NCBI RefSeq assembly: GCF_002895485.1
Contig: NZ_AZRK01000001.1
Coordinates: 124,001 to 188,000 of the forward strand
DNA: 64,000 nucleotides
Source: Petrotoga sp. 9PWA.NaAc.5.4
Lineage (GTDB): Bacteria > Thermotogota > Thermotogae > Petrotogales > Petrotogaceae
Direction of reading: 5' to 3'
Shown here piece by piece: positions 1 to 64,000 of this stretch. The position numbers and the translations under genes were made by a program. Within the stretch, counting starts at the first letter, position 1; each line of letters opens with the position of its first letter. Under the pieces are notes generated by a model. That model was not told the origin of the DNA, did not search any database, and was given only the letters and a program-made list of their open reading frames with translations.

Positions 1-113
1 TAATTCTTTTAACTTTTTCGGTACTTGTAGCAAAGAAAGGGAGCTGGACTCCGCCCTGAACCCATTTTAAATTCAAAAACTTATTTTCTGAAAATTTTCA
101 TTTCTAAAATAAT
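1..113 (-). repeat. Interspersed MITE-like repeat, copy 1 (cut by window edge)
   Basis: This is the left two-thirds of the about 200-bp repeat family described in the findings, in reverse orientation. Visible parts are the degenerate hairpin region near 15-35 (GGTAC..TTTGC), the GC-rich patch with GGAGCTGGACTCC, the CCCATTTTAAATTC segment, and the terminal TCATTTCTAAAAT at about 99-111. The promoter-proximal end lies outside the window, so any gene it serves would be on the minus strand to the left. Confidence 0.75.
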
Positions 114-383
114 AAAATAAAATTAAATCCCCTTTGATAGAAAATCTGTTGCTTTGAAAAACTATTGTAAAAATAATCAAAGTATATTATACCAAAAATT
201 ACTGACATTTATTAATTTAAAAATTTTTACAAACGTTAAGTATCAAAAAATCACAAAATATATATTTTCAAAATTTTTATTAAAAAATAAAATTAGTTTA
301 CTTGTAACCTTATATAAAAATTCGCTCTATATAATATTTTGTTGAAAAAATCGATAATATCAAAAATCTGGAGGCTTACAAAT
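114..383. other. AT-rich spacer before the ZIP gene
   Basis: About 270 bases of very AT-rich DNA lie between repeat copy 1 and the ZIP transporter. A 63-codon open frame at 154-345 has low-complexity composition and no ribosome binding site, so I do not call it a gene. I see no RNA gene or strong hairpin. The promoter of the ZIP gene is presumably here, but no convincing -35/-10 pair stands out. Confidence 0.5.
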
Positions 384-1142
384 ATGGATAATAGTCAAAT
401 ATGGTTTTTAGGTGTCTTTTCGAGTCTTATAGCTGGCTTGGCAACTACAATAGGTGCAATTCCTGTCTTATTTTTAAAAAAACAAATGACAGAAAAACAA
501 ATGGACATTCTATTAGGATTTGCTGCGGGTGTAATGCTTGCAGCTACTATGTTTTCACTCATTGTTCCAGCAATAGATACAGGCGGTGTATTTATAACCA
601 TTATCGGTATTTTAGTAGGGGCTATTGTCATTGATTTAATAGATTACTTTTCCCCTCATGAACACTTCCTCAAAGGAAAAGAAGGCCCAGAACTTATACA
701 ATTGAAAAGAATTTGGCTTTTTGTTATTGCCATCGCACTTCATAACTTTCCAGAAGGAATGGCTGTAGGCGTTAGTTTTGGAGGAGGCATGATAGCAAAT
801 GGAATCACTGTGGCAATAGCAATCGGCTTACAAAACATTCCAGAAGGAACCGCAACGGCATTTTCTCTAATTAAAGCTAATTACAACGCCAAGCAAAGCT
901 TCTTTTGGACTTTTCTAACAGGTTTGGTAGAACCACTTGGTGGACTATTAGGTGCTTCTTTAGTTGTTTTAATGAAACCGGCTCTGCCTTTTTTCTTATC
1001 CTTCGCAGCTGGCGCTATGCTTTATGTAATAAGTGATGAAATAATACCAGAAACACATTCTCATTCAAATGAAAGAGCTGCAACCTTTTCATTAATTGGT
1101 GGATTTCTTATAATGCTTATTCTTGATGTCATGCTGGGATAA
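384..1142 (+). CDS. ZIP family divalent metal transporter
   Basis: This is a polytopic membrane protein of 252 residues that should move zinc or a related divalent cation into the cytoplasm. It has about eight hydrophobic segments and the paired ZIP signature helices: HNFPEG in the first (near residue 118) and a second QNIPEG segment about 32 residues later, which supply the metal-binding His/Asn/Glu residues in this family. The start at 384 is chosen over an upstream in-frame codon at 339 because CTGGAGG sits just before it. It is most like the ZupT/GufA branch. The substrate cannot be read from sequence. It stands alone and converges with the diguanylate cyclase fragment. Confidence 0.9.
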   Translation: MDNSQIWFLGVFSSLIAGLATTIGAIPVLFLKKQMTEKQMDILLGFAAGVMLAATMFSLIVPAIDTGGVFITIIGILVGAIVIDLIDYFSPHEHFLKGKEGPELIQLKRIWLFVIAIALHNFPEGMAVGVSFGGGMIANGITVAIAIGLQNIPEGTATAFSLIKANYNAKQSFFWTFLTGLVEPLGGLLGASLVVLMKPALPFFLSFAAGAMLYVISDEIIPETHSHSNERAATFSLIGGFLIMLILDVMLG

Positions 1143-1170
1143 TTTCAAAAATCCCAAATGTTTTATCAAA

Positions 1171-1884
1171 TTAAACATAAAATATATTGTTCTTACCTTC
1201 TTTTTTAGCTTTGTACAAATTTTCATCTGCTTTTAAAAAAAGTGAATATATTTCATTGCTATTTCCAAAACTTATCCCTACAGACAACGTACAACCTGTT
1301 TTTTCAAAAAAAACGTTCTTTAAACGACCTAATACTTTTATTGCATTTTCTTTTGAAATATTCGATAGGATTATTATAAATTCATCTCCACCATAACGAA
1401 AAATTTTATCGCTTTTTCTAAAGTTATTAATCATAATTTGTGAAAGTTCTTTTAATATCTTGTCTCCATTTTCATGACCAAACCTATCGTTTATCTCTTT
1501 GAAATTATCTATATCAATAAATGCAAAAGCTATTTTCATGTTTTTTAAATATGTCAAAGATGATATATATTTTTCATAACTCCTTCTGTTTCCGACTTTT
1601 GTGAGGGTATCCAGTTCAGCTTCTTCCTTTAAAATATTCATAAATACTTTATTCTGCCAAATTAACGCACTTTGTTTGGCAAAATAATCTAAGATCTCTA
1701 ATTGTACATCTGTTATTGGCTTGGCATTGTATCTATTATCGCACAGATAGAAAGCAAGGTTTCCTTCACTTATATTCATCGGAGAAAAAGCTATCTCTCC
1801 CCTTAAATCAAAAGAGTCTACTATATATTGATCTAAGTTGACTTGTTGGTAGCTTAATCGTTTTATTAAAACTGATAGCCGATT
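1171..1884 (-). pseudogene. Diguanylate cyclase, GGDEF half of a frameshifted GAF-GGDEF gene
   Basis: This is the C-terminal part of a GAF-GGDEF protein that would make cyclic di-GMP. An intact GGDEF motif is preceded five residues earlier by the RxxD inhibitory site (RKSD), so the catalytic domain looks functional. The first in-frame ATG is at 1779, but the frame stays open and protein-like up to 1884. The extra residues (KRLSYQQVNLDQYIVDSF and following) complete the GAF domain begun by the upstream frame. The two halves overlap at 1808-1884 and differ by one base, so a single extra nucleotide in the AT-rich stretch explains the split. If corrected, the protein would be about 488 residues. 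Confidence 0.85.
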
Positions 1885-2638
1885 TTAAAAGTTTATTTTT
1901 CATAAATTTTTCTTTGATTATTTTGATATCCTTGATTTTCTCCTCTAAGTTCGAAAAGAACATTTTCCCAATTTTGTAATTATTTAAATAAGGAATTATA
2001 TTGCTTTCTAAAGTTTCAAAAGACTCATAAATTCGGTGCGCTTCTACTTCATCAGCCGGGCCAATCGCCCTTTGTACCTTAAAAAATTCTTCATCTTCTC
2101 TAAACAATATAACTCTGTTAAAATTACCAGCAAATCCTCCTGTTATGCCAACCATTACTGCATATATCATTTCATCTATAGATGTTTTTGGTTTATATAC
2201 TTTTTCTAAGATTATCTTAGAAGTTCTAAATACACTATCCATATAGGCAGAATCTAAAAGAATGTTTGTTAATACAAGACCTATTAAAGAATCTGCTTTT
2301 TTTAAAATTTTGTAAATGAAAAAAGACTCTTCTTTTAGTAATGTGTCGTAATCAACATATACTCCTTTTATTTTTTTAGGGAATCTGATTTCAATACTCT
2401 GATCCGCAATCTCTTCAACTTCCTTAATATCTTTAATTTCAAATATTTCGAAAGAATTACAAATTTTTATAAATTTATACAACGTTTCCGGAACTAACTC
2501 TGGTTTTCTATGTATTGATATGTTAACTTCAAAATTAAATATAAAGTCTTTTGTAAAATTTTCAATCAAAAGAGTCACGCCAGGATTAATATATGACCTT
2601 TTAATATTTCTTTCGTATTTTTTAGGAATTGAAATCAT
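1808..2638 (-). pseudogene. GAF-domain half of the frameshifted diguanylate cyclase
   Basis: This is the N-terminal half of the same broken gene. Residues 1 to about 130 match no domain I recognise. They are followed by the start of a GAF domain with the characteristic pattern GITGGFAGNFNRVILF ... IGPADEVEAHRIYESF. The frame then ends in a non-homologous tail at a TGA at 1808. The start at ATG 2638 has GGAGATG upstream; an earlier in-frame codon at 2668 would overlap the previous gene by 25 bases. It directly follows the korA-like gene with a 5-base gap, so the two are probably cotranscribed. If the frameshift is real, the cyclase is probably inactive or unregulated. Confidence 0.8.
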
Positions 2639-2643
2639 ATTAA

Positions 2644-3801
2644 TCACATCTCCGTTATTTGCACCCACATTTTCATAACTATATCTAAAATCTCCTCCGG
2701 CGTTATTAATTCTCCTGTAGTTTTAGTTAAAGATTCGACATGCCTATTCATTTTATTTAATTTAGACATCTCTCTGGCATATTGACCTGTATTCATTTCT
2801 GGAACAATAATAATTTGTGCATCCCTAAAAATCATTTTAAGTCTTGATGTTGGCATAGGCCAAATTGTGATAGGCTTAAAAAGTCCCACGGGTATTTTAT
2901 CCGATCTTGCTTGTTTAACTGCCCTTAAAGCACTCCTAGCAACACTACCAAAAGCAACGATAACAATTTGTGCATCTTGCAACATATATTCATTATAAAT
3001 AGATATCTCCTGTGTAGAAAGTCGAATTTTAGAATCAAGATGTTCTATTACCTTTGCAATAATATTAGGATCCCTTATAGGAAACCCGCTTTCATCGTGT
3101 GTCAAACCTGACACATGAAACCGCGTTTTCCCCATTTCTACTAAGGGATTTACTGAGTATTGGTCATTCAATTCAAAAGGTAAGAACAATTCCTCTTCTC
3201 CAATCTCACTTTCTTTTAATCTCTCAACAACTTTAGGATTCTCTTTTTCATAGTCTATATAAACATTTTCTCTCATGTGAGCTAAGGTTTCATCCATAGC
3301 TAAAATTACTGGGGTTCTATAAATTTCTGCGTAATTGAAAGCTGTGATGGTATAAATGTAAACTTCTTCTACAGTAGAAGGATACAGTGCGATTATTTGA
3401 TGATCTCCGTGAGTACCCCATCTAATTTGCATTATATCTCCTTGAGAAGGCGAAGTTGGGAGACCTGTACTTGGTCCACCTCTCATGACATCTACAAAAA
3501 CACAAGGAATTTCAGTCATTATAGCATATCCTAAAGCTTCCTGCATTAAAGAAAAACCTGGACCACTTGTAGCTGTCATTGATTTAACTCCAGCAAGTGA
3601 TGCACCTATTATTGCAGCAGCACTTCCTAATTCATCTTCCATTTGGATAAAAGTACCTCCAACTTTAGGAAGTTCTCTTGCCATATATTCTGCAATCTCT
3701 GTGGAAGGAGTTATTGGATAACCAGCAAAAAAACGACACCCCGCCTTTATAGCAGCCATTCCTACTGCTTCATTACCCTGCAAAAAAAGCATTTTACCCA
3801 T
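2644..3801 (-). CDS. korA: 2-oxoacid:ferredoxin oxidoreductase, alpha subunit (KorA/VorA-like)
   Basis: This is the alpha subunit of a thiamine-diphosphate enzyme that oxidatively decarboxylates a 2-oxoacid to an acyl-CoA and reduces ferredoxin. The N-terminal pyrimidine-binding domain shows GYPITPSTEIAEYMA, followed by QMEDELGSAAAIIGAS and TSGPGFSLM, all typical of the family. A C-terminal transketolase-like domain contains FGSVARSA and FKPITIWPMP. The length (385 residues) fits KorA without a fused gamma domain. ATG 3801 is preferred over GTG 3810 because GAGGT lies 7-8 bases upstream of it. It overlaps the ferredoxin gene by 8 bases. No beta or gamma subunit follows; the next gene is the cyclase. 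Confidence 0.88.
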   Translation of the reverse strand: MGKMLFLQGNEAVGMAAIKAGCRFFAGYPITPSTEIAEYMARELPKVGGTFIQMEDELGSAAAIIGASLAGVKSMTATSGPGFSLMQEALGYAIMTEIPCVFVDVMRGGPSTGLPTSPSQGDIMQIRWGTHGDHQIIALYPSTVEEVYIYTITAFNYAEIYRTPVILAMDETLAHMRENVYIDYEKENPKVVERLKESEIGEEELFLPFELNDQYSVNPLVEMGKTRFHVSGLTHDESGFPIRDPNIIAKVIEHLDSKIRLSTQEISIYNEYMLQDAQIVIVAFGSVARSALRAVKQARSDKIPVGLFKPITIWPMPTSRLKMIFRDAQIIIVPEMNTGQYAREMSKLNKMNRHVESLTKTTGELITPEEILDIVMKMWVQITEM

Positions 3802-4018
3802 TAGATTCACCTCGAAATTCTGTTACATTTATAGCAAAATCAGGACACATTCTTTCACATTGTAAACATCCTGTACATTTTGTGAAATCTGGAACTACGG
3901 GTTTTCCAAATTCTTCTTCTATAATTGCATTAACAGGGCAAATCCAAGAACATATTCCACATTTTTTACAATAACGATAGTTTATATATACTTTAAATAA
4001 CCTCTTAGTTGACTGCAA
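3794..4018 (-). CDS. korD: 2-oxoacid:ferredoxin oxidoreductase delta subunit, 2[4Fe-4S] ferredoxin type
   Basis: This small iron-sulfur protein of 74 residues passes electrons between the oxidoreductase core and soluble ferredoxin. Two classical clusters are visible: CKKCGICSWICP (near residues 17-28) and CTGCLQCERMCP (near residues 48-59). The start is TTG 4018, with AAGGAGG eight bases upstream; an ATG just before it is out of frame. It is first in its operon and overlaps korA by 8 bases, suggesting translational coupling. The terminus of repeat copy 2 lies about 28 bases upstream of the start codon. Confidence 0.87.
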   Translation of the reverse strand: MQSTKRLFKVYINYRYCKKCGICSWICPVNAIIEEEFGKPVVPDFTKCTGCLQCERMCPDFAINVTEFRGESNG

Positions 4019-4046
4019 TTCATAGACCTCCTTTAAAAAAAGATAT

Positions 4047-4228
4047 TACCCACTTTAGAAATTATGAAACTCCGATTCTATAAATGTTTTGAATCTTAGT
4101 TTTTTCAAAATTACCTCCTCAACTCTAATCCTTGCAAAATATGAATTTCTTTAACTTTTTCGCTACGAGTAGCTAAGGAGAGGGGAAAGAGCTCCGTCCT
4201 GAACCCGTTATAAATTCAAAGTACTATT
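4047..4228 (-). repeat. Interspersed MITE-like repeat, copy 2
   Basis: Reverse-oriented copy. The gene-proximal terminus CCCACTTTAGAAAT is at about 4048-4062 and faces korD, whose start codon is about 28 bases away. The central hairpin is degenerate (CGCTAC / GTAGCT around 4161-4176), and the GC-rich patch reads GAGCTCCGTCCTGAACCC. The far end runs into the stop codon of oadB, so its distal terminus is missing. Confidence 0.8.
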
Positions 4229-5365
4229 TTAAAGAATGCTTAAAAATATTCCAGCTACTATTGCTGAACCAATTACACCTGCAACATTTGGTCCCATCGC
4301 ATGCATTAATATAAAATTTCCCGGGTCGCTATCTTGGGCAATCTGTTGAGCTACTCTTGCTGAATCAGGTACCGCAGAAACACCAGCCGCACCAATTAAA
4401 GGATTTATTTTTTCTTTAGAAAATATATTCATTGTTTTTGCGAAGATTATTCCACTTGCAAGCGAAGCGACAAAAGCGACTGCTCCTAATAAAATGATCT
4501 TTAAAGTACTCCAAGATAAAAATATATCAGCAGTTGCAGAAGCTCCTACAGATAACATCAACAATATAGTAACAGTATCAGAAATAAATCTTGAGGCAGC
4601 TTCTGCTAATCTTGCGGTTAAACCAGACTCTTTTAACAAATTCCCCAACATTAACATTCCTACCAAAGGTAACGCTTGTGGAACTATCAAAGAAACTAAT
4701 ATGGTTGTTAATAAAGGAAAAATAATTCTTTCACGTTTACTTACATTTCTCATTCTTTTCATTCTAATCTTTCTTTCTCTTTTAGTAGTTAATAGCTTGG
4801 ATATAAAAGGCTGTAAAATGGGGATAAAAGCAATATATGAATAAGCAGCAACCGCAATAACAGAAAGCAATTCCGGAGAAAACCTTGAAGCTAAATAGAT
4901 GGAAGTAGGCCCGTCTGCTCCACCTATAATTGAAATAGCAGCTGCTGCACGAAGATCAAATCCCATAAGATTAGCGATAATAAAGGTAACAAATATTCCT
5001 ACTTGCGCAGCTCCACCTAAGATAAGAAGCTTAGGATCAGCTATTAGATATGAAAAATCTGTTAAAGCACCTATCCCTAAGAAGATCAGAGGAGGATAAA
5101 TACCAAGTTCCATTCCTTGCTTTATATACCATAATAATCCACCAGGTTGACCATTTTGTGGAGCTAAAAGTATTCCTGTCATCTCGGGAGGCAAATTAGC
5201 CATTATCATACCAAATCCTAATGGAATCAATAAAAGTGGTTCAGCATGCTTAGCTATAGCTATATAAATAATTCCTAATCCCAAGACGATCATGAATATT
5301 TGAGACCACATAATATTTGCAAATCCAGAATTAGTAAAAAAAGAAAGTAAATCAGATAATTGCAT
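4229..5365 (-). CDS. oadB: Sodium-translocating decarboxylase beta subunit (OadB/GcdB/MmdB family)
   Basis: This is the membrane subunit that couples decarboxylation of carboxybiotin to sodium export. The 378 residues carry about ten hydrophobic segments and the family hallmark GGADGPT (near residues 148-154), followed by ASRFSPELLSVIAVAAYSY. A second conserved region near the C-terminus reads GAAGVSAVPDSARVAQ. ATG 5365 has AGGAGG upstream. No alpha (carboxyltransferase), gamma or biotin carrier gene is in the window, so it is an orphan here and must pair with subunits encoded elsewhere. Whether it serves oxaloacetate, methylmalonyl-CoA or glutaconyl-CoA cannot be told. A degenerate repeat terminus sits about 25 bases upstream of the start. 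Confidence 0.92.
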   Translation of the reverse strand: MQLSDLLSFFTNSGFANIMWSQIFMIVLGLGIIYIAIAKHAEPLLLIPLGFGMIMANLPPEMTGILLAPQNGQPGGLLWYIKQGMELGIYPPLIFLGIGALTDFSYLIADPKLLILGGAAQVGIFVTFIIANLMGFDLRAAAAISIIGGADGPTSIYLASRFSPELLSVIAVAAYSYIAFIPILQPFISKLLTTKRERKIRMKRMRNVSKRERIIFPLLTTILVSLIVPQALPLVGMLMLGNLLKESGLTARLAEAASRFISDTVTILLMLSVGASATADIFLSWSTLKIILLGAVAFVASLASGIIFAKTMNIFSKEKINPLIGAAGVSAVPDSARVAQQIAQDSDPGNFILMHAMGPNVAGVIGSAIVAGIFLSIL

Positions 5366-5389
5366 TTAATTCCTCCTGTTTATGATTTT

Positions 5390-5597
5390 TACTAAATTTG
5401 GAAATTCTAAAATTTGCATTTTATATATGTTTTAGCATTTAATTTTTCCAAAAATACTTTTTTGTCTGGAAACACCCATATAAGTCGCCGCTTCTATTGA
5501 TTCGCTCCATTTAACGAAAAAGAAGAAAAAGGGCTCTACCCTAGACCCACTTTACATTTAAAAGCTTGTTTTTAGAAAATTATCATTTCTAAGATGT
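5390..5597 (-). repeat. Interspersed MITE-like repeat, copy 3 (degenerate)
   Basis: Diverged reverse copy. The gene-proximal end at about 5390-5412 (ACTAAATTTGGAAATTCT) faces oadB. The middle retains GGGCTCTACCCTAGACCC and CACTTTACATTTAAAAGC. The distal end TCATTTCTAAGAT lies near 5584-5596. Loss of the hairpin sequence suggests an old insertion. Confidence 0.65.
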
Positions 5598-5734
5598 TTA
5601 ATAATTTTTAGTAAATATAATTTGTTACCTTGAAGAGCCTCATACAATATTTGACTATTATTTTTATTATATCATATACTTTAAATCCTTAATCGTAAAA
5701 ATACGCTTTTCTTTCAATTTTTCAATTTTTTTTG

Positions 5735-5740
5735 TATAAT
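5735..5740 (+). promoter_or_regulatory. Candidate -10 element for the aldo/keto reductase pair
   Basis: A perfect TATAAT lies 67 bases upstream of the first reductase start in a stretch with no other gene. The matching -35 is weak (TTTCAA at 17-base spacing). From 5598 to 5806 nothing else of note is visible. Confidence 0.4.
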
Positions 5741-5806
5741 ATTATTAGTTTGTTTTTTAAACTATTAATGTAAAATATTTATAAATCATTTTAAGGAGTG
5801 ATGTCT

Positions 5807-6943
5807 TTGAACTATAGAAATTTCGGCAAAACTAATATCAAGATTTCAACTTTAGGATTTGGCTGCATGAGATTTCCAATTTTAAATAATAACCCTAATG
5901 AAATTAATGAAAAATTGACAATCGAAATGTTAAGATACGCCATTGAAAAAGGTGTAAATTATATAGACACTGCGTATCCTTACCATGGTGGTAACAGTGA
6001 GTACGTAGTTGGTAAAGCTTTAAAAGACGGTTACAGAGAAAAAGTTTACCTGGCAACAAAAAGTCCAGTTTGGTTAGTAAACAAATACGAAGATTTTGAA
6101 ACTTTTTTAGACGAACAATTAAAAAAACTTGATGTACAATATGTGGATATGTATTTGCTTCACTCTATTGACAAAGAACGCTGGGAGAAAATTAAAAAAT
6201 TAGATTTCCAAAGATTCTTTGATGAAATGAAAAGAAAAGGAAAAATTAAATACGCAGGTTTTTCTTTCCATGACGATTTCAAAACATTTAAAGAAATTGT
6301 TGATTATTATGATTGGGACTTTTGCCAAATTCAATACAATTATCTTGATGTGCATTATCAAGCCGGAATTGCCGGTCTAAAATACGCCTATAAAAAAGGG
6401 CTTGGTGTAGTAATTATGGAGCCGCTACGAGGAGGAAAATTAGCTAATAAGCTTCCAAAAGAAGCAAATGAAATATTTAAAAAGCTAAATCCAGCTAAAA
6501 GCCCGGCATATTGGGCTTTAAGATGGGTTTGGAATCATCCAGAAGTATCTGTTGTTTTAAGTGGTATGTCTACAATGGAGCAAGTAAAAGAAAATATTAC
6601 TGCTGCAACGGATGCTTTATCTAATTCTTTGAGTCAAATTGAACTTAACACTATTGAAAAAGTTAGGCAAACATATAGTTCTAAATCGAAAGTGAATTGT
6701 ACAGGATGTAACTATTGTATGCCTTGTAAAAATGGAATTTTTATTCCAACAATTTTCAATATATACAATGAAGCTTATATTTTTGACAATTTTGAAGAAG
6801 CAAAAGAAAGATACAATTCTCTCATTAAAATAGGTGCTGATGCTTCTAAATGTGAAGAATGCGGAGATTGTGAAAAAGAATGCCCTCAACATCTACCAAT
6901 CAGAGAATTATTAAAAGAATCAAGAAAAGTTTTAAGTGCATAA
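5807..6943 (+). CDS. Aldo/keto reductase with C-terminal 4Fe-4S domain
   Basis: This is an oxidoreductase of the ferredoxin-containing aldo/keto reductase type. The barrel keeps the catalytic set Asp54 (IDTAYPY), Tyr59, Lys85 (ATKS) and His119 (LLHS), so NAD(P)H-dependent carbonyl reduction is plausible. The C-terminal part has two cysteine clusters, CTGCNYCMPC and CEECGDCEKECP, suggesting bound iron-sulfur clusters and electron transfer. I prefer TTG 5807 as start: AAGGAG lies eight bases upstream, while ATG 5801 and GTG 5798 are too close to it or overlap it. The context GGAGTGANNTCTTTGAA recurs at cinA. A second, related gene follows after 48 bases. The physiological substrate is unknown. 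Confidence 0.87.
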   Translation: MNYRNFGKTNIKISTLGFGCMRFPILNNNPNEINEKLTIEMLRYAIEKGVNYIDTAYPYHGGNSEYVVGKALKDGYREKVYLATKSPVWLVNKYEDFETFLDEQLKKLDVQYVDMYLLHSIDKERWEKIKKLDFQRFFDEMKRKGKIKYAGFSFHDDFKTFKEIVDYYDWDFCQIQYNYLDVHYQAGIAGLKYAYKKGLGVVIMEPLRGGKLANKLPKEANEIFKKLNPAKSPAYWALRWVWNHPEVSVVLSGMSTMEQVKENITAATDALSNSLSQIELNTIEKVRQTYSSKSKVNCTGCNYCMPCKNGIFIPTIFNIYNEAYIFDNFEEAKERYNSLIKIGADASKCEECGDCEKECPQHLPIRELLKESRKVLSA

Positions 6944-6991
6944 TTAAAAAAACAGTTTTATACTTTAATCATTGAAAGGAAGGTGGGTGAA

Positions 6992-8104
6992 GTGAATAAA
7001 AGACTTTTAGGTAAGACTGGTTTTGAAGTTTCAATTTTAGGCTTGGGTGGCTTTCATATGCTTGAAATCTCACAAGAATACGTAAGTAAGTTAATGAACA
7101 TTTATTTACAAGCCGGGGGAAATTACGTAGAAACAGCTGCGGAATACGGAGATGGGGAATCCGAGAAAAAAATGGCTTATGCTTTGAATGGAAGAAGAAA
7201 CCAAGTGATACTTGCAAGTAAATGTCATGCAAGAGATGAAAAACAAGCACAATTTTATTTGGAAAGAACATTAAAAAATCTTAATACTGATTATCTTGAT
7301 ATCCTATTTATTCATCATGTAACAAAAAAAGAAGATTTAGACCTTTTATTAAATAAATCTTCAGCTTTAGATTATTTTATGAAGGCAAAGAAAGAAGGTA
7401 AAATAAGAGCTTTAGGAGTTTCTGTGCATGGATTATGTGATTATGCATTTCAACTTATAAAAACAGTTGAATTGGATGTTGTAATGACACAGTTTAATTA
7501 TCTAGATATCTTTAATTTCCCTTCAACCTACAATGAATTCCTTCCATATGTTAGATCAAAAAATATGGGAGTAGTTGGTATGAAATCTGTTGCTGACGGT
7601 TATTTGTATAGATATTTTGATGACGCCTTAAATTTTGCTTTATCTCAAGATTTGGATGTTATGGTTGTTGGGGCAAATTCAGAAGATATACTTTTAAAAG
7701 ATATAAAAATAGCTAAAAATTTTAAACCTATGCTAAAAAAATCCATAGATAATCTCTACTTCAAAGCACCAGAATTAGGAACTTATGTTTGTAGACAATG
7801 TGGAAAGTGCCTACCTTGTCCAGAAAATATAGATATTATGAAAATTTTTGAATATGAAGGTTGGTATGATCGTCAAATGAGAGATTATGAACCTCATGAA
7901 GCTCCTGATTACGCACTCAGAGAAAGATTGGCTTTTTGGTTCGGAAATCAGGATGAAGCTATAAAAGCTTATTCTACGCTAAACAAGACCTTTAAAGATT
8001 GCACAAAATGTGGTTTGTGTGAAGAAAGATGCCCTTATGATATTAAAATAATAGATAAACTTAGATTAGTAGACTTCAAACTTGGAAAGGGAGAAATCTA
8101 TTGA
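6992..8104 (+). CDS. Aldo/keto reductase with C-terminal ferredoxin domain, second copy
   Basis: This is a divergent relative of the preceding gene, with a TIM barrel followed by cysteine clusters CRQCGKCLPCP and CTKCGLCEERCP. The usual catalytic aspartate is replaced by glutamate (VETAAEYG, Glu47), while Tyr52, Lys77 (ASKC) and the His of LFIHH are kept. The chemistry may therefore differ from that of its neighbour. GTG 6992 is chosen because the GGAAGGTGG stretch precedes it; the frame also opens at 6983. It ends 2 bases before the convergent endonuclease III gene with no obvious terminator between them. It probably forms a two-gene operon with the upstream reductase. Confidence 0.85.
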   Translation: MNKRLLGKTGFEVSILGLGGFHMLEISQEYVSKLMNIYLQAGGNYVETAAEYGDGESEKKMAYALNGRRNQVILASKCHARDEKQAQFYLERTLKNLNTDYLDILFIHHVTKKEDLDLLLNKSSALDYFMKAKKEGKIRALGVSVHGLCDYAFQLIKTVELDVVMTQFNYLDIFNFPSTYNEFLPYVRSKNMGVVGMKSVADGYLYRYFDDALNFALSQDLDVMVVGANSEDILLKDIKIAKNFKPMLKKSIDNLYFKAPELGTYVCRQCGKCLPCPENIDIMKIFEYEGWYDRQMRDYEPHEAPDYALRERLAFWFGNQDEAIKAYSTLNKTFKDCTKCGLCEERCPYDIKIIDKLRLVDFKLGKGEIY

Positions 8105-8106
8105 TT

Positions 8107-8751
8107 CTATCTATTATTTTGTCTATCTAATTTACTCTTTGAAATATTAAAAGCACATATCTCGTTTAATATACAAATAGAACATTTTGGAGAGATCGGG
8201 CGACATATTTTTTGGCCAAAAGAAACCATTGATCCGTTTATTGGCCCCCACAGATTAGGGGGTAATATCTTCATCAATGCTTTTTCTGTTTCTTCAGGTG
8301 ATTTGGTTTTTACCCATCCTAACCTATTTGATATTCTATGAACGTGTGTATCAACTGCCAATGCTTCTTTTCCAAAAGATACATATAATACTATGTTTGC
8401 AGTTTTTCTACCAACACCTGGAAGGGTTAAAAGTTCCTCCAATGTATTTGGGACCTTTGCATTATATTTATTAACCAATATTTTTGAGATTTGAATTATT
8501 CTTTCACTCTTTTGTTTGTACATACCAGCTGGTTTAATTAATTTATAAAGTTCTTGAGGATTTAACTTTGATATTTCATTGACATCTTTATACTTTGAAA
8601 ATAAGGCCTTAAAAGCTTTTTCGGTATTTTCATCTTTAGTTCTTTGAGACAAAACTGTTTGAATCAATACTTTATATGGATCTATTTCGTAAATATCGCG
8701 TGGAAAGAATTTTATGATTTTCTTGGCTTCTTCAACTATGTTTCTTTTCAT
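8107..8751 (-). CDS. nth: Endonuclease III (DNA glycosylase/AP lyase)
   Basis: This base-excision repair enzyme removes oxidised pyrimidines and cleaves the abasic site. All hallmarks are present in 214 residues: the helix-hairpin-helix LPGVGRKTANIVL containing the catalytic lysine, the catalytic aspartate in AVDTHVHRISNRLG, and the C-terminal 4Fe-4S loop with spacing C-x6-C-x2-C-x5-C. ATG 8751 is preceded by GAGAGGT. It is divergent from cinA; the spacer holds a long perfect inverted repeat 66 bases upstream of this start. Confidence 0.95.
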   Translation of the reverse strand: MKRNIVEEAKKIIKFFPRDIYEIDPYKVLIQTVLSQRTKDENTEKAFKALFSKYKDVNEISKLNPQELYKLIKPAGMYKQKSERIIQISKILVNKYNAKVPNTLEELLTLPGVGRKTANIVLYVSFGKEALAVDTHVHRISNRLGWVKTKSPEETEKALMKILPPNLWGPINGSMVSFGQKICRPISPKCSICILNEICAFNISKSKLDRQNNR

Positions 8752-8816
8752 TTTTTACCTCTCACAAAAGTTTTCTTTAATATTGTAGCTCTTATAATCC
8801 AATTAAATTTAAAATC

Positions 8817-8859
8817 AATATATTCATAAAAACTACTTTGAAGTTTTTATGAATATATT
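8817..8859. promoter_or_regulatory. 18-bp perfect inverted repeat between nth and cinA
   Basis: The arms 8817-8834 (AATATATTCATAAAAACT) and 8842-8859 are exact reverse complements around a 7-base spacer. It lies between two divergent starts, 66 bases from nth and 92 from cinA. It has no GC-rich stem or T-run, so it is more likely a protein-binding site or cruciform than a terminator. The same sequence is not seen elsewhere in the window. Confidence 0.6.
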
Positions 8860-8950
8860 ATATAATAACAAACAAAACAAAATAATAACAATATCTAAAA
8901 ATATGATAAAATTGTTATGATTTCAAAATTATATTTCAGGAGTGACTTCT

Positions 8951-10159
8951 TTGAAAGTAACTATTATTGCAACAGGAAATGAATTAACAGAAGGAATAAT
9001 CCTCGATAAAAACTCAAAATATTTAGCCGAAAGGTTAAAAGAATTAGGACATGAAACCCTGAAAATAATCAACGTAAAAGATGATATTACTTTAATCGAA
9101 AATTCTTTGAAAGACGCATTAAATATCAGCGATATAATTATCACCACAGGAGGATTAGGCCCAACAAAAGATGACTTGACTGTTCAAGCAGTTTCAGAAA
9201 TCTTAGGCATTGAAATGTCATTTAATAAATCTTTGTATGAAAAAATTCGAAAATATTATAAAAATAAAACCAATACATACTTAGATATTTTAAAAAAACA
9301 AGCTTATGTTCTGAAAACAGCTGAAATATTGCTTAATCCAGTAGGAAGTGCTCCTGGTCAAAAAGTGATTGTAAATGGTAAAATGATTTATTTGTTGCCC
9401 GGACCTTTTGCTGAAGCAAAAGCAATTTTTGATGCATACATTTATGATGAGTTGTCTAAATACTTAGATACTAAAAAATATGAATTTAAATTATATTTCT
9501 ATGGCTTAACTGAAGCTGAATTTATGAACGAAGTTTCATCTTTTTTAGATAATGTAGACTATTCTACAAAGATCGAAGAATACATTGGACCAAGTTTGAG
9601 AATAAGACTTGAAAATAAAAAAATTTTTGACACAATATTAAAAGATATTCTTGATAAATTTTCAGAGTATTTTATAGGATACGAAAGATTAGAAGAAACA
9701 CTTCTCGCTGAACTAACATCTAAAAATCTAAAAATTTCTTTTGCCGAATCATGTACGGGAGGGATGATATCAGATATTTTTGTTTCAGTTCCTGGCTCTT
9801 CTAAAGCTTTTGAAGGTTCTGTAGTTGCATATTCAAATAAGATAAAAATAAAACTGCTAAATGTAAGTGAAAATACCCTAAATGAGAATGGTGCGGTAAG
9901 CTCTCAAACTGTTACTGAAATGGTTAAAGGTTTGAAAAATTTAACGGATTGTGATGTTGGAGTTGCTGTGAGCGGAATAGCAGGGCCCTCAGGGGGAACA
10001 AAAGACAAACCAGTAGGAACAGTATATTTTTCATTTTATTTTAAAAACAAAATTTACATTGAAAAAATGTTGTTTCAGGGAAACAGAGAAGATATTAGAA
10101 AAAGAGCTTCATATTTCGCATTATGGAAAGTTTTGAGTATAATTAGAAGGGTCGAATAA
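8951..10159 (+). CDS. cinA: CinA-family protein (nucleotide pyrophosphatase / NMN deamidase-like)
   Basis: Two-domain CinA of 402 residues. The N-terminal molybdopterin-binding-like domain begins with the family signature IIATGNELTEGIILD and contains TTGGLGPTKDD. The C-terminal CinA domain has FAESCTGGMISD and GIAGPSGGTKDKPVGTVYF, the region responsible for NMN amidohydrolase activity in related proteins. Start TTG 8951 gives the expected N-terminus and has AGGAGTG well placed; an earlier GTG at 8942 overlaps that site. It probably acts in NAD recycling rather than competence. It is followed by cheA after 61 bases that carry a repeat terminus. Confidence 0.92.
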   Translation: MKVTIIATGNELTEGIILDKNSKYLAERLKELGHETLKIINVKDDITLIENSLKDALNISDIIITTGGLGPTKDDLTVQAVSEILGIEMSFNKSLYEKIRKYYKNKTNTYLDILKKQAYVLKTAEILLNPVGSAPGQKVIVNGKMIYLLPGPFAEAKAIFDAYIYDELSKYLDTKKYEFKLYFYGLTEAEFMNEVSSFLDNVDYSTKIEEYIGPSLRIRLENKKIFDTILKDILDKFSEYFIGYERLEETLLAELTSKNLKISFAESCTGGMISDIFVSVPGSSKAFEGSVVAYSNKIKIKLLNVSENTLNENGAVSSQTVTEMVKGLKNLTDCDVGVAVSGIAGPSGGTKDKPVGTVYFSFYFKNKIYIEKMLFQGNREDIRKRASYFALWKVLSIIRRVE

Positions 10160-10162
10160 ATA

Positions 10163-10194
10163 AAACTTGGTTTTTAGAGTTTCTAAAGCAAGTA
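10163..10194 (+). repeat. Terminal fragment of the MITE-like repeat, before cheA
   Basis: The segment AAAACTTGGTTTTTAGAG followed by TTTCTAAAGCAAGTA matches the gene-proximal end of the repeat family, including the AAAACTTA(A/G)GTTTT palindrome. It begins 3 bases after the cinA stop and ends 26 bases before the cheA start codon, the same spacing as in the full copies. No other part of the repeat is present. Confidence 0.6.
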
Positions 10195-10220
10195 GAAAAA
10201 ACAAGGTAGGAGGGGATAAT

Positions 10221-12224
10221 ATGCCAAACATGAATGTATACTTAAACGTTTTTTTGGAAGAGTCCAAAGAAAATATACAAGAATTGAATGAACTTTTGCT
10301 GAAATTAGAAAAAAATAGAGATGATGCTGAAATATTAAACGACATTTTTAGAATTGTTCACACTTTAAAAGGTATGGCTGGAACGATGGAGTTTGATGTT
10401 CTAGCAAAATTTTCACACAAATTGGAAAATATTTTAGATATGTTGAGAAATAAAAAAATTGAGTTGACTGATAGTCTATTGGATATTCTTTTTAAAGCTG
10501 CTGATGCTTTAGATGAAAGCATTCATGATATAGAGAATGGAGGAAAAGGTGAAGTTGAAAGTTTAAATAATTTGGAAAATAAAATGGATAATTATTTAGA
10601 ACTATCTAAATCAGAAAACTTGAAATCTATTTATAATGAGTTTTTAAATAAAGAAAATTCTGATAAAGAAACTTATAATTTTTTTGTTAAATTAGATCTT
10701 GAAACAAAAAGAGTCCTTAAAAATGTTTTTCAAAAAGCTAAAGAAAACAATTTAAATTTTTTCTTTTTGAAAGTGGTTTTAGAAGAAGATGTACAATTAA
10801 AGCAAGCACGAGCTTATACAATATACCATAAATTAGAAGAAATGGGATGTGAAATCGTCTATACTTTTCCAAGCACTGAAGATATAGAAAAAGAAAGATT
10901 TGATAAAGAATTAATATTCGGTATTATTACTTCAAAAAACAGTGGAGAAATTGCAGAAACTATTCGTCATATAAGTGAAGTTGATTCGGTTATGATTGAA
11001 GAATTTTCAACTGAGTCTGTGGATAATAAGTTAGAAGATAACGAAATCCAGCAAGAAGAAAAGAACGAAAAAGAATTTAAACTTTCCAAATCAATTAGAG
11101 TAGATATAAACAAATTAGATGAATTGATGAATCTCATGGCAGAATTGGTTATTGCTAGAAGTAGAATAGTTGAAACTTTAAATAAATATAATCTTAAAGA
11201 AGTAGATGAAAGTTTGTCTCAACTTTCAAGAATAACCTTAGATTTGCAAAATGTAGTTATGAAAGTAAGAATGGTTCCTGTAGCATTTATTTTTAACAGA
11301 TTTCCAAGACTTGTAAGAGATATTGCCAAAGATTTAGGAAAAAAAGTCAATTTTATAATAAAAGGAGAAGATACAGAATTAGACAGAACAGTTGCCGATG
11401 AAATAGGAGATCCACTCATTCATTTGCTTAGAAATGCTTTAGATCACGGAATTGAAGGTCCTCATGAAAGAATTTCTAAAGGTAAACCCGAAGTTGGAAC
11501 CATTATTTTATCAGCGAGACATGAGGGAAATGGTGTAATAATAGAAGTAGAAGATGATGGAAAAGGACTAAACAAAGATGAAATTTTACGGAAAGCTATT
11601 GAAAAAGGTATAGTGAATGCTGCAGAAGCATCAAAATATAGCGAAGAAGATATTTACAATTTTATTTTTTTGCCAGGTTTTTCTACTAAAACCTATTCTA
11701 CAGAAATTTCAGGAAGAGGCGTAGGAATGGATGTAGTTAAGTACACTGTTGAAAATTTGAAAGGCAGTATCTCTTTAGAAACAAAAAAAGATAAAGGAAC
11801 TAAAATAACTATAAGATTACCTCTAACTTTAGCAATAATAGAAGCTTTACTTATAACAGTAAATGACGCTGTTTATGCGATTCCTATTGCTAATATAGAC
11901 ACTACCCAAAGATTAGATGATGGAGAATTAAAGAGCGTGCAAGATAGAGAAGTTTTCTTACTTAGAGGCGAAGTTATCCCAGTCGTAAGGTTAAGAGATC
12001 TGTTTGGATATTCAAGAAATCAACCTAATTTAAAAGAAAACATTGTAATAATAAGAATAGGAAACAAAAAATATGGAGTAATTGTTGATAAACTACTCGG
12101 TCAAGATGATATTGTTATAAAATCCTTAGGAACATTATTAAGTGATGTAAAAGAATTTAGTGGAGGTGCTATTTTAGGAGATGGAAGAATAGCATTAATA
12201 TTAGATGTATCTTCATTAATGTAA
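10221..12224 (+). CDS. cheA: Chemotaxis histidine kinase CheA
   Basis: This kinase autophosphorylates in response to chemoreceptors and passes phosphate to CheY. In 667 residues the order is: HPt domain with phospho-accepting His47 (IVHTLKG), a CheY-binding P2 region (about 150-270), dimerisation helices, an ATPase domain with the N box [12 protein letters not shown] and G boxes ([14 protein letters not shown]), and a C-terminal CheW-like domain (about 530-667). ATG 10221 has TAGGAGGGG upstream; the frame is open 18 codons further but without a good binding site. It is the first gene of the large motility operon. Confidence 0.96.
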
Positions 12225-12264
12225 AAGCTTTATCAATTATCAAACAAAAGGAGGCAAAACAGAG

Positions 12265-12690
12265 ATGGAAGATGTCCTCTCTTTTAAAATTTTAGATCAG
12301 GAATATGCGTTTTCTATTGAAAATATCGAAAGTGTAGTTGATATGACTGAAATTACACCTGTACCCAATGCTAAAGTTTTTGTGCAAGGATTGATTAATT
12401 TAAGAGGAAGAATTGTACCTATAATAGATTTATCAAAAATTTTGGAATTTAATTTGCCCTCTGATCATAAATATCAAAATATTCTTATTTTAAAAATAAA
12501 TGATGAAGAAATAGGAATGTTGGTTGATGAAGTAGAAAATGTGATTTCAATAGATCCTAATAAATTAGAAAAAATACTTTCTAAAAAGAATATTTATGCC
12601 GAAAGTGCAAAGGGTATTATCAAAATAGAAAATAGGTTGATAGTTTATCTCGATTTGAATGCTATTTTGGGTATTCAATTAGAAAAATAA
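12265..12690 (+). CDS. cheW: Chemotaxis coupling protein CheW
   Basis: This 141-residue single-domain adaptor links chemoreceptors to CheA. It matches the CheW fold in order: YAFSIENIESVVDM, the conserved VQGLINLRGRIVPIIDL, and the closing VENRLIVYLDL-like strand (here IENRLIVYLDL). AAAGGAGG lies upstream of ATG 12265. It lies 40 bases after cheA and before cheY in the same direction. Confidence 0.96.
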   Translation: MEDVLSFKILDQEYAFSIENIESVVDMTEITPVPNAKVFVQGLINLRGRIVPIIDLSKILEFNLPSDHKYQNILILKINDEEIGMLVDEVENVISIDPNKLEKILSKKNIYAESAKGIIKIENRLIVYLDLNAILGIQLEK

Positions 12691-12718
12691 TTAAACGCAG
12701 TTCTAAGGAGGTGTCTTA

Positions 12719-13078
12719 ATGGGGAAAAAAGTCTTAATAGTAGATGATGCTGCATTCATGAGAATGATGTTAAAAGATATTTTAACAAAAGCAAATTATG
12801 AGGTGGTAGGGGAAGCAAGTAATGGCCAAGAAGCTATAGAAAAATATAAAGAATTAAAACCTGATTTTGTAACTATGGATATAACTATGCCCGTAAAAGA
12901 TGGTATTCAGGCAATAAAAGAAATAAAACAAATAGATCCTAACGCAAAAATAATTGTCTGTTCGGCAATGGGACAGCAAGCAATGGTTATAGAATCTATT
13001 CAAGCTGGTGCAAAAGACTTTATAGTGAAACCCTTTCAACCAAACAGGGTAATAGAATCTTTACAAAAATTGGAGTAA
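12719..13078 (+). CDS. cheY: Chemotaxis response regulator CheY
   Basis: This 119-residue receiver domain, when phosphorylated by CheA, binds the flagellar switch. The acidic pocket Asp9/Asp10, phospho-acceptor Asp54 (VTMDITMP) and Lys104 (VKPFQP) are all present, and Ser82 occupies the usual Thr/Ser position. There is no output domain. AAGGAGGTG precedes ATG 12719. Its place between cheW and the export genes is that of the Thermotoga motility operon. Confidence 0.96.
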   Translation: MGKKVLIVDDAAFMRMMLKDILTKANYEVVGEASNGQEAIEKYKELKPDFVTMDITMPVKDGIQAIKEIKQIDPNAKIIVCSAMGQQAMVIESIQAGAKDFIVKPFQPNRVIESLQKLE

Positions 13079-13084
13079 GTTAAA

Positions 13085-13474
13085 ATGCCAACTGATTATG
13101 CGTCTCCAACAACTAACTTGAGCACTCTTGATGTAACCTTTTGGTTTATTACTATAGTATTATTGGTAATATTATTGCTTTTACTGTACTTTTGGTTGAA
13201 TAGATCTTTCAAGAGAGGCCCTAAAACAAAAGAAGTAACTTTTATAAAAAAATATTATTTAGAGAGAAACTTATATGTAGGGATACTTAAGATTTTTGAT
13301 GAGTTTTATTTGGTAGTTGTTAGTACAAATTCTTTTCAAATAATTAGAAAATTTGAAGAATATGAAGTTAACAATATAATTGCTGAAAAAAGTACTTTTC
13401 TTGAAACATTTTCAAAAATGTTAAAAAAGGACAAAAATATTCGAGAAGAAAAAAATGACGATAAAACTAATTAA
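13085..13474 (+). CDS. fliO: Flagellar biosynthesis protein FliO-like
   Basis: This short protein has one transmembrane helix (about residues 18-39, LDVTFWFITIVLLVILLLLL) and a basic cytoplasmic tail, as in FliO, which helps assemble the FliPQR export gate. Sequence conservation of this family is weak, so the call rests mainly on topology and on its position immediately before fliP. It overlaps fliP by 20 bases. The tail after about residue 100 is highly charged. Confidence 0.75.
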   Translation: MPTDYASPTTNLSTLDVTFWFITIVLLVILLLLLYFWLNRSFKRGPKTKEVTFIKKYYLERNLYVGILKIFDEFYLVVVSTNSFQIIRKFEEYEVNNIIAEKSTFLETFSKMLKKDKNIREEKNDDKTN

Positions 13475-14228
13475 AAAAATAATTATTATTATATTACTGT
13501 TAAGTATTTCAACATTTTTGTTTTCTCAAGAAATACCACAAGCTCCTTCTTTAAATATTCAAATTAACTCCGAAGGGGATATTAATACGCTATCTCCTAC
13601 TTTAACTATTTTTTTGATAGTTACATTATTATCTTTAGCACCAGGTTTTTTAATGCTGTTTACATCATTTACAAGAATTGTAGTTGTATTGAGCTTTGTG
13701 AGGCAAGCTATGGGGACACGGCAAGCCCCTCCTAATCAAGTTATGCTTGCTTTAGCTTTATTTTTAACAATAATGATAATGTTCCCTATTTTTAATAATG
13801 TTTACCAAAATGCTATAATACCCTACAACAACGGTGAAATCGGATACGAAGAAGCAATTCAAATAACTTGGGATCAATTCAAAAATTTCATGATTTCAGA
13901 AATAGTTGCCCATAAAAATGAAGATGACATTTATATGTTATCTTCTGCTATGAACATTGAGTTAAACGATATACAACAGACCCCTTTTCAAATATTAGTC
14001 CCAGCTTTTGCTATAAGTGAATTGGAAATAGCTTTTAAAATGAGCATTTTGATTTATCTTCCATTTATAATAATTGATATGGTTGTAGCGAGTATTTTAC
14101 TATCTATGGGTATGATTATGATACCTCCAATTCTAATATCTCTCCCTTTCAAAATCATGATTTTTGTAATGGTTAATGGTTGGGATCTTCTAATAGGAGG
14201 TTTGGTAAGGAGTTTTACAGGAGGTTGA
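13455..14228 (+). CDS. fliP: Flagellar type III export gate protein FliP
   Basis: This core export-gate protein has a cleavable-looking N-terminal signal (KLIKKIIIIILLLSISTFLFS) and four further membrane segments. The family motifs LAPGFLMLFTSFTRIVVVLSFVRQAMG, PPNQVMLALALFLT and the C-terminal IDMVVASILLSMGMIMIPP are intact. It has 257 residues. The start overlaps fliO, with only a weak GAAGAAAAA binding site, suggesting coupled translation. fliQ follows after 4 bases. Confidence 0.96.
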   Translation: MTIKLIKKIIIIILLLSISTFLFSQEIPQAPSLNIQINSEGDINTLSPTLTIFLIVTLLSLAPGFLMLFTSFTRIVVVLSFVRQAMGTRQAPPNQVMLALALFLTIMIMFPIFNNVYQNAIIPYNNGEIGYEEAIQITWDQFKNFMISEIVAHKNEDDIYMLSSAMNIELNDIQQTPFQILVPAFAISELEIAFKMSILIYLPFIIIDMVVASILLSMGMIMIPPILISLPFKIMIFVMVNGWDLLIGGLVRSFTGG

Positions 14229-14232
14229 TTAT

Positions 14233-14499
14233 ATGACAGAAGAAGTACTTTTAGAGGTTTTCGAAAATGGAATCTCTCTTTTTTTAAAAGTTGTTTCTCC
14301 TATATTAATAATAAGCGTTGTAGTAGGACTTATAATAAGTATTTTTCAAGCTGTTACTCAATTGCATGAACAAACATTAACTTTTGCACCAAAAATAATC
14401 ATTACTTTTTTAGCTTTAACCTTCTTGTTTTCGTGGATAATGCAAAATATATCAGATTTTACTTTTGATTTGTTTACACACTATTTAGGAATGATTTAG
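14233..14499 (+). CDS. fliQ: Flagellar export gate protein FliQ
   Basis: This two-helix membrane protein of 88 residues is part of the FliPQR gate. It has the conserved core GLIISIFQAVTQLHEQTLTFAPKI between the two hydrophobic hairpins. It lies between fliP and fliR with almost no spacing, the universal order. Confidence 0.95.
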   Translation: MTEEVLLEVFENGISLFLKVVSPILIISVVVGLIISIFQAVTQLHEQTLTFAPKIIITFLALTFLFSWIMQNISDFTFDLFTHYLGMI

Positions 14500-15273
14500 T
14501 TGATTTTAGAAACTTTATCTTACAATCTTTGGATATATTTTTTTATTTTTATGCGATTAACAGGAATAATTTTATTTATACCTTTTTTCAGTACTCAATT
14601 TGTTCCGGTAAACATAAGAGTATTCATTACTTTATTTATTTCATATATCGCTTTGTTAAATATTAATTCATCTTTTCCAATCAATTCCTCTGCAGGATTG
14701 ATCATTTATTATTTAGTATTGAATTTCCTTATAGGATTAAGCGTAGGAATAATAACTAACATTATATTTTATGCCATACAATTTGCTGGTGAAATTATTG
14801 GCATGCAAATGGGTTTCGCAATGGCAAATGTATTTGACCCAGTTACAAATGATGAAATTTCCTTGATATCAGAATTATCTTTTTTATTTGCAGTATTAAT
14901 ATTTTTTATTTTAAAGGGGCCTTTAATATTTTATACAATAATAATGGACTCATTTAATAAAATACCAGTATTGTTTGACCTTAACTCAGCTGGTTTTTTG
15001 GCTTTTTCGCAAAAATTATTTGACGTATTTACAATAGGACTTCAACTTTCCATGCCGTTAATTGCATTTATGATTATTATAAAAGTAGCATTAGGAATTG
15101 TATCAAGACTTATTCCACAAGTTAATGTTTTTATGGTCGGAATACCTTTAGAAATATTAGTAGGATTTATCCTTTTTTTAGGGGTGATTTTAATTTGGGA
15201 GGAACAGATTTCAAGTATGTTTTTTCAGCTAATTCAATGGATAAAGAAATCAATAATTCTTTTATCTCAATAG
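14500..15273 (+). CDS. fliR: Flagellar export gate protein FliR
   Basis: This polytopic export-gate protein of 257 residues has six or so membrane segments. Recognisable FliR patterns are FMRLTGIILFIPFFSTQFVPVNIRV, GEIIGMQMGFAMANVFDP and SRLIPQVNVFMVGIPLEI. It starts with TTG directly after the fliQ stop codon, with AGGA upstream. Its last 79 bases overlap the start of flhB in another frame. Confidence 0.94.
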   Translation: MILETLSYNLWIYFFIFMRLTGIILFIPFFSTQFVPVNIRVFITLFISYIALLNINSSFPINSSAGLIIYYLVLNFLIGLSVGIITNIIFYAIQFAGEIIGMQMGFAMANVFDPVTNDEISLISELSFLFAVLIFFILKGPLIFYTIIMDSFNKIPVLFDLNSAGFLAFSQKLFDVFTIGLQLSMPLIAFMIIIKVALGIVSRLIPQVNVFMVGIPLEILVGFILFLGVILIWEEQISSMFFQLIQWIKKSIILLSQ

Positions 15274-16328
15274 ATCTCCAACTTTTTGCAGACCCTGAAA
15301 AAACTGAAGAGCCTACACCTCGAAGGTTAGAAAAGGCAAGAGAAGAGGGAAATGTGCCTCAATCTAATGAGTTCAACATGGCTGTAAGTTTTTTAGCTAT
15401 GTCTGCCTTTTTGTTCATTATATTTAATCCTTTGTTGAATGATATTTCTAAGCTATTTTATGATTATTTCTCATTAGATTTAGAATTTGAAGGCCCAGAA
15501 TTGTTAAACTACGAGTTGAACACACATTCGAGCTTATATATTAAGTTGATACTCTTTTTTGCGATGGCTGTAATAGTCTCAACAATACTTTCTATGATTC
15601 AAACAAGATTCTTGTTTACTTTTAAATCATTAAAATTTGATTTAAGCAAGATTAATCCTATTAAAGGTTTTAAAAGACTTTTTTCTTTAAGATCAGTTAT
15701 AGAGCTTTTAAAAGCCTTATTAAAACTCTTAGTAGTCGGTTTATTGACATATAATATTATAATTAATAATTGGAACAAAATACTTTCTCTGGCTGACAAA
15801 GAACCAATATCTTCTTTTAGAATAATTTTTGATATGATCATTAATATATTATTTCAATTAGGAATAGCTTTGTTAGCGCTGAGTTTATTTGATTTTTGGT
15901 ACCAAAGATATGAGTACAAAAAAGACTTAAAAATGTCTAAATACGAAGTAAAGCAAGAGAGGAAAGAAGTAGAAGGAAATCCTGAAATAAAATCAAAACA
16001 AAGAGAATTAATGAGACGAATGTTAACCTCAAGAATGATGCAACGAGTTCCTGAAGCAGATGTTGTGGTAACTAACCCGACCCATTACGCAGTTGCTTTG
16101 AAATATGACGCCGAAACAATGCAAGCTCCTATCGTTGTAGCTAAAGGAGCAAACGAGATTGCTTTCAAAATAAGAGATATAGCTTTTAAACATCAAATAC
16201 CTATATTAGAGAGACCAACTTTAGCTCAAAAATTATATCATGAAGTTGAAATTGATGAAGAAGTTCCACCAGAGTTGTATACATTAGTCGCAGAAGTATT
16301 GGCGTATGTTTATAAACTTTCATTGTGA
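15195..16328 (+). CDS. flhB: Flagellar export switch protein FlhB
   Basis: This protein controls the switch from rod/hook to filament export by autocleavage. The NPTH cleavage motif is present (VVTNPTHYAVALKY), preceded by four transmembrane segments and the N-terminal signature DLQLFADPEKTEEPTPRRLEKAREEG. The start is uncertain: TTG 15195 has AGGGGTGA upstream but lies inside fliR, while the first ATG at 15237 has no binding site. 377 residues from the former. Confidence 0.94.
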   Translation: MGGTDFKYVFSANSMDKEINNSFISIDLQLFADPEKTEEPTPRRLEKAREEGNVPQSNEFNMAVSFLAMSAFLFIIFNPLLNDISKLFYDYFSLDLEFEGPELLNYELNTHSSLYIKLILFFAMAVIVSTILSMIQTRFLFTFKSLKFDLSKINPIKGFKRLFSLRSVIELLKALLKLLVVGLLTYNIIINNWNKILSLADKEPISSFRIIFDMIINILFQLGIALLALSLFDFWYQRYEYKKDLKMSKYEVKQERKEVEGNPEIKSKQRELMRRMLTSRMMQRVPEADVVVTNPTHYAVALKYDAETMQAPIVVAKGANEIAFKIRDIAFKHQIPILERPTLAQKLYHEVEIDEEVPPELYTLVAEVLAYVYKLSL

Positions 16329-16349
16329 TACTTTCAAGAGGCGATTTAT

Positions 16350-18458
16350 GTGAATTTTAAATTTAAAGGTTTAGATATTATAATTTCAATTATGATAGTG
16401 GGAATAGTCATTTTAATGGTTATTCCAATTCCTGCTTTTTTGCTTGATTTTTTACAACTTTTAAATATAACACTTTCGATAATGATACTTTTAGCCACAC
16501 TGTATCTAAAAAGAGCTTTAGACATTTCAATATTTCCATCTTTATTGCTTGTAACTACTCTTCTTAGATTAGCATTGAACGTATCTTCTACTCGCTTGAT
16601 ACTTTTACAAGGAAAAAATTTTGAAGGTAAGGTTATAAGAGCCTTCGGTAATTTTGTTGTTGGAGGAAACTATATTGTAGGTATTGTTATATTTCTCATA
16701 CTAGTAATAATTCAATTCCTTGTCATCACAAAAGGAACTGAAAGAATATCGGAAGTTGCAGCAAGATTTACATTAGATGCTATGCCTGGAAAACAAATGA
16801 GTATAGACGCAGATCTTTCAGCAGGATTGATAAATGAAGAAGAAGCAAGACAAAGAAGAGAAGATATACGAAGAGAGGCCGATTTTTACGGAGCTATGGA
16901 TGGAGCAAGCAAATTTGTGAGAGGGGATTCTATAGCAGGATTAATAATCACTTTAATTAATTTAGGTGGTGGATTATTAATAGGCATGCTTCAACAAGGT
17001 TTATCTATTGCAGAAGCAGCAGAGTTATATGCTTTGTTAACAGTCGGAGATGGCTTAGTTGCTCAAATACCAGCTTTACTAATATCTACTTCAGCTGGTA
17101 TGATTGTTTCAAGGGCTGCTTCTCAAGATAATTTTGGAAAAGATTTATTACAGCAATTGACCAATGATTACAAAGTTTTAAATATTACTGGTGGAATTTT
17201 AGTCTTTTTAGGCATTTTAACTCCTATTCCAGTATTACCATCTTTGATTCTTGGTTCTAGCTTACTCTCAGTTGGTTACTTTGTCAAAAAAAATCAAAAA
17301 ACACAATTGAGTTATCAAACCGCTGGTGGACCTGGTTTGACTGAAAAAGGAGAATCTGGAACCATTCCAGAAAAATCGCAAATCCCCAATTACTTTAATA
17401 CGCCGCTGACAACGCCTGAAGAAGTTTCAGAAATAATACAAGGAGACACTATAGAAATTGATATTGGATATGGTTTAATTCCTTTAGCCGATCCAAATCA
17501 AGGAGGAGATTTACTCGATAGAATAACTGTTGTTAGAAAACAACTTGCATATGATCTTGGAATAGTAATTACTCCTATTAGAATAAGAGACAGTGTTCTT
17601 TTAGGTTCTAACGAATATGTAATAAAACTTAAAGGAGTAGAAGTCGGTAGATTTGAACTATTTCCGGATAGACTCCTTGCAATTAATTCCGGAATGACAA
17701 CTGATGAGTTACCAGGAATAAAAACCAAAGAACCTGCTTTTGGATTAGCAGCTTATTGGATTGATGAAAATTTAAAGGAAGAAGCCATGGAAAAAGGATA
17801 TACTGTGGTGGATGCTCCCAGTGTCTTTGCAACGCATCTTTCGGAAACTATAAAAAAGTATGCTCATGAAATTGTTGGAACTAAAGAATTAGAAATTCTT
17901 ATAAATGGATTACGAGTTAATTATGCTTCCCTTGTAGATACTCTTATCCCAACTATGCTTAAAATGCACGAATTAAAAAAGGTTATCGGCGCACTTTTGT
18001 ATGAAAAAATTTCTATAAGAAATTTGCCATTGATATTTGAAAGTTTAATTGAAGCATCTGATAAATATGGAAATGATATAGAAAATTTAGTGGAACACGT
18101 TAGGGTTTCCTTAGGAAGGCAAATAACGGAAAGCTTAAAATCAGAAGATAGCGAATTACATGTAGTAGCCTTAGATCCACAAGTCGAAAAAAAGATAATG
18201 GATTCCATAATTAAAAACGATTCTGAAAGAATATTAACTTTAGAACCAGAATATTCTAACATCCTAATAGACAGAATTTCAAAATCTCTTGAAAATATGA
18301 TGATGAAAGGTTATAATCCTGTCTTGATTTGTTCTAAAAGTATAAGATATCCATTTTCAAGGTTTATATTGAGATTTATTCAAAATATTTATGTCTTAGC
18401 ATACGAAGAAGTCCCAATAGATACACCTTTAAGTGTAAATGAAATTATCGAAGTTTAA
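16350..18458 (+). CDS. flhA: Flagellar export protein FlhA
   Basis: This is the large export-gate ring protein of 702 residues. Eight N-terminal transmembrane segments (to about residue 320) surround the conserved FHIPEP cytoplasmic loop region (RFTLDAMPGKQMSIDADLSAGLI, DFYGAMDGASKFVRGD). The remainder is the soluble docking domain. GTG 16350 is preceded by AAGAGGCG. It sits in the normal order after flhB and before flhF. Confidence 0.96.
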   Translation: MNFKFKGLDIIISIMIVGIVILMVIPIPAFLLDFLQLLNITLSIMILLATLYLKRALDISIFPSLLLVTTLLRLALNVSSTRLILLQGKNFEGKVIRAFGNFVVGGNYIVGIVIFLILVIIQFLVITKGTERISEVAARFTLDAMPGKQMSIDADLSAGLINEEEARQRREDIRREADFYGAMDGASKFVRGDSIAGLIITLINLGGGLLIGMLQQGLSIAEAAELYALLTVGDGLVAQIPALLISTSAGMIVSRAASQDNFGKDLLQQLTNDYKVLNITGGILVFLGILTPIPVLPSLILGSSLLSVGYFVKKNQKTQLSYQTAGGPGLTEKGESGTIPEKSQIPNYFNTPLTTPEEVSEIIQGDTIEIDIGYGLIPLADPNQGGDLLDRITVVRKQLAYDLGIVITPIRIRDSVLLGSNEYVIKLKGVEVGRFELFPDRLLAINSGMTTDELPGIKTKEPAFGLAAYWIDENLKEEAMEKGYTVVDAPSVFATHLSETIKKYAHEIVGTKELEILINGLRVNYASLVDTLIPTMLKMHELKKVIGALLYEKISIRNLPLIFESLIEASDKYGNDIENLVEHVRVSLGRQITESLKSEDSELHVVALDPQVEKKIMDSIIKNDSERILTLEPEYSNILIDRISKSLENMMMKGYNPVLICSKSIRYPFSRFILRFIQNIYVLAYEEVPIDTPLSVNEIIEV

Positions 18459-18472
18459 GGGGGCTTATGTAA

Positions 18473-19800
18473 ATGCTCATAAGGAAATACACTGTCAAAT
18501 CAATTTCTGAAGCAATGGAAAAGATAAGGCATGAGTTTGGTGAAGATGCCTATATTTTAGATACCAAAAAAATTAAAAAGGTGGATTTTTTGGAATTGGT
18601 GGTGAAAAATATCTGGAAGTTACAGTTTTAAGTGAAATTGATGAAAAAGACAAAAAAGAACCTCAAAAAAGTAAAAATAAAGACATTCAAAAACAAAATT
18701 ATAATACCTATTCTCTTAATGAAATAATTAATAGGAATATGGAAAATGAAAAGAGAAATAATAAACAGAATGTCAATTATTTCGCATCTCAAGAAGAAAG
18801 ATTAACCTCTAAAGATTTAAATGAAGAATTAATAAATTTAATAGAAAGAAATCGAGAAATTTCTTCAAAAATAGATAAAGAAGCACAAGATTTTTACAAC
18901 AAACGTGACCTTATCGCTAAAGAAAAACAAAAGGTTAATTCGAATGATCACTTAGTCGAAAGTGTAAAATTTGAAGAATTAAAGAAAATGGTAGAAAGTT
19001 TAAATAAAAAAATAGATTCCACTAATTTATTTTTACAAGAATTAAAAGAAATTTTATATCAAAAGTCCTATTCAAAAGATTTTATAAATAATTTTATTTT
19101 AGAAATATCAAATTTAAACATTAAAGAAAATTGGAAGTCAGACGATGTGTTAAAAATTAAATTTGAAAAAAAACTTTCTAATGTTTTACAAACAATTAAT
19201 TTCAACAATATAAAAGGAAAAGTAATATTTATAGGTCCAACTGGTGTCGGAAAAACTACTACTTTAGCAAAAATAGCAGCTATAATGAAAAAAGAACAAT
19301 TAAAAATCGCATTTGTTACCATAGACACCTATAGAATTGCGGCTACAGACCAATTGAGAACTTATGCAGATATATTGGATATTCCTTTAAAAATTTGTTA
19401 CAATCCTCAAGATTTGAAAACTACTGTGGACTCGCTTTTAAATTATGATGTAATTTTAATAGATACAGCAGGAAGAAGCCCCAAAAACAACCTTCAAATG
19501 GGAGAATTAAAAGTATTTATTGATGCCATAAAACCGGACTATAAAATATTACTTATTTCTTCAAATGTTAATTGTGAAGATATGATAAAAACTTATGATA
19601 GCTTTTCTTTTCTTGAACCAAACTGTCTAATCTTCACTAAATTAGACGAAACATCTTCTTTTGGCCAATTGTTTTCTTTTTTGGAACATTCTAAATTGCC
19701 TTTATTAGGAATAACAAACGGTCAGAGAGTTCCCGAAGATCTCAAATTTCCAGGAAAAGAGCAGTTGGTGAATGTGGCTCTTAAGGAGGTATTTAAATGA
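18473..19800 (+). pseudogene. flhF: Flagellar SRP-type GTPase FlhF, interrupted by a one-base frameshift
   Basis: This is an SRP-family GTPase that sets flagellum position. The N-terminus from ATG 18473 reads MLIRKYTVKSISEAMEKI and matches FlhF, but the frame is lost after ATTAAAAAGG (A-run 18575-18579) and stops soon after. In the -1 frame the protein continues correctly (KKGGFFGIGGEKYLEVTV) to the GTPase domain with IFIGPTGVGKTTTLAKIA, DTYRIAATDQL, DTAGR and TKLDE. One missing A restores a 442-residue protein. Without correction a start at 18739 would give a 353-residue GTPase part only. The coding half is otherwise well preserved, so a sequencing error or a very recent mutation is likely. 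It overlaps flhG by 4 bases. Confidence 0.9.
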
Positions 19801-20654
19801 AAAATTTATATGAAGATCAAGCAAACGGATTGCGTAAAGAATTTGTTAACTCTGATACTAAAATTATTTCTGTTTTGAGCGGAAAAGGTGGAGTTGGGAA
19901 ATCTATATTTGCCGTTAATATAGCGGCTAAATTAGCTTCTTACAATAAGAAAATACTTCTTTTTGATTCTGATGCAGGTTTTGCAAATGCTTCTATTTTA
20001 TTGGGAAGTAATGTTAAATACACGCTTAGTGATTATATGAAAGGCAAAGTAAGTTTTTTAGAATGTGTTCAAGAAACCTCTTATGGAATAAAAATAATAA
20101 GCACCGGCTTTGATTTTAATGACTGGAAAATTTTCCAGAATAGTTTTAACAACGGCATATTCGATGAGTTTTTAATTGTTTCGAAAGAAATTGATTATTT
20201 AATAATTGATGTAGGAGCAGGTTATTCTGAAAAGCTCAATAATTTTTATCTTAATTCTGACAAGATATTTTTGGTTACTATTCCTGAACCAACTGCAGTT
20301 GTTAATGCTTACTCCCTATTGAAAGCTTTATCCTTTTTAGGAGTAAAAAGTGAAATAGATATAGTTTTGAACATGGTGAAAGATAAAGAGGAAGTGGAAA
20401 ATGTTAAATCTGTTTTGGGAGAAACTGTTAAAAGATTTTTGAATAGAAATATAGAAGAATTTTATGAAATTTCTTATGATAGCAATGTTCATATCAGCGT
20501 AAAAAGCCAAGTCCCTTTGGTTTATCTTAAAGAAACTAGTAAATTTTCAAAAGACATTAAAAAGATAGCCGATAGTATACTTAATATAAAAACTATCAAT
20601 GAAAATTTCAGTTTTTCCAAAAGATTGAAAAAAATTTTTGGAATTGAGAATTAA
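19797..20654 (+). CDS. flhG: FlhG/FleN-type MinD-like ATPase
   Basis: This ParA/MinD-family ATPase regulates flagellar number together with FlhF. Deviant Walker A SGKGGVGKS is at residues 30-38, followed by DSDAGFANASILLG and the Walker B-like YLIIDVGAG. 285 residues. Its ATG overlaps the flhF stop by 4 bases (ATGA), implying translational coupling; a true flhF frameshift would uncouple the two. Confidence 0.92.
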   Translation: MKNLYEDQANGLRKEFVNSDTKIISVLSGKGGVGKSIFAVNIAAKLASYNKKILLFDSDAGFANASILLGSNVKYTLSDYMKGKVSFLECVQETSYGIKIISTGFDFNDWKIFQNSFNNGIFDEFLIVSKEIDYLIIDVGAGYSEKLNNFYLNSDKIFLVTIPEPTAVVNAYSLLKALSFLGVKSEIDIVLNMVKDKEEVENVKSVLGETVKRFLNRNIEEFYEISYDSNVHISVKSQVPLVYLKETSKFSKDIKKIADSILNIKTINENFSFSKRLKKIFGIEN

Positions 20655-20689
20655 AAAAGAAAACAATCTCTTGAAACGCGGTGATAAAA

Positions 20690-21382
20690 ATGTCTGATTT
20701 TATCGAAAAAGTATTATCAAGGAATGTATTATATACAAATATGCCTTTGGACTTAGAAATTGATGAAGGATACTTTAAAGGTTCCTATAAAAGTATATTG
20801 TATGAATTTGATCAAAAGATTTACATCGCAAAAATAGGTTTACCCATACATAAAGGAGCTTACCTGAAAATACCTGACGGAACCAAGCTGAAAGTAAGAG
20901 CATATTCTAAAAACGCTGTTTATATTTTCAAAAGTACAGTATACAGCATGGGAAAAGAAGGAAAAGTAAGATACTTAATAATTAGTCTTCCAGAGATAAT
21001 TTATAGAATACAAAGAAGACGATATGCAAGGATTCCAATAGCTGAAGAGGGTTATTTTTATCTAAAAAAGGATCTTGAAAGTTCAAAAAACGAAGTTTCT
21101 GAAAAATATCGTTTTATGTCAAAAGATTTTAGTGCTGGAGGTATGGCAATAGTTACCAAAAAGAAACTTGAATTGGGACAAAAAATTTTAATAAATTTGA
21201 ATCTAAAAAATGAAATTATACTTGAAAACTTTGAAGCTGAAGTTGTAAGAGATATAGGAAAAACACCTTTAGGAGACTATACGTATGGCATAAAGTTTAT
21301 AAGTGTAGATAAAAGATTTGAAGAAACATTTGTAAAATTTGTTTTTAAATATGAACGTCAATCAATTAACGGCATTTTATAA
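20690..21382 (+). CDS. PilZ-domain flagellar brake protein (YcgR-like)
   Basis: This is a cyclic di-GMP effector. An N-terminal YcgR-type barrel (about 1-95) is followed by a PilZ domain with the nucleotide-binding RxxxR (within RIQRRRYARIPI) and the D-x-S-x-x-G motif (DFSAGG). Both c-di-GMP contacts are intact. About 230 residues from ATG 20690, which has GGTGA upstream; GTG 20681 is an alternative. Its position in the motility operon suggests it slows the motor when c-di-GMP is high. Confidence 0.88.
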   Translation: MSDFIEKVLSRNVLYTNMPLDLEIDEGYFKGSYKSILYEFDQKIYIAKIGLPIHKGAYLKIPDGTKLKVRAYSKNAVYIFKSTVYSMGKEGKVRYLIISLPEIIYRIQRRRYARIPIAEEGYFYLKKDLESSKNEVSEKYRFMSKDFSAGGMAIVTKKKLELGQKILINLNLKNEIILENFEAEVVRDIGKTPLGDYTYGIKFISVDKRFEETFVKFVFKYERQSINGIL

Positions 21383-21532
21383 TTTTTTAGATCTTGCTTA
21401 GTATTTTCGAATTTAAAAGATATGACGAGTTTTTAAAAATAATGATTTTGAACCTAATATAAAACATTTAAAACACAGAAATTTTAGAATTGTTGAAGAT
21501 GTTATTTAATTACTTTGAAAGGGGATGAATTA

Positions 21533-22156
21533 ATGTCTATACATGAAAACTTAGACAATCAAAAATTAGATGCCTTAAAAGAATTGGGTAATATAGGAAC
21601 AGGAAATGCAGCTACTTCTATATCAATGATGTTAAATAAAAAAATAGATATAACTGTTCCTTCAGTCGATGTTATACCTATTTCTAATTTATGGAAAACC
21701 TTCGAAACCCCAGAGGAAGTTACAGCTGGATCTTTAGTGGAGATTGAGGGTGATCTAAGTGGTGCCATTTTGTTCCTTTTAGGCACTAAAGAAACCAAGA
21801 ATTTATTAGAACTTTTAATGCTCACTAAACCAGAAGATTTAACTGAACTTGACGAATTAACTAGTTCTGCTATTGGCGAAATAGGGAATATTATGTGCAG
21901 TTCATATATAGTAGCCATTTCTAACTTTACAGGTCTAAATATCCATTCCTTACCTCCCAAGGTTGTGGTTGATATGTTATCTGCAATCGTTTCAGAAGCA
22001 TCACTTATAATAACTCAAGGTGGAGATTATATAATTCTCATTCAAACTGACATATCTGTAGAAGAATATACAGAAGAAATAAAAGGTTATATAATCTACC
22101 TTTCTGACGAAAAAAACGTAAAAAAACTCTTAGAAAGCTTGGGAATGAGGTTTTAA
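21533..22156 (+). CDS. cheC: CheY-P phosphatase CheC
   Basis: This chemotaxis phosphatase dephosphorylates CheY and partners with CheD. Two copies of the family signature are visible: LKELGNIGTGNAATSISMML near the N-terminus and SAIGEIGNIMCSSYIVAIS near residues 112-130, each with the E-x-x-N phosphatase pair. 207 residues from ATG 21533, with AAAGGGG upstream. A 150-base gap separates it from the PilZ gene; I see no feature in that gap. cheD follows immediately. Confidence 0.94.
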   Translation: MSIHENLDNQKLDALKELGNIGTGNAATSISMMLNKKIDITVPSVDVIPISNLWKTFETPEEVTAGSLVEIEGDLSGAILFLLGTKETKNLLELLMLTKPEDLTELDELTSSAIGEIGNIMCSSYIVAISNFTGLNIHSLPPKVVVDMLSAIVSEASLIITQGGDYIILIQTDISVEEYTEEIKGYIIYLSDEKNVKKLLESLGMRF

Positions 22157-22158
22157 TT

Positions 22159-22644
22159 ATGAATAAAAAAATTATAGGAATAGGAGAATACACTGTTGAT
22201 AAAAATCCAACAGTTTTAGTGACTTTAGGATTAGGTTCTTGTGTCGCTGTTTGCATAAGAGACAAAGAAAAATTGATTGGAGGTATGATTCATGTTATGC
22301 TTCCTGAAAGCAGAAATAATTCTAATGAAAAAGTTGGAAAATATGCTGATAGTGGCATCAAAAAACTTGTAGAAGAGCTTTTAAAAATGGGTGCAAATGT
22401 TAAAACAATGGAAGCGAAAATAGCTGGAGGAGCATCTATGTTTAAAAGCTCTAATTCTAGTCTCGATATAGGAAACAAAAACGTTACTGCTATTAAAAAA
22501 ATTTTAGAAGATTATAAAATAAAATTGGTATCCGAAGATACTAGCGGTTCAAGAGCAAGAAGTGTGGAATACGATATTGCAAGTGGAGAACTTAAGGTAA
22601 AGAAGGTAGGCGGGGGAGAAAAGGTTGAAGTGATTGTTATTTGA
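22159..22644 (+). CDS. cheD: Chemoreceptor glutamine deamidase CheD
   Basis: This 161-residue enzyme deamidates receptor glutamines and is bound by CheC. The catalytic cysteine lies in LGLGSCVAVCI and the partner histidine in GGMIHVMLPES; the conserved KIAGGASMF and the later GSRARSVEYD-type segment follow. It begins two bases after the cheC stop and overlaps the sigma-factor reading frame only at its final bases. Confidence 0.95.
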   Translation: MNKKIIGIGEYTVDKNPTVLVTLGLGSCVAVCIRDKEKLIGGMIHVMLPESRNNSNEKVGKYADSGIKKLVEELLKMGANVKTMEAKIAGGASMFKSSNSSLDIGNKNVTAIKKILEDYKIKLVSEDTSGSRARSVEYDIASGELKVKKVGGGEKVEVIVI

Positions 22645-22655
22645 GGAGATATGCT

Positions 22656-23351
22656 ATGAAATATCAAATAAACGAAGAACAATTGGTGAAGGAGTTTATA
22701 CCAAAAATAAAAATTATTGCTTTAAATTTAAAAAGTACACTTCCAAAAAATGTGGAGTTAGACGATTTAATACAAGAAGGAATAATTGGACTGATACAGT
22801 CATATAGACGATTTAAACCAGAAAAAGGGGTATCTTTTTACACATATGCTTTGAAAAGAATAAAAGGAGCTATGTTAGATTATTTAAGGAAAATAGATTG
22901 GTTACCTAAGGAAACAAGGAGTTTAGTAAAAAAATATGAAGATTTAGTATACGAGTCTAAAGAAGATGAATATTTAGACGATGATTTTATAGCTAAAAAG
23001 TTACATATCGATTTAGGAGATTTAAACAAGATAAAATTTTCTATAAGCAAGCGTCAAATATTAAACTTGGATGATTATTTTTCAAGCGATGAAGAAGAAA
23101 TTTGGACTGAAGAAAATGAAGAAGAAAACGATCCAGAAGTCGTCGCTTATAAAGAGATTTTAAAAGAAAAATTAAAGGAAAGTATATCAATGCTTACTGA
23201 CCGTGAAAAGCTCATTTTATCGTTGTATTATGACGAAGGTTTAACGTTTAAAGAAATAGGAAAAGTTTTAGAAATAACCGAATCAAGGGTATCTCAATTA
23301 CATTCAGCAATTATTATTAAACTCAAAAAAAAAGTGACGGGAAGTGAGTAA
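22656..23351 (+). CDS. fliA: RNA polymerase sigma-28 factor FliA/SigD
   Basis: This alternative sigma factor directs late flagellar and chemotaxis transcription. Region 2 (LDDLIQEGIIGLIQSYRRFKPEKGVSFYTYALKRIKGAMLDYLRKIDW) and region 4 (LTDREKLILSLYYDEGLTFKEIGKVLEITESRVSQLHS) are clear, with a shorter region 3 between. 231 residues from ATG 22656, which has GAGGAG seven bases upstream; an upstream in-frame TTG at 22641 overlaps cheD. No anti-sigma factor FlgM is nearby in the window. Confidence 0.94.
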   Translation: MKYQINEEQLVKEFIPKIKIIALNLKSTLPKNVELDDLIQEGIIGLIQSYRRFKPEKGVSFYTYALKRIKGAMLDYLRKIDWLPKETRSLVKKYEDLVYESKEDEYLDDDFIAKKLHIDLGDLNKIKFSISKRQILNLDDYFSSDEEEIWTEENEEENDPEVVAYKEILKEKLKESISMLTDREKLILSLYYDEGLTFKEIGKVLEITESRVSQLHSAIIIKLKKKVTGSE

Positions 23352-23658
23352 ATTGTCATCCCTTCATGAATTACAAGTATTAGTTACACGTTCTGTTGAT
23401 GTTGCTCAAAATGTTCAAGCAGTATCTCATTCTTTTGATGCTACAAAAAATCTTTTATTGATAAAACAAGCTGCTGAATATTCGGAAAATTTAAGAAAAA
23501 AAGTAAAAACCAAAGATAAAACCGAAAAAAAGAATATTCAAAACGAAAATGATGAAAATCTTTTCCCTAAAAAAAGGGAAATAATAGTTTTAAATAAAAA
23601 CACATATAATTTAAGAATTGATGAATACAGGGGAAAAATTTTAGATTTAAGATTATGA
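23344..23658 (+). CDS. Small hypothetical protein after fliA
   Basis: I do not recognise this 104-residue protein. The first 50 residues look like two amphipathic helices (LHELQVLVTRSVDVAQNVQAV, then TKNLLLIKQAAEYSENL). A lysine-rich linker and a short C-terminal segment (EIIVLNKNTYNLRIDEYRG) follow. It overlaps the fliA end by 8 bases from GTG 23344; TTG 23353 with AAGTGAG upstream is an equally good start. Operon position suggests a motility-related role, which is inference only. Confidence 0.65.
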   Translation: MSKLSSLHELQVLVTRSVDVAQNVQAVSHSFDATKNLLLIKQAAEYSENLRKKVKTKDKTEKKNIQNENDENLFPKKREIIVLNKNTYNLRIDEYRGKILDLRL

Positions 23659-23701
23659 ATAAAGAAACATGAGATAGTTGATTTAAAATTAAAATTCTTT
23701 T

Positions 23702-23718
23702 AAAAATCGAGATTTTTT
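23702..23718 (+). terminator. Weak AT-only hairpin after the motility operon
   Basis: AAAAATC-GA-GATTTTT forms a perfect 7-bp stem followed by more T and A. It lies 44 bases after the last small gene of the fliA group and could weakly terminate transcription, but the stem has only one G-C pair. The following GAATTTTTAAATTGAG resembles a decayed repeat terminus. Confidence 0.3.
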
Positions 23719-23749
23719 GAATTTTTAAATTGAGTTTGTCATATTAATA

Positions 23750-23944
23750 TAGAAACTTTAGAAATGACAATTTTTAAAAAAATAAATGTTTGATTTTACA
23801 ATGGATTCATTAAGGCGCCCTCTTTCTCCTCTTGGTACAAGGCAAGTACCTAAGAGATTAAAGAAATAGAGAAAACCTAAAAATTAGAATCGTAGATATA
23901 TTTTATAAAAAATTAAACGCTGAAATATTGATAAAATCCGAGTA
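23750..23944 (+). repeat. Interspersed MITE-like repeat, copy 4
   Basis: Forward copy. The left terminus TAGAAACTTTAGAAATGA begins near 23750. The central stem is enlarged (CTCTTGGTAC and GTACCTAAGAG). The right part is shortened and lacks ATTTCTAAAGT but ends in GAGTA at 23944, 26 bases before the next start codon. Flanks CATATTAATAT and TACATTAATAG match at 8 of 11 positions, a possible decayed target duplication. Confidence 0.7.
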
Positions 23945-23970
23945 TACATTAATAGACAAGGGGTTAAAAG

Positions 23971-24471
23971 ATGATTGGATATTTTTCTCTTTATAAATCT
24001 GAAAATGAAACTTATGCAGGTGGCTTTCTGATACTTAACGAAAAAGGTATACCAGTTTCTTTTAAGTATACAGATCCAGTTAAACCTACGAGAATCCAAA
24101 AAATAATTTATGGTAACAATCTGAAAAATTATTTTGCTTTTGAAATTTTAACTAATAAAGACCTTTTTTCACCACATGATGTGGAGATTATTTTCACTGA
24201 TGACAAAGATATTTTAAATTATGCTGACATAGAAAAAACTATTATTTATTTAATAGAAGTTAATAGCGATGTAGGGTTCGGCGTTAAAGAAAAAGAAGGA
24301 GTAATTCCTATAGACGAAAATAAAAGTTTAAAATTTTATTCTACAAAAATAGTTGATTCAACACTTTTAAAAAAAATAAGGTCCTACGCAGAAGTTTTTG
24401 ACCTTTTAGAACCCTTTAGGCGCTTAAAAGAGGCGTTGATCTATATATGTTCTTCGGAAGAAAAAGAATAA
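23971..24471 (+). CDS. Hypothetical protein
   Basis: I do not recognise this 166-residue soluble protein. It begins MIGYFSLYKSENETYAGGFL with a compact alternating beta pattern and a conserved-looking YTDPVKPTRIQKIIYG segment, then a mixed region and a helical C-terminus. No signal peptide or membrane segment is visible. ATG 23971 has AAGGGG upstream. It overlaps the next gene by 25 bases, and that gene runs straight into mfd, so the three probably form one transcript. Its regular codon use argues that it is real. Confidence 0.7.
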   Translation: MIGYFSLYKSENETYAGGFLILNEKGIPVSFKYTDPVKPTRIQKIIYGNNLKNYFAFEILTNKDLFSPHDVEIIFTDDKDILNYADIEKTIIYLIEVNSDVGFGVKEKEGVIPIDENKSLKFYSTKIVDSTLLKKIRSYAEVFDLLEPFRRLKEALIYICSSEEKE

Positions 24472-25151
24472 AAATAAACCAAGTTAATATACAATTCAAC
24501 TATAATTTGAAAAAAGTTGCGCAACATTCCATAAAGATTTCAAGAATGAACGCCTCCAACCAAAAATTTAATATCAGAAGTCTTAATACAAACCACCTGA
24601 GTAAGCTAAAAGAAGAACCTCCTTTTAAAAAGGAGTCTTTTTTTATTAGGAACGAGGAAAATATGCTATCTAAAGAAATATTTAGTTATGAATTTATTAA
24701 AACGAACATAATAAGAAGTTTTAATTCTTTTGATATAACTTTATTAGAAAGTGAAATACTTTATGAACTATTCTTAAATGATGTTTTAGTGAAGTGGAAA
24801 TTCTCTATAAATACGACAAAAATGATAGAGTTTAAAATAAAGGAAAAGATCCCTCAAAAGATTGTGTATAAACCGTTAGTAAAATCTTTGAAACGTTCTA
24901 TTTCAAAGGAATATATTTTAGAATTGGCTAAAGAAGTTGCTAAATTGAACAACATAAGTCTTTCGAAAATAAGCTTTTTAGGATTTTATGTTAGTGTACC
25001 TGTAGGGAGAACAGTTAAATATTATTGGAAAGATAATTATTTGATTTGCAGTTTAGAAGGAAACGAAAATGACATTGAATTTTATTACGATTCAGCAGTT
25101 TTTATAGATTTATTATCAAATAAAAGATACATCAAGTATATCAGGAGGTAA
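24447..25151 (+). CDS. Hypothetical protein upstream of mfd
   Basis: I do not recognise this 234-residue protein. The first 60 residues are basic and probably disordered. From about residue 75 there are mixed helices and strands, including the hydrophobic patterned ISLSKISFLGFYVSVPVGRTVKYYWKDNYLICSLEG near residues 170-205. No membrane segment or known catalytic motif is seen. It overlaps the preceding hypothetical gene and ends 7 bases before mfd. Conservation of the trio in other Thermotogota would be the main clue to function. Confidence 0.7.
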   Translation: MFFGRKRIKINQVNIQFNYNLKKVAQHSIKISRMNASNQKFNIRSLNTNHLSKLKEEPPFKKESFFIRNEENMLSKEIFSYEFIKTNIIRSFNSFDITLLESEILYELFLNDVLVKWKFSINTTKMIEFKIKEKIPQKIVYKPLVKSLKRSISKEYILELAKEVAKLNNISLSKISFLGFYVSVPVGRTVKYYWKDNYLICSLEGNENDIEFYYDSAVFIDLLSNKRYIKYIRR

Positions 25152-25158
25152 TATTAAA

Positions 25159-28080
25159 TTGCTTCAAAATGAATTAATAAAATTTTTGAATTTTTTAAAA
25201 AATGCTAATAAGCAAACGGTTGTAATAGTACCTGAAAACTTTTTTCAAGAAGTAGAGGATGATAAAATATTAGAATATCCAGATTTTGATATATTTCCTT
25301 ATGAAGAATTAGATGTTTCGCCAAGTATAAAGGCAAAGCGATTAAAAACTTTGTATTACTTGTTAAATAAAAAAAATGCGCCAATTTTAACTACATTAAG
25401 CGCCTTGATTAAATTTACTGTACCAAAGAAAGATTTTATAACAAAAAAATACTTCCTTAAAGATACTTTTAAGATGGAAACGAAAGATTTATATCAATTG
25501 GGGTACACAATATCTGAGGAAGTGGTAAATCCTGGTGAATTTTCGAAAAAAGGCTTTGTGAGGGATGCCTATATACCATTGTACGACTATCCTCTAAGGA
25601 TAGAATTGTTTGATAATGAAATTGATAGAATAACTTTCTTCGATAGTTACTCGCAGAGATCCGTACAAAATTTAGACTGTTTTGAATTGATTCCTGGCTC
25701 GGAAATACTGAAATTCGAAAACAATTTAAAAATCTACGAAAAACGAATAAAATATTATATGGAAAAATTTAAAGAAGAAAATCTCATTACACCAGACCAA
25801 TTAAATACAATCCCAAGCATATTTTATAAAGACAAAAATAGCTTGTTAAGTTATCTTGATAATAATTCTGAAATTTATATAATAAACAAAAGCGATGTCA
25901 TAAAATCTTACGCCGAAAAAGAAAAAGAAAATTATGAAATGTGTGATACTCCTTTAAAGAAAAACCTATACAAAACGTTTTCGGGACATAATATAGAAAT
26001 AATAAACGAGTTAACCTATAAAGAATTAAATTTAAACTTAGAAAAAATTTCATTTATAAAGTCAAAAAAAGAAGACAAAAGAATTGATTACATACCTTTG
26101 TTAGATTGGGAAGATTTGAAAGAAGGCGATTTAGTTGTTCACGAAGACTATGGAATAGGAATATACCACGGCGTTAACAAAGTAGAAACATCATTGGGTT
26201 TAAGAGAATACATAACGTTAGAATACGCTAATAGTTCTAAAGTTTATGTTCCAGTAGGAAGGTTGGATAAACTTTCAAAATATATTGGGGACCCTCAAGT
26301 AGTTACTATTTCCTCTTTAAACGGGAAAAAATGGAAAAACACTAAACTAAAAGTTCAAAAAGAAATAAGAGAAAAAATAAAAGAACTTTTAAAAATATAC
26401 GCTCTAAGAGAAAATCAAAAAGGAATAAGATTGGAAGGAGATAAAGAATTAGAGGAAAAGTTTAAGTCAACTTTTCCCTATATTGAAACACCTGATCAAG
26501 AAAAAAGTATAAAAGAGATTTTAAAAGATTTAGAAAGTGATAAACCTATGGACAGATTATTAGCAGGAGATTCCGGATTTGGTAAAACAGAGGTAGCTAT
26601 GAGAGCCGCTTTTAGAGCCGTTGTTTCAAATTATCAGGTATTATTATTAGCTCCAACAACCATACTTGCCAATCAACATTATGAAAATTTTAAAGAAAGG
26701 ATGGAACCTTTTGGAGTAAAAATAGTGTTATTGACAAGGCATAGAACGCTAAAAGAAAAAGAAGCCATTTTTCAAGAAATAAAAAACGGTACAATAGATA
26801 TAATAATAGGTACACATACACTTTTATCAGATTCTTTAGAGATTAAAAAGTTGGGCTTAGTAATAGTAGATGAAGAGCAAAGATTTGGGGTATTACAAAA
26901 AGAAAAATTTAAAAAATTGAGTGAAGGGGTAAATTTTTTAATGATGAGTGCTACCCCTATTCCAAGAACTTTATATATGTCCATAAGTGGTTTAAGAGAA
27001 ATATCCACTATTTCTACGCCACCTCTTGGTAGGTTGCCTATACAAACATACATTGGGCAATATTCCGACAAAATTGTAAGAACTGCTATTTTAAGAGAAA
27101 AAGCAAGGAGTGGTCAAACTATCTTTATTCATAATAGAGTTCAAGAATTAGATGAAATATATAAAAAATTGGTGCTCCTTGTCCCAGAAGTTAAAATTAA
27201 GATGATCCATGGAAATACCAATAAAAAAGAATTTGCAGAAGTTATAAATGATTTTTATAAAGGCGAAATAGATGTTCTACTTGCTACAACCATTATAGAA
27301 AACGGCATCGATATTCCTAACGTTAATACATTAATAGTTGACGATTCCGAGAGATATGGAATCTCACAACTTTATCAAATAAAAGGAAGAGTAGGTAGAT
27401 CAAACAAAAGAGGATTCGCATATTTTCTATATAAAAAAGAACTTAGCCAAGAAGCTAAAAAACGTTTAGAAGCAATAAAACAATACAACGAACCAGGAAG
27501 TGGCTTAAAACTGGCTCTAAGAGATATGGAAATAAGAGGATATGGCGATATACTTGGCATAGAACAAAAAGGTCATATAAACGCTATAGGACTACATCTC
27601 TATCAAGAGATGTTGAATAAAGTTTTATTTGAATATGGAATCAAAAAAGAAGAGGAGATCATTAAACCTCAAAATTATACTGAGATTAAAGGCATAAAGG
27701 GTTCATTAGTTATACCAGAAGAATACATACCAAATTCAATTGAAAGAATGAGAATATATAGAAGAATTTCCGTGGCAAAAACTCCTCAAGAAGTCGAAGA
27801 TATACAGGCAGAAGTTATAGATAAATATGGAAGGGTTCCACCATCCGTAGAAAGACTTTTTAAATATGCATTAATTAAAGTTAAAGCAAGCATGGAAGGT
27901 ATTAAAGAAATCGATATAGGTGAAACTTATATCTCGTTTAAATTCACCGATGATGTTTTGCCAAAGATAGAAAAATATAATAAATTTTCAAGAAAAACCA
28001 CTTTTTCTCCAGATACAAAAGAACTTATTGCATATGGACCTAAAGATGAAATACAGTATATGGAAAAAGTTTTTTCATAA
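25159..28080 (+). CDS. mfd: Transcription-repair coupling factor Mfd
   Basis: This translocase releases stalled RNA polymerase and recruits UvrA. The order of parts is: a UvrB-like N-terminal region (FPYEELDVSP..., GEFSKKGFVRDAYIP, LFDNEIDRITFFD), the RNA-polymerase-interacting domain (GDLVVHEDYGIGIYHG), the RecG-like helicase core with Walker A AGDSGFGKTEVAMRAAF, DEEQRFG and SATPIPRTLYMS, a helicase C domain (IENGIDIPNVNT, GRVGRS), and a TRCF C-terminal domain. At 973 residues it is shorter than the usual 1,100-1,150; the missing length is in the N-terminal UvrB-homology part. TTG 25159 has AGGAGG upstream. Confidence 0.96.
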   Translation: MLQNELIKFLNFLKNANKQTVVIVPENFFQEVEDDKILEYPDFDIFPYEELDVSPSIKAKRLKTLYYLLNKKNAPILTTLSALIKFTVPKKDFITKKYFLKDTFKMETKDLYQLGYTISEEVVNPGEFSKKGFVRDAYIPLYDYPLRIELFDNEIDRITFFDSYSQRSVQNLDCFELIPGSEILKFENNLKIYEKRIKYYMEKFKEENLITPDQLNTIPSIFYKDKNSLLSYLDNNSEIYIINKSDVIKSYAEKEKENYEMCDTPLKKNLYKTFSGHNIEIINELTYKELNLNLEKISFIKSKKEDKRIDYIPLLDWEDLKEGDLVVHEDYGIGIYHGVNKVETSLGLREYITLEYANSSKVYVPVGRLDKLSKYIGDPQVVTISSLNGKKWKNTKLKVQKEIREKIKELLKIYALRENQKGIRLEGDKELEEKFKSTFPYIETPDQEKSIKEILKDLESDKPMDRLLAGDSGFGKTEVAMRAAFRAVVSNYQVLLLAPTTILANQHYENFKERMEPFGVKIVLLTRHRTLKEKEAIFQEIKNGTIDIIIGTHTLLSDSLEIKKLGLVIVDEEQRFGVLQKEKFKKLSEGVNFLMMSATPIPRTLYMSISGLREISTISTPPLGRLPIQTYIGQYSDKIVRTAILREKARSGQTIFIHNRVQELDEIYKKLVLLVPEVKIKMIHGNTNKKEFAEVINDFYKGEIDVLLATTIIENGIDIPNVNTLIVDDSERYGISQLYQIKGRVGRSNKRGFAYFLYKKELSQEAKKRLEAIKQYNEPGSGLKLALRDMEIRGYGDILGIEQKGHINAIGLHLYQEMLNKVLFEYGIKKEEEIIKPQNYTEIKGIKGSLVIPEEYIPNSIERMRIYRRISVAKTPQEVEDIQAEVIDKYGRVPPSVERLFKYALIKVKASMEGIKEIDIGETYISFKFTDDVLPKIEKYNKFSRKTTFSPDTKELIAYGPKDEIQYMEKVFS

Positions 28081-28099
28081 TATTTAAGAGGTGAAACGC

Positions 28100-29455
28100 T
28101 TGATATATGATACAATAGCAGCTATATCTACTCCTATAGGTACCGGCGCTATAGGAAGTGTTAGGGTATCGGGAAACAAAGTAAAAAAAATAATAGATAA
28201 TACTTTAAAACCTAAAAATTATGAATCAAAAAGAATGTATTATGGATGGTTATACGATGAAAATAAAAAAATAGATGAAATTACCTGGGTGTATCATAAG
28301 GGTCCTAACTCTTATACAGGCGAAGATATGCTTGAAATTTTTTGTCATGGCGGTAAATTAATAACATTAAACGTTTTAAAAACGATTTTAAAAAATGGAG
28401 CGAGACAAGCTTTACCGGGTGAATTTTCAAAAAGAGCTGTGCTAAATGGTAAGATGGATCTTATAAAGGCAGAAGCAATTAATAATCTAATAAAATCAGA
28501 GACAGAAATAGCTTTAAAAGTTTCACTTAATCAATTATCAAATTCCCTATCTAAAAAAATTATTGAGATAAAAAATGAGCTTTTAAAAATTGCTGCTGAA
28601 ATAGAAGTAGAAATGGACTATCCTGAAGATGTAGAACTAACAACAAGAAATTTAAACGAAAAATTAAAAGAAATTTTGAAAAATATGGAAAATATATTGC
28701 AAGAATCTGATAATGGAATAATTGCAATTGAAGGTTTAAAAACTGTAATAGTTGGAAAGCCAAATTCTGGAAAAAGTACTTTGCTGAATGCCCTTTTAAG
28801 AAAAGATAGAGCTATAGTTACTGATATTCCTGGAACCACAAGAGACACGATTGAAGAAAATTTGAATATCAACGGCATATTCATAAGGCTCATAGATACA
28901 GCAGGCATAAGACACACGAAAGACAAGTTAGAAAAAATAGGTATAGAAAGAACTATAAGTTCTATGAAACAGGCAGATTTAATTTTATTTGTAGTGGACG
29001 GGACAACACCTTTTGATGATTCAGATAATCTTATATACAATTATGTAAAAAACTTAAAAGACAAAAATGTTATAATTGTTTTAAATAAGAATGATTCTTC
29101 TGATTTCAATGAAAATAATTATTTTAAAAATATCCAAGATGAAAATTATGAAGTTATTTCTGTCTCCGCAAAAAATTGTAAAATAAAATCTCTTGAAGAC
29201 AAAATTTTTGAAATGTACTTTGAAAAGTTAAATATAGAAGAACCCACACTTACGACTCAAAGGCAAAAAAACGCTTTAGAATCGGCCAAAGAATATGTTA
29301 TCTCAGCTATAGATTCTATTAATAAAGGTTTTACAAATGATGTTGTGATGATAGACATTCGAAAATCTATCGAAAAAATTTACGAACTCACAGGCGAAAA
29401 CTATACTGACGAATTATTAAATACAATATTTTCAAATTTCTGTGTGGGAAAGTAG
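28100..29455 (+). CDS. mnmE: tRNA modification GTPase MnmE
   Basis: This protein, with MnmG, installs the aminomethyl group on wobble uridine of tRNA. The N-terminal formyl-THF-binding domain has DTIAAISTPIGTGAIGSVRVSG and GPNSYTGEDMLEIFCHGG. The inserted G domain has GKPNSGKST, DIPGTTRDT, DTAGI and NKND. The C-terminus is the characteristic FCVGK. TTG 28100 gives the canonical N-terminus and correct spacing to AAGAGGTG; GTG 28091 overlaps that site. About 451 residues. Confidence 0.96.
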   Translation: MIYDTIAAISTPIGTGAIGSVRVSGNKVKKIIDNTLKPKNYESKRMYYGWLYDENKKIDEITWVYHKGPNSYTGEDMLEIFCHGGKLITLNVLKTILKNGARQALPGEFSKRAVLNGKMDLIKAEAINNLIKSETEIALKVSLNQLSNSLSKKIIEIKNELLKIAAEIEVEMDYPEDVELTTRNLNEKLKEILKNMENILQESDNGIIAIEGLKTVIVGKPNSGKSTLLNALLRKDRAIVTDIPGTTRDTIEENLNINGIFIRLIDTAGIRHTKDKLEKIGIERTISSMKQADLILFVVDGTTPFDDSDNLIYNYVKNLKDKNVIIVLNKNDSSDFNENNYFKNIQDENYEVISVSAKNCKIKSLEDKIFEMYFEKLNIEEPTLTTQRQKNALESAKEYVISAIDSINKGFTNDVVMIDIRKSIEKIYELTGENYTDELLNTIFSNFCVGK

Positions 29456-29464
29456 GAGGTAAAT

Positions 29465-30172
29465 ATGAAACTTATTCTTTCATTTTTTTTAGGATTGATT
29501 CCACTATTGCAATTTTTTGTAAAAGGATGGTTATTCTTTGGAATTTCTTCATTAACCCTAATTTTATCTTACTTTTTGTTGAGAAGAAATAACTCAAAAA
29601 TTTTTTTGATCGAAGCTTCTTCTTTGTTAATTTCACAAATTTTTATGTTTTTTCTTGGATTTTCAAATATACCGATATTTTTATATATTATAGTTGCGGC
29701 AGTATTAATATTTATTGCTTCTAAAGAAGAAAAAATGTTAGATGACTTAAAGAAATTTATTAAAGAATCAGGATATTCTTCAAATAATTGGAACTATGAA
29801 TTATGCTTTTTTGGAATGGGTCAAATAAACGACATGGATCATTTATACAATCTAACTCCTTCAGCCTTTGGCTATGGTGAAAAAGGCATTGCATTCAACA
29901 CAAAGCTTGGAAATGGAAGTGAATATAAACGATTTATAAAATACAAAGACATGGATAATTTTGGTTTATTTAGAATTCAAAAAAAGCAGGAACCTTATTA
30001 TCCAAAAATTAGAGACATGGTAGTGTGGCCCAAGAATATGAGCACCATGCACAAATCAACTATAGATACTTACGGATTATATATATGTGTAGAGGATGAG
30101 ACTCTAACATTTTATGAATCTGCAAATATTATGTTAAAAATATCAAACTATATGGAAAAATATAGAAGTTAA
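29465..30172 (+). CDS. Membrane-anchored hypothetical protein
   Basis: I do not recognise this 235-residue protein. Three or four hydrophobic segments occupy residues 1-95. They are followed by a short charged helix and a soluble domain (about 105-235) with a patterned region GYGEKGIAFNTKLGNG and several aromatic residues (YELCFFGMGQIND, EPYYPKIRDMVVWP). It starts 9 bases after mnmE with AGGAGG upstream and is probably the last gene of that transcript. No catalytic motif is evident. Confidence 0.65.
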   Translation: MKLILSFFLGLIPLLQFFVKGWLFFGISSLTLILSYFLLRRNNSKIFLIEASSLLISQIFMFFLGFSNIPIFLYIIVAAVLIFIASKEEKMLDDLKKFIKESGYSSNNWNYELCFFGMGQINDMDHLYNLTPSAFGYGEKGIAFNTKLGNGSEYKRFIKYKDMDNFGLFRIQKKQEPYYPKIRDMVVWPKNMSTMHKSTIDTYGLYICVEDETLTFYESANIMLKISNYMEKYRS

Positions 30173-30225
30173 TATTTTTATCTTCACGCTATAATTATTT
30201 TTTTATTTAGTAATAATGAAATATG

Positions 30226-30401
30226 ATTAGTCGTTTTAAAAAGGTCGGGACACAGCCCTTTCTCATCTCCTTTGCTACACTTAGTGAAAAAGTTAAAGAA
30301 ACTCATAGTTATTAAGCGTTAGAGTGATGGAAGTATTTTTGAAAAAATTTAAAGCTAAAAATTTGGTAAAACTTAAGTTTTGAAATTTTTAAAGAGAGTA
30401 A
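30226..30401 (+). repeat. MITE-like repeat, copy 5 (first of a tandem trio)
   Basis: Forward copy lacking a clear left terminus. The middle reads GGTCGGGACACAGCCC; the hairpin stem has shifted (CAC-TTA-GTG). The right end has the AAAACTTAAGTTTT palindrome followed by GAAATTTTTAAAGAGAGTA at 30382-30401. Confidence 0.75.
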
Positions 30402-30410
30402 TAAATAATA

Positions 30411-30600
30411 AATACTTTAGAAATGAGAATTTTCTAAAAATAAGCATTTGAATTTATAGCGGGTCCAGGGCGGAGCCCTCTCCCTCTTCTTTCGGTACAA
30501 GTACCGAAAAAGTTAAAAAAATTCAGAATTAGTGAGATTTAAAGTTATGTAGGCATTTTATAAAAAATCAGATCTAAAACATATATATATATAAGCGGAT
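30411..30600 (+). repeat. MITE-like repeat, copy 6 (second of a tandem trio)
   Basis: Forward copy starting ACTTTAGAAATGAG at 30414. Its first 118 bases are nearly identical (one substitution) to copy 7, 203 bases downstream. It contains the perfect 9-bp hairpin TTTCGGTAC-AA-GTACCGAAA and the AGGGC-GGA-GCCCT stem. The right terminus is missing, replaced by an AT dinucleotide run near 30580. Confidence 0.85.
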
Positions 30601-30616
30601 AAAAATATAAATAGGG

Positions 30617-30819
30617 ACTTTAGAAATGAGAATTTTCTAAAAATAAGCATTTGAATTTATAGCGGGTCCAGGGCGGAGCCCTCTCCCTCTTCCTTCGGTA
30701 CAAGTACCGAAAAAGTTAAAAAAATTCAGAATTAGTAAAATTTAAAGTTATATATATATTTTATAAAAAATTTAACAATAAAATATATACAACGATTCTT
30801 AGAATTTCTAAAGTAAGTA
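30617..30819 (+). repeat. MITE-like repeat, copy 7 (third of a tandem trio)
   Basis: Best-preserved tandem copy, about 203 bp, with left terminus GGGACTTTAGAAATGA and right terminus ATTTCTAAAGTAAGTA (30804-30819). The central hairpin is intact. The right end lies 24 bases upstream of the ABC-2 permease start. The stretch 30173-30843 holds nothing besides these three repeats. Confidence 0.9.
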
Positions 30820-30843
30820 TAGGATATGGATAAGGAGGAAAAA

Positions 30844-32019
30844 ATGAAAGCATTAAAAATGTCTTGGTATGAAATTAAAAAGGTTTTAAGAAATAGAGCG
30901 GTTTTAATACTAACTCTAATTGTTCCTATTATTCTTGCTTTTTTAGGCTCATCTTTTTATCCAACCGATTTGGTACAAAACTTTCAACTTGCATTGTATA
31001 ATCAAGATAACAGTTTTTTGGGAAATATCGCTTTTTTGCTAATAAAACAATTTTTAAACTTTGAAAATACTTTAGAAATAAAAAATGAAGAACAATTACA
31101 GCAAGTTATTATGCAATCGAAATATGATTCTATTTTGATCATACCAAAAGGATTTACCAATGATTTAGTCAATCGAAGGCAAACCACACTTTATATAGTA
31201 CCAAATCCACATAAAATTCAAAACAGTATGATGATTTATACAGCTTTTAAAGCTGTTTTTGATGAATTGGCTGGAATTCCTGAAATCAGAGTTGATTCTA
31301 CTACTAATTTTTTAGCTGGTGGAGGCATCGGAATAGACGAAACAAGACCGAAACCAGAAATTAAAATGTTAATTCCGAGTTTAGAAGACGGATCTTTGGT
31401 TGTCTCAAGCTCTACAAATTTGGGTATCAATGATATGTTTGCCCCTTTAGTCGCAGTTGTAGCTATTTTGCTTTTATCGATGATTGGTATTGCGTATACA
31501 TTTGGGCAATCAAGAGAAATGGGCCTGTTGGATTTGTATATTTCAAATGGTTTAAAGTTAAGAGATTTTGTCCTCTCTAAATTAATAGCTTACATAATAA
31601 TGGGTTTTTTAGCAGGACTGTTTTCATGGTATATGTTTAGACTTTTTGGTGTACATTCTCAGGCTGCTCCTTGGAATTTGATTTTATTAATATTAGTTTC
31701 AGTATTTGCTTTTTCAACATTTGGTTTATTTTTATCTTCTTTTTTGAAAACAGCTAAAGCTTCGTCTTTCCTTGTAACAGCTATAATAGGAGTAATGTTC
31801 ATATTTGGAGGTATATTGATACCTATTCCAGATGGAAGTTTCCTTCAATATATGGCAAATATATTTCCCATTAAATATTCGTTGGACGCATGGAGAAAAT
31901 TAACTGTCTTAGGTTATGGGCTCTTTCAAATAAGTAATGAAATTATAATATTACTTTGTTTTGGTATAACGTTTTTATTGGGTTCTATATTATTTATAAA
32001 AACAACTCAAAAAGCTTAG
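30844..32019 (+). CDS. ABC-2 type transporter permease
   Basis: This membrane protein of 391 residues has one N-terminal transmembrane segment, a large extracytoplasmic loop (about 45-200) and five to six C-terminal segments, the architecture of ABC-2 exporter permeases (YhgE/NatB-like). The conserved MGLLDLYISNGLKLRDFVLSKLIAY and IFPIKYSLDAWRKLT patterns fit. ATG 30844 has AAGGAGG upstream. No ATPase gene adjoins it; the space where one would be expected is filled by three tandem repeats. The substrate is unknown. Confidence 0.85.
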   Translation: MKALKMSWYEIKKVLRNRAVLILTLIVPIILAFLGSSFYPTDLVQNFQLALYNQDNSFLGNIAFLLIKQFLNFENTLEIKNEEQLQQVIMQSKYDSILIIPKGFTNDLVNRRQTTLYIVPNPHKIQNSMMIYTAFKAVFDELAGIPEIRVDSTTNFLAGGGIGIDETRPKPEIKMLIPSLEDGSLVVSSSTNLGINDMFAPLVAVVAILLLSMIGIAYTFGQSREMGLLDLYISNGLKLRDFVLSKLIAYIIMGFLAGLFSWYMFRLFGVHSQAAPWNLILLILVSVFAFSTFGLFLSSFLKTAKASSFLVTAIIGVMFIFGGILIPIPDGSFLQYMANIFPIKYSLDAWRKLTVLGYGLFQISNEIIILLCFGITFLLGSILFIKTTQKA

Positions 32020-32032
32020 GAGGAAGATAACA

Positions 32033-32836
32033 TTGAGACAAATAGCCTTTTTAACAGATTGGGGGCTTTCTTCATACTATGTAGGAGTTACTAAATCAGT
32101 AATAAAACAAATAAATGAAAATGCTGAAATAATAGACATTACTCATAGCGCAGGGCATTTTAATATCAAAAAATATGGATGTATTTTACATAGAGCTTCT
32201 TTTGATTTTCCAATGGAAACTGTTTTTTTATGTGTAGTAGACCCTACTGTTGGAAGTAATAGAAAACCTATAGCTCTACAAACCATTCAGAATAACCTTT
32301 TTTTTGTCGGACCGGACAACGGTTTATTCAGCTTGGTAATTGAAGAATTTGGTTTGAAAAAAGCTGTTGAACTTTCAAATGAAAAATATTATTACAAAAA
32401 AAGATCTTTGACATTTCATGGAAGAGATATTTTTGCACCGGTTGCAGCATACCTTAATAAAGGTATAACTTTAAATGAAATTGGAAAAGAAATAGAATAT
32501 GAAGATATAGAAACATTCAAAATTAAAAAACCCGAGATCACAAATAACAGGCTTATTTTTGAATATCTCTATTCAGACGATTTTGGAAACATAGAAACTA
32601 ATTTAACTCCTAAGTATCTTTCAAAAATCACATCTAAAAGTTTTTTTGAGGTAGAAATCAACGGCATAAAAAAAGAAGCATTTTTAGTTAATAACTATTC
32701 AGAAGTCGGAAAGGGTGACTTGATAATTCATTTAGATAGTTCTGGCTACTATGAAATAGCTGTCAACCAAGGTAATGCCTCAAAAGTTTTCAATATCCCT
32801 GAAGATTTTGATGGACAAATAATTTTATACTTATGA
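32033..32836 (+). CDS. SAM hydrolase / SAM hydroxide adenosyltransferase (DUF62 family)
   Basis: This enzyme hydrolyses S-adenosylmethionine to adenosine and methionine in characterised family members. It starts FLTDWG and keeps the conserved Asp-Arg-His set, here Asp70 (VVDPTVG), Arg77 and His129 (TFHGRD), plus GPDNGLFS. 267 residues, the normal length. TTG 32033 is the only sensible start, with AGGAGG upstream. It is 13 bases after the ABC permease, so the two are probably cotranscribed. Its purpose in the cell is unclear. Confidence 0.92.
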   Translation: MRQIAFLTDWGLSSYYVGVTKSVIKQINENAEIIDITHSAGHFNIKKYGCILHRASFDFPMETVFLCVVDPTVGSNRKPIALQTIQNNLFFVGPDNGLFSLVIEEFGLKKAVELSNEKYYYKKRSLTFHGRDIFAPVAAYLNKGITLNEIGKEIEYEDIETFKIKKPEITNNRLIFEYLYSDDFGNIETNLTPKYLSKITSKSFFEVEINGIKKEAFLVNNYSEVGKGDLIIHLDSSGYYEIAVNQGNASKVFNIPEDFDGQIILYL

Positions 32837-32860
32837 ATAAAATATCAAAAGAGAATCAAA

Positions 32861-33490
32861 ATGAAGTACATTTCGATAGAAAACTCTAAAGAAATTACGA
32901 TCATCATAGAAAAATCGCGATTTATAGCGAATGCCTTACAAATAAAAAATACATTTCAAGCCCATAATTTTATAAAAGATATCAATCAAAAATATAAAAA
33001 CGCTACTCATAATTGTTGGGCTTATAGAGTTTATGAAAATGAGAGAGAACTCTTTAATTATTCTGATAACAAAGAACCTTCAGGAACTGCTGGTAGGCGA
33101 ATTTTAGGAGTTATTGAAAAATATAACTTGTACAATGTTGCAATTGTAGTAACAAGATACTTTGGAGGAATAAAATTAGGTATTAGAGGCTTAATAGATG
33201 CATACTCACAAGCGGCTGAAGAAGTAATTAAAAATTCTCAATTAGTTACATATGAACCCTTTCTAATTTATGAGATATATTGCGATTACAGTAATTTTTC
33301 GCATATACAAAGAATGTTCAGCAAAGATCCCAATGTTTCAATTATAGAGCAGAAATTTGGAGAAATAGTCTTTTTAAAACTTAAAATAGCTGAAGAATAT
33401 GAAAATAATATTTTGAATATTTTAAAAAATAGAATTTTAAAATTAGATTTTATAGAAAAGGCTGATTATCCGATTCAACAATCTGTTTAA
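32861..33490 (+). CDS. YigZ/IMPACT family protein
   Basis: This 209-residue protein has an N-terminal UPF0029/Impact domain (KSRFIANALQI, HNCWAYRVYENERELFNYSDNKEPSGTAGRRIL, VTRYFGGIKLGIRGLIDAY) and a C-terminal ferredoxin-fold domain (DUF1949-like). The family is conserved but its bacterial function is not firmly settled; links to translation have been proposed. It is 24 bases after the SAM hydrolase gene. It is followed by repeat copy 8. Confidence 0.92.
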   Translation: MKYISIENSKEITIIIEKSRFIANALQIKNTFQAHNFIKDINQKYKNATHNCWAYRVYENERELFNYSDNKEPSGTAGRRILGVIEKYNLYNVAIVVTRYFGGIKLGIRGLIDAYSQAAEEVIKNSQLVTYEPFLIYEIYCDYSNFSHIQRMFSKDPNVSIIEQKFGEIVFLKLKIAEEYENNILNILKNRILKLDFIEKADYPIQQSV

Positions 33491-33498
33491 AGTTTCAT

Positions 33499-33715
33499 AG
33501 AAACTTCATAAATGATAATTTTAAAAAATGAACATTTGATTTACAATGGGTTCAGAGCGAAGTTCCATCCCCATTCTGAGAAGCCAAATTCGCCGAAGAT
33601 GAAGGCAGGGTGGGGTATATCTTTCGTTACGTGTAACGAAGAAGTTAAAGAATTCATAGTTAACAAAAAATTAGAGTATTGATAAAATTTAAGTTTTAAA
33701 TTTCTAAAGTGAGTA
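33499..33715 (+). repeat. MITE-like repeat, copy 8, with an 11-bp target duplication
   Basis: Forward copy flanked by exact direct repeats TAAAGTTTCAT at 33488-33498 and 33716-33726. The right terminus TTTCTAAAGTGAGTA ends at 33715, 27 bases before the dnaX start. The hairpin is CGTTAC-GT-GTAACG, a compensatory variant of CGGTAC-AA-GTACCG. It also carries an extra 40-50 bp GC-richer insert with pairing ends (CCCCATTCT / AGGGTGGGG). Confidence 0.88.
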
Positions 33716-33742
33716 TAAAGTTTCATGTTAGGAGGATGATTA

Positions 33743-35128
33743 ATGAATAGTAACCTATATAGAAAATATAGGCCCATGACATTCGATGAAATAATAGGTC
33801 AATCCCATATTGTAAGATATTTTAGTAATGCCATAAAAAAAGATGAAGTTTCTCACGCTTATATATTTTCAGGTCCAAGAGGTACTGGCAAAACTACAAC
33901 AGCGAGAATTTTGGCTAAAGTATTAAATTGTGAAAATCCTAAAGGATATAACCCTTGTAATGAATGTGAAAATTGCGTTTCTATAAACAAAAACAGTTTT
34001 ATGGATGTAATTGAGTTAGATGCTGCTTCAAATAGAGGCATAGACGAAATAAGAAATATTAGAGAATCAACCAACTATCGACCGGCCTATGGAAAATACA
34101 AAGTTTATATAATAGATGAATTTCATATGTTAACTAAAGAAGCTTTCAATGCCCTTTTAAAAACGTTAGAGGAACCTCCTTCACGCGTTATATTTGTTCT
34201 TGCTACCACTAATTTGGAAAAAGTACCTGAGACAATTATATCAAGATCTCAGCTCTTAAATTTTAAAAACTTAACTCCCAAAGATATTCTAATGGGTTTA
34301 AAAAGAATTGCAAAATTAGAAAACATAGAATATGAAATAAAAGCATTAGAAACCATTTCTAAAAAAGCCAAAGGAAGTATGAGAGATGCTATTTCAATGT
34401 TCGAACAAGTAGAAAAATTTGGTGAAAGTAAAATTACTGTTGAAGATATAACAGATATTTTGGGAATCTTTGATGAAAGTTTTATTACTCAGTTTATTGA
34501 TGTTGTCAGCTCATATAATGTTGATGAATTTTTACATTTATCTCAAGAACTTTTTAATATAGGGAAAGATCCAGAAGTCTTAATAGAAGAATCTGTAGAA
34601 TATCTATTCGAACACTTTCAAGAAAGAAAAGATCCTACAAAAGATATTTACTTGATGAAAATGTTCAACGATCTCTCCAAACAATTAAAATACAGTGAAA
34701 ATAAAAGAATAGTATTTGATGTAGAACTGATGAATTATATGAACCAAAATAGAAAAGAAAATAATGTCGAAGCTAAAAAAGTTCCTTATCGTTCTAATGA
34801 AGGTGAACGAAAATTTGACAATCCTATAATATCAAAGGTTCTAGATTTTTTTAGCGCTCCTCGTGAAAAGAAGGCTAATCTTGCGATATACTTTTCTTTA
34901 TTAGCTTCACAGATACAATTAAAGGAAAATAGAGTAAATTTCGACTTTACTCAAGAACATAAATTAGAATATGAAATATTAAGGAAATACATAGATGAAT
35001 TGAAAGTAAATATATCGTTGTTAATAGATGATGCTTACGAGGTCACTATAAGTTTTTCCGGAGAAAATCCTGAAATTTATAAAGTATATGAAGAAAGTCC
35101 TAAATATAAAGAAAAACCTCTTTTTTAG
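33743..35128 (+). CDS. dnaX: DNA polymerase III subunit gamma/tau
   Basis: This is the clamp-loader ATPase of the replicative polymerase. Walker A GPRGTGKTTTARILAK is followed by the four-cysteine zinc module (CENPKGYNPCNECENC), IIDEFHMLTKEAFNALLKTLEEPP with DEAH-like Walker B, and sensor 1 ATTNLEKVPETIISR. 461 residues is short compared with long tau forms; the C-terminal domain after about residue 360 is reduced. I see no long A-run that would support a programmed gamma-form frameshift. ATG 33743 has TAGGAGG upstream and repeat copy 8 ends 27 bases before it. Confidence 0.95.
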   Translation: MNSNLYRKYRPMTFDEIIGQSHIVRYFSNAIKKDEVSHAYIFSGPRGTGKTTTARILAKVLNCENPKGYNPCNECENCVSINKNSFMDVIELDAASNRGIDEIRNIRESTNYRPAYGKYKVYIIDEFHMLTKEAFNALLKTLEEPPSRVIFVLATTNLEKVPETIISRSQLLNFKNLTPKDILMGLKRIAKLENIEYEIKALETISKKAKGSMRDAISMFEQVEKFGESKITVEDITDILGIFDESFITQFIDVVSSYNVDEFLHLSQELFNIGKDPEVLIEESVEYLFEHFQERKDPTKDIYLMKMFNDLSKQLKYSENKRIVFDVELMNYMNQNRKENNVEAKKVPYRSNEGERKFDNPIISKVLDFFSAPREKKANLAIYFSLLASQIQLKENRVNFDFTQEHKLEYEILRKYIDELKVNISLLIDDAYEVTISFSGENPEIYKVYEESPKYKEKPLF

Positions 35129-35163
35129 TTACTCTCTTAAATCAAATTGGAGTAGATAAATAA

Positions 35164-36015
35164 ATGATATACTTACTGTTTGCTATGAAAGTAGAAGCAG
35201 AACCTTTCTTAAATAAACTATCTCTAAAAAAACTTTCAGATAAACCCTTTGAAATATATGAAGATGAAAGTAAAAATGTAAAAATAGCAATTTCTGGTAT
35301 AGGAAAAGTTAATATAGCCGGTGCTACTTCTTATCTGTTAAAGGACATAATTAGCCCAATATTTAATTATGAAGATTTTATCTTTAATATAGGCATATGT
35401 GGAAGTTTAAACGATAAGTATAAGATCTCTGAAGCTGTTCTTTGCAATAAGATAAAAGATTATGAAACGAAAAAAAATTTCTATTCTGACATTTTAATTG
35501 AACATCCCCTAAAGGAAGGGACTATTCAAAGCATATACACCTTAGACCAAAAATACGAGTTCCTTGAGGATCTTGTTGATATGGAAGCTTCTGCTTTTTT
35601 CCAAGTTGCTTCAAAGTTCCTGTACACTCATCAAATATATGTTTTAAAGTTTGTTTCTGATTATGTTGATAAAATTAACCAGCTTAACGTTAAAAAGCTG
35701 CCAAAAAATTTTATAAAGAGTTTGATTGAAACTAATATTGAACCTATTTTTGTACTTCTAAAAAATATTCATTACTTATTAAAATCAAATCTCCCTTTAA
35801 TTCAAAAGAAAGATATAGAAATAATTGAAAACTTTTCAAGATGCTTAAATCTCACTTTTACTCAAAAAGAACAACTTAAAAATGCCTATTTTTATGCAAA
35901 ATCAAGAAAAATAGACCCGTTAAAAATTTTAGAAAAATATATGAAAATAACCCCGAAAAATAAATATGAAAGGAACATAATTTTTGAAAATGTCAAAAAT
36001 GAATTTTATAAATAA
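35164..36015 (+). CDS. MTA/SAH nucleosidase-like phosphorylase-superfamily protein with C-terminal extension
   Basis: Residues 1 to about 190 are a nucleosidase domain: MKVEAEPFL at the N-terminus, SGIGKVNIAGA, NIGICGS, then MEAS (Glu141, ribose contact) and VSDYVD (Asp166, catalytic acid in MTA/SAH nucleosidases). The last 90 residues are an all-helical extension I cannot assign. The overall length of 283 exceeds the usual 230. The 3' end overlaps the SPL-like radical SAM gene by 32 bases, so they are translated together. Likely role: removing 5'-deoxyadenosine, SAH or MTA formed by SAM-using enzymes; which of these is inference. Confidence 0.8.
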   Translation: MIYLLFAMKVEAEPFLNKLSLKKLSDKPFEIYEDESKNVKIAISGIGKVNIAGATSYLLKDIISPIFNYEDFIFNIGICGSLNDKYKISEAVLCNKIKDYETKKNFYSDILIEHPLKEGTIQSIYTLDQKYEFLEDLVDMEASAFFQVASKFLYTHQIYVLKFVSDYVDKINQLNVKKLPKNFIKSLIETNIEPIFVLLKNIHYLLKSNLPLIQKKDIEIIENFSRCLNLTFTQKEQLKNAYFYAKSRKIDPLKILEKYMKITPKNKYERNIIFENVKNEFYK

Positions 36016-37000
36016 AATATTTTCTCATATATATGTTGAAGTAGAATCTTTAAAATATCAAAAAACCTATGAAATTTTAAATAAGTTCAAACAAAGTAAA
36101 GTTGTTTACATAGATAATTATAAAGAACTATTCTCACGGAAAAATCAAAATCCTACCATTCAAAAAATATCTCCATCTTTAATTATTGCTGTAAAACAAA
36201 ATGAGTTCATATATCAAGGTTCCCGAATGTGTCAGGATTTTGATCAAGATAATTTCTACTATACTAATTTTATTCTGAATTGCTTATTTGAATGTGATTA
36301 TTGTTATCTTAAAGGGATGAACTTATCTTCTAATATCGTATTTTTTGTAAATTTAGAAGATTATTTTAGAGAAATAAAGCAATTAACAGCTGAAGATAAA
36401 AAAATTTATTTAAGCATATCTTATGATTCAGATATACTATTATTCGACGGAATCTTAGATTTTTTGGAAGATTGGATGGATTTTGCTTACCATAACCCCA
36501 AAGTTACAATAGAGATTAGAACCAAAAGTTCTACCTTTAAAAAATTTTTTTACAGCCAACCCATAAAGAATTTAATAATATCTTCGAGTATCTTACCTCA
36601 ATCTATTATAGATAAATATGAAAAAAATACCCCAAATTTAGAAAAAAGATTAAACGCTGTTTCAAAGCTTATCAATTTAGGATGGAAAATAAACTTAGCT
36701 ATCGATCCTGTTATCTATGATAAAGATGCTTGGCAAAATGAATATCAGGAATTTTTTGATACTCTTTCAAAGAAAGTTGACTTGGAAAAAGTTAATGCAA
36801 TAACTATCGGAACTTTTAGAATACCTACTAATTATTTGAAAAGACTAAAAAAGTTTTCTTTTTCACCTATAGCGTTTTATACTTATCAAACAGATGCAGA
36901 AGTAGCTTCTTATCCTAAAGAAATAAAAAATCAGATGATAGATTTTATAAAAACTCAGTTAGAAACAAGAATTAAAGATATAAAAATATATATTATTTGA
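35984..37000 (+). CDS. Spore photoproduct lyase-like radical SAM protein
   Basis: This radical SAM protein of 338 residues has the SPL-type cluster motif C-x3-C-x2-C at Cys100, Cys104 and Cys107 within NCLFECDYCYLKG. The flanking pattern through PAIYID-like (here AIDPVIYDKDAWQNEYQEFF) aligns with SPL along its whole length. The SPL hydrogen-donor cysteine (Cys141 in Bacillus subtilis, in SCTSD) aligns with Tyr147 here (SYDSD), and no cysteine follows the cluster motif. It may therefore not repair thymine dimers by the known route. The start is TTG 35984 or ATG 35990. Thermotogota do not form spores. A strong terminator follows. Confidence 0.82.
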   Translation: MKMSKMNFINKIFSHIYVEVESLKYQKTYEILNKFKQSKVVYIDNYKELFSRKNQNPTIQKISPSLIIAVKQNEFIYQGSRMCQDFDQDNFYYTNFILNCLFECDYCYLKGMNLSSNIVFFVNLEDYFREIKQLTAEDKKIYLSISYDSDILLFDGILDFLEDWMDFAYHNPKVTIEIRTKSSTFKKFFYSQPIKNLIISSSILPQSIIDKYEKNTPNLEKRLNAVSKLINLGWKINLAIDPVIYDKDAWQNEYQEFFDTLSKKVDLEKVNAITIGTFRIPTNYLKRLKKFSFSPIAFYTYQTDAEVASYPKEIKNQMIDFIKTQLETRIKDIKIYII

Positions 37001-37015
37001 TAGGTAATATCAAAC

Positions 37016-37052
37016 AATAAGAGCAACATTTATACGGTTGCTCTTATTTTAT
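37016..37052 (+). terminator. Rho-independent terminator after the SPL-like gene
   Basis: Stem AATAAGAGCAAC (37016-37027) pairs perfectly with GTTGCTCTTATT (37037-37048) around a 9-base loop, followed by a T-rich tract. It separates the dnaX-nucleosidase-SPL group from the metallophosphoesterase. Confidence 0.9.
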
Positions 37053-37153
37053 TTTTGCTAACTATTCTTTATATAGCTTAATAATGATTAATTTTATTTT
37101 TATAATACTTAGATATCATATTTATGTAATCAAAAATAGAGGAGGTGTTTTTT

Positions 37154-38965
37154 GTGAAAAAGAAATTTTTATCGCTGTTTTTTGTTTTACTTTCTTTGTT
37201 TGCTATAACTTTTGGTGAAGCACCTTTAGTCTCAACTATTGATTTAGATGAAACAACTACACCAAGGCAGATAGGTTTAGCTATGACAAGTAACCCACAA
37301 ACCAATATAAACATAAACTGGACAACACTAAATACTTCGTTAACTAATCCAAAAGTATTAGTTTGGGAAAAAGGTACAGATGAAAGTACAGCAAAAACTT
37401 TTTGTGCAAACGTTGAGAAAAGAGAAGTAATAAATTCAACAATACCTGGTGTAAAAGAAAAAAATTTCTATTCGGCTACCATTTACAACTTGAAACCAGG
37501 TACAGAATACAATTATCGCGTGGGTGTTGAGGAAGCTATGAGTGAAGTAAAGAGTTTTAAAACTGCTCAGGTAAGTAACGAAGAGTTTACATTTCTTTAC
37601 TTTGCAGATCCTCAAATGAGTGGTGCACATGCAAAAGGCTGGCATGCTATACAAGATATTGCAAAAGAAATGTATCCAAATGCAGAATTTATATATATAG
37701 CTGGTGATTTAACGAACACAGCAAATGATGAAGGCCAATGGGAAAGTTTTTTCAACCAACCAGGCAATGCTCAATACAACACAAAGTTCGATGGAAATCT
37801 TATTCAAGAATTACCTGTAGCGGCCACAATGGGAAATCATGACGGTGCGAATGCTGGAATCGGAGGAATTACAAGCCATTTTACTTGGGACAGTGAAGTT
37901 GAAGGTGTACCATTAACGTACGCATTTTCATATGGACCAGCTCGCTTTATTATACTCAATACTCAATATAATGTTTTGGATTCTCAACAACAATTTGCTC
38001 AAACTGAATTTCTAAAAAAGGAAGTAGCTGAAGCAAAAGCTTTAGGTCAATGGACTATAGTAGGATGGCATAAACCAATCTACACTGGCGCAAATCATTT
38101 AGATGACAGTGATGTCGTAGCAAGTAGAAAATATTGGAGTTCAGTTTTAGCGAGATTAGGAGTAGACGTTGTATTATCAGGTCACGACCATGTTATGAGC
38201 AGAGGTTTTGTAAAGGAAGATGGAACAAAAGAAGATGTAACAATAAAAGTTTACGATAGAATATATGCTGCTCCTCAACCTGATCATGCTCCACTTCATT
38301 ATGTTGCTACTACAGGAAGTACTTTAAAATTCTATGCTCCAATTACCAGCAACGAATGGATAGATGAAAATGATCCTATTTCTCCTGATTTTGGTTTCCT
38401 TGATCTCAATTCTTCTTTGCCAGCAGGTCATCCACTAAATCCATTAGGACCTTGTACAAACGACGATTTAGATGGAGTAGATCCAAATTATATACGATAT
38501 CCAACCTTTGTTGCTGTAACAATATCACCCAATCAAATTAAGTTAGAAGCTTATTTTACAGGGTTTGATAGTAATACTAATACAATTCTTAAAGATACTT
38601 TTCTTTACGATAGTTTAACAGTCCAAAGAGATGGAGTTTCTAAGGGGATAGAATATACTACTCCTCAATTAAAAAGATTAGCTGTATCTTTAACCACAAA
38701 CAAATTTACTAAAATTGATCAATCAGCTAAGATTAACGTTAGAGGAAAAGATTATTTGGAAAACGAATTGAATCTTTCATCTTTCAACGTAAGTTATAAA
38801 ACTGATTCAGAAGAATTTATCAATGTTTCAAATGATGGCGTTGTAACGGTTAAAAAGATGCCTCAAGAAAATAAAACAGTAAAAGTTTGGGTTGAAGCTT
38901 CAAATAAAGAAAAAACAGTTAGAAGCGATAAACTAACCATAACTTTAGAACCCGCTTCTAAATAA
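37154..38965 (+). CDS. Secreted metallophosphoesterase with purple-acid-phosphatase-like N-terminal domain
   Basis: This exported phosphoesterase has a signal peptide at residues 1-21 (KKKFLSLFFVLLSLFAITFG). A fibronectin-III-like domain (about 25-140) precedes a calcineurin-type catalytic domain with FADPQ, AGDLTN, MGNHDG, GWHKP and SGHDH, the metal ligands in order. The last 100 residues look like an immunoglobulin-like domain. GTG 37154 has AGGAGGTG upstream; GTG 37145 overlaps it. About 603 residues. The substrate (phosphate esters or nucleotides) is unknown. Bounded by terminators on both sides, it appears to be transcribed alone. Confidence 0.9.
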   Translation: MKKKFLSLFFVLLSLFAITFGEAPLVSTIDLDETTTPRQIGLAMTSNPQTNININWTTLNTSLTNPKVLVWEKGTDESTAKTFCANVEKREVINSTIPGVKEKNFYSATIYNLKPGTEYNYRVGVEEAMSEVKSFKTAQVSNEEFTFLYFADPQMSGAHAKGWHAIQDIAKEMYPNAEFIYIAGDLTNTANDEGQWESFFNQPGNAQYNTKFDGNLIQELPVAATMGNHDGANAGIGGITSHFTWDSEVEGVPLTYAFSYGPARFIILNTQYNVLDSQQQFAQTEFLKKEVAEAKALGQWTIVGWHKPIYTGANHLDDSDVVASRKYWSSVLARLGVDVVLSGHDHVMSRGFVKEDGTKEDVTIKVYDRIYAAPQPDHAPLHYVATTGSTLKFYAPITSNEWIDENDPISPDFGFLDLNSSLPAGHPLNPLGPCTNDDLDGVDPNYIRYPTFVAVTISPNQIKLEAYFTGFDSNTNTILKDTFLYDSLTVQRDGVSKGIEYTTPQLKRLAVSLTTNKFTKIDQSAKINVRGKDYLENELNLSSFNVSYKTDSEEFINVSNDGVVTVKKMPQENKTVKVWVEASNKEKTVRSDKLTITLEPASK

Positions 38966-39023
38966 ATATTTAGGCGTCTTTCTTCAATAAAAAGATTATC
39001 GTTAAATTTATGTCTTCGTACTT

Positions 39024-39059
39024 AAAAAGCTTCGCAGAAACATGCGAAGCTTTATTTTT
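39024..39059. terminator. Bidirectional terminator between metallophosphoesterase and speE
   Basis: AAAGCTTCGC (39026-39035) and GCGAAGCTTT (39044-39053) pair perfectly with an 8-base loop. A-rich sequence on the left and T-rich on the right allow it to act on both converging transcripts. Confidence 0.9.
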
Positions 39060-39073
39060 TATCTTTATGCTTT

Positions 39074-39949
39074 TTAAATTTCTTGGATCATTCTTTTTAC
39101 AAAGTTTGGAAGAGAAAATGAAGCCACATGAATTTCTTCGTTATAATATTTTAATTCTTTTTCAAAATTTCTTACCTTTTGAGAATCAAAATCCTTAATA
39201 GGATCTATATTTTTCGAGGCAAAAGTCCACGTCCACACACCGGGTTGATATTGTGGAACATATCCCATGTATAATTTAGTAATATTAAATACTGATTTTA
39301 TAAGATTATAAGCTTTAACCATCCATTCTTTTTTTAAAAAAGGTTCTTCGGTTTCTGCCGAAAATACGCCGTCTTCTTTAAGAGCTTCAAAGCAATGTCT
39401 ATAAAAGTCTTTCGTAAAAAGACTCTTTCCTTCTCCTTCCATAGGATCGGTGGAATCTACTATTATTACATCAAAGTAATTTGTAAAATTAGAAACAAAC
39501 TTACTTCCATCTTCATAATATATTTCTACTTTTGGATTATTTAATTCATATGAAATATTTGTCAAATACTTTTTAGCAGCTTCGATTACTGTTTTATCAA
39601 TTTCACAAAGCATAACTTTTTCAACTGAAGGATGTTTTAAAACTTCTCTAACTGTTCCGCCATCTCCTCCACCAATTACCAATACATTTTTAGGTTCTCT
39701 ATGCAAAAACAGAGGAACGTGAGAGATCATTTCATGATAAATATATTCATCCAAATCTCTTGTCATAATAACTCCATCTAAAGCAAACAACTTTCCAAAA
39801 GCGGGAGTTTCATAAATATCAATATTTTGATAAGGAGTTTCTTCAGAATATATGATTCTATCAATTTCAGTGAAAACTCCACATCTATTAACTTTGTCAT
39901 ATTCATTAAAAAAAACGTGTGGAAATTTTTCTTTATTTGACAATATCAT
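39074..39949 (-). CDS. speE: Spermidine synthase (polyamine aminopropyltransferase)
   Basis: This enzyme transfers the aminopropyl group of decarboxylated SAM to putrescine or a related amine, releasing MTA. Signatures are TRDLDEYIYHEMISHVPLFLH, VIGGGDGGTVREVLKH (dcSAM site), VMLCEIDKTVIEAAKKYL, YYEDGSKF and IIVDSTDPMEGEGKSLF. 291 residues. It overlaps speD by 4 bases, so the two are coupled. MTA made here could be cleaved by the nucleosidase at 35164. Confidence 0.95.
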   Translation of the reverse strand: MILSNKEKFPHVFFNEYDKVNRCGVFTEIDRIIYSEETPYQNIDIYETPAFGKLFALDGVIMTRDLDEYIYHEMISHVPLFLHREPKNVLVIGGGDGGTVREVLKHPSVEKVMLCEIDKTVIEAAKKYLTNISYELNNPKVEIYYEDGSKFVSNFTNYFDVIIVDSTDPMEGEGKSLFTKDFYRHCFEALKEDGVFSAETEEPFLKKEWMVKAYNLIKSVFNITKLYMGYVPQYQPGVWTWTFASKNIDPIKDFDSQKVRNFEKELKYYNEEIHVASFSLPNFVKRMIQEI

Positions 39950-40344
39950 TTCACCTCAACCTTATGTAAAGAATTTTCCGAAATACCTATAGCTTCAAAA
40001 ATCCCTCTTTTGTACTCAGAAACATCTTGTCTTTTAGATTTAAAAGCTTCCTTTAAATATTCAAAGGCTATCCAAGGATTTACAGATTCACCACAAGTAT
40101 AAATATCAACTGATGCATACTTATATTCAGGCCATGTATGAATAGCTAAATGGGATTCTGAAACTATTACCGCACCACTAATGCCGTGAGGCAAAAATCT
40201 ATGAAAAGTCGAAGTTACAATTGTTGCCCCTGATTTAATAGCCGCTTCCTTCATATAATATTCTATTTCTTCTACACTATTCAAAATTTCTTCATCACAT
40301 TCATACAATTCTGCTATTAAATGTCTTCCTAAAGATTTTGCCAT
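39946..40344 (-). CDS. speD: S-adenosylmethionine decarboxylase proenzyme
   Basis: This proenzyme self-cleaves to form its pyruvoyl cofactor. The cleavage site Glu63-Ser64 lies in VSESHLAIHTWPEYKYASVDIYTCG, with His69 and Cys84 at the catalytic positions known from the Thermotoga enzyme. 132 residues, prokaryotic class 1B. ATG 40344 has GGAGGAGTGAGAG upstream. The terminus of repeat copy 9 lies about 15 bases further up. It forms an operon with speE; the divergent-looking XRE-cupin gene behind it runs in the same direction. Confidence 0.96.
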   Translation of the reverse strand: MAKSLGRHLIAELYECDEEILNSVEEIEYYMKEAAIKSGATIVTSTFHRFLPHGISGAVIVSESHLAIHTWPEYKYASVDIYTCGESVNPWIAFEYLKEAFKSKRQDVSEYKRGIFEAIGISENSLHKVEVK

Positions 40345-40356
40345 CTCTCACTCCTC

Positions 40357-40538
40357 CTTCGCTTTAGAAATTCTAAATATCAAATTTTATAAAAATTTTA
40401 TAGTTTAAATATTTATAAAATATCTACACAATTCTAATTTTGAGATATTCTCTATTTCTTTGAATATGGGAGAGGACTCTGCCCTGATCCCTTTACAAAT
40501 TTAAAAGATTATTTTTGGAGAATTCTTATTTTTAAAGT
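40357..40538 (-). repeat. MITE-like repeat, copy 9
   Basis: Reverse copy filling the gap between the XRE-cupin gene and speD. Gene-proximal terminus CGCTTTAGAAATTC is at about 40360; distal terminus TTATTTTTAAAGTCC is at 40526-40540, only a few bases from the regulator stop codon. The GC-rich patch reads GGACTCTGCCCTGATCCC; the central hairpin is lost. Confidence 0.75.
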
Positions 40539-40545
40539 CCCTATC

Positions 40546-41082
40546 TTAATATATTTCTATCCAGATAACTTTTGCTTTTTTCGTTTTGCTCTTGTTTTTG
40601 ATGAAATGTTTTCTATTTGAAGAATAGAAAAAACATTCCTCGCTATCGACAATGTATACCTCTTTATTGAGATAAAGTTCTATTTCACCTTCGATTACAT
40701 AACCAAATTCTATTCCTTCATGTGATTTTTCAACTTTTGTTGCTTTACATGGATCCAATATTATCAAAGATGGTTCTATATTTTTAGGTTCGCTTGCCGT
40801 TAAAAGTAATTCTTCGTAAACTCCTTCGGGAGTATCATATATCGGTATCCTATCTTCTTTAGTAAATACTACTTTTTCTTTATTCTCAAGATTTGAAAAA
40901 AAATCTTTTAAATCTGTTCCAAGTGCTCTAAGAATCATTTCTAAGTTTTCTAACGTGGGTGAAGTTAAATCTCTTTCTACCTGTGAGATAAATCCTCTCG
41001 TTAAATCTGATTTAACAGCTAATTCTTCTTGAGTCATATTCCTCATTATTCTTAAACTTTTTATTTTTTCCCCAATCTTCAT
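40546..41082 (-). CDS. XRE-family regulator with cupin domain
   Basis: This is a transcription factor of the PuuR-like layout. An N-terminal helix-turn-helix (IGEKIKSLRIMRNMTQEELAVKSDLTRGFISQVERDLTSPTLENLEMILRALG, about 1-60) is joined to a C-terminal cupin (about 100-178: KSHEGIEFGYVIEGEIELYLN). ATG 41082 has GGAGG upstream; an earlier in-frame codon at 41118 would run through the operator. It lies just upstream of speD-speE on the same strand, so control of polyamine synthesis is a reasonable inference. A palindrome 26 bases before its start is the probable binding site. Confidence 0.87.
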   Translation of the reverse strand: MKIGEKIKSLRIMRNMTQEELAVKSDLTRGFISQVERDLTSPTLENLEMILRALGTDLKDFFSNLENKEKVVFTKEDRIPIYDTPEGVYEELLLTASEPKNIEPSLIILDPCKATKVEKSHEGIEFGYVIEGEIELYLNKEVYIVDSEECFFYSSNRKHFIKNKSKTKKAKVIWIEIY

Positions 41083-41107
41083 AGAAGTTCCTCCAAAAAT
41101 GGATATT

Positions 41108-41130
41108 ATATTAAACAAACCGTTTAATAT
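41108..41130 (-). promoter_or_regulatory. Probable operator of the XRE-cupin regulator
   Basis: Perfect 9-bp inverted repeat ATATTAAAC / GTTTAATAT with a 5-base centre (AAACC), 26 bases upstream of the regulator start. Size and symmetry suit a dimeric helix-turn-helix protein, suggesting autoregulation. The core TTAAAC..GTTTAA is not repeated before speD. Confidence 0.6.
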
Positions 41131-41207
41131 TATATACTTTTCCTTTTAGCATTGTCAATTATATTAATTTAAATTTATGTTTCAAAAACTTCAAAAATTT
41201 TTTTATG

Positions 41208-41216
41208 TGTTATACT
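41208..41216 (+). promoter_or_regulatory. Extended -10 promoter element of mreB
   Basis: TGTTATACT forms an extended -10 (TG-n-TATACT) 60 bases upstream of the mreB start. No good -35 is visible at 17 bases, as is common with extended -10 promoters. Confidence 0.5.
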
Positions 41217-41275
41217 AAAATATATAGGAAATGCAAAAGCAAAAACAATGGTAATTTAAGGAGGAGTTTTTTTAT

Positions 41276-42295
41276 ATGAGATCCTACGTTAGAAGTTACC
41301 TGGGTATTGATCTGGGAACTGCCAACACCTTAGTATACATAAAAGGAAAAGGAATTGTTTTGAACGAACCTTCTGTAATTGCTATAAACAAAGATACTCA
41401 AGAAATTCTTCATGTTGGAATAGAAGCAAAAAAAATGATTGGTAAAACTCCCGCCAATATTGTAGCAATAAGACCTTTAAAAGAGGGAGTAATAGCAGAT
41501 TATAATGTTGCTGTAACCATGTTAAAATATTTTATTAATGCATCGCTTGGTGGTTTTAATGTCCTAAAACCGGTTGTTGTCATAGGTATACCAACAGATG
41601 CCACAGAAGTGGAAAGAGGTGCTTTAAGAGAAGCTGCCATCGATGCAGGTGCTGGTAAAGCATTTTTAATAGAAGAAGCTATGGCTACTGCTATTGGAGC
41701 TGGATTAGACATTGAAGAACCTACTGGAAATATGATAGTTGATATAGGTGGAGGTACCACAGAAATTGCCGTAATTTCACTTGGAAATATTGTAGTATCT
41801 AAATCCATAAGAGTAGCTGGTGATCAAATGGACCAAGCAATTATGGATTTCATTAAGAATCGATATAATATTATAGTAGGTGAAAAAACTTCCGAAAAGA
41901 TTAAAATTGAAATAGGAAACGTTTTTGAAAGTAGTGAATACGACAAACTTGCAATGGAAGTAATTGGTTTAGATGTTTTAACTGGTTTACCAAAAACCAT
42001 TCATATTACTGGTTACGAAATAAGGCAAGCAATGAAACCAGCCATTTCAAAAATAATAGAAAATATAAAAATTGCTATTGAAGAAACTCCTCCTGAATTA
42101 CTATATGATATTGTAAATAGAGGCATATTTTTAGCAGGGGGTGGAGCAATGATTAAGGGGCTTAAAGAATTGATAGAAACAGAAGTTTTAATTAGAGTAG
42201 TAATTGCAGATGACCCAACAACTTGCGTTGCAAGGGGAGCGGGAATGGTTCTAGATAAAGTAAATATTTTAAAAAGTCTTTACCAAAATAAATAA
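41276..42295 (+). CDS. mreB: Rod shape-determining protein MreB
   Basis: This actin-like protein directs lateral wall synthesis. It opens YLGIDLGTANTLVYIKGKGIVLNEPSV (phosphate 1), with IGIPTDATEVERGALREAA, MIVDIGGGTTEIAVIS (phosphate 2) and IFLAGGGAMIKGL (adenosine site). 339 residues, as usual. AAGGAGGAG lies upstream of ATG 41276. It is first of the mreB-mreC-mreD-mrdA operon. Confidence 0.97.
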   Translation: MRSYVRSYLGIDLGTANTLVYIKGKGIVLNEPSVIAINKDTQEILHVGIEAKKMIGKTPANIVAIRPLKEGVIADYNVAVTMLKYFINASLGGFNVLKPVVVIGIPTDATEVERGALREAAIDAGAGKAFLIEEAMATAIGAGLDIEEPTGNMIVDIGGGTTEIAVISLGNIVVSKSIRVAGDQMDQAIMDFIKNRYNIIVGEKTSEKIKIEIGNVFESSEYDKLAMEVIGLDVLTGLPKTIHITGYEIRQAMKPAISKIIENIKIAIEETPPELLYDIVNRGIFLAGGGAMIKGLKELIETEVLIRVVIADDPTTCVARGAGMVLDKVNILKSLYQNK

Positions 42296-42299
42296 AAAT

Positions 42300-42977
42300 A
42301 TGAGAAATATGCAACTTTTATTCTTATTAGTTTTAGTTTTTGTGAGTATTATATTTAATATTTTTCAAGGATTAGGAAATATTTTAAATTATATAATGTT
42401 TCCTTTTGATTTTTTGTTTTCACATTTACAAACACATATTGAATCGAGAAAATTTAACTCAGAACAATTTCAAAATACTGTAAAATCCTTTGAAAAACAA
42501 CAAATTTTCATAATTGAAAGCAAAGATCCTAAAAACGTTGATTTTACGATTCCTTACGGCATAATTTCGAAAGAAACTAACAGAAATTTAACAGTAATAG
42601 CTAACTCCGAAGATGTTAAGAAAAATTACATAGTTGTTGACGAAACCGGCATTTTGCTTGGTTTCGTAGAGGAAATTTATTCCAATAGAATTTTAGTACG
42701 GAAGTTAGGATGGGGAAATGGAAGTTTTTTTGGAAAAATTGGTAACGTTGATGTCTTAGTTAGAGAACATAGGGGTAACTTATTTGCCGAAATTCCGGAC
42801 AATTATACAATTCCAGAAGAAATACTACAAATTGAATTTCCGTCTTATATAACAAAAATCAAGGATGAAAACAAAAATGGTATATTGATTGGAAATATTG
42901 TTTCTAAATTTGGAGAAATGTATTTATTTGAACCTATAAAGAGTAAAAATTTTTTAGTATATTTTTTCCCATTTTAA
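42300..42977 (+). CDS. mreC: Rod shape-determining protein MreC
   Basis: This membrane-anchored wall-synthesis scaffold has a single N-terminal transmembrane segment (about 5-28), a short helix instead of the usual long coiled coil, and a periplasmic beta domain with VDETGILLGFVEEIYSNRILVRKLGWGNGSFFGKIG, typical of MreC. It has only 225 residues, which is short for the family. It begins 4 bases after mreB with no clear binding site, suggesting translational coupling. The call leans on operon position plus the partial motif. Confidence 0.82.
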   Translation: MRNMQLLFLLVLVFVSIIFNIFQGLGNILNYIMFPFDFLFSHLQTHIESRKFNSEQFQNTVKSFEKQQIFIIESKDPKNVDFTIPYGIISKETNRNLTVIANSEDVKKNYIVVDETGILLGFVEEIYSNRILVRKLGWGNGSFFGKIGNVDVLVREHRGNLFAEIPDNYTIPEEILQIEFPSYITKIKDENKNGILIGNIVSKFGEMYLFEPIKSKNFLVYFFPF

Positions 42978-43027
42978 ACAATAAAAAACCTTTTATTGAT
43001 TTAGAAAAATTGCGTGGGTGAACCTTA

Positions 43028-43444
43028 ATGGAATATGTTAAAATTTTTTTTTATATATTTTTAGCAATATTTGTATCCTCTTTTGACAGGTGGGTAGGAG
43101 AAACTCTTTTTTTTCTTTTTCCAGTAGTTATTGTTTATGTATTAGCACTTGAAAAATCGGAAGTACAAAGTTTATTTTTTACTTTTTTGTATACGATTTT
43201 ATATTTTGGGACGCGTTTTGATTTAGGACTATTCGCTATTATGTTTTTCTTAATACTTTTAGTTTTCAATTATCTTTTAAAAAATTTAAGAATGTCTTTT
43301 ATAAAAGTTAACCTTTATTCTGCAACTTTTTCAATATTTTTAAGCTTTATAACTTCTTCTTATTATTCTTTTTTAATAGATATTATTATAATATTAATAC
43401 TGTACTTTTTGAATATGAGGTATATACTTTATGAAAGAGAATAG
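43028..43444 (+). CDS. mreD: MreD-like membrane protein
   Basis: This small polytopic protein (138 residues, about five hydrophobic segments) sits exactly where mreD is expected, between mreC and the PBP2 gene. Sequence features are few beyond hydrophobicity; the N-terminal SSFDRWVGETLFFLFPVVIVYVLAL is compatible with MreD. It overlaps mrdA by 14 bases. A short AT hairpin (CAATAAAA / TTTTATTG) lies in the gap before it. Confidence 0.72.
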   Translation: MEYVKIFFYIFLAIFVSSFDRWVGETLFFLFPVVIVYVLALEKSEVQSLFFTFLYTILYFGTRFDLGLFAIMFFLILLVFNYLLKNLRMSFIKVNLYSATFSIFLSFITSSYYSFLIDIIIILILYFLNMRYILYERE

Positions 43445-45137
43445 AGCTAAACTTTTATTCTATATTTTCATAATTAGTATATCGTTATTATTTCTAAGAG
43501 CCTTTCAAATACAAATCGTTAACTGGGAAAAGTATACGATAGAAGTTCAAAACTTAGGTACCAGAATAACAACAGAAGTGCCGCAAAGAGGTAATATATA
43601 TGATAGAAACGGTAAATTATTGGCATGGGATGAAAAGGTATACAGAATAGATAACATTAACGGCCCATTATCAGAAAAAACCGAAAAAGAACTCTATATG
43701 ATATTAAAGGATGTTTTAGACAACCCTTATAGTGTAATAGATAGATTGAATTTTCAAAAAAAAGCCACCTTAGATATAAACTCAATTGTGGCTCAAAAAA
43801 TTGCAAATATAGACAAAAATCTTAAAGTACAAGAAAAGTATATTAGAAAATATGCACATGAATCTCTATATCATATTTTAGGATATGTAGACAATGAGGG
43901 AAATGCAAGAACTGGTTTAGAACTGGTATACGACGAATTATTGAGTGGTAAAGTAGGATTTAATATGATAAACATTTCATCAAATCAAGGTAAAACAAAT
44001 ACTATAACAAAAAGTCCTTCAATAAAAGGCCATGATATATACTTAACTCTGGATATAGATTTACAAATAAAAGCTTATAATTATTTGAAAGAAACAAACA
44101 ATACAGGCACAATTTTGCTTTCAAATCCAAATACAGGAGAAATTCTTGTATTAGTGAGTTACCCTTCACCAAATCCTAATCTTTTTTCCCAAGGAATGAC
44201 TACCTTAGAATTTCAAAGAATCTTGAATGATCGAAACAAACCTTTGATTAATAGAGCTATTTCTGCATCCTATCCACCAGGTTCCATAATTAAACCTTTT
44301 ATTGCATACGTTGCTCTTGAGGCAGGTATATCTCCAGATAAAACTATTTATTCCACAGGAAGGTACGATTTAAAAAATTCCGATGGTAGAGTAATTGCAT
44401 CTTATTATGACTGGAATGTATTGGGCCATGGTGAAACTAATTTGGTAAAATCTTTAACTGCGTCTGTAAATAGCTATTATTATTGGTTAGGAGAGCAATT
44501 GGGTATAGAATATTTGGTAGACTATGCCGATAAGTTTGATTTGGTAGATAAAACTGGGATAGAAATTCCCAACGAAAAAATTGGTCTTTTCCCTGGTCCA
44601 CAGTGGAAAGCTGAAAATTATGGAAATGTATGGTATCCTGGAGAAACGTTACTAAGCTATATTGGTCAGGCTTATATAAATATGACTCCTGCACAAGTTC
44701 TCAGAATGTATAATATTTTTGCTACTAAAGGAGATTATTATGAATTTCATCTATTTCAAAAAGCACAGGATACTTTTGGCAATGTATTGATGGAAAAAAA
44801 TCCAATCCTAAAGAATTCTTATAAAATGGAAGAAGACTATCTGAAATATATCTATGAAGGCATGATTAAAGTTACTACCTATCAAGGAAAAGATTCAAGC
44901 GATCAAGGAACTGCCTATGAATCTTTTAAAGATTTCCCTTTAACGGTAGCAGGAAAAACAGGTACTGCGGAAGTGGGAGGCGGCAAACTTTCTCATTCCT
45001 GGTTTGCAGGCTTTTTACCAGCAAACAATCCTCAATACTCAATTGTAGTTTTTGTAGAAAATGGTGGTATGGGATCTACAAAAGCTGCTCCAATAGCAAG
45101 GAAAGTATTAGATGATTTAATAGAAAGTTATTTTTAA
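43431..45137 (+). CDS. mrdA: Penicillin-binding protein 2 (elongation transpeptidase)
   Basis: This class B PBP crosslinks peptidoglycan during elongation. An N-terminal membrane anchor (about 8-27) and dimerisation domain (VPQRGNIYDRNGKLLAWD) precede the transpeptidase domain. Active-site motifs are in order: SIIK with Ser285 (PPGSIIKPF), SVN at 345-347, and KTGT at 509-512 (VAGKTGTAEV). 568 residues. It is last of the mre operon and probably partners an RodA encoded elsewhere. Confidence 0.95.
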   Translation: MKENRAKLLFYIFIISISLLFLRAFQIQIVNWEKYTIEVQNLGTRITTEVPQRGNIYDRNGKLLAWDEKVYRIDNINGPLSEKTEKELYMILKDVLDNPYSVIDRLNFQKKATLDINSIVAQKIANIDKNLKVQEKYIRKYAHESLYHILGYVDNEGNARTGLELVYDELLSGKVGFNMINISSNQGKTNTITKSPSIKGHDIYLTLDIDLQIKAYNYLKETNNTGTILLSNPNTGEILVLVSYPSPNPNLFSQGMTTLEFQRILNDRNKPLINRAISASYPPGSIIKPFIAYVALEAGISPDKTIYSTGRYDLKNSDGRVIASYYDWNVLGHGETNLVKSLTASVNSYYYWLGEQLGIEYLVDYADKFDLVDKTGIEIPNEKIGLFPGPQWKAENYGNVWYPGETLLSYIGQAYINMTPAQVLRMYNIFATKGDYYEFHLFQKAQDTFGNVLMEKNPILKNSYKMEEDYLKYIYEGMIKVTTYQGKDSSDQGTAYESFKDFPLTVAGKTGTAEVGGGKLSHSWFAGFLPANNPQYSIVVFVENGGMGSTKAAPIARKVLDDLIESYF

Positions 45138-45138
45138 A

Positions 45139-45369
45139 TTAAGAATTTGAAAAATACTCTTTTAACTTATTAAAAATTTCGTCCTTTAAAAATTCTTATA
45201 GAATAGCGTTTGCCTTTTCTGTTAATTTAATAGAATTCATATTTCCTTATATAAATTCAATTATTCTTTCTTCGTTTAAAACTTGAAGAATTTTTTTCAA
45301 AAGTTTAGCTATGATTTTTGAAGCATAATCAACTTCATTCATTGTTTCACCTTCTTTCCCAATGCTCAT
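45139..45369 (-). pseudogene. Decayed small gene with two in-frame stops
   Basis: Reading the minus strand from ATG 45369 gives a coherent 77-codon frame interrupted by two TAA codons. The three pieces are: MSIGKEGETMNEVDYASKII... ending EERIIEFI; GNMNSIKLTEKANAIL; and EFLKDEIFNKLKEYFSNS. The spacing helix-strand-LTEKxxAIL-helix resembles the wing and last helix of a winged-helix regulator, but I cannot name a family. It lies tail-to-tail with mrdA; a repeat terminus fragment overlaps the region just upstream of its start. Each fragment is too short to be called alone. Confidence 0.5.
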
Positions 45370-45395
45370 ATTAAGATTGAAAATTCTAAAAAGTA

Positions 45396-45432
45396 TTATA
45401 ACATTCAAGTTTTGAAATTTTTAAAGACAGTA
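45396..45432 (+). repeat. Terminal fragment of the MITE-like repeat, before the IMPase gene
   Basis: CATTCAAGTTTTGAAATTTTT followed by AAAGACAGTA matches the gene-proximal end of the repeat (compare copy 5). It ends 26 bases before the TTG start at 45459. No left half is present. Confidence 0.6.
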
Positions 45433-45458
45433 TTTTAAAATAATAGAGGTGAGATTAA

Positions 45459-46229
45459 TTGTTAAATAAAGAAATCGAAGAAATAAAAAAAATAGTTTTA
45501 TCTGCAGGAGAAAAATTAAAGCAGTGGAGCTTAGAGGGCTTTAAAGTTAATTCCAAAAAATCAAGAACTGATCTTGTGACAGATGTAGATTATCAAGTTC
45601 AAGAATACTTAATAAATGAAATCAATAAAACCTTTTCTAATAATTATTTCTTAGCAGAAGAATCTAGTTATTCTTCAATACCAACTGAAGATAAATATTG
45701 GGTAATAGATCCCATTGATGGAACTGTAAATTTTTCACGTGGCTTACCAGAGCATTGTATTTCTGTAGCTTATGTTGAAAAAGGAGACCCCACCTTAGGA
45801 ATATTATATGCACCTTTTATGAACCTTTTTTATTTTGCTCAAAAAAGTAAGGGTGCATATTTAAATGATGAAAGACTTAATCCACATTGGAGTAAAAGTT
45901 TTGACAATGCAATGCTTTCTATGGGTAATAAACGTGGAAAAACTCATCTCTACTTTAAGGCTTTAGAAGAAAAGGTCATGAGAATTCGATTGTTTGGAAC
46001 AGCCGCTTTACAAATTGGATATGTAGCTTCAGGATTTTTAGATGCCTTTATCTCTATTGGTTCTCATCCATGGGATGTAGCAGCTGGATATCTAATTTTA
46101 AAAGAAGCAGGTGGAAAAATACTAAGTTTCAAAGGTGAAAATACCGATATATTTTGTTCAAATTCGGTTTTTTGCAATCCATATATATCCGAAAAATTAG
46201 TTGATATTGTAGGTAAGATAGAAAATTAA
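45459..46229 (+). CDS. Inositol monophosphatase family protein
   Basis: This Mg-dependent sugar-phosphate phosphatase has 256 residues. Metal-site motifs are AEESS, WVIDPIDGTVNFSRGLP and SHPWDVAAGYLILKEAGG. It may act on inositol phosphate, fructose bisphosphate or NADP, and the sequence does not decide between them. TTG 45459 has GAGGTGAG upstream. It is monocistronic, between the decayed gene and uvrA. Confidence 0.92.
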   Translation: MLNKEIEEIKKIVLSAGEKLKQWSLEGFKVNSKKSRTDLVTDVDYQVQEYLINEINKTFSNNYFLAEESSYSSIPTEDKYWVIDPIDGTVNFSRGLPEHCISVAYVEKGDPTLGILYAPFMNLFYFAQKSKGAYLNDERLNPHWSKSFDNAMLSMGNKRGKTHLYFKALEEKVMRIRLFGTAALQIGYVASGFLDAFISIGSHPWDVAAGYLILKEAGGKILSFKGENTDIFCSNSVFCNPYISEKLVDIVGKIEN

Positions 46230-46352
46230 AAGATTTTTGCTTTTAACTTTCTGCCCTAAAAGTAAAAGATAGCTTCTTAAAGAATTAATTATTTAGTAGT
46301 ATAATGGAAAAAGAAAAATGATAATGAAAAAAGAAAGTTTTCGGAGGTTTAT

Positions 46353-49193
46353 ATGGACAGATGGATTCGAATAAAAGGTGCAAGAGAACATAATTTAAAA
46401 AATATTGATGTTGAAATTCCAAAAAACACACTAACAGTGATAACAGGCCTTTCTGGTTCAGGAAAATCAACGTTGGCATTGGATACTATTTATGCAGAAG
46501 GGCAAAGAAGATACTTAGAATCTATTTCTTCATATGCAAGACAATTTTTAGGTAATTTGAAAAAACCTGATGTTGAATATATAGAAGGATTATCCCCTGC
46601 TATTGCAATTGAACAAAAGTCTGTTAGCCATAATCCTCGTTCAACTGTAGGAACTATAACTGAAATTTATGATTACATCAGAGTTTTGTTTGCAAGAGTA
46701 GGAAAAGCCTTTTGTCCAAAATGTGGGATTCCTTTGGAAAGTTCAACCGTTGATGAAATTGTTGATAGTATTTATAAAAACTTCCAAGAAGAATCAAGGT
46801 TGCATATTTTTTCTCCTATAGCTAAAGAAAAGAAAGGTGAATTCAAAAAAGAGATTCATAATATGAAAATATCGGGATTTAAAAGGATAGAAGTAGATGG
46901 TGTTATATACGATCTCGATGAAATAGAATCTCTTGCAAAAACAATCAGGCATAATATAAATCTTCTAATAGATAGAGTCAAATTGAGAAAAGACAATTTT
47001 GAAAGAATATATGAAGCTGTGGAATTAGCCTTAAAAGAAGGAGAGGGGTTTGTTGAAATTAGAGAAGTTGACAAAAATGAAAAAACTCTTTTTTCCCAAA
47101 TCTTTTCGGAAAATTTAGCTTGTCCCAAGTGCGGTTACAGCTTTCCTGAAATAAATCCCAAATTATTTTCATTTAATAGTCCCTATGGTGCTTGTCCTGA
47201 ATGCCATGGATTAGGTTTTAAACTCGAAGTAGAACCAGATTATATATTTGATGTTCAAAAATCTTTGGAAGATGGTGCTGTTCTAAATATGGGAAAAGAC
47301 ACCTTTATGGTTAATTTGATGAAAGAAGTTGTAAAAAGTTTAGGAGAAGATCCTTCAAAAAGATTGATAGATATGCCAAGTAAAGTTTTGAACGCTTTAT
47401 TATATGGAACAGATAAAGAAATAGATTTTTCCTTTTCTAAAAAAAATGGTGAATCTTTTGATTTTACAAGAGAATTTGAAGGTATGGCAAACTGGTATGA
47501 AAGAAGATACCGTGAAACAGAGTCAAGAGACATCAAAGAATGGATAGAGAAAAATTTTATGATTCAAAAAACATGTCAAACCTGTGAAGGTAAACGTTTA
47601 AGAGAAGAAGCTCTAAGTGTAAGAATATCTGGTTACAATATCTATGAATTAACAGAAATGCCTATTTACCATCTAAAAATATTTTTTGACACCTTAAAAT
47701 TAAGTGATTTTGAGATGGAAGTAGCTCAAGAACTTTTAAGAGAAATAAAAAGAAGATTAACGTTTTTACTTGACGTTGGGCTCGAATATTTAACACTTGG
47801 AAGAAATGCTACAACTTTATCGGGAGGAGAATCTCAAAGAGTACGGTTAGCAACTCAAATAGGTTCTGGCCTTACAGGAGTTACATATGTATTAGATGAG
47901 CCAACAATAGGTCTTCATCAAAGAGATAACGACAGGTTAATTAATACACTAGAAAAACTTAGAGACTTAGATAACACTGTTATTGTAGTTGAGCATGATG
48001 AAAATGTAATTAGATCAAGCAATTATATTATTGATTTGGGGCCTGGTGCTGGAGTAAACGGTGGTAAAGTCATCTACCAAGGTGAAACAAAAAAACTGTT
48101 GACAAATCCCGGGAATTCTCTAACAGGTAAATATTTAACAGGAGAAAAAAGAATAGAGATCTTAGAAAAAAATAGAATAATTAAAAATGCTTCTTTAAAA
48201 ATAATAGGAGCTTCTCACAATAATTTAAAAAACATCAGTGTCGAGATACCATTAGGAAAGTTTGTTGTGGTAACTGGTGTTTCCGGATCTGGAAAGTCTT
48301 CTTTAATAATGGATACTCTTTACCCAGCTTTACAAAAAACTTTATATAACTCAAAAGTTAGACCAGGTATTTACGAAAAAATTGAGGGTTTAGAAAATAT
48401 CGACAGCGTAATTTCTATAGATCAAAGTCCAATTGGAAGAACACCAAGAAGCAACCCAGCAACTTATACAGGTGTTTTTGACTATATTAGAGAAATTTTT
48501 GCTGAAACTCCTGAAGCTAAGTTGAGAGGTTATGACAAAGGTAGATTCAGTTTCAATGTTAAAGGTGGAAGGTGTGAAGCTTGTAAGGGACACGGAGTTT
48601 TAAAAATAGAAATGCAATTCCTACCTGATGTATATGTCACATGTGATGTATGTAAGGGCAAAAGATACAATAAAGAAACTTTAAAAGTAACTTACAAAGG
48701 AAAAAACATCGCAGATGTTTTAGATATGACAGTAGATGAAGCTGCAGAATTTTTCAAAAATCTTCCTTTGATATTCAATGTTTTAAAACTTCTGCAAGAT
48801 GTCGGTTTAGGATATATCAGATTAGGCCAGCCTGCTACTACGCTTTCAGGTGGAGAAGCCCAAAGAATAAAATTAACTTCTGAATTGAGAAAAAAATCAA
48901 CAGGTAACACGGTTTATATACTTGATGAGCCAACAACGGGGTTACATTTTGAGGATATACGAAAATTGATAAAGGTACTAAATCTATTGGTAGAAAAAGG
49001 AAACACGGTTATAGTTATAGAACACGAATTAGATGTAATAAAAAATGCTGATTATATAATAGACCTTGGACCAGAAGGTGGAGAAAACGGAGGGAAGATT
49101 GTAGCTGTTGGAACTCCTGAAGAAATTGCAGAAAGTGGCTCTTACACAGGATATTATTTACAAAAAGTTTTAGAAAAAAGCAAAGAATTATAA
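46353..49193 (+). CDS. uvrA: Excinuclease ABC subunit A
   Basis: This damage-recognition ATPase of nucleotide excision repair has two ABC modules: Walker [15 protein letters not shown] (about 31-44) and [14 protein letters not shown], with signatures [16 protein letters not shown] and [15 protein letters not shown]. Three zinc modules are present (CPKCGIPL region; CPKCGYS...[12 protein letters not shown]...CDVCKGK). The 946 residues are a full-length protein. A TATAAT at 46300-46305 may be its -10. Together with mfd at 25159 it would act in transcription-coupled repair. Confidence 0.97.
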
Positions 49194-49201
49194 TTCGTAT
49201 T

Positions 49202-49242
49202 AATGAAAAACATTCAGATTTACATCTTGAATGTTTTTCATT
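49202..49242. terminator. Terminator hairpin between uvrA and the convergent membrane gene
   Basis: AATGAAAAACATTCA (49202-49216) pairs perfectly with TGAATGTTTTTCATT (49228-49242) around an 11-base loop. The right arm overlaps the stop codon of the minus-strand gene, so it probably serves uvrA mainly. Confidence 0.75.
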
Positions 49243-50833
49243 CTATAATTTCTAAAAATTTATTGATTTTTTCTTGCTCTTTCTTTATCGACCTAATTAT
49301 TATAAGTATTAAAACAACTGTTCCTCCTAAAATAATTAGAGAGGTTAAAGGCATACCTAAATTCTTAAAAATCCATACAGGGCCTTGATTAAGCATAAAA
49401 TTATAAAAAGCTAACAACCCAAAAATTGCAGCTGCATAACCCATTGTAATTAGTTCTAAAATAAGTGTCTCTTTCCCTGTAAAAACTTTGTTGCTTTGCG
49501 AAAGGTCTCTTTTCGGATTAGATAAGAATAACCTTGCCCCAAATAAAGAACTATAATATAATAATATTATCGTTGGAATAATTAAAAAGACATCAAAAAT
49601 ATTAAAACCAAATATGACAGAAATAACAATTAAAATTATTATGAATTCCAATGTAAAAATTGAGGTTGAAAGTAAAATTTTGGAATTAACCAAAGTTCTT
49701 GCTGAAAAAGGGAATAGTTTAGGAATAGGCCAAATTTTTAGCTCTTCAATTAACATATAAGCAGATGTTAAAGAAGTATACGTACCTGAAATTAACAGAA
49801 AAAATATAGCAATGTAACTCAAATTTTGCATGCCGGTAAATATAAAAATAAAAGGGAATATCAAAGGATAAAGCATCATAAACAGTAATTGAGAATTCCT
49901 AAACAACAATTTTCTGTCTTTTTCAATAATAGGCCATCTACTAACTTTAACCTTCTGAACTTTAATTCTTTTTGATTTTTTTCGTGCAACCGTAAAATCA
50001 AGATTATTTGAATACCTATAAATACAGTAGAAAAGAAGAAAGGATAAAACATATAGAAAAATTAGAGAAAAAACATTACCATCCAATGCGTTTAAAAAAT
50101 GAACATGTGGCCAAATAGGATTCAAAAATACTTTCATATTGTTCTCTAAAAGTTCTATCATATCTTCAGGATTATCAGTTATTATACTCGGTAAAAACTG
50201 TGGCAGTAACACCATAAAAATAAATCCTATAAAATATATTAATTGAGCTATTCGTTTAGCTGATGTTTTTCTTATGAAAAAAGACATAACTAACCCTAAA
50301 AAAAGAGAGATTGATATTACAAAAAGTAAAAATCCAATTATTGATATTACTGCAAAAAAAATATTTGAGCCACTCAAAATGGAATAAGAGATCGTCATAG
50401 AAAAGAAAGCACCTGTTCCTACTCCCGACATAATGAAACTATCTATTGAAGCAGAAAAAAATAATGAAGATCGTTTTATAGGCATAGAAAGAAGTAAATC
50501 TGTCATATCGTTATCGTACAAAGTAGTAACGAGTAAAGGTGAATACTGCAAAATGAATAAGGCACTAACAAGTAAAAAAGAAGGAGCAAATAACAAATCT
50601 AAAAGCGTATGATTTAAATTTAATCCTAATTGGCTTAGAGGAACATTTAAATTCATACTGTTTAATGTCAGTATTAACGTGGGCATCATCACAGCCAAAA
50701 AAATAATAGGTAAAATCAAATAACTTATTAAAGTTGATATTAATCCTTGATGTATTTCTTTACCTCTTTTATTCTTAGTTGGGCGAACTTTATTTTTGTA
50801 AGAATACTTTAAAAGCAACTTTAATTCTTCCAT
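49238..50833 (-). CDS. Polytopic membrane protein, ABC-2 exporter permease-like
   Basis: Large membrane protein of 531 residues with about twelve hydrophobic segments and a basic cytoplasmic N-terminus (YSYKNKVRPTKNKRGKEIHQG). The layout, with YDNDMTDLLLSMPIKRSSLFFSASIDSFIMSG and a repeated second half, fits the ABC-2 permease type found in Gram-positive exporters. ATG 50833 with GGGGGT upstream is preferred to 50845. No ATPase for an exporter is adjacent; it follows the importer operon after 62 bases and may simply be read through. Function unknown. Confidence 0.65.
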   Translation of the reverse strand: MEELKLLLKYSYKNKVRPTKNKRGKEIHQGLISTLISYLILPIIFLAVMMPTLILTLNSMNLNVPLSQLGLNLNHTLLDLLFAPSFLLVSALFILQYSPLLVTTLYDNDMTDLLLSMPIKRSSLFFSASIDSFIMSGVGTGAFFSMTISYSILSGSNIFFAVISIIGFLLFVISISLFLGLVMSFFIRKTSAKRIAQLIYFIGFIFMVLLPQFLPSIITDNPEDMIELLENNMKVFLNPIWPHVHFLNALDGNVFSLIFLYVLSFLLFYCIYRYSNNLDFTVARKKSKRIKVQKVKVSRWPIIEKDRKLLFRNSQLLFMMLYPLIFPFIFIFTGMQNLSYIAIFFLLISGTYTSLTSAYMLIEELKIWPIPKLFPFSARTLVNSKILLSTSIFTLEFIIILIVISVIFGFNIFDVFLIIPTIILLYYSSLFGARLFLSNPKRDLSQSNKVFTGKETLILELITMGYAAAIFGLLAFYNFMLNQGPVWIFKNLGMPLTSLIILGGTVVLILIIIRSIKKEQEKINKFLEIIE

Positions 50834-50895
50834 AATTACCCCCATATTTTATCCTTCAAATTATAGAAAACTGTTTTAATTATAACATATATAAA

Positions 50896-51801
50896 TTATG
50901 CTTCGTTACCTTCTTTTTTCATATTGTTTAAACTATATATAAATAAAGCGACTAATGTTACTATATAAGGTATCATAGAAGTTATTTGTGATGGAATATT
51001 ATAGTGTTGTAAGCTAAAAGCCGAACTTTCAAAAAAACCAAATATTAAAGATATTAAAAGTATTCCCAAAGGTCTACCTCTCACCAAAACAATCATAGCT
51101 AATGAAATCCATCCTCTTCCATTAGACATATTTTCACTGAAAAGTGTGACATAACCTAATGACAAAAAGGTACCAGCTGCTGATGAAAGAATACCTGAGA
51201 GTAATATTGATACAAATTTTATTTTATCTGGATTGATCCCCAAAGATCTGGCAGTTTCTTCGTCCTCTCCAGTTGCTCTAATTCTTAAACCAAATTTTGT
51301 ATGAAATATTATCAGGTCAATCAAGATAGCTAAAATTATAGTAATATAAACAATAAAAGGATGATTATTTAAAATTTCATTCAAAATCGGAATATTTCTT
51401 AAAATGGGAATATCCCACTTAGGCATAGTCTGAATCTGTGGTGAAACAAATGCCCCTTTAACGCTAAAAATATTCCTCAAAAGATAAGTTGTTCCACCTA
51501 AGGCTAGCATATTTATTCCTATTCCTGTCAAAAATTCATCTGTTTTAAGATACAATGCAAATAAAGAAAAAATTAAGGCTGCTATTGTGCCAGAAATTAA
51601 AGCAAATAATATTCCCATGAACCAACTTTGAAAAAAATAACTACCTAAAACTGCAAAGAACGCACCAATTAACATCATACCTTCCATAGCTATGTTAAAA
51701 ACATTAGCATAAAAAGTAAAGGTCCCTCCTAAAGCCGCAAGAAGTATTGGAGTAGCGCTGCTAAAGCTATCTCTTATCAATGAGATTATTATATTATTCA
51801 T
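50896..51801 (-). CDS. BMP-type (nucleoside) ABC transporter permease, second subunit
   Basis: Inner-membrane permease of about 301 residues and the branched-chain/ribose/nucleoside transporter fold (BPD_transp_2). Conserved segments are GGTFTFYANVFNIAMEGMMLIGAFFAV and the cytoplasmic EAA-like loop RATGEDEETARSLGINPDKIKF. It corresponds to NupC/YufQ in order and sequence type. ATG 51801 overlaps the previous permease gene by 8 bases. Confidence 0.9.
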   Translation of the reverse strand: MNNIIISLIRDSFSSATPILLAALGGTFTFYANVFNIAMEGMMLIGAFFAVLGSYFFQSWFMGILFALISGTIAALIFSLFALYLKTDEFLTGIGINMLALGGTTYLLRNIFSVKGAFVSPQIQTMPKWDIPILRNIPILNEILNNHPFIVYITIILAILIDLIIFHTKFGLRIRATGEDEETARSLGINPDKIKFVSILLSGILSSAAGTFLSLGYVTLFSENMSNGRGWISLAMIVLVRGRPLGILLISLIFGFFESSAFSLQHYNIPSQITSMIPYIVTLVALFIYSLNNMKKEGNEA

Positions 51802-52849
51802 CAACTTTCACAACCTTTTTTGTTTTACTGTATGCTTTAATTCTATTTCCATAATAAGATATAGTACTTCTTGTAGACACAACCAAAAGAACTATTATAG
51901 CTTGTAAAACCATTATGAATTCAGAAGGAATTGAAATTTCAAACTCCATTCCCATACCACCTGCTTTTAAAAATCCAAAAAAAACAGCAAAAATAGAGGT
52001 TTCAATTACTCCATTTCCTCCAACTATAGCTAACATGACTCCGTCCCATCCATAATTAGCCCCTATACCCTTCATAAATCTATGTTGTGTTCCACCTAAT
52101 ATTAAAAGTGCTCCAGCTAAACCAGATAAAAATCCTGTGTAAAACATCACCCAAATTACATTATTTTCATTATTACACCCACCGACTTTTGAAAAATTAG
52201 CATTATATCCCATCATTCTCCATTCATAACCTATTTTTAGATATTTAGAAACAAAAAACGAAATAACAATCATAATAACCGCAATAAAAAAAGAAGAATT
52301 TAATCCAGACAATACGGGTAAAAAGTATTCTCTTTTTATCATGTGAGTGGCTGGAACATAAGATTTTTTGTCTAAAAAAGGATAAGTCGCAAGATACAAA
52401 GTTAAATAATCTGCTATGAAATTCAGCATCAAAGTAGTTATGAATTCGTCCATCTTGTAATATTTTTTTAGTACCCCAGCTATAGCGCCGTATAGCCCAC
52501 CAACTATTCCAGATACTACCAAAATAACAATAATTCCTAACCAACCAGGAAGATTAATATAATATCCTAAAAGAGCAGCAATTAAAGCTCCTACAATTAA
52601 TTGGCCAGGTTCTCCAAGATTAGTTACATTAGAACTAAAAGCAATTGCTGCAGCCATTCCAGTTAATATTAAAGGTGTTGCGTTGTTCAATGTTGAAGAA
52701 AGTGAAAACCAAGAAGCAAAACCATAATCATACAGAGCTTTGTACGCAAGCAAGGGAGAATTCCCTTGTATCTTTATTAAAATTGCTCCAATAAGAAAAG
52801 AAATAGTAATTCCGATTAACCCTGTCATAACCTTATTTAAACTTTTCAC
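51794..52849 (-). CDS. BMP-type (nucleoside) ABC transporter permease, first subunit
   Basis: Inner-membrane permease of 351 residues, NupB/YufP-like. Typical segments are FSSNVTNLGEPGQLIVGALIAALLGYYI, GVLKKYYKMDEFITTLMLNFIADYL and YEWRMMGYNANFSKVGG. The start GTG 52849 has GGAGGT upstream and overlaps the ATPase stop codon by 4 bases. It forms the translocation channel with the following permease. Confidence 0.9.
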   Translation of the reverse strand: MKSLNKVMTGLIGITISFLIGAILIKIQGNSPLLAYKALYDYGFASWFSLSSTLNNATPLILTGMAAAIAFSSNVTNLGEPGQLIVGALIAALLGYYINLPGWLGIIVILVVSGIVGGLYGAIAGVLKKYYKMDEFITTLMLNFIADYLTLYLATYPFLDKKSYVPATHMIKREYFLPVLSGLNSSFFIAVIMIVISFFVSKYLKIGYEWRMMGYNANFSKVGGCNNENNVIWVMFYTGFLSGLAGALLILGGTQHRFMKGIGANYGWDGVMLAIVGGNGVIETSIFAVFFGFLKAGGMGMEFEISIPSEFIMVLQAIIVLLVVSTRSTISYYGNRIKAYSKTKKVVKVDE

Positions 52850-54360
52850 GATCTACCTCCGAGCATATATTCACCAACTTCTTCTTTTGAATTTAAATTT
52901 GGATCTAATTGCGATACCATTTCTCCGTTTCTTATAACATACAATCTGTCGCTCAAAGATAAAAGTTCATCTAAATCAGCAGAAATAAGTAAAATGGCTT
53001 TTCCTTGTTCTTTCATTTGCAAAATTACACTATGTACATATTCAGTTGAAGCAACATCTAATCCTCTTGTTGGTTGATCAAGAAGCAAAAATGGAGCTTC
53101 TAAACTAAATTCTCTTGCAACAATTATCTTTTGTTGATTTCCTCCCGAAAGATTTTTTGGTATGTCGTTTATACTTCTCACCAGTATATTGTAATTTGAT
53201 ACAAGATCATTTGAAAAATTCTTAGCCTTTTTCCAATTGATTGTATACTTATTCCTTGAAATCTTATCTCCTAAATGGTGAGTCATAGAGAAGTTCTCAA
53301 CTAAATTAGCATTTAAAGCTAAACCATAATTTTTCCTATCAGCAGGTATATAACCTATTAAAAGTCTTCTTTCTCTTATGCTAATATTTGTTACATCACG
53401 ATTACCAATCAGAATCTTACCTTTTTCAGGTAAAATTTCTCCTATTATACATTTTACAAGTTCTAATTGACCATTCCCTTCCACTCCAGCAATTCCAACT
53501 ATTTCCCCTGATCTTACAAAAATATTAACGTCTTTTAAAGTAGAAGAGCTTTGCTTTTTTGAATTTGTAGTCAAACTTTCCGCTTTAAAGATTATCTCTC
53601 CAGGTTCTATAACTTTCTTTTCTAAATTAAAAAGAACCTCTTTTTCCACCATCATTCTTGCTAACTCATTTTTTGATAAATTTTTGTTTTCTAAAGTTGC
53701 AATAACTTTCCCTTTTCTCATAACTGTAATTCTGTCCGAAACTTTTAAAACTTCGTCTAACTTATGACTTATAAAAACTATAGTCTTACCCATTTTTTTC
53801 ATATTTTTTATTTCTTTAAAAAACTGCTCAGTTTCTTGTGGAGTTAAAACAGCGGTAGGTTCGTCGAATATAAGGACATCTACTTCCCTGTATAAAAGCT
53901 TTAAAATTTCTACCTTTTGCTGCGCAGCTACCGACAAAGTAGATGTAGGAGCATACAAATCTACATCAAAATTATATCTTTTTTTTACATCTTCTAAATT
54001 TTTTAAAATCTTATTCTTATCTATAACTCCTAAAACTTTTGTTTCTTCGCTCCCTAAAATAACATTTTCATAGACTTTAAATGAAGGTATGAGCATAAAC
54101 TCTTGATGAACCATGCCAATACCTAATTCTATTGCTATAAATGGATTATGTATTTTTTGCTCTTTATTGTTTATAAAAATCTTTCCTTTTGAGAGAGGCA
54201 CCATTCCATAAAGAATTTTCATTAAAGTACTTTTCCCGGCACCATTTTCACCAACAAGAGAGTGAATTTCTCCTTTTTCTAAAGAGAAATTCACTCCTTC
54301 TAAAGCTAAAACATCTGGAGGATAAACCTTATATATATCTTTCATTTCTATATAAGCCAT
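52846..54360 (-). CDS. BMP-type (nucleoside) ABC transporter ATPase, tandem nucleotide-binding domains
   Basis: This importer ATPase of 504 residues has two ABC domains. The first has Walker A GENGAGKSTLMKILYG, a modified signature (LSVAAQQKVEILKLL) and Walker B VLIFDEPTAVLTP. The second has a degenerate Walker A (GVEGNGQLELVK) but good signature LSGGNQQKIIVAREF and DQPTRGLD. This asymmetry is normal for the sugar/nucleoside class (NupA/YufO, RbsA). AAGGAGA precedes ATG 54360. Confidence 0.93.
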   Translation of the reverse strand: MAYIEMKDIYKVYPPDVLALEGVNFSLEKGEIHSLVGENGAGKSTLMKILYGMVPLSKGKIFINNKEQKIHNPFIAIELGIGMVHQEFMLIPSFKVYENVILGSEETKVLGVIDKNKILKNLEDVKKRYNFDVDLYAPTSTLSVAAQQKVEILKLLYREVDVLIFDEPTAVLTPQETEQFFKEIKNMKKMGKTIVFISHKLDEVLKVSDRITVMRKGKVIATLENKNLSKNELARMMVEKEVLFNLEKKVIEPGEIIFKAESLTTNSKKQSSSTLKDVNIFVRSGEIVGIAGVEGNGQLELVKCIIGEILPEKGKILIGNRDVTNISIRERRLLIGYIPADRKNYGLALNANLVENFSMTHHLGDKISRNKYTINWKKAKNFSNDLVSNYNILVRSINDIPKNLSGGNQQKIIVAREFSLEAPFLLLDQPTRGLDVASTEYVHSVILQMKEQGKAILLISADLDELLSLSDRLYVIRNGEMVSQLDPNLNSKEEVGEYMLGGRS

Positions 54361-54383
54361 ATAAGATCTCCTTGCAGTTTTAA

Positions 54384-55379
54384 TTATTCTCTATACTCTT
54401 TAACTTCTATTTTCCCTTCTATAACGTCTTGTTGAATTTCCAATATTTTATTTACTGTTTCTTCGGAAAGTATTTGGTAAGTATATTCATCTATAGCTAA
54501 TCCAACCGCACCTTCTTTTAAACCCAGTTTGTACAAAGATCCAGGTTTGTAATTTCCTTCTATTATATCTTTGAAAACAAGTTCAATAGATTTTCCTACT
54601 TCTTTTAAATCACTGGTGATAACATGTCCGGGAGCCAAGGAATTCTGATTGGTATCAACACCAATTGCATATTTACCTACTTCTTGAGCAGCTTGTAAAA
54701 CTCCAACCCCGGTTAAACTTGCAATTTGAAATATAACATCTACTCCTTGAGAATAAAGTTGTAAAGCCGCTTGCTTACCTTTTACAGGATCGTCCCACGT
54801 ACCAACATAAATCGTCTTGACTTGAATTTCGGGATCAACATATTTCGCTCCTTGTTCGTATCCATACACAAAAGACCTAATTACTATATCGTCGTCACCA
54901 CCTACAGCTCCTATTAATTTGTCTGGATTTATTCCAGGTAGTTCTGTCATAGTCGTTACTAATCCGGCTACTACACCAGCCATGAAAGCGCCTTCTTCTT
55001 CTACATAGTCCACATTTGAAATAATTCCTTGCGGGTCTTCAACTACCGTATCTATATTAACAAAAATCTTACTCGGAAACATCTGCGCTATAGTTTTTAA
55101 TTCTTCTTCAAAACCATATGAAATTACAAATACAATATCAGCCCATCTTGCCGCATTCATCAAGCCGGGATAATACAAAGAAGGATCAAAGTTACATTCG
55201 ATTACCCTTGCTTCAATTCCATAATCCTCTTTCAACTTTTGAATGCCAGCATAACCTGAATCGTAAAATGATTGATCACCCAATGAACCATTTATTACGT
55301 AAGCTACTTTTTTAGGCGCTGCAAAAATTGTGAAAGAAAAGATTACAACTAAGACGAAAATAAATACATACTTTTTCAT
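54384..55379 (-). CDS. BMP-family substrate-binding protein
   Basis: This is the periplasmic binding protein of the importer, 331 residues, with signal peptide MKKYVFIFVLVVIFSFTIFA and no lipobox cysteine. The BMP pattern is clear: GSLGDQSFYDSGYAGI, FVISYGFEEEL, IDTVVEDPQGIISNVDYVEEEGAFMAGVVAG, GVDTNQNSLAPGHVITS. BMP-type proteins studied elsewhere bind nucleosides. AGGAGG lies before ATG 55379, and a repeat terminus fragment ends 27 bases upstream. The genes for catabolism lie directly behind it on the same strand. Confidence 0.92.
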   Translation of the reverse strand: MKKYVFIFVLVVIFSFTIFAAPKKVAYVINGSLGDQSFYDSGYAGIQKLKEDYGIEARVIECNFDPSLYYPGLMNAARWADIVFVISYGFEEELKTIAQMFPSKIFVNIDTVVEDPQGIISNVDYVEEEGAFMAGVVAGLVTTMTELPGINPDKLIGAVGGDDDIVIRSFVYGYEQGAKYVDPEIQVKTIYVGTWDDPVKGKQAALQLYSQGVDVIFQIASLTGVGVLQAAQEVGKYAIGVDTNQNSLAPGHVITSDLKEVGKSIELVFKDIIEGNYKPGSLYKLGLKEGAVGLAIDEYTYQILSEETVNKILEIQQDVIEGKIEVKEYRE

Positions 55380-55406
55380 ACTGATACCTCCTCGTGTAAT
55401 AGATTG

Positions 55407-55435
55407 TACCCACTTTAAAAATTTTAAAATTCATA
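55407..55435 (-). repeat. Terminal fragment of the MITE-like repeat, before the BMP gene
   Basis: TACCCACTTTAAAAATTTT at 55407 onward is the gene-proximal end of the repeat in reverse orientation, 27 bases from the BMP start codon. The remaining gap to 55517 contains no other recognisable repeat part. Confidence 0.55.
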
Positions 55436-55517
55436 TTTTGCCTTCGTTAAAAAACTTTCAAATATAACTATCAAATTTTGATTAAGTCTACGAAGAAAAT
55501 CCCTAGTTTAATTGTCT

Positions 55518-56897
55518 CTAAAGATATGGAAAAATAAGATGAATTTGCCACTCTGATAAATCATTTATTTTTATTTTATGAAAAGATGGTAAATATGTTT
55601 GCAGTGTATCTCTTAAAGGTTCAGACCAATACGCCGGAATATTTTCTTTTCCATAAATAATCCCCAAAATTGTTCCAATTTCACCTGCATTACAATCTAC
55701 ATCGTATCCAAAAGATGATACTATCTTCATAGTTTTATTAAAATCTCCATTACCATACCATAACGAAGTAATTACCGCTGCAGTATTTGGATATAAATGC
55801 ACCCAGTTATATTTTTCAAAATCTTTTTCCACTAACTTTAATACATATACCCAATCTTCATTTTCTCGACAATATTTTACTACATTTTCTACATTTTTTT
55901 TGAATTCACTGTTATTTGGTATGAAATCTAAAGATTTTTGAACAATCTTTTTGGGATCATTTTCAATAAATGCCAAAGAAGTCATAACTGCACTATTTAT
56001 ACCCCCATAAACACCATTCCCACTATGAGAAACTTGTGAATCAATAAAAGCTAATCTGGAAGCTTCATAAGGATTTCCTGGACACAATAATCCGTGAACC
56101 ATACAGCGCATTTGAGACCCTATCCACTCTTGAAAAGGATTGTTGAAATATCCTGATTCAGGAGGAAATATTCCTCTTTTTATATTTTCAAGAGCTACCA
56201 ATTCAGCACTCCAACCAAAAGGTATGTACGCTATCCAGTTTTTGGCAATATCATTTGAAGTAATTCCTTGTTTTTTTTCCTCATATGTTTTTAAAAAAAT
56301 TAGTTCATAAGTTATATCATCGTTTATAGTAGAAACTTCCCCTATGTAGTTACCTAATTGATCTCCGTAAGCTTCTTCTAAAGCATCGTGCGTGTAACCT
56401 TCAAGCTTTGTACCCATAGAAGCACCTGCAAGTTGTCCCAACCATCCCCCATAAATTTTATCTTTTATAATATCAAAATTTTCACACAAATTATATTTTT
56501 CCTTGGAGAATTTTTCGGAAACTTCTTCCCAGGTTAGAGGTCTTTCAAAATTTTTATAATCATGGCTTTCAATCTGCTTAGCTTTAGATAACAAAAAGAA
56601 AATTTCACTTGTTATTGCCTTTAATTGCAATAGATTCTTTGCTTTTAGATATTCAAATCCTTTTTCTAAAAGTTTTTCTGCCGATGAAACGTCTCTCCCC
56701 ATATTTTCAACAGACTGGACAGCTCCTACTATGAGAGATTCTGGAGCATAAGAACCAGGTACTCTACTATCCCAATAAGATAATAATAAATCTTCTGGAA
56801 ATATATTCATTTCTTCCATATGTTGCCAATCTTGAGATTTAGAAATTAATGGTTTCGCCTTCTTTCTTCTTTCTAACTCATTTTGCCAAGCTTTCAA
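55518..56897 (-). CDS. ADP-ribosylglycohydrolase-family protein
   Basis: The C-terminal 310 residues are an ADP-ribosylglycohydrolase-type domain: IYGGWLGQLAGASMGTKLEGY, metal-binding NDDITYELIFLKTYEE, PFGWSAELVALENIKRG and FGYDVDCNAGEIGTILGIIYG, where DVDCN replaces the usual DTDT/N. About 150 N-terminal residues (LLLSYWDSRVPGSYAPESLIVGAVQS) precede it and are not part of the canonical fold. The start TTG 56897, eight bases after AGGAGG, is preferred to GTG 56906. It comes directly after the Gfo/Idh/MocA gene and before the BMP transporter. The context argues for small-molecule N-glycoside hydrolysis rather than protein de-ADP-ribosylation; this is inference. Confidence 0.86.
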   Translation of the reverse strand: MKAWQNELERRKKAKPLISKSQDWQHMEEMNIFPEDLLLSYWDSRVPGSYAPESLIVGAVQSVENMGRDVSSAEKLLEKGFEYLKAKNLLQLKAITSEIFFLLSKAKQIESHDYKNFERPLTWEEVSEKFSKEKYNLCENFDIIKDKIYGGWLGQLAGASMGTKLEGYTHDALEEAYGDQLGNYIGEVSTINDDITYELIFLKTYEEKKQGITSNDIAKNWIAYIPFGWSAELVALENIKRGIFPPESGYFNNPFQEWIGSQMRCMVHGLLCPGNPYEASRLAFIDSQVSHSGNGVYGGINSAVMTSLAFIENDPKKIVQKSLDFIPNNSEFKKNVENVVKYCRENEDWVYVLKLVEKDFEKYNWVHLYPNTAAVITSLWYGNGDFNKTMKIVSSFGYDVDCNAGEIGTILGIIYGKENIPAYWSEPLRDTLQTYLPSFHKIKINDLSEWQIHLIFPYL

Positions 56898-56898
56898 C

Positions 56899-58002
56899 TT
56901 ATTCACCTCCTAAAGAAACCCAAACAGATCCCTTTTTAGAACTTTCTACGCATTTTTCTATGAACTTCATTCCCCTTACTCCTGCATTAACACTTTGAAA
57001 ATGACAGTTATTGTTATTGATATCTTCTCCATTTTTTTTGCTTATTAAATCTGTTATAAATAACGAATATGTATTTTTGAAACCTATATTCGTATCTTCT
57101 ACGAATTGAGCATCCTTTTCTATTATTTTAGTACTATCTTCAAATAAAACAATAAGTTTATTAGGTTCTTTAAAATTCCATTTTAAAGTGCCTTTAGAAC
57201 CATATATAGAAAAACCAAAATTATTGTTTTCACCAATCGCAATTTGAGACATACAGTATATACCAGTAGCCCCACCTTTATAGTTTATTAAAACACTGAC
57301 ATTATCTTCCAACTGCCTTGACTTTACGAAAGTGTCTAATCTGGCACATAATGAATCTATTTCTTTTCCTGTTACATACGAAACCATATTTTCAACATGG
57401 CTTCCAATATCTGCAGTAGTATTGGCTAACCCTGATTTATTAGGATCAAGCCTCCATTGGGCTTGACTATTTTCATATTCTATGGGCTTTGCCAACCAAC
57501 CTTGAAAGTATTGAACATTAATAAACCTTATTTCTCCTATCTCTTCGTTTTCTACGACTTGTTTAGCTATCGATATAATTGGATAACCCACATATGAGTA
57601 AGTCACACATAACAATAAATTATTTTCGTCAGCTAATTTTTTAAGTTCTTGTGCTTCTTTTAAAGTAGTTGTTAATGGCTTATCGCAAACAACATTTATG
57701 CCTTTTTCTAAAAAGACTTTTGCAATTTCATAATGTGTGTTATTAGTAGTTGTAATAACAACAAAATCTATTTTTTTCTTTCTGGTACTCTCTGCTTCCA
57801 CCATTTCTATATAATCCTTGTATAAGCGATCTTTCTTTATACCCCACCTTTTACCAGTTTTTAACGTTTTATCAAAATTTCTAGAAAAACAACCAGCTAC
57901 TATTTTTGCTCTTCCATCTAACAATATTGCATTTCTATGAGTTTCTCCAATCATAGACCCAATAGCTCCTCCAACCATTCCATATGTCAGCTCTTTTGCC
58001 AT
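56899..58002 (-). CDS. Gfo/Idh/MocA family NAD(P)-dependent oxidoreductase
   Basis: This sugar or polyol dehydrogenase has 367 residues. An N-terminal Rossmann fold (GMVGGAIGSMIGETHRNAILLDGRAKIVAGCFSRN) contains the family CDKPLTTTLKEAQELKKLADENNLLLCVTYSYVGYPII segment with the EKP/DKP lysine. The C-terminal domain has TTADIGSHVENMVSYVTG, carrying the usual D-x-G-x-H. ATG 58002 has AAGGAGAA upstream. It is the first gene of the run leading into the BMP importer. Confidence 0.9.
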   Translation of the reverse strand: MAKELTYGMVGGAIGSMIGETHRNAILLDGRAKIVAGCFSRNFDKTLKTGKRWGIKKDRLYKDYIEMVEAESTRKKKIDFVVITTTNNTHYEIAKVFLEKGINVVCDKPLTTTLKEAQELKKLADENNLLLCVTYSYVGYPIISIAKQVVENEEIGEIRFINVQYFQGWLAKPIEYENSQAQWRLDPNKSGLANTTADIGSHVENMVSYVTGKEIDSLCARLDTFVKSRQLEDNVSVLINYKGGATGIYCMSQIAIGENNNFGFSIYGSKGTLKWNFKEPNKLIVLFEDSTKIIEKDAQFVEDTNIGFKNTYSLFITDLISKKNGEDINNNNCHFQSVNAGVRGMKFIEKCVESSKKGSVWVSLGGE

Positions 58003-58053
58003 AATTATTCTCCTTTTTAATATATACTTCTAAACCTTATTTTATTGTGTACC

Positions 58054-58062
58054 ATTATACCA
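58054..58062 (-). promoter_or_regulatory. Extended -10 promoter of the Gfo/Idh/MocA-BMP operon
   Basis: On the minus strand TGGTATAAT forms an extended -10 with a perfect TATAAT, about 52 bases before the oxidoreductase start. A TTAAAA lies 18 bases further upstream as a fair -35. Confidence 0.6.
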
Positions 58063-58221
58063 TGATTAAACATATTTTTTTAATAAAATTAATTTTTAAA
58101 TTGTGAAAAATTTAATTTTTTTATAACTTATGTCACTCATTTTTAACATATTAGAGTTATAATTAAATTAAGATAAAAAAAGTAGAGTTATTCTAATATT
58201 AAATTTTATCTAAGTTAAATC

Positions 58222-58419
58222 TTAAAATTTTAGAATTGGTAACTTTTCAAAAAATAAACATGTGAATTTAAAATGAAACTGGGGTAGAGTTCTTCTTACT
58301 TTTGCATAATGTGCCGAAAAGCTAAAGAAATTAAGAATCAAAAGTGGGAAGATATTTTTGAAAAAATTCAAAACTAAAATATTTACAAAACTTAAGTTTT
58401 AGAATTTCCAAAATAAGTA
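58222..58419 (+). repeat. MITE-like repeat, copy 10
   Basis: Diverged forward copy. Left part TTTTAGAATTGGTAAC, middle with ACTGGGGTAGAGTTC, and right end with the palindrome AAAACTTAAGTTTT and AGAATTTCCAAAATAAGTA ending at 58419. Copy 11 follows directly. Outside these two copies the 58003-58668 gap holds only the promoter noted above. Confidence 0.75.
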
Positions 58420-58431
58420 AATACTATTATA

Positions 58432-58640
58432 GGTACTTTAGAAATGAGAGTTTTCAGAAAATAATCTTTTGAATTTAAACGGGTCCAGGGCGGAGCTCTC
58501 CCCCCTTCCTTCGGTACAAGTACCAAAAAAGTTAAAAGAATTAAGAATTAGCGAAGATTAGAGCTATGGAGGTATTTTTGAAAAAAATTTAAAACTAAAA
58601 GATTGGTAAAACTTAGGTTTTGGAATTTCTAAAGTAGGTA
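58432..58640 (+). repeat. MITE-like repeat, copy 11, flanked by 14-bp direct repeats
   Basis: Well-preserved forward copy. Left terminus GGTACTTTAGAAATGA, hairpin GGTAC-AA-GTACC, palindrome-like AAAACTTAGGTTTT, right terminus AATTTCTAAAGTAGGTA. TAAATACTATTATA occurs on both sides (58418-58431 and 58639-58652). The right end is 28 bases from the SDR start codon. Confidence 0.9.
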
Positions 58641-58668
58641 AATACTATTATATGAGGAGGGAATAGAC

Positions 58669-59424
58669 ATGGCGGGTAGATTAGAAGGAAAAGTTGCAAT
58701 AGTTACTGGTGCCGCAAGAGGAATGGGAAAAGCGGAGGCTGAGCTATTTGCAAAAGAAGGAGCAAAGGTAGTAGTTGCAGATATTTTAGAAGAAGAAGCA
58801 AAACAAGTTGCCGAAAATATTAAAAAAAATGGGAAAGAGGCAATAGCTGTAAAACTTGATGTATCGAAAGCAGAAGAATGGAAAAAACTTGTTGATATGG
58901 TAGTTGAAAAATGGGGAAAAGTAGATGTTCTTGTAAACAACGCAGGAATATTAAGTATGGCTGGTGTAGAACAACTGACAGAAGAAGAATGGGATAAAGT
59001 TATGAATATAAATGCAAAAAGTCAATTTTTAGGCATCAAATATGTGCTACCGGCAATGAAAAAAGCAGGGAAAGGCTCAATCATAAATATTTCTTCAATA
59101 TATGGAATAATTGGTTCTGGTGCAGCAGCAGCTTATCATGCTTCAAAAGGAGCTTCAAGACTTCTAACTAAAACTGTAGCAGCTGAGCTCGCTAAATATA
59201 ATATAAGAGTTAATTCCATTCATCCCGGTGTTATAAGAACTCCTATGACAGATGATCTTTTGAAAGACCCAAATAATGCTAAAGGTTTGCTAGGAACCAC
59301 TGTTTTGGGTAGGCCAGCAGAGGCTATAGAAGTTGCAAATGGCGCTTTGTTCTTAGCTTCAGATGAATCTTCATTTATGACTGGTTCTGAATTAGTTATC
59401 GATGGTGGATACACTGCATTATAA
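58669..59424 (+). CDS. Short-chain dehydrogenase/reductase (FabG/glucose dehydrogenase-like)
   Basis: Classical SDR of 251 residues: cofactor motif TGAARGMGKAE, NNAGIL, catalytic Ser (NISS) with YHASK, and the C-terminal GSELVIDGGYTAL. It could be a 3-oxoacyl-ACP reductase or a sugar/alcohol dehydrogenase. No fatty-acid genes surround it, which favours the latter. AGGAGGGAAT precedes ATG 58669, and a terminator follows, so it is monocistronic. Confidence 0.92.
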   Translation: MAGRLEGKVAIVTGAARGMGKAEAELFAKEGAKVVVADILEEEAKQVAENIKKNGKEAIAVKLDVSKAEEWKKLVDMVVEKWGKVDVLVNNAGILSMAGVEQLTEEEWDKVMNINAKSQFLGIKYVLPAMKKAGKGSIINISSIYGIIGSGAAAAYHASKGASRLLTKTVAAELAKYNIRVNSIHPGVIRTPMTDDLLKDPNNAKGLLGTTVLGRPAEAIEVANGALFLASDESSFMTGSELVIDGGYTAL

Positions 59425-59438
59425 AATTTTTTCATATT

Positions 59439-59467
59439 AAAACATCCGCTTAATGCGGATGTTTTTT
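59439..59467 (+). terminator. Rho-independent terminator after the SDR
   Basis: AAAACATCCGC pairs with GCGGATGTTTT around TTAAT, followed by TT. Perfect 11-bp stem. Confidence 0.92.
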
Positions 59468-59643
59468 ATTTGTTTTTTTTACCTTTCTTTGTAGTATAAT
59501 TTACATAGAATACTGGTTGATTAAATTTGTTTCTAAAAAATAACGTTTATATTATATGTTCTTAATATCAGAATTATAATCATAAATATGTTTTCGTATA
59601 TAATGGAGATATTTTGAGCAGAGTCTTCCCTTTGACTACAAAA

Positions 59644-59857
59644 TACTCACTTTAAAAATTCCAAAATCCTTATTATATGTATATTTTAGCGTTGATTCTT
59701 TTACAAAATACCTCTCCGCTTGTAGTCCTTAGTAATTCCTAATTTCTTTACCTTCTTCGCTACTTGTATCCAAGGAAGGAAGAGAGGGTTGTGACATGAA
59801 CCCATTTTGAATTCAAATGCTTATTTTTTGAAAATTATCATTTCTAAAGTACCTAAA
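59644..59857 (-). repeat. MITE-like repeat, copy 12 (reverse), with 10-bp direct repeats
   Basis: Reverse copy between TACTCACTTTAAAAATT (59644) and TCATTTCTAAAGTACC (about 59838-59853). TACAAAATAC occurs at both edges (59637-59646 and 59858-59867). This is the one copy whose gene-proximal end does not face a start codon. The sequence 59468-59636 shows nothing else. Confidence 0.85.
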
Positions 59858-59861
59858 TACA

Positions 59862-59981
59862 AAATACCGAATACGTTAAAGAAATTTATAGTTAGTAAGT
59901 ATTAGAATTGCGTAGGTGTATTTGAAAAAATCCAAACTAAAACATTTATAAATATTGATTTTGTAATTTCTAAAGTGAGTA
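59862..59981 (+). repeat. MITE-like repeat, copy 13 (right half only)
   Basis: Forward half-copy starting in the hairpin region (TACCGAATACGTTAAAG) and ending AATTTCTAAAGTGAGTA at 59981, 27 bases before the hydrolase start. With copy 12 it forms an inverted pair, so copy 12 may have inserted into it. Confidence 0.8.
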
Positions 59982-60008
59982 AAAATTATTATAAAGGGAG
60001 GTAATACT

Positions 60009-60938
60009 ATGAAGAGAAAAGTGATTTTGGTAATCCTAATTGCTATCACTATGATTGTATTTTCTCAAGAAACCATTAGAGGTTTTTTCCCTCAAGCTTG
60101 GCCTGGGAAACAGGTTGATTTACTTATTGAAAACGAAGGGATGTTTTTTGCTGCAACAATAACTTATCCAGAAGATATTGAACAATCATGTCCTGCTGTA
60201 TTATTACTTCCAGGTTTTTTGGGAGAAAGAGATGAACTTCCCGTGACAGGAACTCATGTTCCTGCTGAAGGTAACAGGCTTCAAGGAATGTTTGAATATC
60301 TCGCATTAGAATTGGCTAAATCTGGTTATATAAGTTTGAGAATTGATTATAGATATTCAGGAAGAAGTGAAGGTTACTGGCAAGATATTACTTTTTCAAG
60401 TGAATTGTCAGATGCACTAGCTGCACTTAATTATTTGGAAAGTAATCCCGCAGTTGACAAAAACAAAATCGCTGTGTGTGGTTTATCCCTGGGTGGTGCA
60501 TTAGCTAGTTGTCTTAGCTCTAATCAATTAATAAAAGTAATAGTTTTATGGTCTGCTGCTCCTGAATTAAATATTCTCGAAATTATGGTTCCTCCTGAAA
60601 AACAAACAGAATTAAACGAAACCGGAATTGTTACTTTTACTCTTCCGTGGGGTGAAACAACAACAATGAAAAAAGCCTTCTTTGATTCCTTAAAAGATGC
60701 AAATCCTTTAGAAGAAATTAGTAAATTTAAAGGTCCTTTACTTTCTATATGTGGTTCAAATGATGCTTTAGTCTCCCCTCAACCCCAACAAGCTCTAAAA
60801 TTTTTAGAAATTCATGAAGGAGAAGAAAAACTCGTAATGTTAAATGCAGATCATACTTTCGACAATTTTGTCGGGCCTAATAAAATCTCTCAAGCAATAA
60901 AGGAAACTATCGATTGGCTAGATATGTATTTGAAATAA
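60009..60938 (+). CDS. Secreted alpha/beta hydrolase (dienelactone-hydrolase/prolyl-oligopeptidase fold)
   Basis: This exported esterase-like enzyme has 309 residues. Signal peptide residues 1-20 (MKRKVILVILIAITMIVFSQ) are followed by an alpha/beta hydrolase core: LLPGFLGERDELP, RIDYRYSGRSEG, nucleophile elbow GLSLGG, acid in CGSNDALVSP and histidine in NADHTFDN. The substrate is likely an ester of sugar or short acid; not determined. AGGGAGG precedes ATG 60009. An AT-rich hairpin (ACAAAAA / TTTTTGT) follows the stop and may terminate weakly. Confidence 0.88.
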   Translation: MKRKVILVILIAITMIVFSQETIRGFFPQAWPGKQVDLLIENEGMFFAATITYPEDIEQSCPAVLLLPGFLGERDELPVTGTHVPAEGNRLQGMFEYLALELAKSGYISLRIDYRYSGRSEGYWQDITFSSELSDALAALNYLESNPAVDKNKIAVCGLSLGGALASCLSSNQLIKVIVLWSAAPELNILEIMVPPEKQTELNETGIVTFTLPWGETTTMKKAFFDSLKDANPLEEISKFKGPLLSICGSNDALVSPQPQQALKFLEIHEGEEKLVMLNADHTFDNFVGPNKISQAIKETIDWLDMYLK

Positions 60939-61032
60939 ACAAAAAATGAAATTTTTGTAATGTAATTTTTTTATATCTTGTTATATATGCTTTTAACATT
61001 AGCGTTATTAAACTAAATGGGGGGAAGCTATT

Positions 61033-63111
61033 ATGAAAAAGTCCAAAGAAACTCAAAGAAGTGTCAAGTCATTTTTGATTTCAGTGATAGTTATACTAAC
61101 TGTTATTATTTTTGCCGCACAAGCAACTTATAGTTTTTTAAAGTTTCGAGAAAATATTATTCAAGAAATAGGTAATAAGATAAGTTATCAAGCTGGTGAA
61201 GAAGCGGAAAAACTCTATGCAAGCATACTGACCGTTGGAAAATTTGCGGAGCTACAAGCTTATAACGTTTCTGCTATAGGATATGAAAATTATGAACAGC
61301 TTCTTAATGTTGCCAAAAAATTTGTAGAAGATACAGATTTAGCAATTGGAAGTGGAATATGGTTAGAACCCTATGTATTTAATAAAGATACAAAATATTT
61401 TGGCCCATATATGTACAAAGAAAATGGAAAAGTTGAGCTAACTTGGATTTATAGTAATGCTGATTATGACTATTTTATATATGATTGGTATAAAATAGGT
61501 ATTAACGCAAAAGGCAATATTGCTTGGACAGAACCTTATTTAGATGAAGTGACAAATTCTGTTATGATAACTTCTTCAAGCCCAATCCGCGTTAACAACA
61601 GGGTGATAGGCGTAACTACCGCTGATATAGGTTTGGACAACCTAAGAAACTATGTAAGAAATATAAAGGTTGGAGAAAGTGGTTTTGCATTTATTGTTAC
61701 TAGTGAAGGTTATTATTTAGCTAGTAAGGATCCTTCAATAGACCTAAAACAAAAAATTATAAACGATCCCGAAGAAAGCGTCAAAACAGTAGGACAAGTA
61801 ATCATCAAAAGTAATGAAAAAGGTGTTCAACGCGTTAAATTTGAAGGTGAAAACTCGTTTTTAGCCTACTCCCCAATAGGGGATACAGGGATGAAATTAG
61901 TTACTGTGCTTCCTGAAAAAGAAGCGTTTGCTTCTTTAAATAAAACTTTAACAACCAGTTTTATCATTGTTGCAGCGTGTATAATCATTTTTATCTTATT
62001 ACTTACATATATTTTAGAAAGACGTTTAATTAAACCTTTAAAATCTCTTACAAACGAAGCCCAAAGAGTAGCACAAGGAGATCTTTCTATAAAGAACGAT
62101 GTAACTATAAAAAAATTAGATACCCACGATGAATTAGACCTCTTGAAAAATGCTTTTAATACTATGATAAGTAATCTAAGAGAATTAACAATTAAAATAA
62201 AAGAAACTGCCAACTCATTAGTTGAGACATCGAGTCAAATAGCTACATCTACTAAGCAATCTGCCGGTGCTGTAGAACAAACAGCCATTACAATTAATGA
62301 TATATCAAATGCTGTTACTCACCAAGCACAACTTTCCCAGAACGGTAGTCAATTTGTAAATAAGGCAATTGATCAACTTGAAGAAGTCTTGGATAATTTA
62401 AAACTTTTAGAAAATTCAACAACTAACGTATTTAATTCAGTTAAAGATGGTATGGAAAAGATATCTTATCAAAGAATAAAAATGGATGAAAGTAGAGAAA
62501 GAACTAAAAATTTAGAAGAGAGTGTCTCTGAAATGAGTGACAAATCCAAACAGATTGTTAAAATTGTTGATACAATAGTAGGAATTTCTGACCAAACAAA
62601 TTTATTGGCATTAAATGCGGCTATAGAAGCCGCAAGAGCTGGAGAGCAAGGTAAGGGTTTTGCAGTTGTAGCTGATGAAGTTAGAAAATTGGCTGAAGCC
62701 TCAAATAAAGCAACACAGGAGATAAAAGAGCTCATTGTCCAAATCCAAAATGTAATAAATAAAGCAAGTAACGAAATGGAGTCAGCAATGGAAACTGTTA
62801 AGGAACAAGAATCAGCCGCAGAAGCTACTTTCAATTCATTTGATCAAATAAAACAAGTTACACAAGATACATTATCAAAAACTGAAAAATTATCTGAAGC
62901 AGTAATAAATTTAAGTAATGAAACTAAAAATTTGAAAACAGAGATAGAAAAAATTGCCGAAATAGCAGAAGATAATGCGGCAGCAATTGAGGAAGTTGCT
63001 GCTTCTGCAGAACAGCAATCAGCTTCAAGCGAAGAAATTACTGCTATCGCCGAAGAATTAAATAAATTAGCTAATAACCTCCAAAACCAAGTCAGAACGT
63101 TTAAATTTTAA
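61033..63111 (+). CDS. Methyl-accepting chemotaxis protein with dCache sensor
   Basis: Chemoreceptor of 692 residues: transmembrane segment 1 (about 13-35), an extracytoplasmic Cache-type sensor (about 36-315, with [51 protein letters not shown]), transmembrane segment 2 (about 318-338), HAMP, and a signalling domain. The tip contains the hallmark [36 protein letters not shown]. The pattern VMITSSSPI...TADI resembles amino-acid-type Cache sensors, but the ligand is unknown. It stands apart from the che operon and ends with a strong terminator. Confidence 0.95.
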
Positions 63112-63165
63112 AAAAAGTACTTTATTAAATATTATCAAACTGAGATTTATAATTTTTGGAAATTT

Positions 63166-63198
63166 AATATAGCCGTTAACCAACGGCTATATTTTTGG
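63166..63198 (+). terminator. Rho-independent terminator after the chemoreceptor
   Basis: AATATAGCCGTT (63166-63177) pairs with AACGGCTATATT (63182-63193) around AACC and runs into TTT. Confidence 0.9.
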
Positions 63199-63291
63199 TA
63201 TTAAACTGTATAGATTATTAAAATTTACTATGATATATTTATGTGGTTATTATAAACCATGATCCTTTAAATTTTAAAACCGAATATAATT

Positions 63292-63350
63292 AAAGTACCC
63301 AATAAATTCAAGAAATTCATGGTTAGTGAGTATAAAAATTTAATATGGAC
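63292..63350 (+). repeat. Partial MITE-like repeat upstream of ackA
   Basis: AAAGTACCCAATAAATTC, then AAGAAATTCATGGTTAGTGAG, matches the segment just right of the central hairpin in other copies. Neither terminus is present. It is probably the remainder of an older insertion displaced by copy 14. Confidence 0.5.
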
Positions 63351-63353
63351 TTT

Positions 63354-63512
63354 AGAAATAGAGCTTTTTTAAAAATAAGCGTTTGGATTTGAGACAGATT
63401 CATGACGAAGCTTTTTCTTCAATTTGATCAGAGTAACGATCAAGTTAAAAAAATAGATAATTAGTAAGTATTAGAACTGTCGAATTATTTTTTTAGAATT
63501 TCTAAAATGAGT
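63354..63512 (+). repeat. MITE-like repeat, copy 14, before ackA
   Basis: Forward copy with left terminus TATGGACTTTAGAAATAG and right terminus AGAATTTCTAAAATGAGTA ending at 63512, 26 bases before the ackA start. The central hairpin keeps its position but has a different stem (TTGATC / GATCAA). About 40 bp shorter than full copies. Confidence 0.8.
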
Positions 63513-63538
63513 ATTAAAATCACATTAGGAGGTTATAT

Positions 63539-64000
63539 ATGAAAATTTTAGTAATAAACTCGGGAAGTTCTTCTATAAAATATCAACTTCTTGATATGGA
63601 AAAAGAAACTGTTTTAGCGAAAGGTTTAGTTGAAAGAATAGGTATTGAAGGTTCTCGAATTATACACAGAGTAAACGATGAAAAATATACCTTGGAAATA
63701 GCTATAAAAGATCATGACCAAGGTTTAAGCGAAGTTCTAAAGCTTTTAACTTCGGAAAAGTTTAACGTTATTTCTTCTCTAAAAGAAATCGACGTGGTAG
63801 GCCATCGAGTCGTACATGGAGGAGAGAGATTTTCTTCTTCTGTGATCATAAACAAGGAAGTTTTAGATAGTATCGAAATGATCTCATTTTTGGCTCCACT
63901 ACACAATCCTGCTAATGTTTCCGGTATTAAAGCAGCTATAGAACTGTTGCCAAACGTTCCACAAGTTGCTGTTTTTGATACAGCTTTTCATCAAACTATG
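63539..64000 (+). CDS. ackA: Acetate kinase (3' end outside window)
   Basis: This enzyme converts acetyl phosphate and ADP to acetate and ATP, the main ATP-yielding fermentation step in Thermotogota. The first 154 residues are visible: [20 protein letters not shown] (nucleotide/acetate-kinase signature), [14 protein letters not shown] and the second signature around [11 protein letters not shown], then [12 protein letters not shown] at the window edge. ATG 63539 has AGGAGGT upstream. The repeat terminus 26 bases before it is in the standard position. Confidence 0.96.

Follow-up and report, generated by a model that had tools for sequence, protein, structure and literature searches.

The window, a stretch of 64,000 nucleotides considered at its full length, belongs to a Thermotogota genome of 2.22 Mb in 45 contigs. 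The dnaX of the window has its closest matches in Thermotogota, Petrotoga and Marinitoga. It harbours at least fourteen full or partial copies of a repeat of about 210 bp (208-position model), plus three sites reduced to little beyond the right end of the repeat. The left end, TANNNACTTTAGAAAT, and the right end, ATTTCTAAAGTNNNTA, are inverted repeats of each other. Gene identities in the window were assigned with Pfam, except for korD and cheA, which are labels taken from an earlier, sequence-only reading. The copies and their associated sites, in window positions, are as follows.

1-115, minus strand: copy clipped by the window edge
4047-4235, minus strand: element missing part of its left end, oriented toward the start codon side of the korD-labelled gene, 14 nt from terminus to AGGAGG
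5390-5600, minus strand: element facing oadB (OAD_beta), 12 nt from terminus to AGGAGG, gap 4 nt
10172-10194, plus strand: right end only, before the cheA-labelled gene, 13 nt from terminus to AGGAGG
23750-23950, plus strand: degenerate element before the gene at 23971
30235-30400, plus strand: older copy with left end lost, first of a tandem three
30409-30600, plus strand: copy with degenerate right end, second of the tandem three
30612-30819, plus strand: copy nearest the ABC-2 permease gene
33488-33497 and 33716-33725: duplication TAAAGTTTCA of the dnaX element, followed by the gap TGTT and AGGAGG at 33730-33735
33498-33715, plus strand: full element before dnaX
40357-40543, minus strand: element before speD, terminus and duplication deleted, abutting the Shine-Dalgarno sequence
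45410-45432, plus strand: right-end remnant before the inositol monophosphatase gene
55407-55429, minus strand: right end only, before the Bmp substrate-binding gene, 14 nt from terminus to AGGAGG
58228-58419, plus strand: older copy, pushed upstream by the element at 58430-58640
58420-58429, plus strand: left copy of the target-site duplication AATACTATTA at the SDR locus
58430-58640, plus strand: full element of 211 bp before the SDR gene, left end TAGGTACTTTAGAAATGA, right end TTTTGGAATTTCTAAAGTAGGTA
58641-58650, plus strand: right-hand copy of the duplication AATACTATTA, with the 4-nt gap TATG after it
58655-58660, plus strand: AGGAGG, Shine-Dalgarno sequence of the SDR gene and putative target anchor
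59644-59855, minus strand: exceptional copy without a gene start, facing purine-rich AAAGGGAAG at the usual spacing, with a near-perfect flank duplication
59863-59981, plus strand: element with left part lost, before the alpha/beta hydrolase gene, 14 nt from terminus to Shine-Dalgarno sequence
63345-63513, plus strand: element before ackA, 13 nt from terminus to AGGAGG

The sequence-only reading had described the right end as lying at a near-constant distance before the start codons of unrelated genes. This holds for nine named genes of the window, with distances of 24 nt (oadB, ABC permease), 25-26 nt (ackA), 26 nt (the cheA-labelled gene, inositol monophosphatase), 27 nt (dnaX, Bmp gene, hydrolase) and 28 nt (SDR). 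The speD copy is a shortened exception, its terminus directly against the Shine-Dalgarno (SD) sequence. The right end also points toward the gene throughout the window, as had been noticed, with the copy at 59644-59855 (minus) as single exception; no gene start lies in front of this copy, yet AAAGGGAAG is found at the usual distance.

The genome-wide spacing check that the same reading had called for gave a narrow distribution. The right-terminus pattern has 815 matches in the whole genome, against 108 for the reversed control. The 156 right termini in 834 kb comprise 94 at 22-33 nt upstream of a start codon, 33 with the left end of another element directly after them, and 23 that face an AGGAGG-like sequence, mostly before short or uncalled genes; in the remaining 6, both a clear SD-like sequence and an adjoining element are absent. 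The 33 termini followed by another left end are older copies displaced upstream by a newer one. In the stretches around matches, motif-bearing genes have the motif 23-33 nt before the start, with a peak at 27 nt. Since 623 kb of the 834 kb are biased to element-rich regions, the unbiased rate is that of the 211 kb on contigs chosen regardless of the repeat, where the repeat is present at 16 out of 152 genes (10.5%), in every case at 25-32 nt. When up to one mismatch is allowed, the right end is found 445 times in the host genome, where it is abundant, 79 times in genome G003 and 39 times in G009, and counts stay close to background in most of the family's other genera (relatives G001-G020). 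In G003 (complete, 2,053,097 bases), 15 out of 16 ends with an SD-like sequence sit 13-16 nt before it, a spacing that mostly holds in the other relatives too.

The anchor of this spacing is the SD sequence AGGAGG, and neither the start codon nor a -10 box. The variance of the distance from terminus to SD is 2.04, that from SD to start codon 2.34, and that from terminus to start codon 4.54, with r = 0.04 between the first two (n = 92). The two distances thus add as independent terms, which makes the SD the anchor and the distance to the start codon secondary; the start codon as anchor is ruled out by this partition. The terminus-to-SD distance has its mode at 14 nt. A perfect AGGAGG was present in 79 out of 116 element genes (68%) and in 47 out of 283 other genes with an intergenic leader (17%; Fisher p = 7e-23). 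Later strengthening of the SD by selection could widen this difference, and the enrichment is therefore counted as supporting evidence only.

The elements are true insertions with target-site duplications of 9-12 bp. When the left boundary was set before TANNNAC and a match of at least 7 out of 8 was counted, 35 of the 69 usable copies retained a duplication (shuffled left flanks: mean 5.9, maximum 13). In 28 of the 35, precisely 4 nt separate the downstream edge of the duplication from AGGAGG (shuffles: mean 1.4, maximum 6); seven are off the 4-nt gap, and about six chance matches are expected overall. The length of the duplication is variable, with a mode of 10 bp, and much of the scatter of the right end arises because of this variation. 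In terms of DDE chemistry, this may be read as a left end joined at a fixed point and a right end joined at a slightly variable one. The terminal TA had suggested an IS630-type TA target, which is excluded by the duplications of 9-12 bp.

Comparison with relatives gave an empty site. For a copy in G008, the genomes G014, G018 and G002 align across the joined flanks with no insertion, and the same gene bears independent element right ends at the usual distance in G012, G016 and G003. Of 13 ortholog pairs between the host genome and its relatives, 11 have the element in just one of the two genomes. An ancient promoter motif is ruled out by the empty site together with this absence at orthologs. 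At one ortholog of 90% identity, the array and leader are nearly identical in the host genome (L126:9243-9844) and in G003 (L140, near 10420-10449, minus strand). This resemblance, unlike the other loci, may stem from a recent horizontal exchange or from an old copy that was kept.

The small element has the properties of a miniature inverted-repeat transposable element (MITE): it is shorter than 500 bp with terminal inverted repeats, target-site duplications are kept in 35 of the 69 usable copies, and an autonomous element with the same ends is present in the genome. Some family members measure about 88 bp or are arrayed. The mini-elements of about 88 bp consist of the left 65 bp fused directly to the right 23 bp (L127:14894-14981; also L109, L115 and L134), which suggests that these two parts may be enough for mobility. 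A short stem, TTCGGTAC-AA-GTACCGAA, lies inside the element (window 30490-30520, 58520-58535, 33620-33640, and 4160-4185 on the minus strand). Compensatory changes between copies (TTAGCTAC/GTAGCGAA, TTCGTTAC/GTAACGAA) suggest that it is kept as a DNA or RNA hairpin.

Pairing of ends alone was too noisy for the detection of long elements, whereas a search by transposase family succeeded. The DDE_Tnp_1 search detected one transposase gene, within a 1.6-kb insertion sequence at about 50420-52050 of contig C2 of the host genome, and this is the only intact copy there. The insertion sequence is bounded by both repeat ends and flanked by a duplication of 10 bp, ATATATATAA; 14 nt separate its right end from the AGGAGG of a downstream gene that looks like apt. 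The transposase has 417 aa and matches DUF772 (37.5 bits, cut-off 23.1) and DDE_Tnp_1 (34.3 bits, cut-off 23) in Pfam. Its best-scoring NCBIfam model is that of IS1182 (NF033551), at 55.9 bits against a cut-off of 270; the protein is IS1182-related and, being below the family-model cut-off, is not filed as a member. A plasmid search with the transposase gave no match, nor did a comparison of it with solved structures, and the AlphaFold model (pLDDT 43) was set aside.

The SD of the transposase gene itself can pair with an upstream anti-SD in a long stem, for example ACCTCCTTACGAT with ATCGTAAGGAGGT (L170, with the gene at 1501-2751, minus strand; also L171 and L179). The stem has predicted energies of -24.6 to -29.1 kcal/mol, is retained in homologs at 78% and 37% identity, and has its anti-SD within the promoter spacer. 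By this arrangement the SD would be masked in read-through transcripts and exposed in transcripts from the gene's own promoter.

Homologs of the transposase are present in Thermotogota genera that carry the small element, and in some others. The homolog of G008, a second Petrotoga-like genus (78% identity), has a 12-bp duplication, TTACCTTCAAAA, followed by the gap ATAA and AGGAGG. Those of G019 and G017, from a further genus (43%), have an 11-bp duplication, TATACCAATAA, the gap AATA and AGGAGG. Homolog ends also face SD sequences in G003, G002, G016, G018 and G077. Four distant clostridial homologs were examined; their duplications, read in L213, L214 and L215, measure 9 bp and are followed by 4-5 nt. 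In L213, whose ends were read from the flanks, the duplication ATTACATCC and the 4-nt gap AATA precede AAGGGG inside a putative istB-like coding sequence, an identity that comes from the translated flanks only. L214 has GAAATACAA, 5 nt and CGGAGG, and L215 has TTATAATAA, 4-5 nt and AATGGGG. The end of L216, likewise read from the flanks, faces AAAGG before a gene. The homologs of both phyla land with the same orientation and spacing.

The same rule is followed within the repeat family itself. Two copies are nested at the internal GGAGG (AAGGAGG) of another copy, one at L116:9723 (duplication AAGGATTAAA, gap GTTA, AGGAGG) and one at L135:2760 (duplication AGGATTAGA, gap GCTA, AGGAGG). Copies stacked at one SD share the duplication (L112, L114, L131; window 58228-58640), and each newer copy sits between the older one and the SD. 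Tandem arrays of up to eight units also occur (L122:8204-9283, L125:9910-10641, L128:12616-13386, L137:18020-18698). In these, every unit except the last is truncated at the same place, at about position 134 of the model (also 115-117, 129 and 142). The junction at 134 would be consistent with nesting at the internal GGAGG, if the right halves were later lost or the composite itself transposed.

Insertion, duplications, spacing, orientation, empty site and autonomous partner are each documented at the level of sequence, and the repeats are very probably a MITE family mobilised in trans by the DDE transposase of the 1.6-kb insertion sequence, which targets SD-like DNA. We infer that the transposase itself reads duplex AGGAGG and that the same protein would move the small elements. 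It would recognise the SD-like purine sequence in DNA and attach the left end at a constant offset of 4 nt on the upstream side of this sequence, the right end being joined another 9-12 nt upstream, which would leave the 9-12 bp duplication. The right end would then always come about 14 nt before AGGAGG. With AGGAGG and the start codon about 7-8 nt apart, this would place the right end about 27 nt ahead of the start, in fixed orientation. Each new copy would recreate the target, so that copies accumulate upstream of the same SD, and the internal GGAGG of the element would also serve as a target. The site just upstream of the ribosome-binding site, where SD and start codon stay intact, is presumably a tolerated niche, with about 10% of genes colonised. 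Insertions within genes are lost, so the apparent precision must owe something to selection against landing elsewhere.

The SD might instead be recognised as RNA or through the ribosome, with pairing between nucleic acids, or the translation machinery, selecting the target (nascent mRNA, the anti-SD of 16S rRNA, an R-loop or a guide encoded by the element). Such a route would be a new way of guiding a DDE transposon. The target motif is indeed the complement of the anti-SD, nearly all insertions lie in transcribed leaders, and even the nested GGAGG is transcribed when its element is within a leader. We consider this route improbable, as an RNA-guided component is not apparent, one protein-coding gene is all that the insertion sequence contains, and the copy inside the istB-like gene and the one facing AAAGGGAAG have targets that are not ribosome-binding sites. 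An anti-SD encoded by the element was rejected as guide, its internal CCTCC not being conserved among copies.

A further explanation is a portable promoter or leader, inserted without targeting, of which only the copies well spaced from the SD express well and survive selection. Consistent with this, the element has TTGAAA about 62 nt upstream of the right end, one subtype has TATATA/TATAAT about 35 nt upstream, and right ends persist after loss of the remainder (15 out of 117). However, the same spacing occurs without a gene start in the nested copies, the AAAGGGAAG copy and the clostridial istB-like copy, the exact 4-nt edge of the duplication carries no expression meaning, and full-length insertion sequences with unrelated interiors follow the rule too; this explanation is therefore given little credence. 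A candidate promoter formed by these motifs is possible as a side effect of SD-directed insertion, and would explain the tolerance. RNA folding gave a mean unpaired fraction of the SD of 0.34 with the whole element and 0.44 with its last 45 nt; with such a slight drop, no strong translational effect is predicted.

The sequence-only reading had also suggested insertion into the initiation region, directed at -10 hexamers that it saw in the duplicated flanks. It was right about the kind of target and wrong about the motif, which is the SD-like AGGAGG. The supposed -10-like flanks are the 9-12 bp target-site duplications, with no shared sequence beyond a weak T bias. Insertion aimed at -10 hexamers or open transcription complexes would agree with the A/T-rich duplications and with a TATAAT score of 4.57 against 4.08 of 6 (perfect in 4 out of 28, versus 3 out of 158 controls). 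But AGGAGG is the sole invariant of the reconstructed targets, which have no conserved hexamer and only a weak A-then-T bias in the duplication. In element-free genes TATAAT peaks 40-60 nt before the start, away from the insertion point, and the nested and intragenic targets are not promoters. The -10 hexamer was rejected as anchor, and aimed insertion of this sort is very unlikely. The tandem arrays with identical junctions at many loci, and the leader nearly identical in the host genome and G003, could also come from recombination or gene conversion that carried the repeats from leader to leader, or from descent of an ancient shared regulatory leader. The empty site and the target duplications already contradict this explanation, as do the inverted termini, the same-ended transposase and the absence at orthologs, and it is scarcely credible.

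For a transposon directed to ribosome-binding sites, a low-GC genome would provide hundreds of places to land without damage to the SD or start codon, and about one gene in ten would have its 5' leader rewritten. The system offers a clear, testable example of transposition anchored to a motif (fixed offset of 4 nt, single orientation), carried out by one transposase and shared by two phyla. It also calls for caution, as conserved upstream motifs in such genomes may be transposon ends and not promoters. MITEs and insertion sequences are known kinds of element; the SD target appears to be new, and no description of SD-directed insertion was found in the open-access literature searched.

Transposons homing to a short functional sequence are rare. 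Tn7 keeps a single orientation and a constant distance to the sequence it recognises, landing outside the recognised gene; it needs dedicated target proteins and one gene end (glmS). The SD element differs in having one transposase and hundreds of sites (see also PMC10132070). Among prokaryotic MITEs found near genes, Correia elements, BOX and RUP are similarly short and non-coding, bounded by inverted termini and flanked by target duplications; those of the Correia type are located immediately upstream of genes and can contain promoters (PMC10969869, PMC3049150). BOX forms arrays, and BOX and RUP are not specific for gene starts and are enriched between convergent genes (PMC3049150). In contrast to the SD element, no fixed distance to an SD is reported for these three.

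The transposase resembles those of the IS1182 family (IS1182, IS1272) in its DUF772 and DDE_Tnp_1 domains, its length (about 420-445 aa in that family) and the element of about 1.6 kb. Variable duplication length is a further likeness, the direct repeats of IS1182 varying from 2 to 60 bp (PMC7335449). IS1272 targets palindromes or inverted repeats, which are replaced without duplication (PMC5678879), whereas here the target is AGGAGG in place of an IS1272-type palindrome, and 9-12 bp are duplicated. The nearest mechanism is that of ISAjo2/IS1202, the "dif site hunters", whose insertions lie 5 bp from XerC sites and share a single orientation (PMC10132070). As in the SD element, one orientation and a fixed distance to a short functional sequence are combined with a choice of site apparently made by the transposase only. 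ISAjo2/IS1202 differ in their target (the XerC site of dif), a duplication of about 5 bp, an unrelated TnsB-like transposase, and few sites per genome as against about 10% of genes. The SD element thus works like ISAjo2/IS1202 and stands outside that group by its AGGAGG target, its 9-12 bp duplications and its DUF772/DDE_Tnp_1 transposase.
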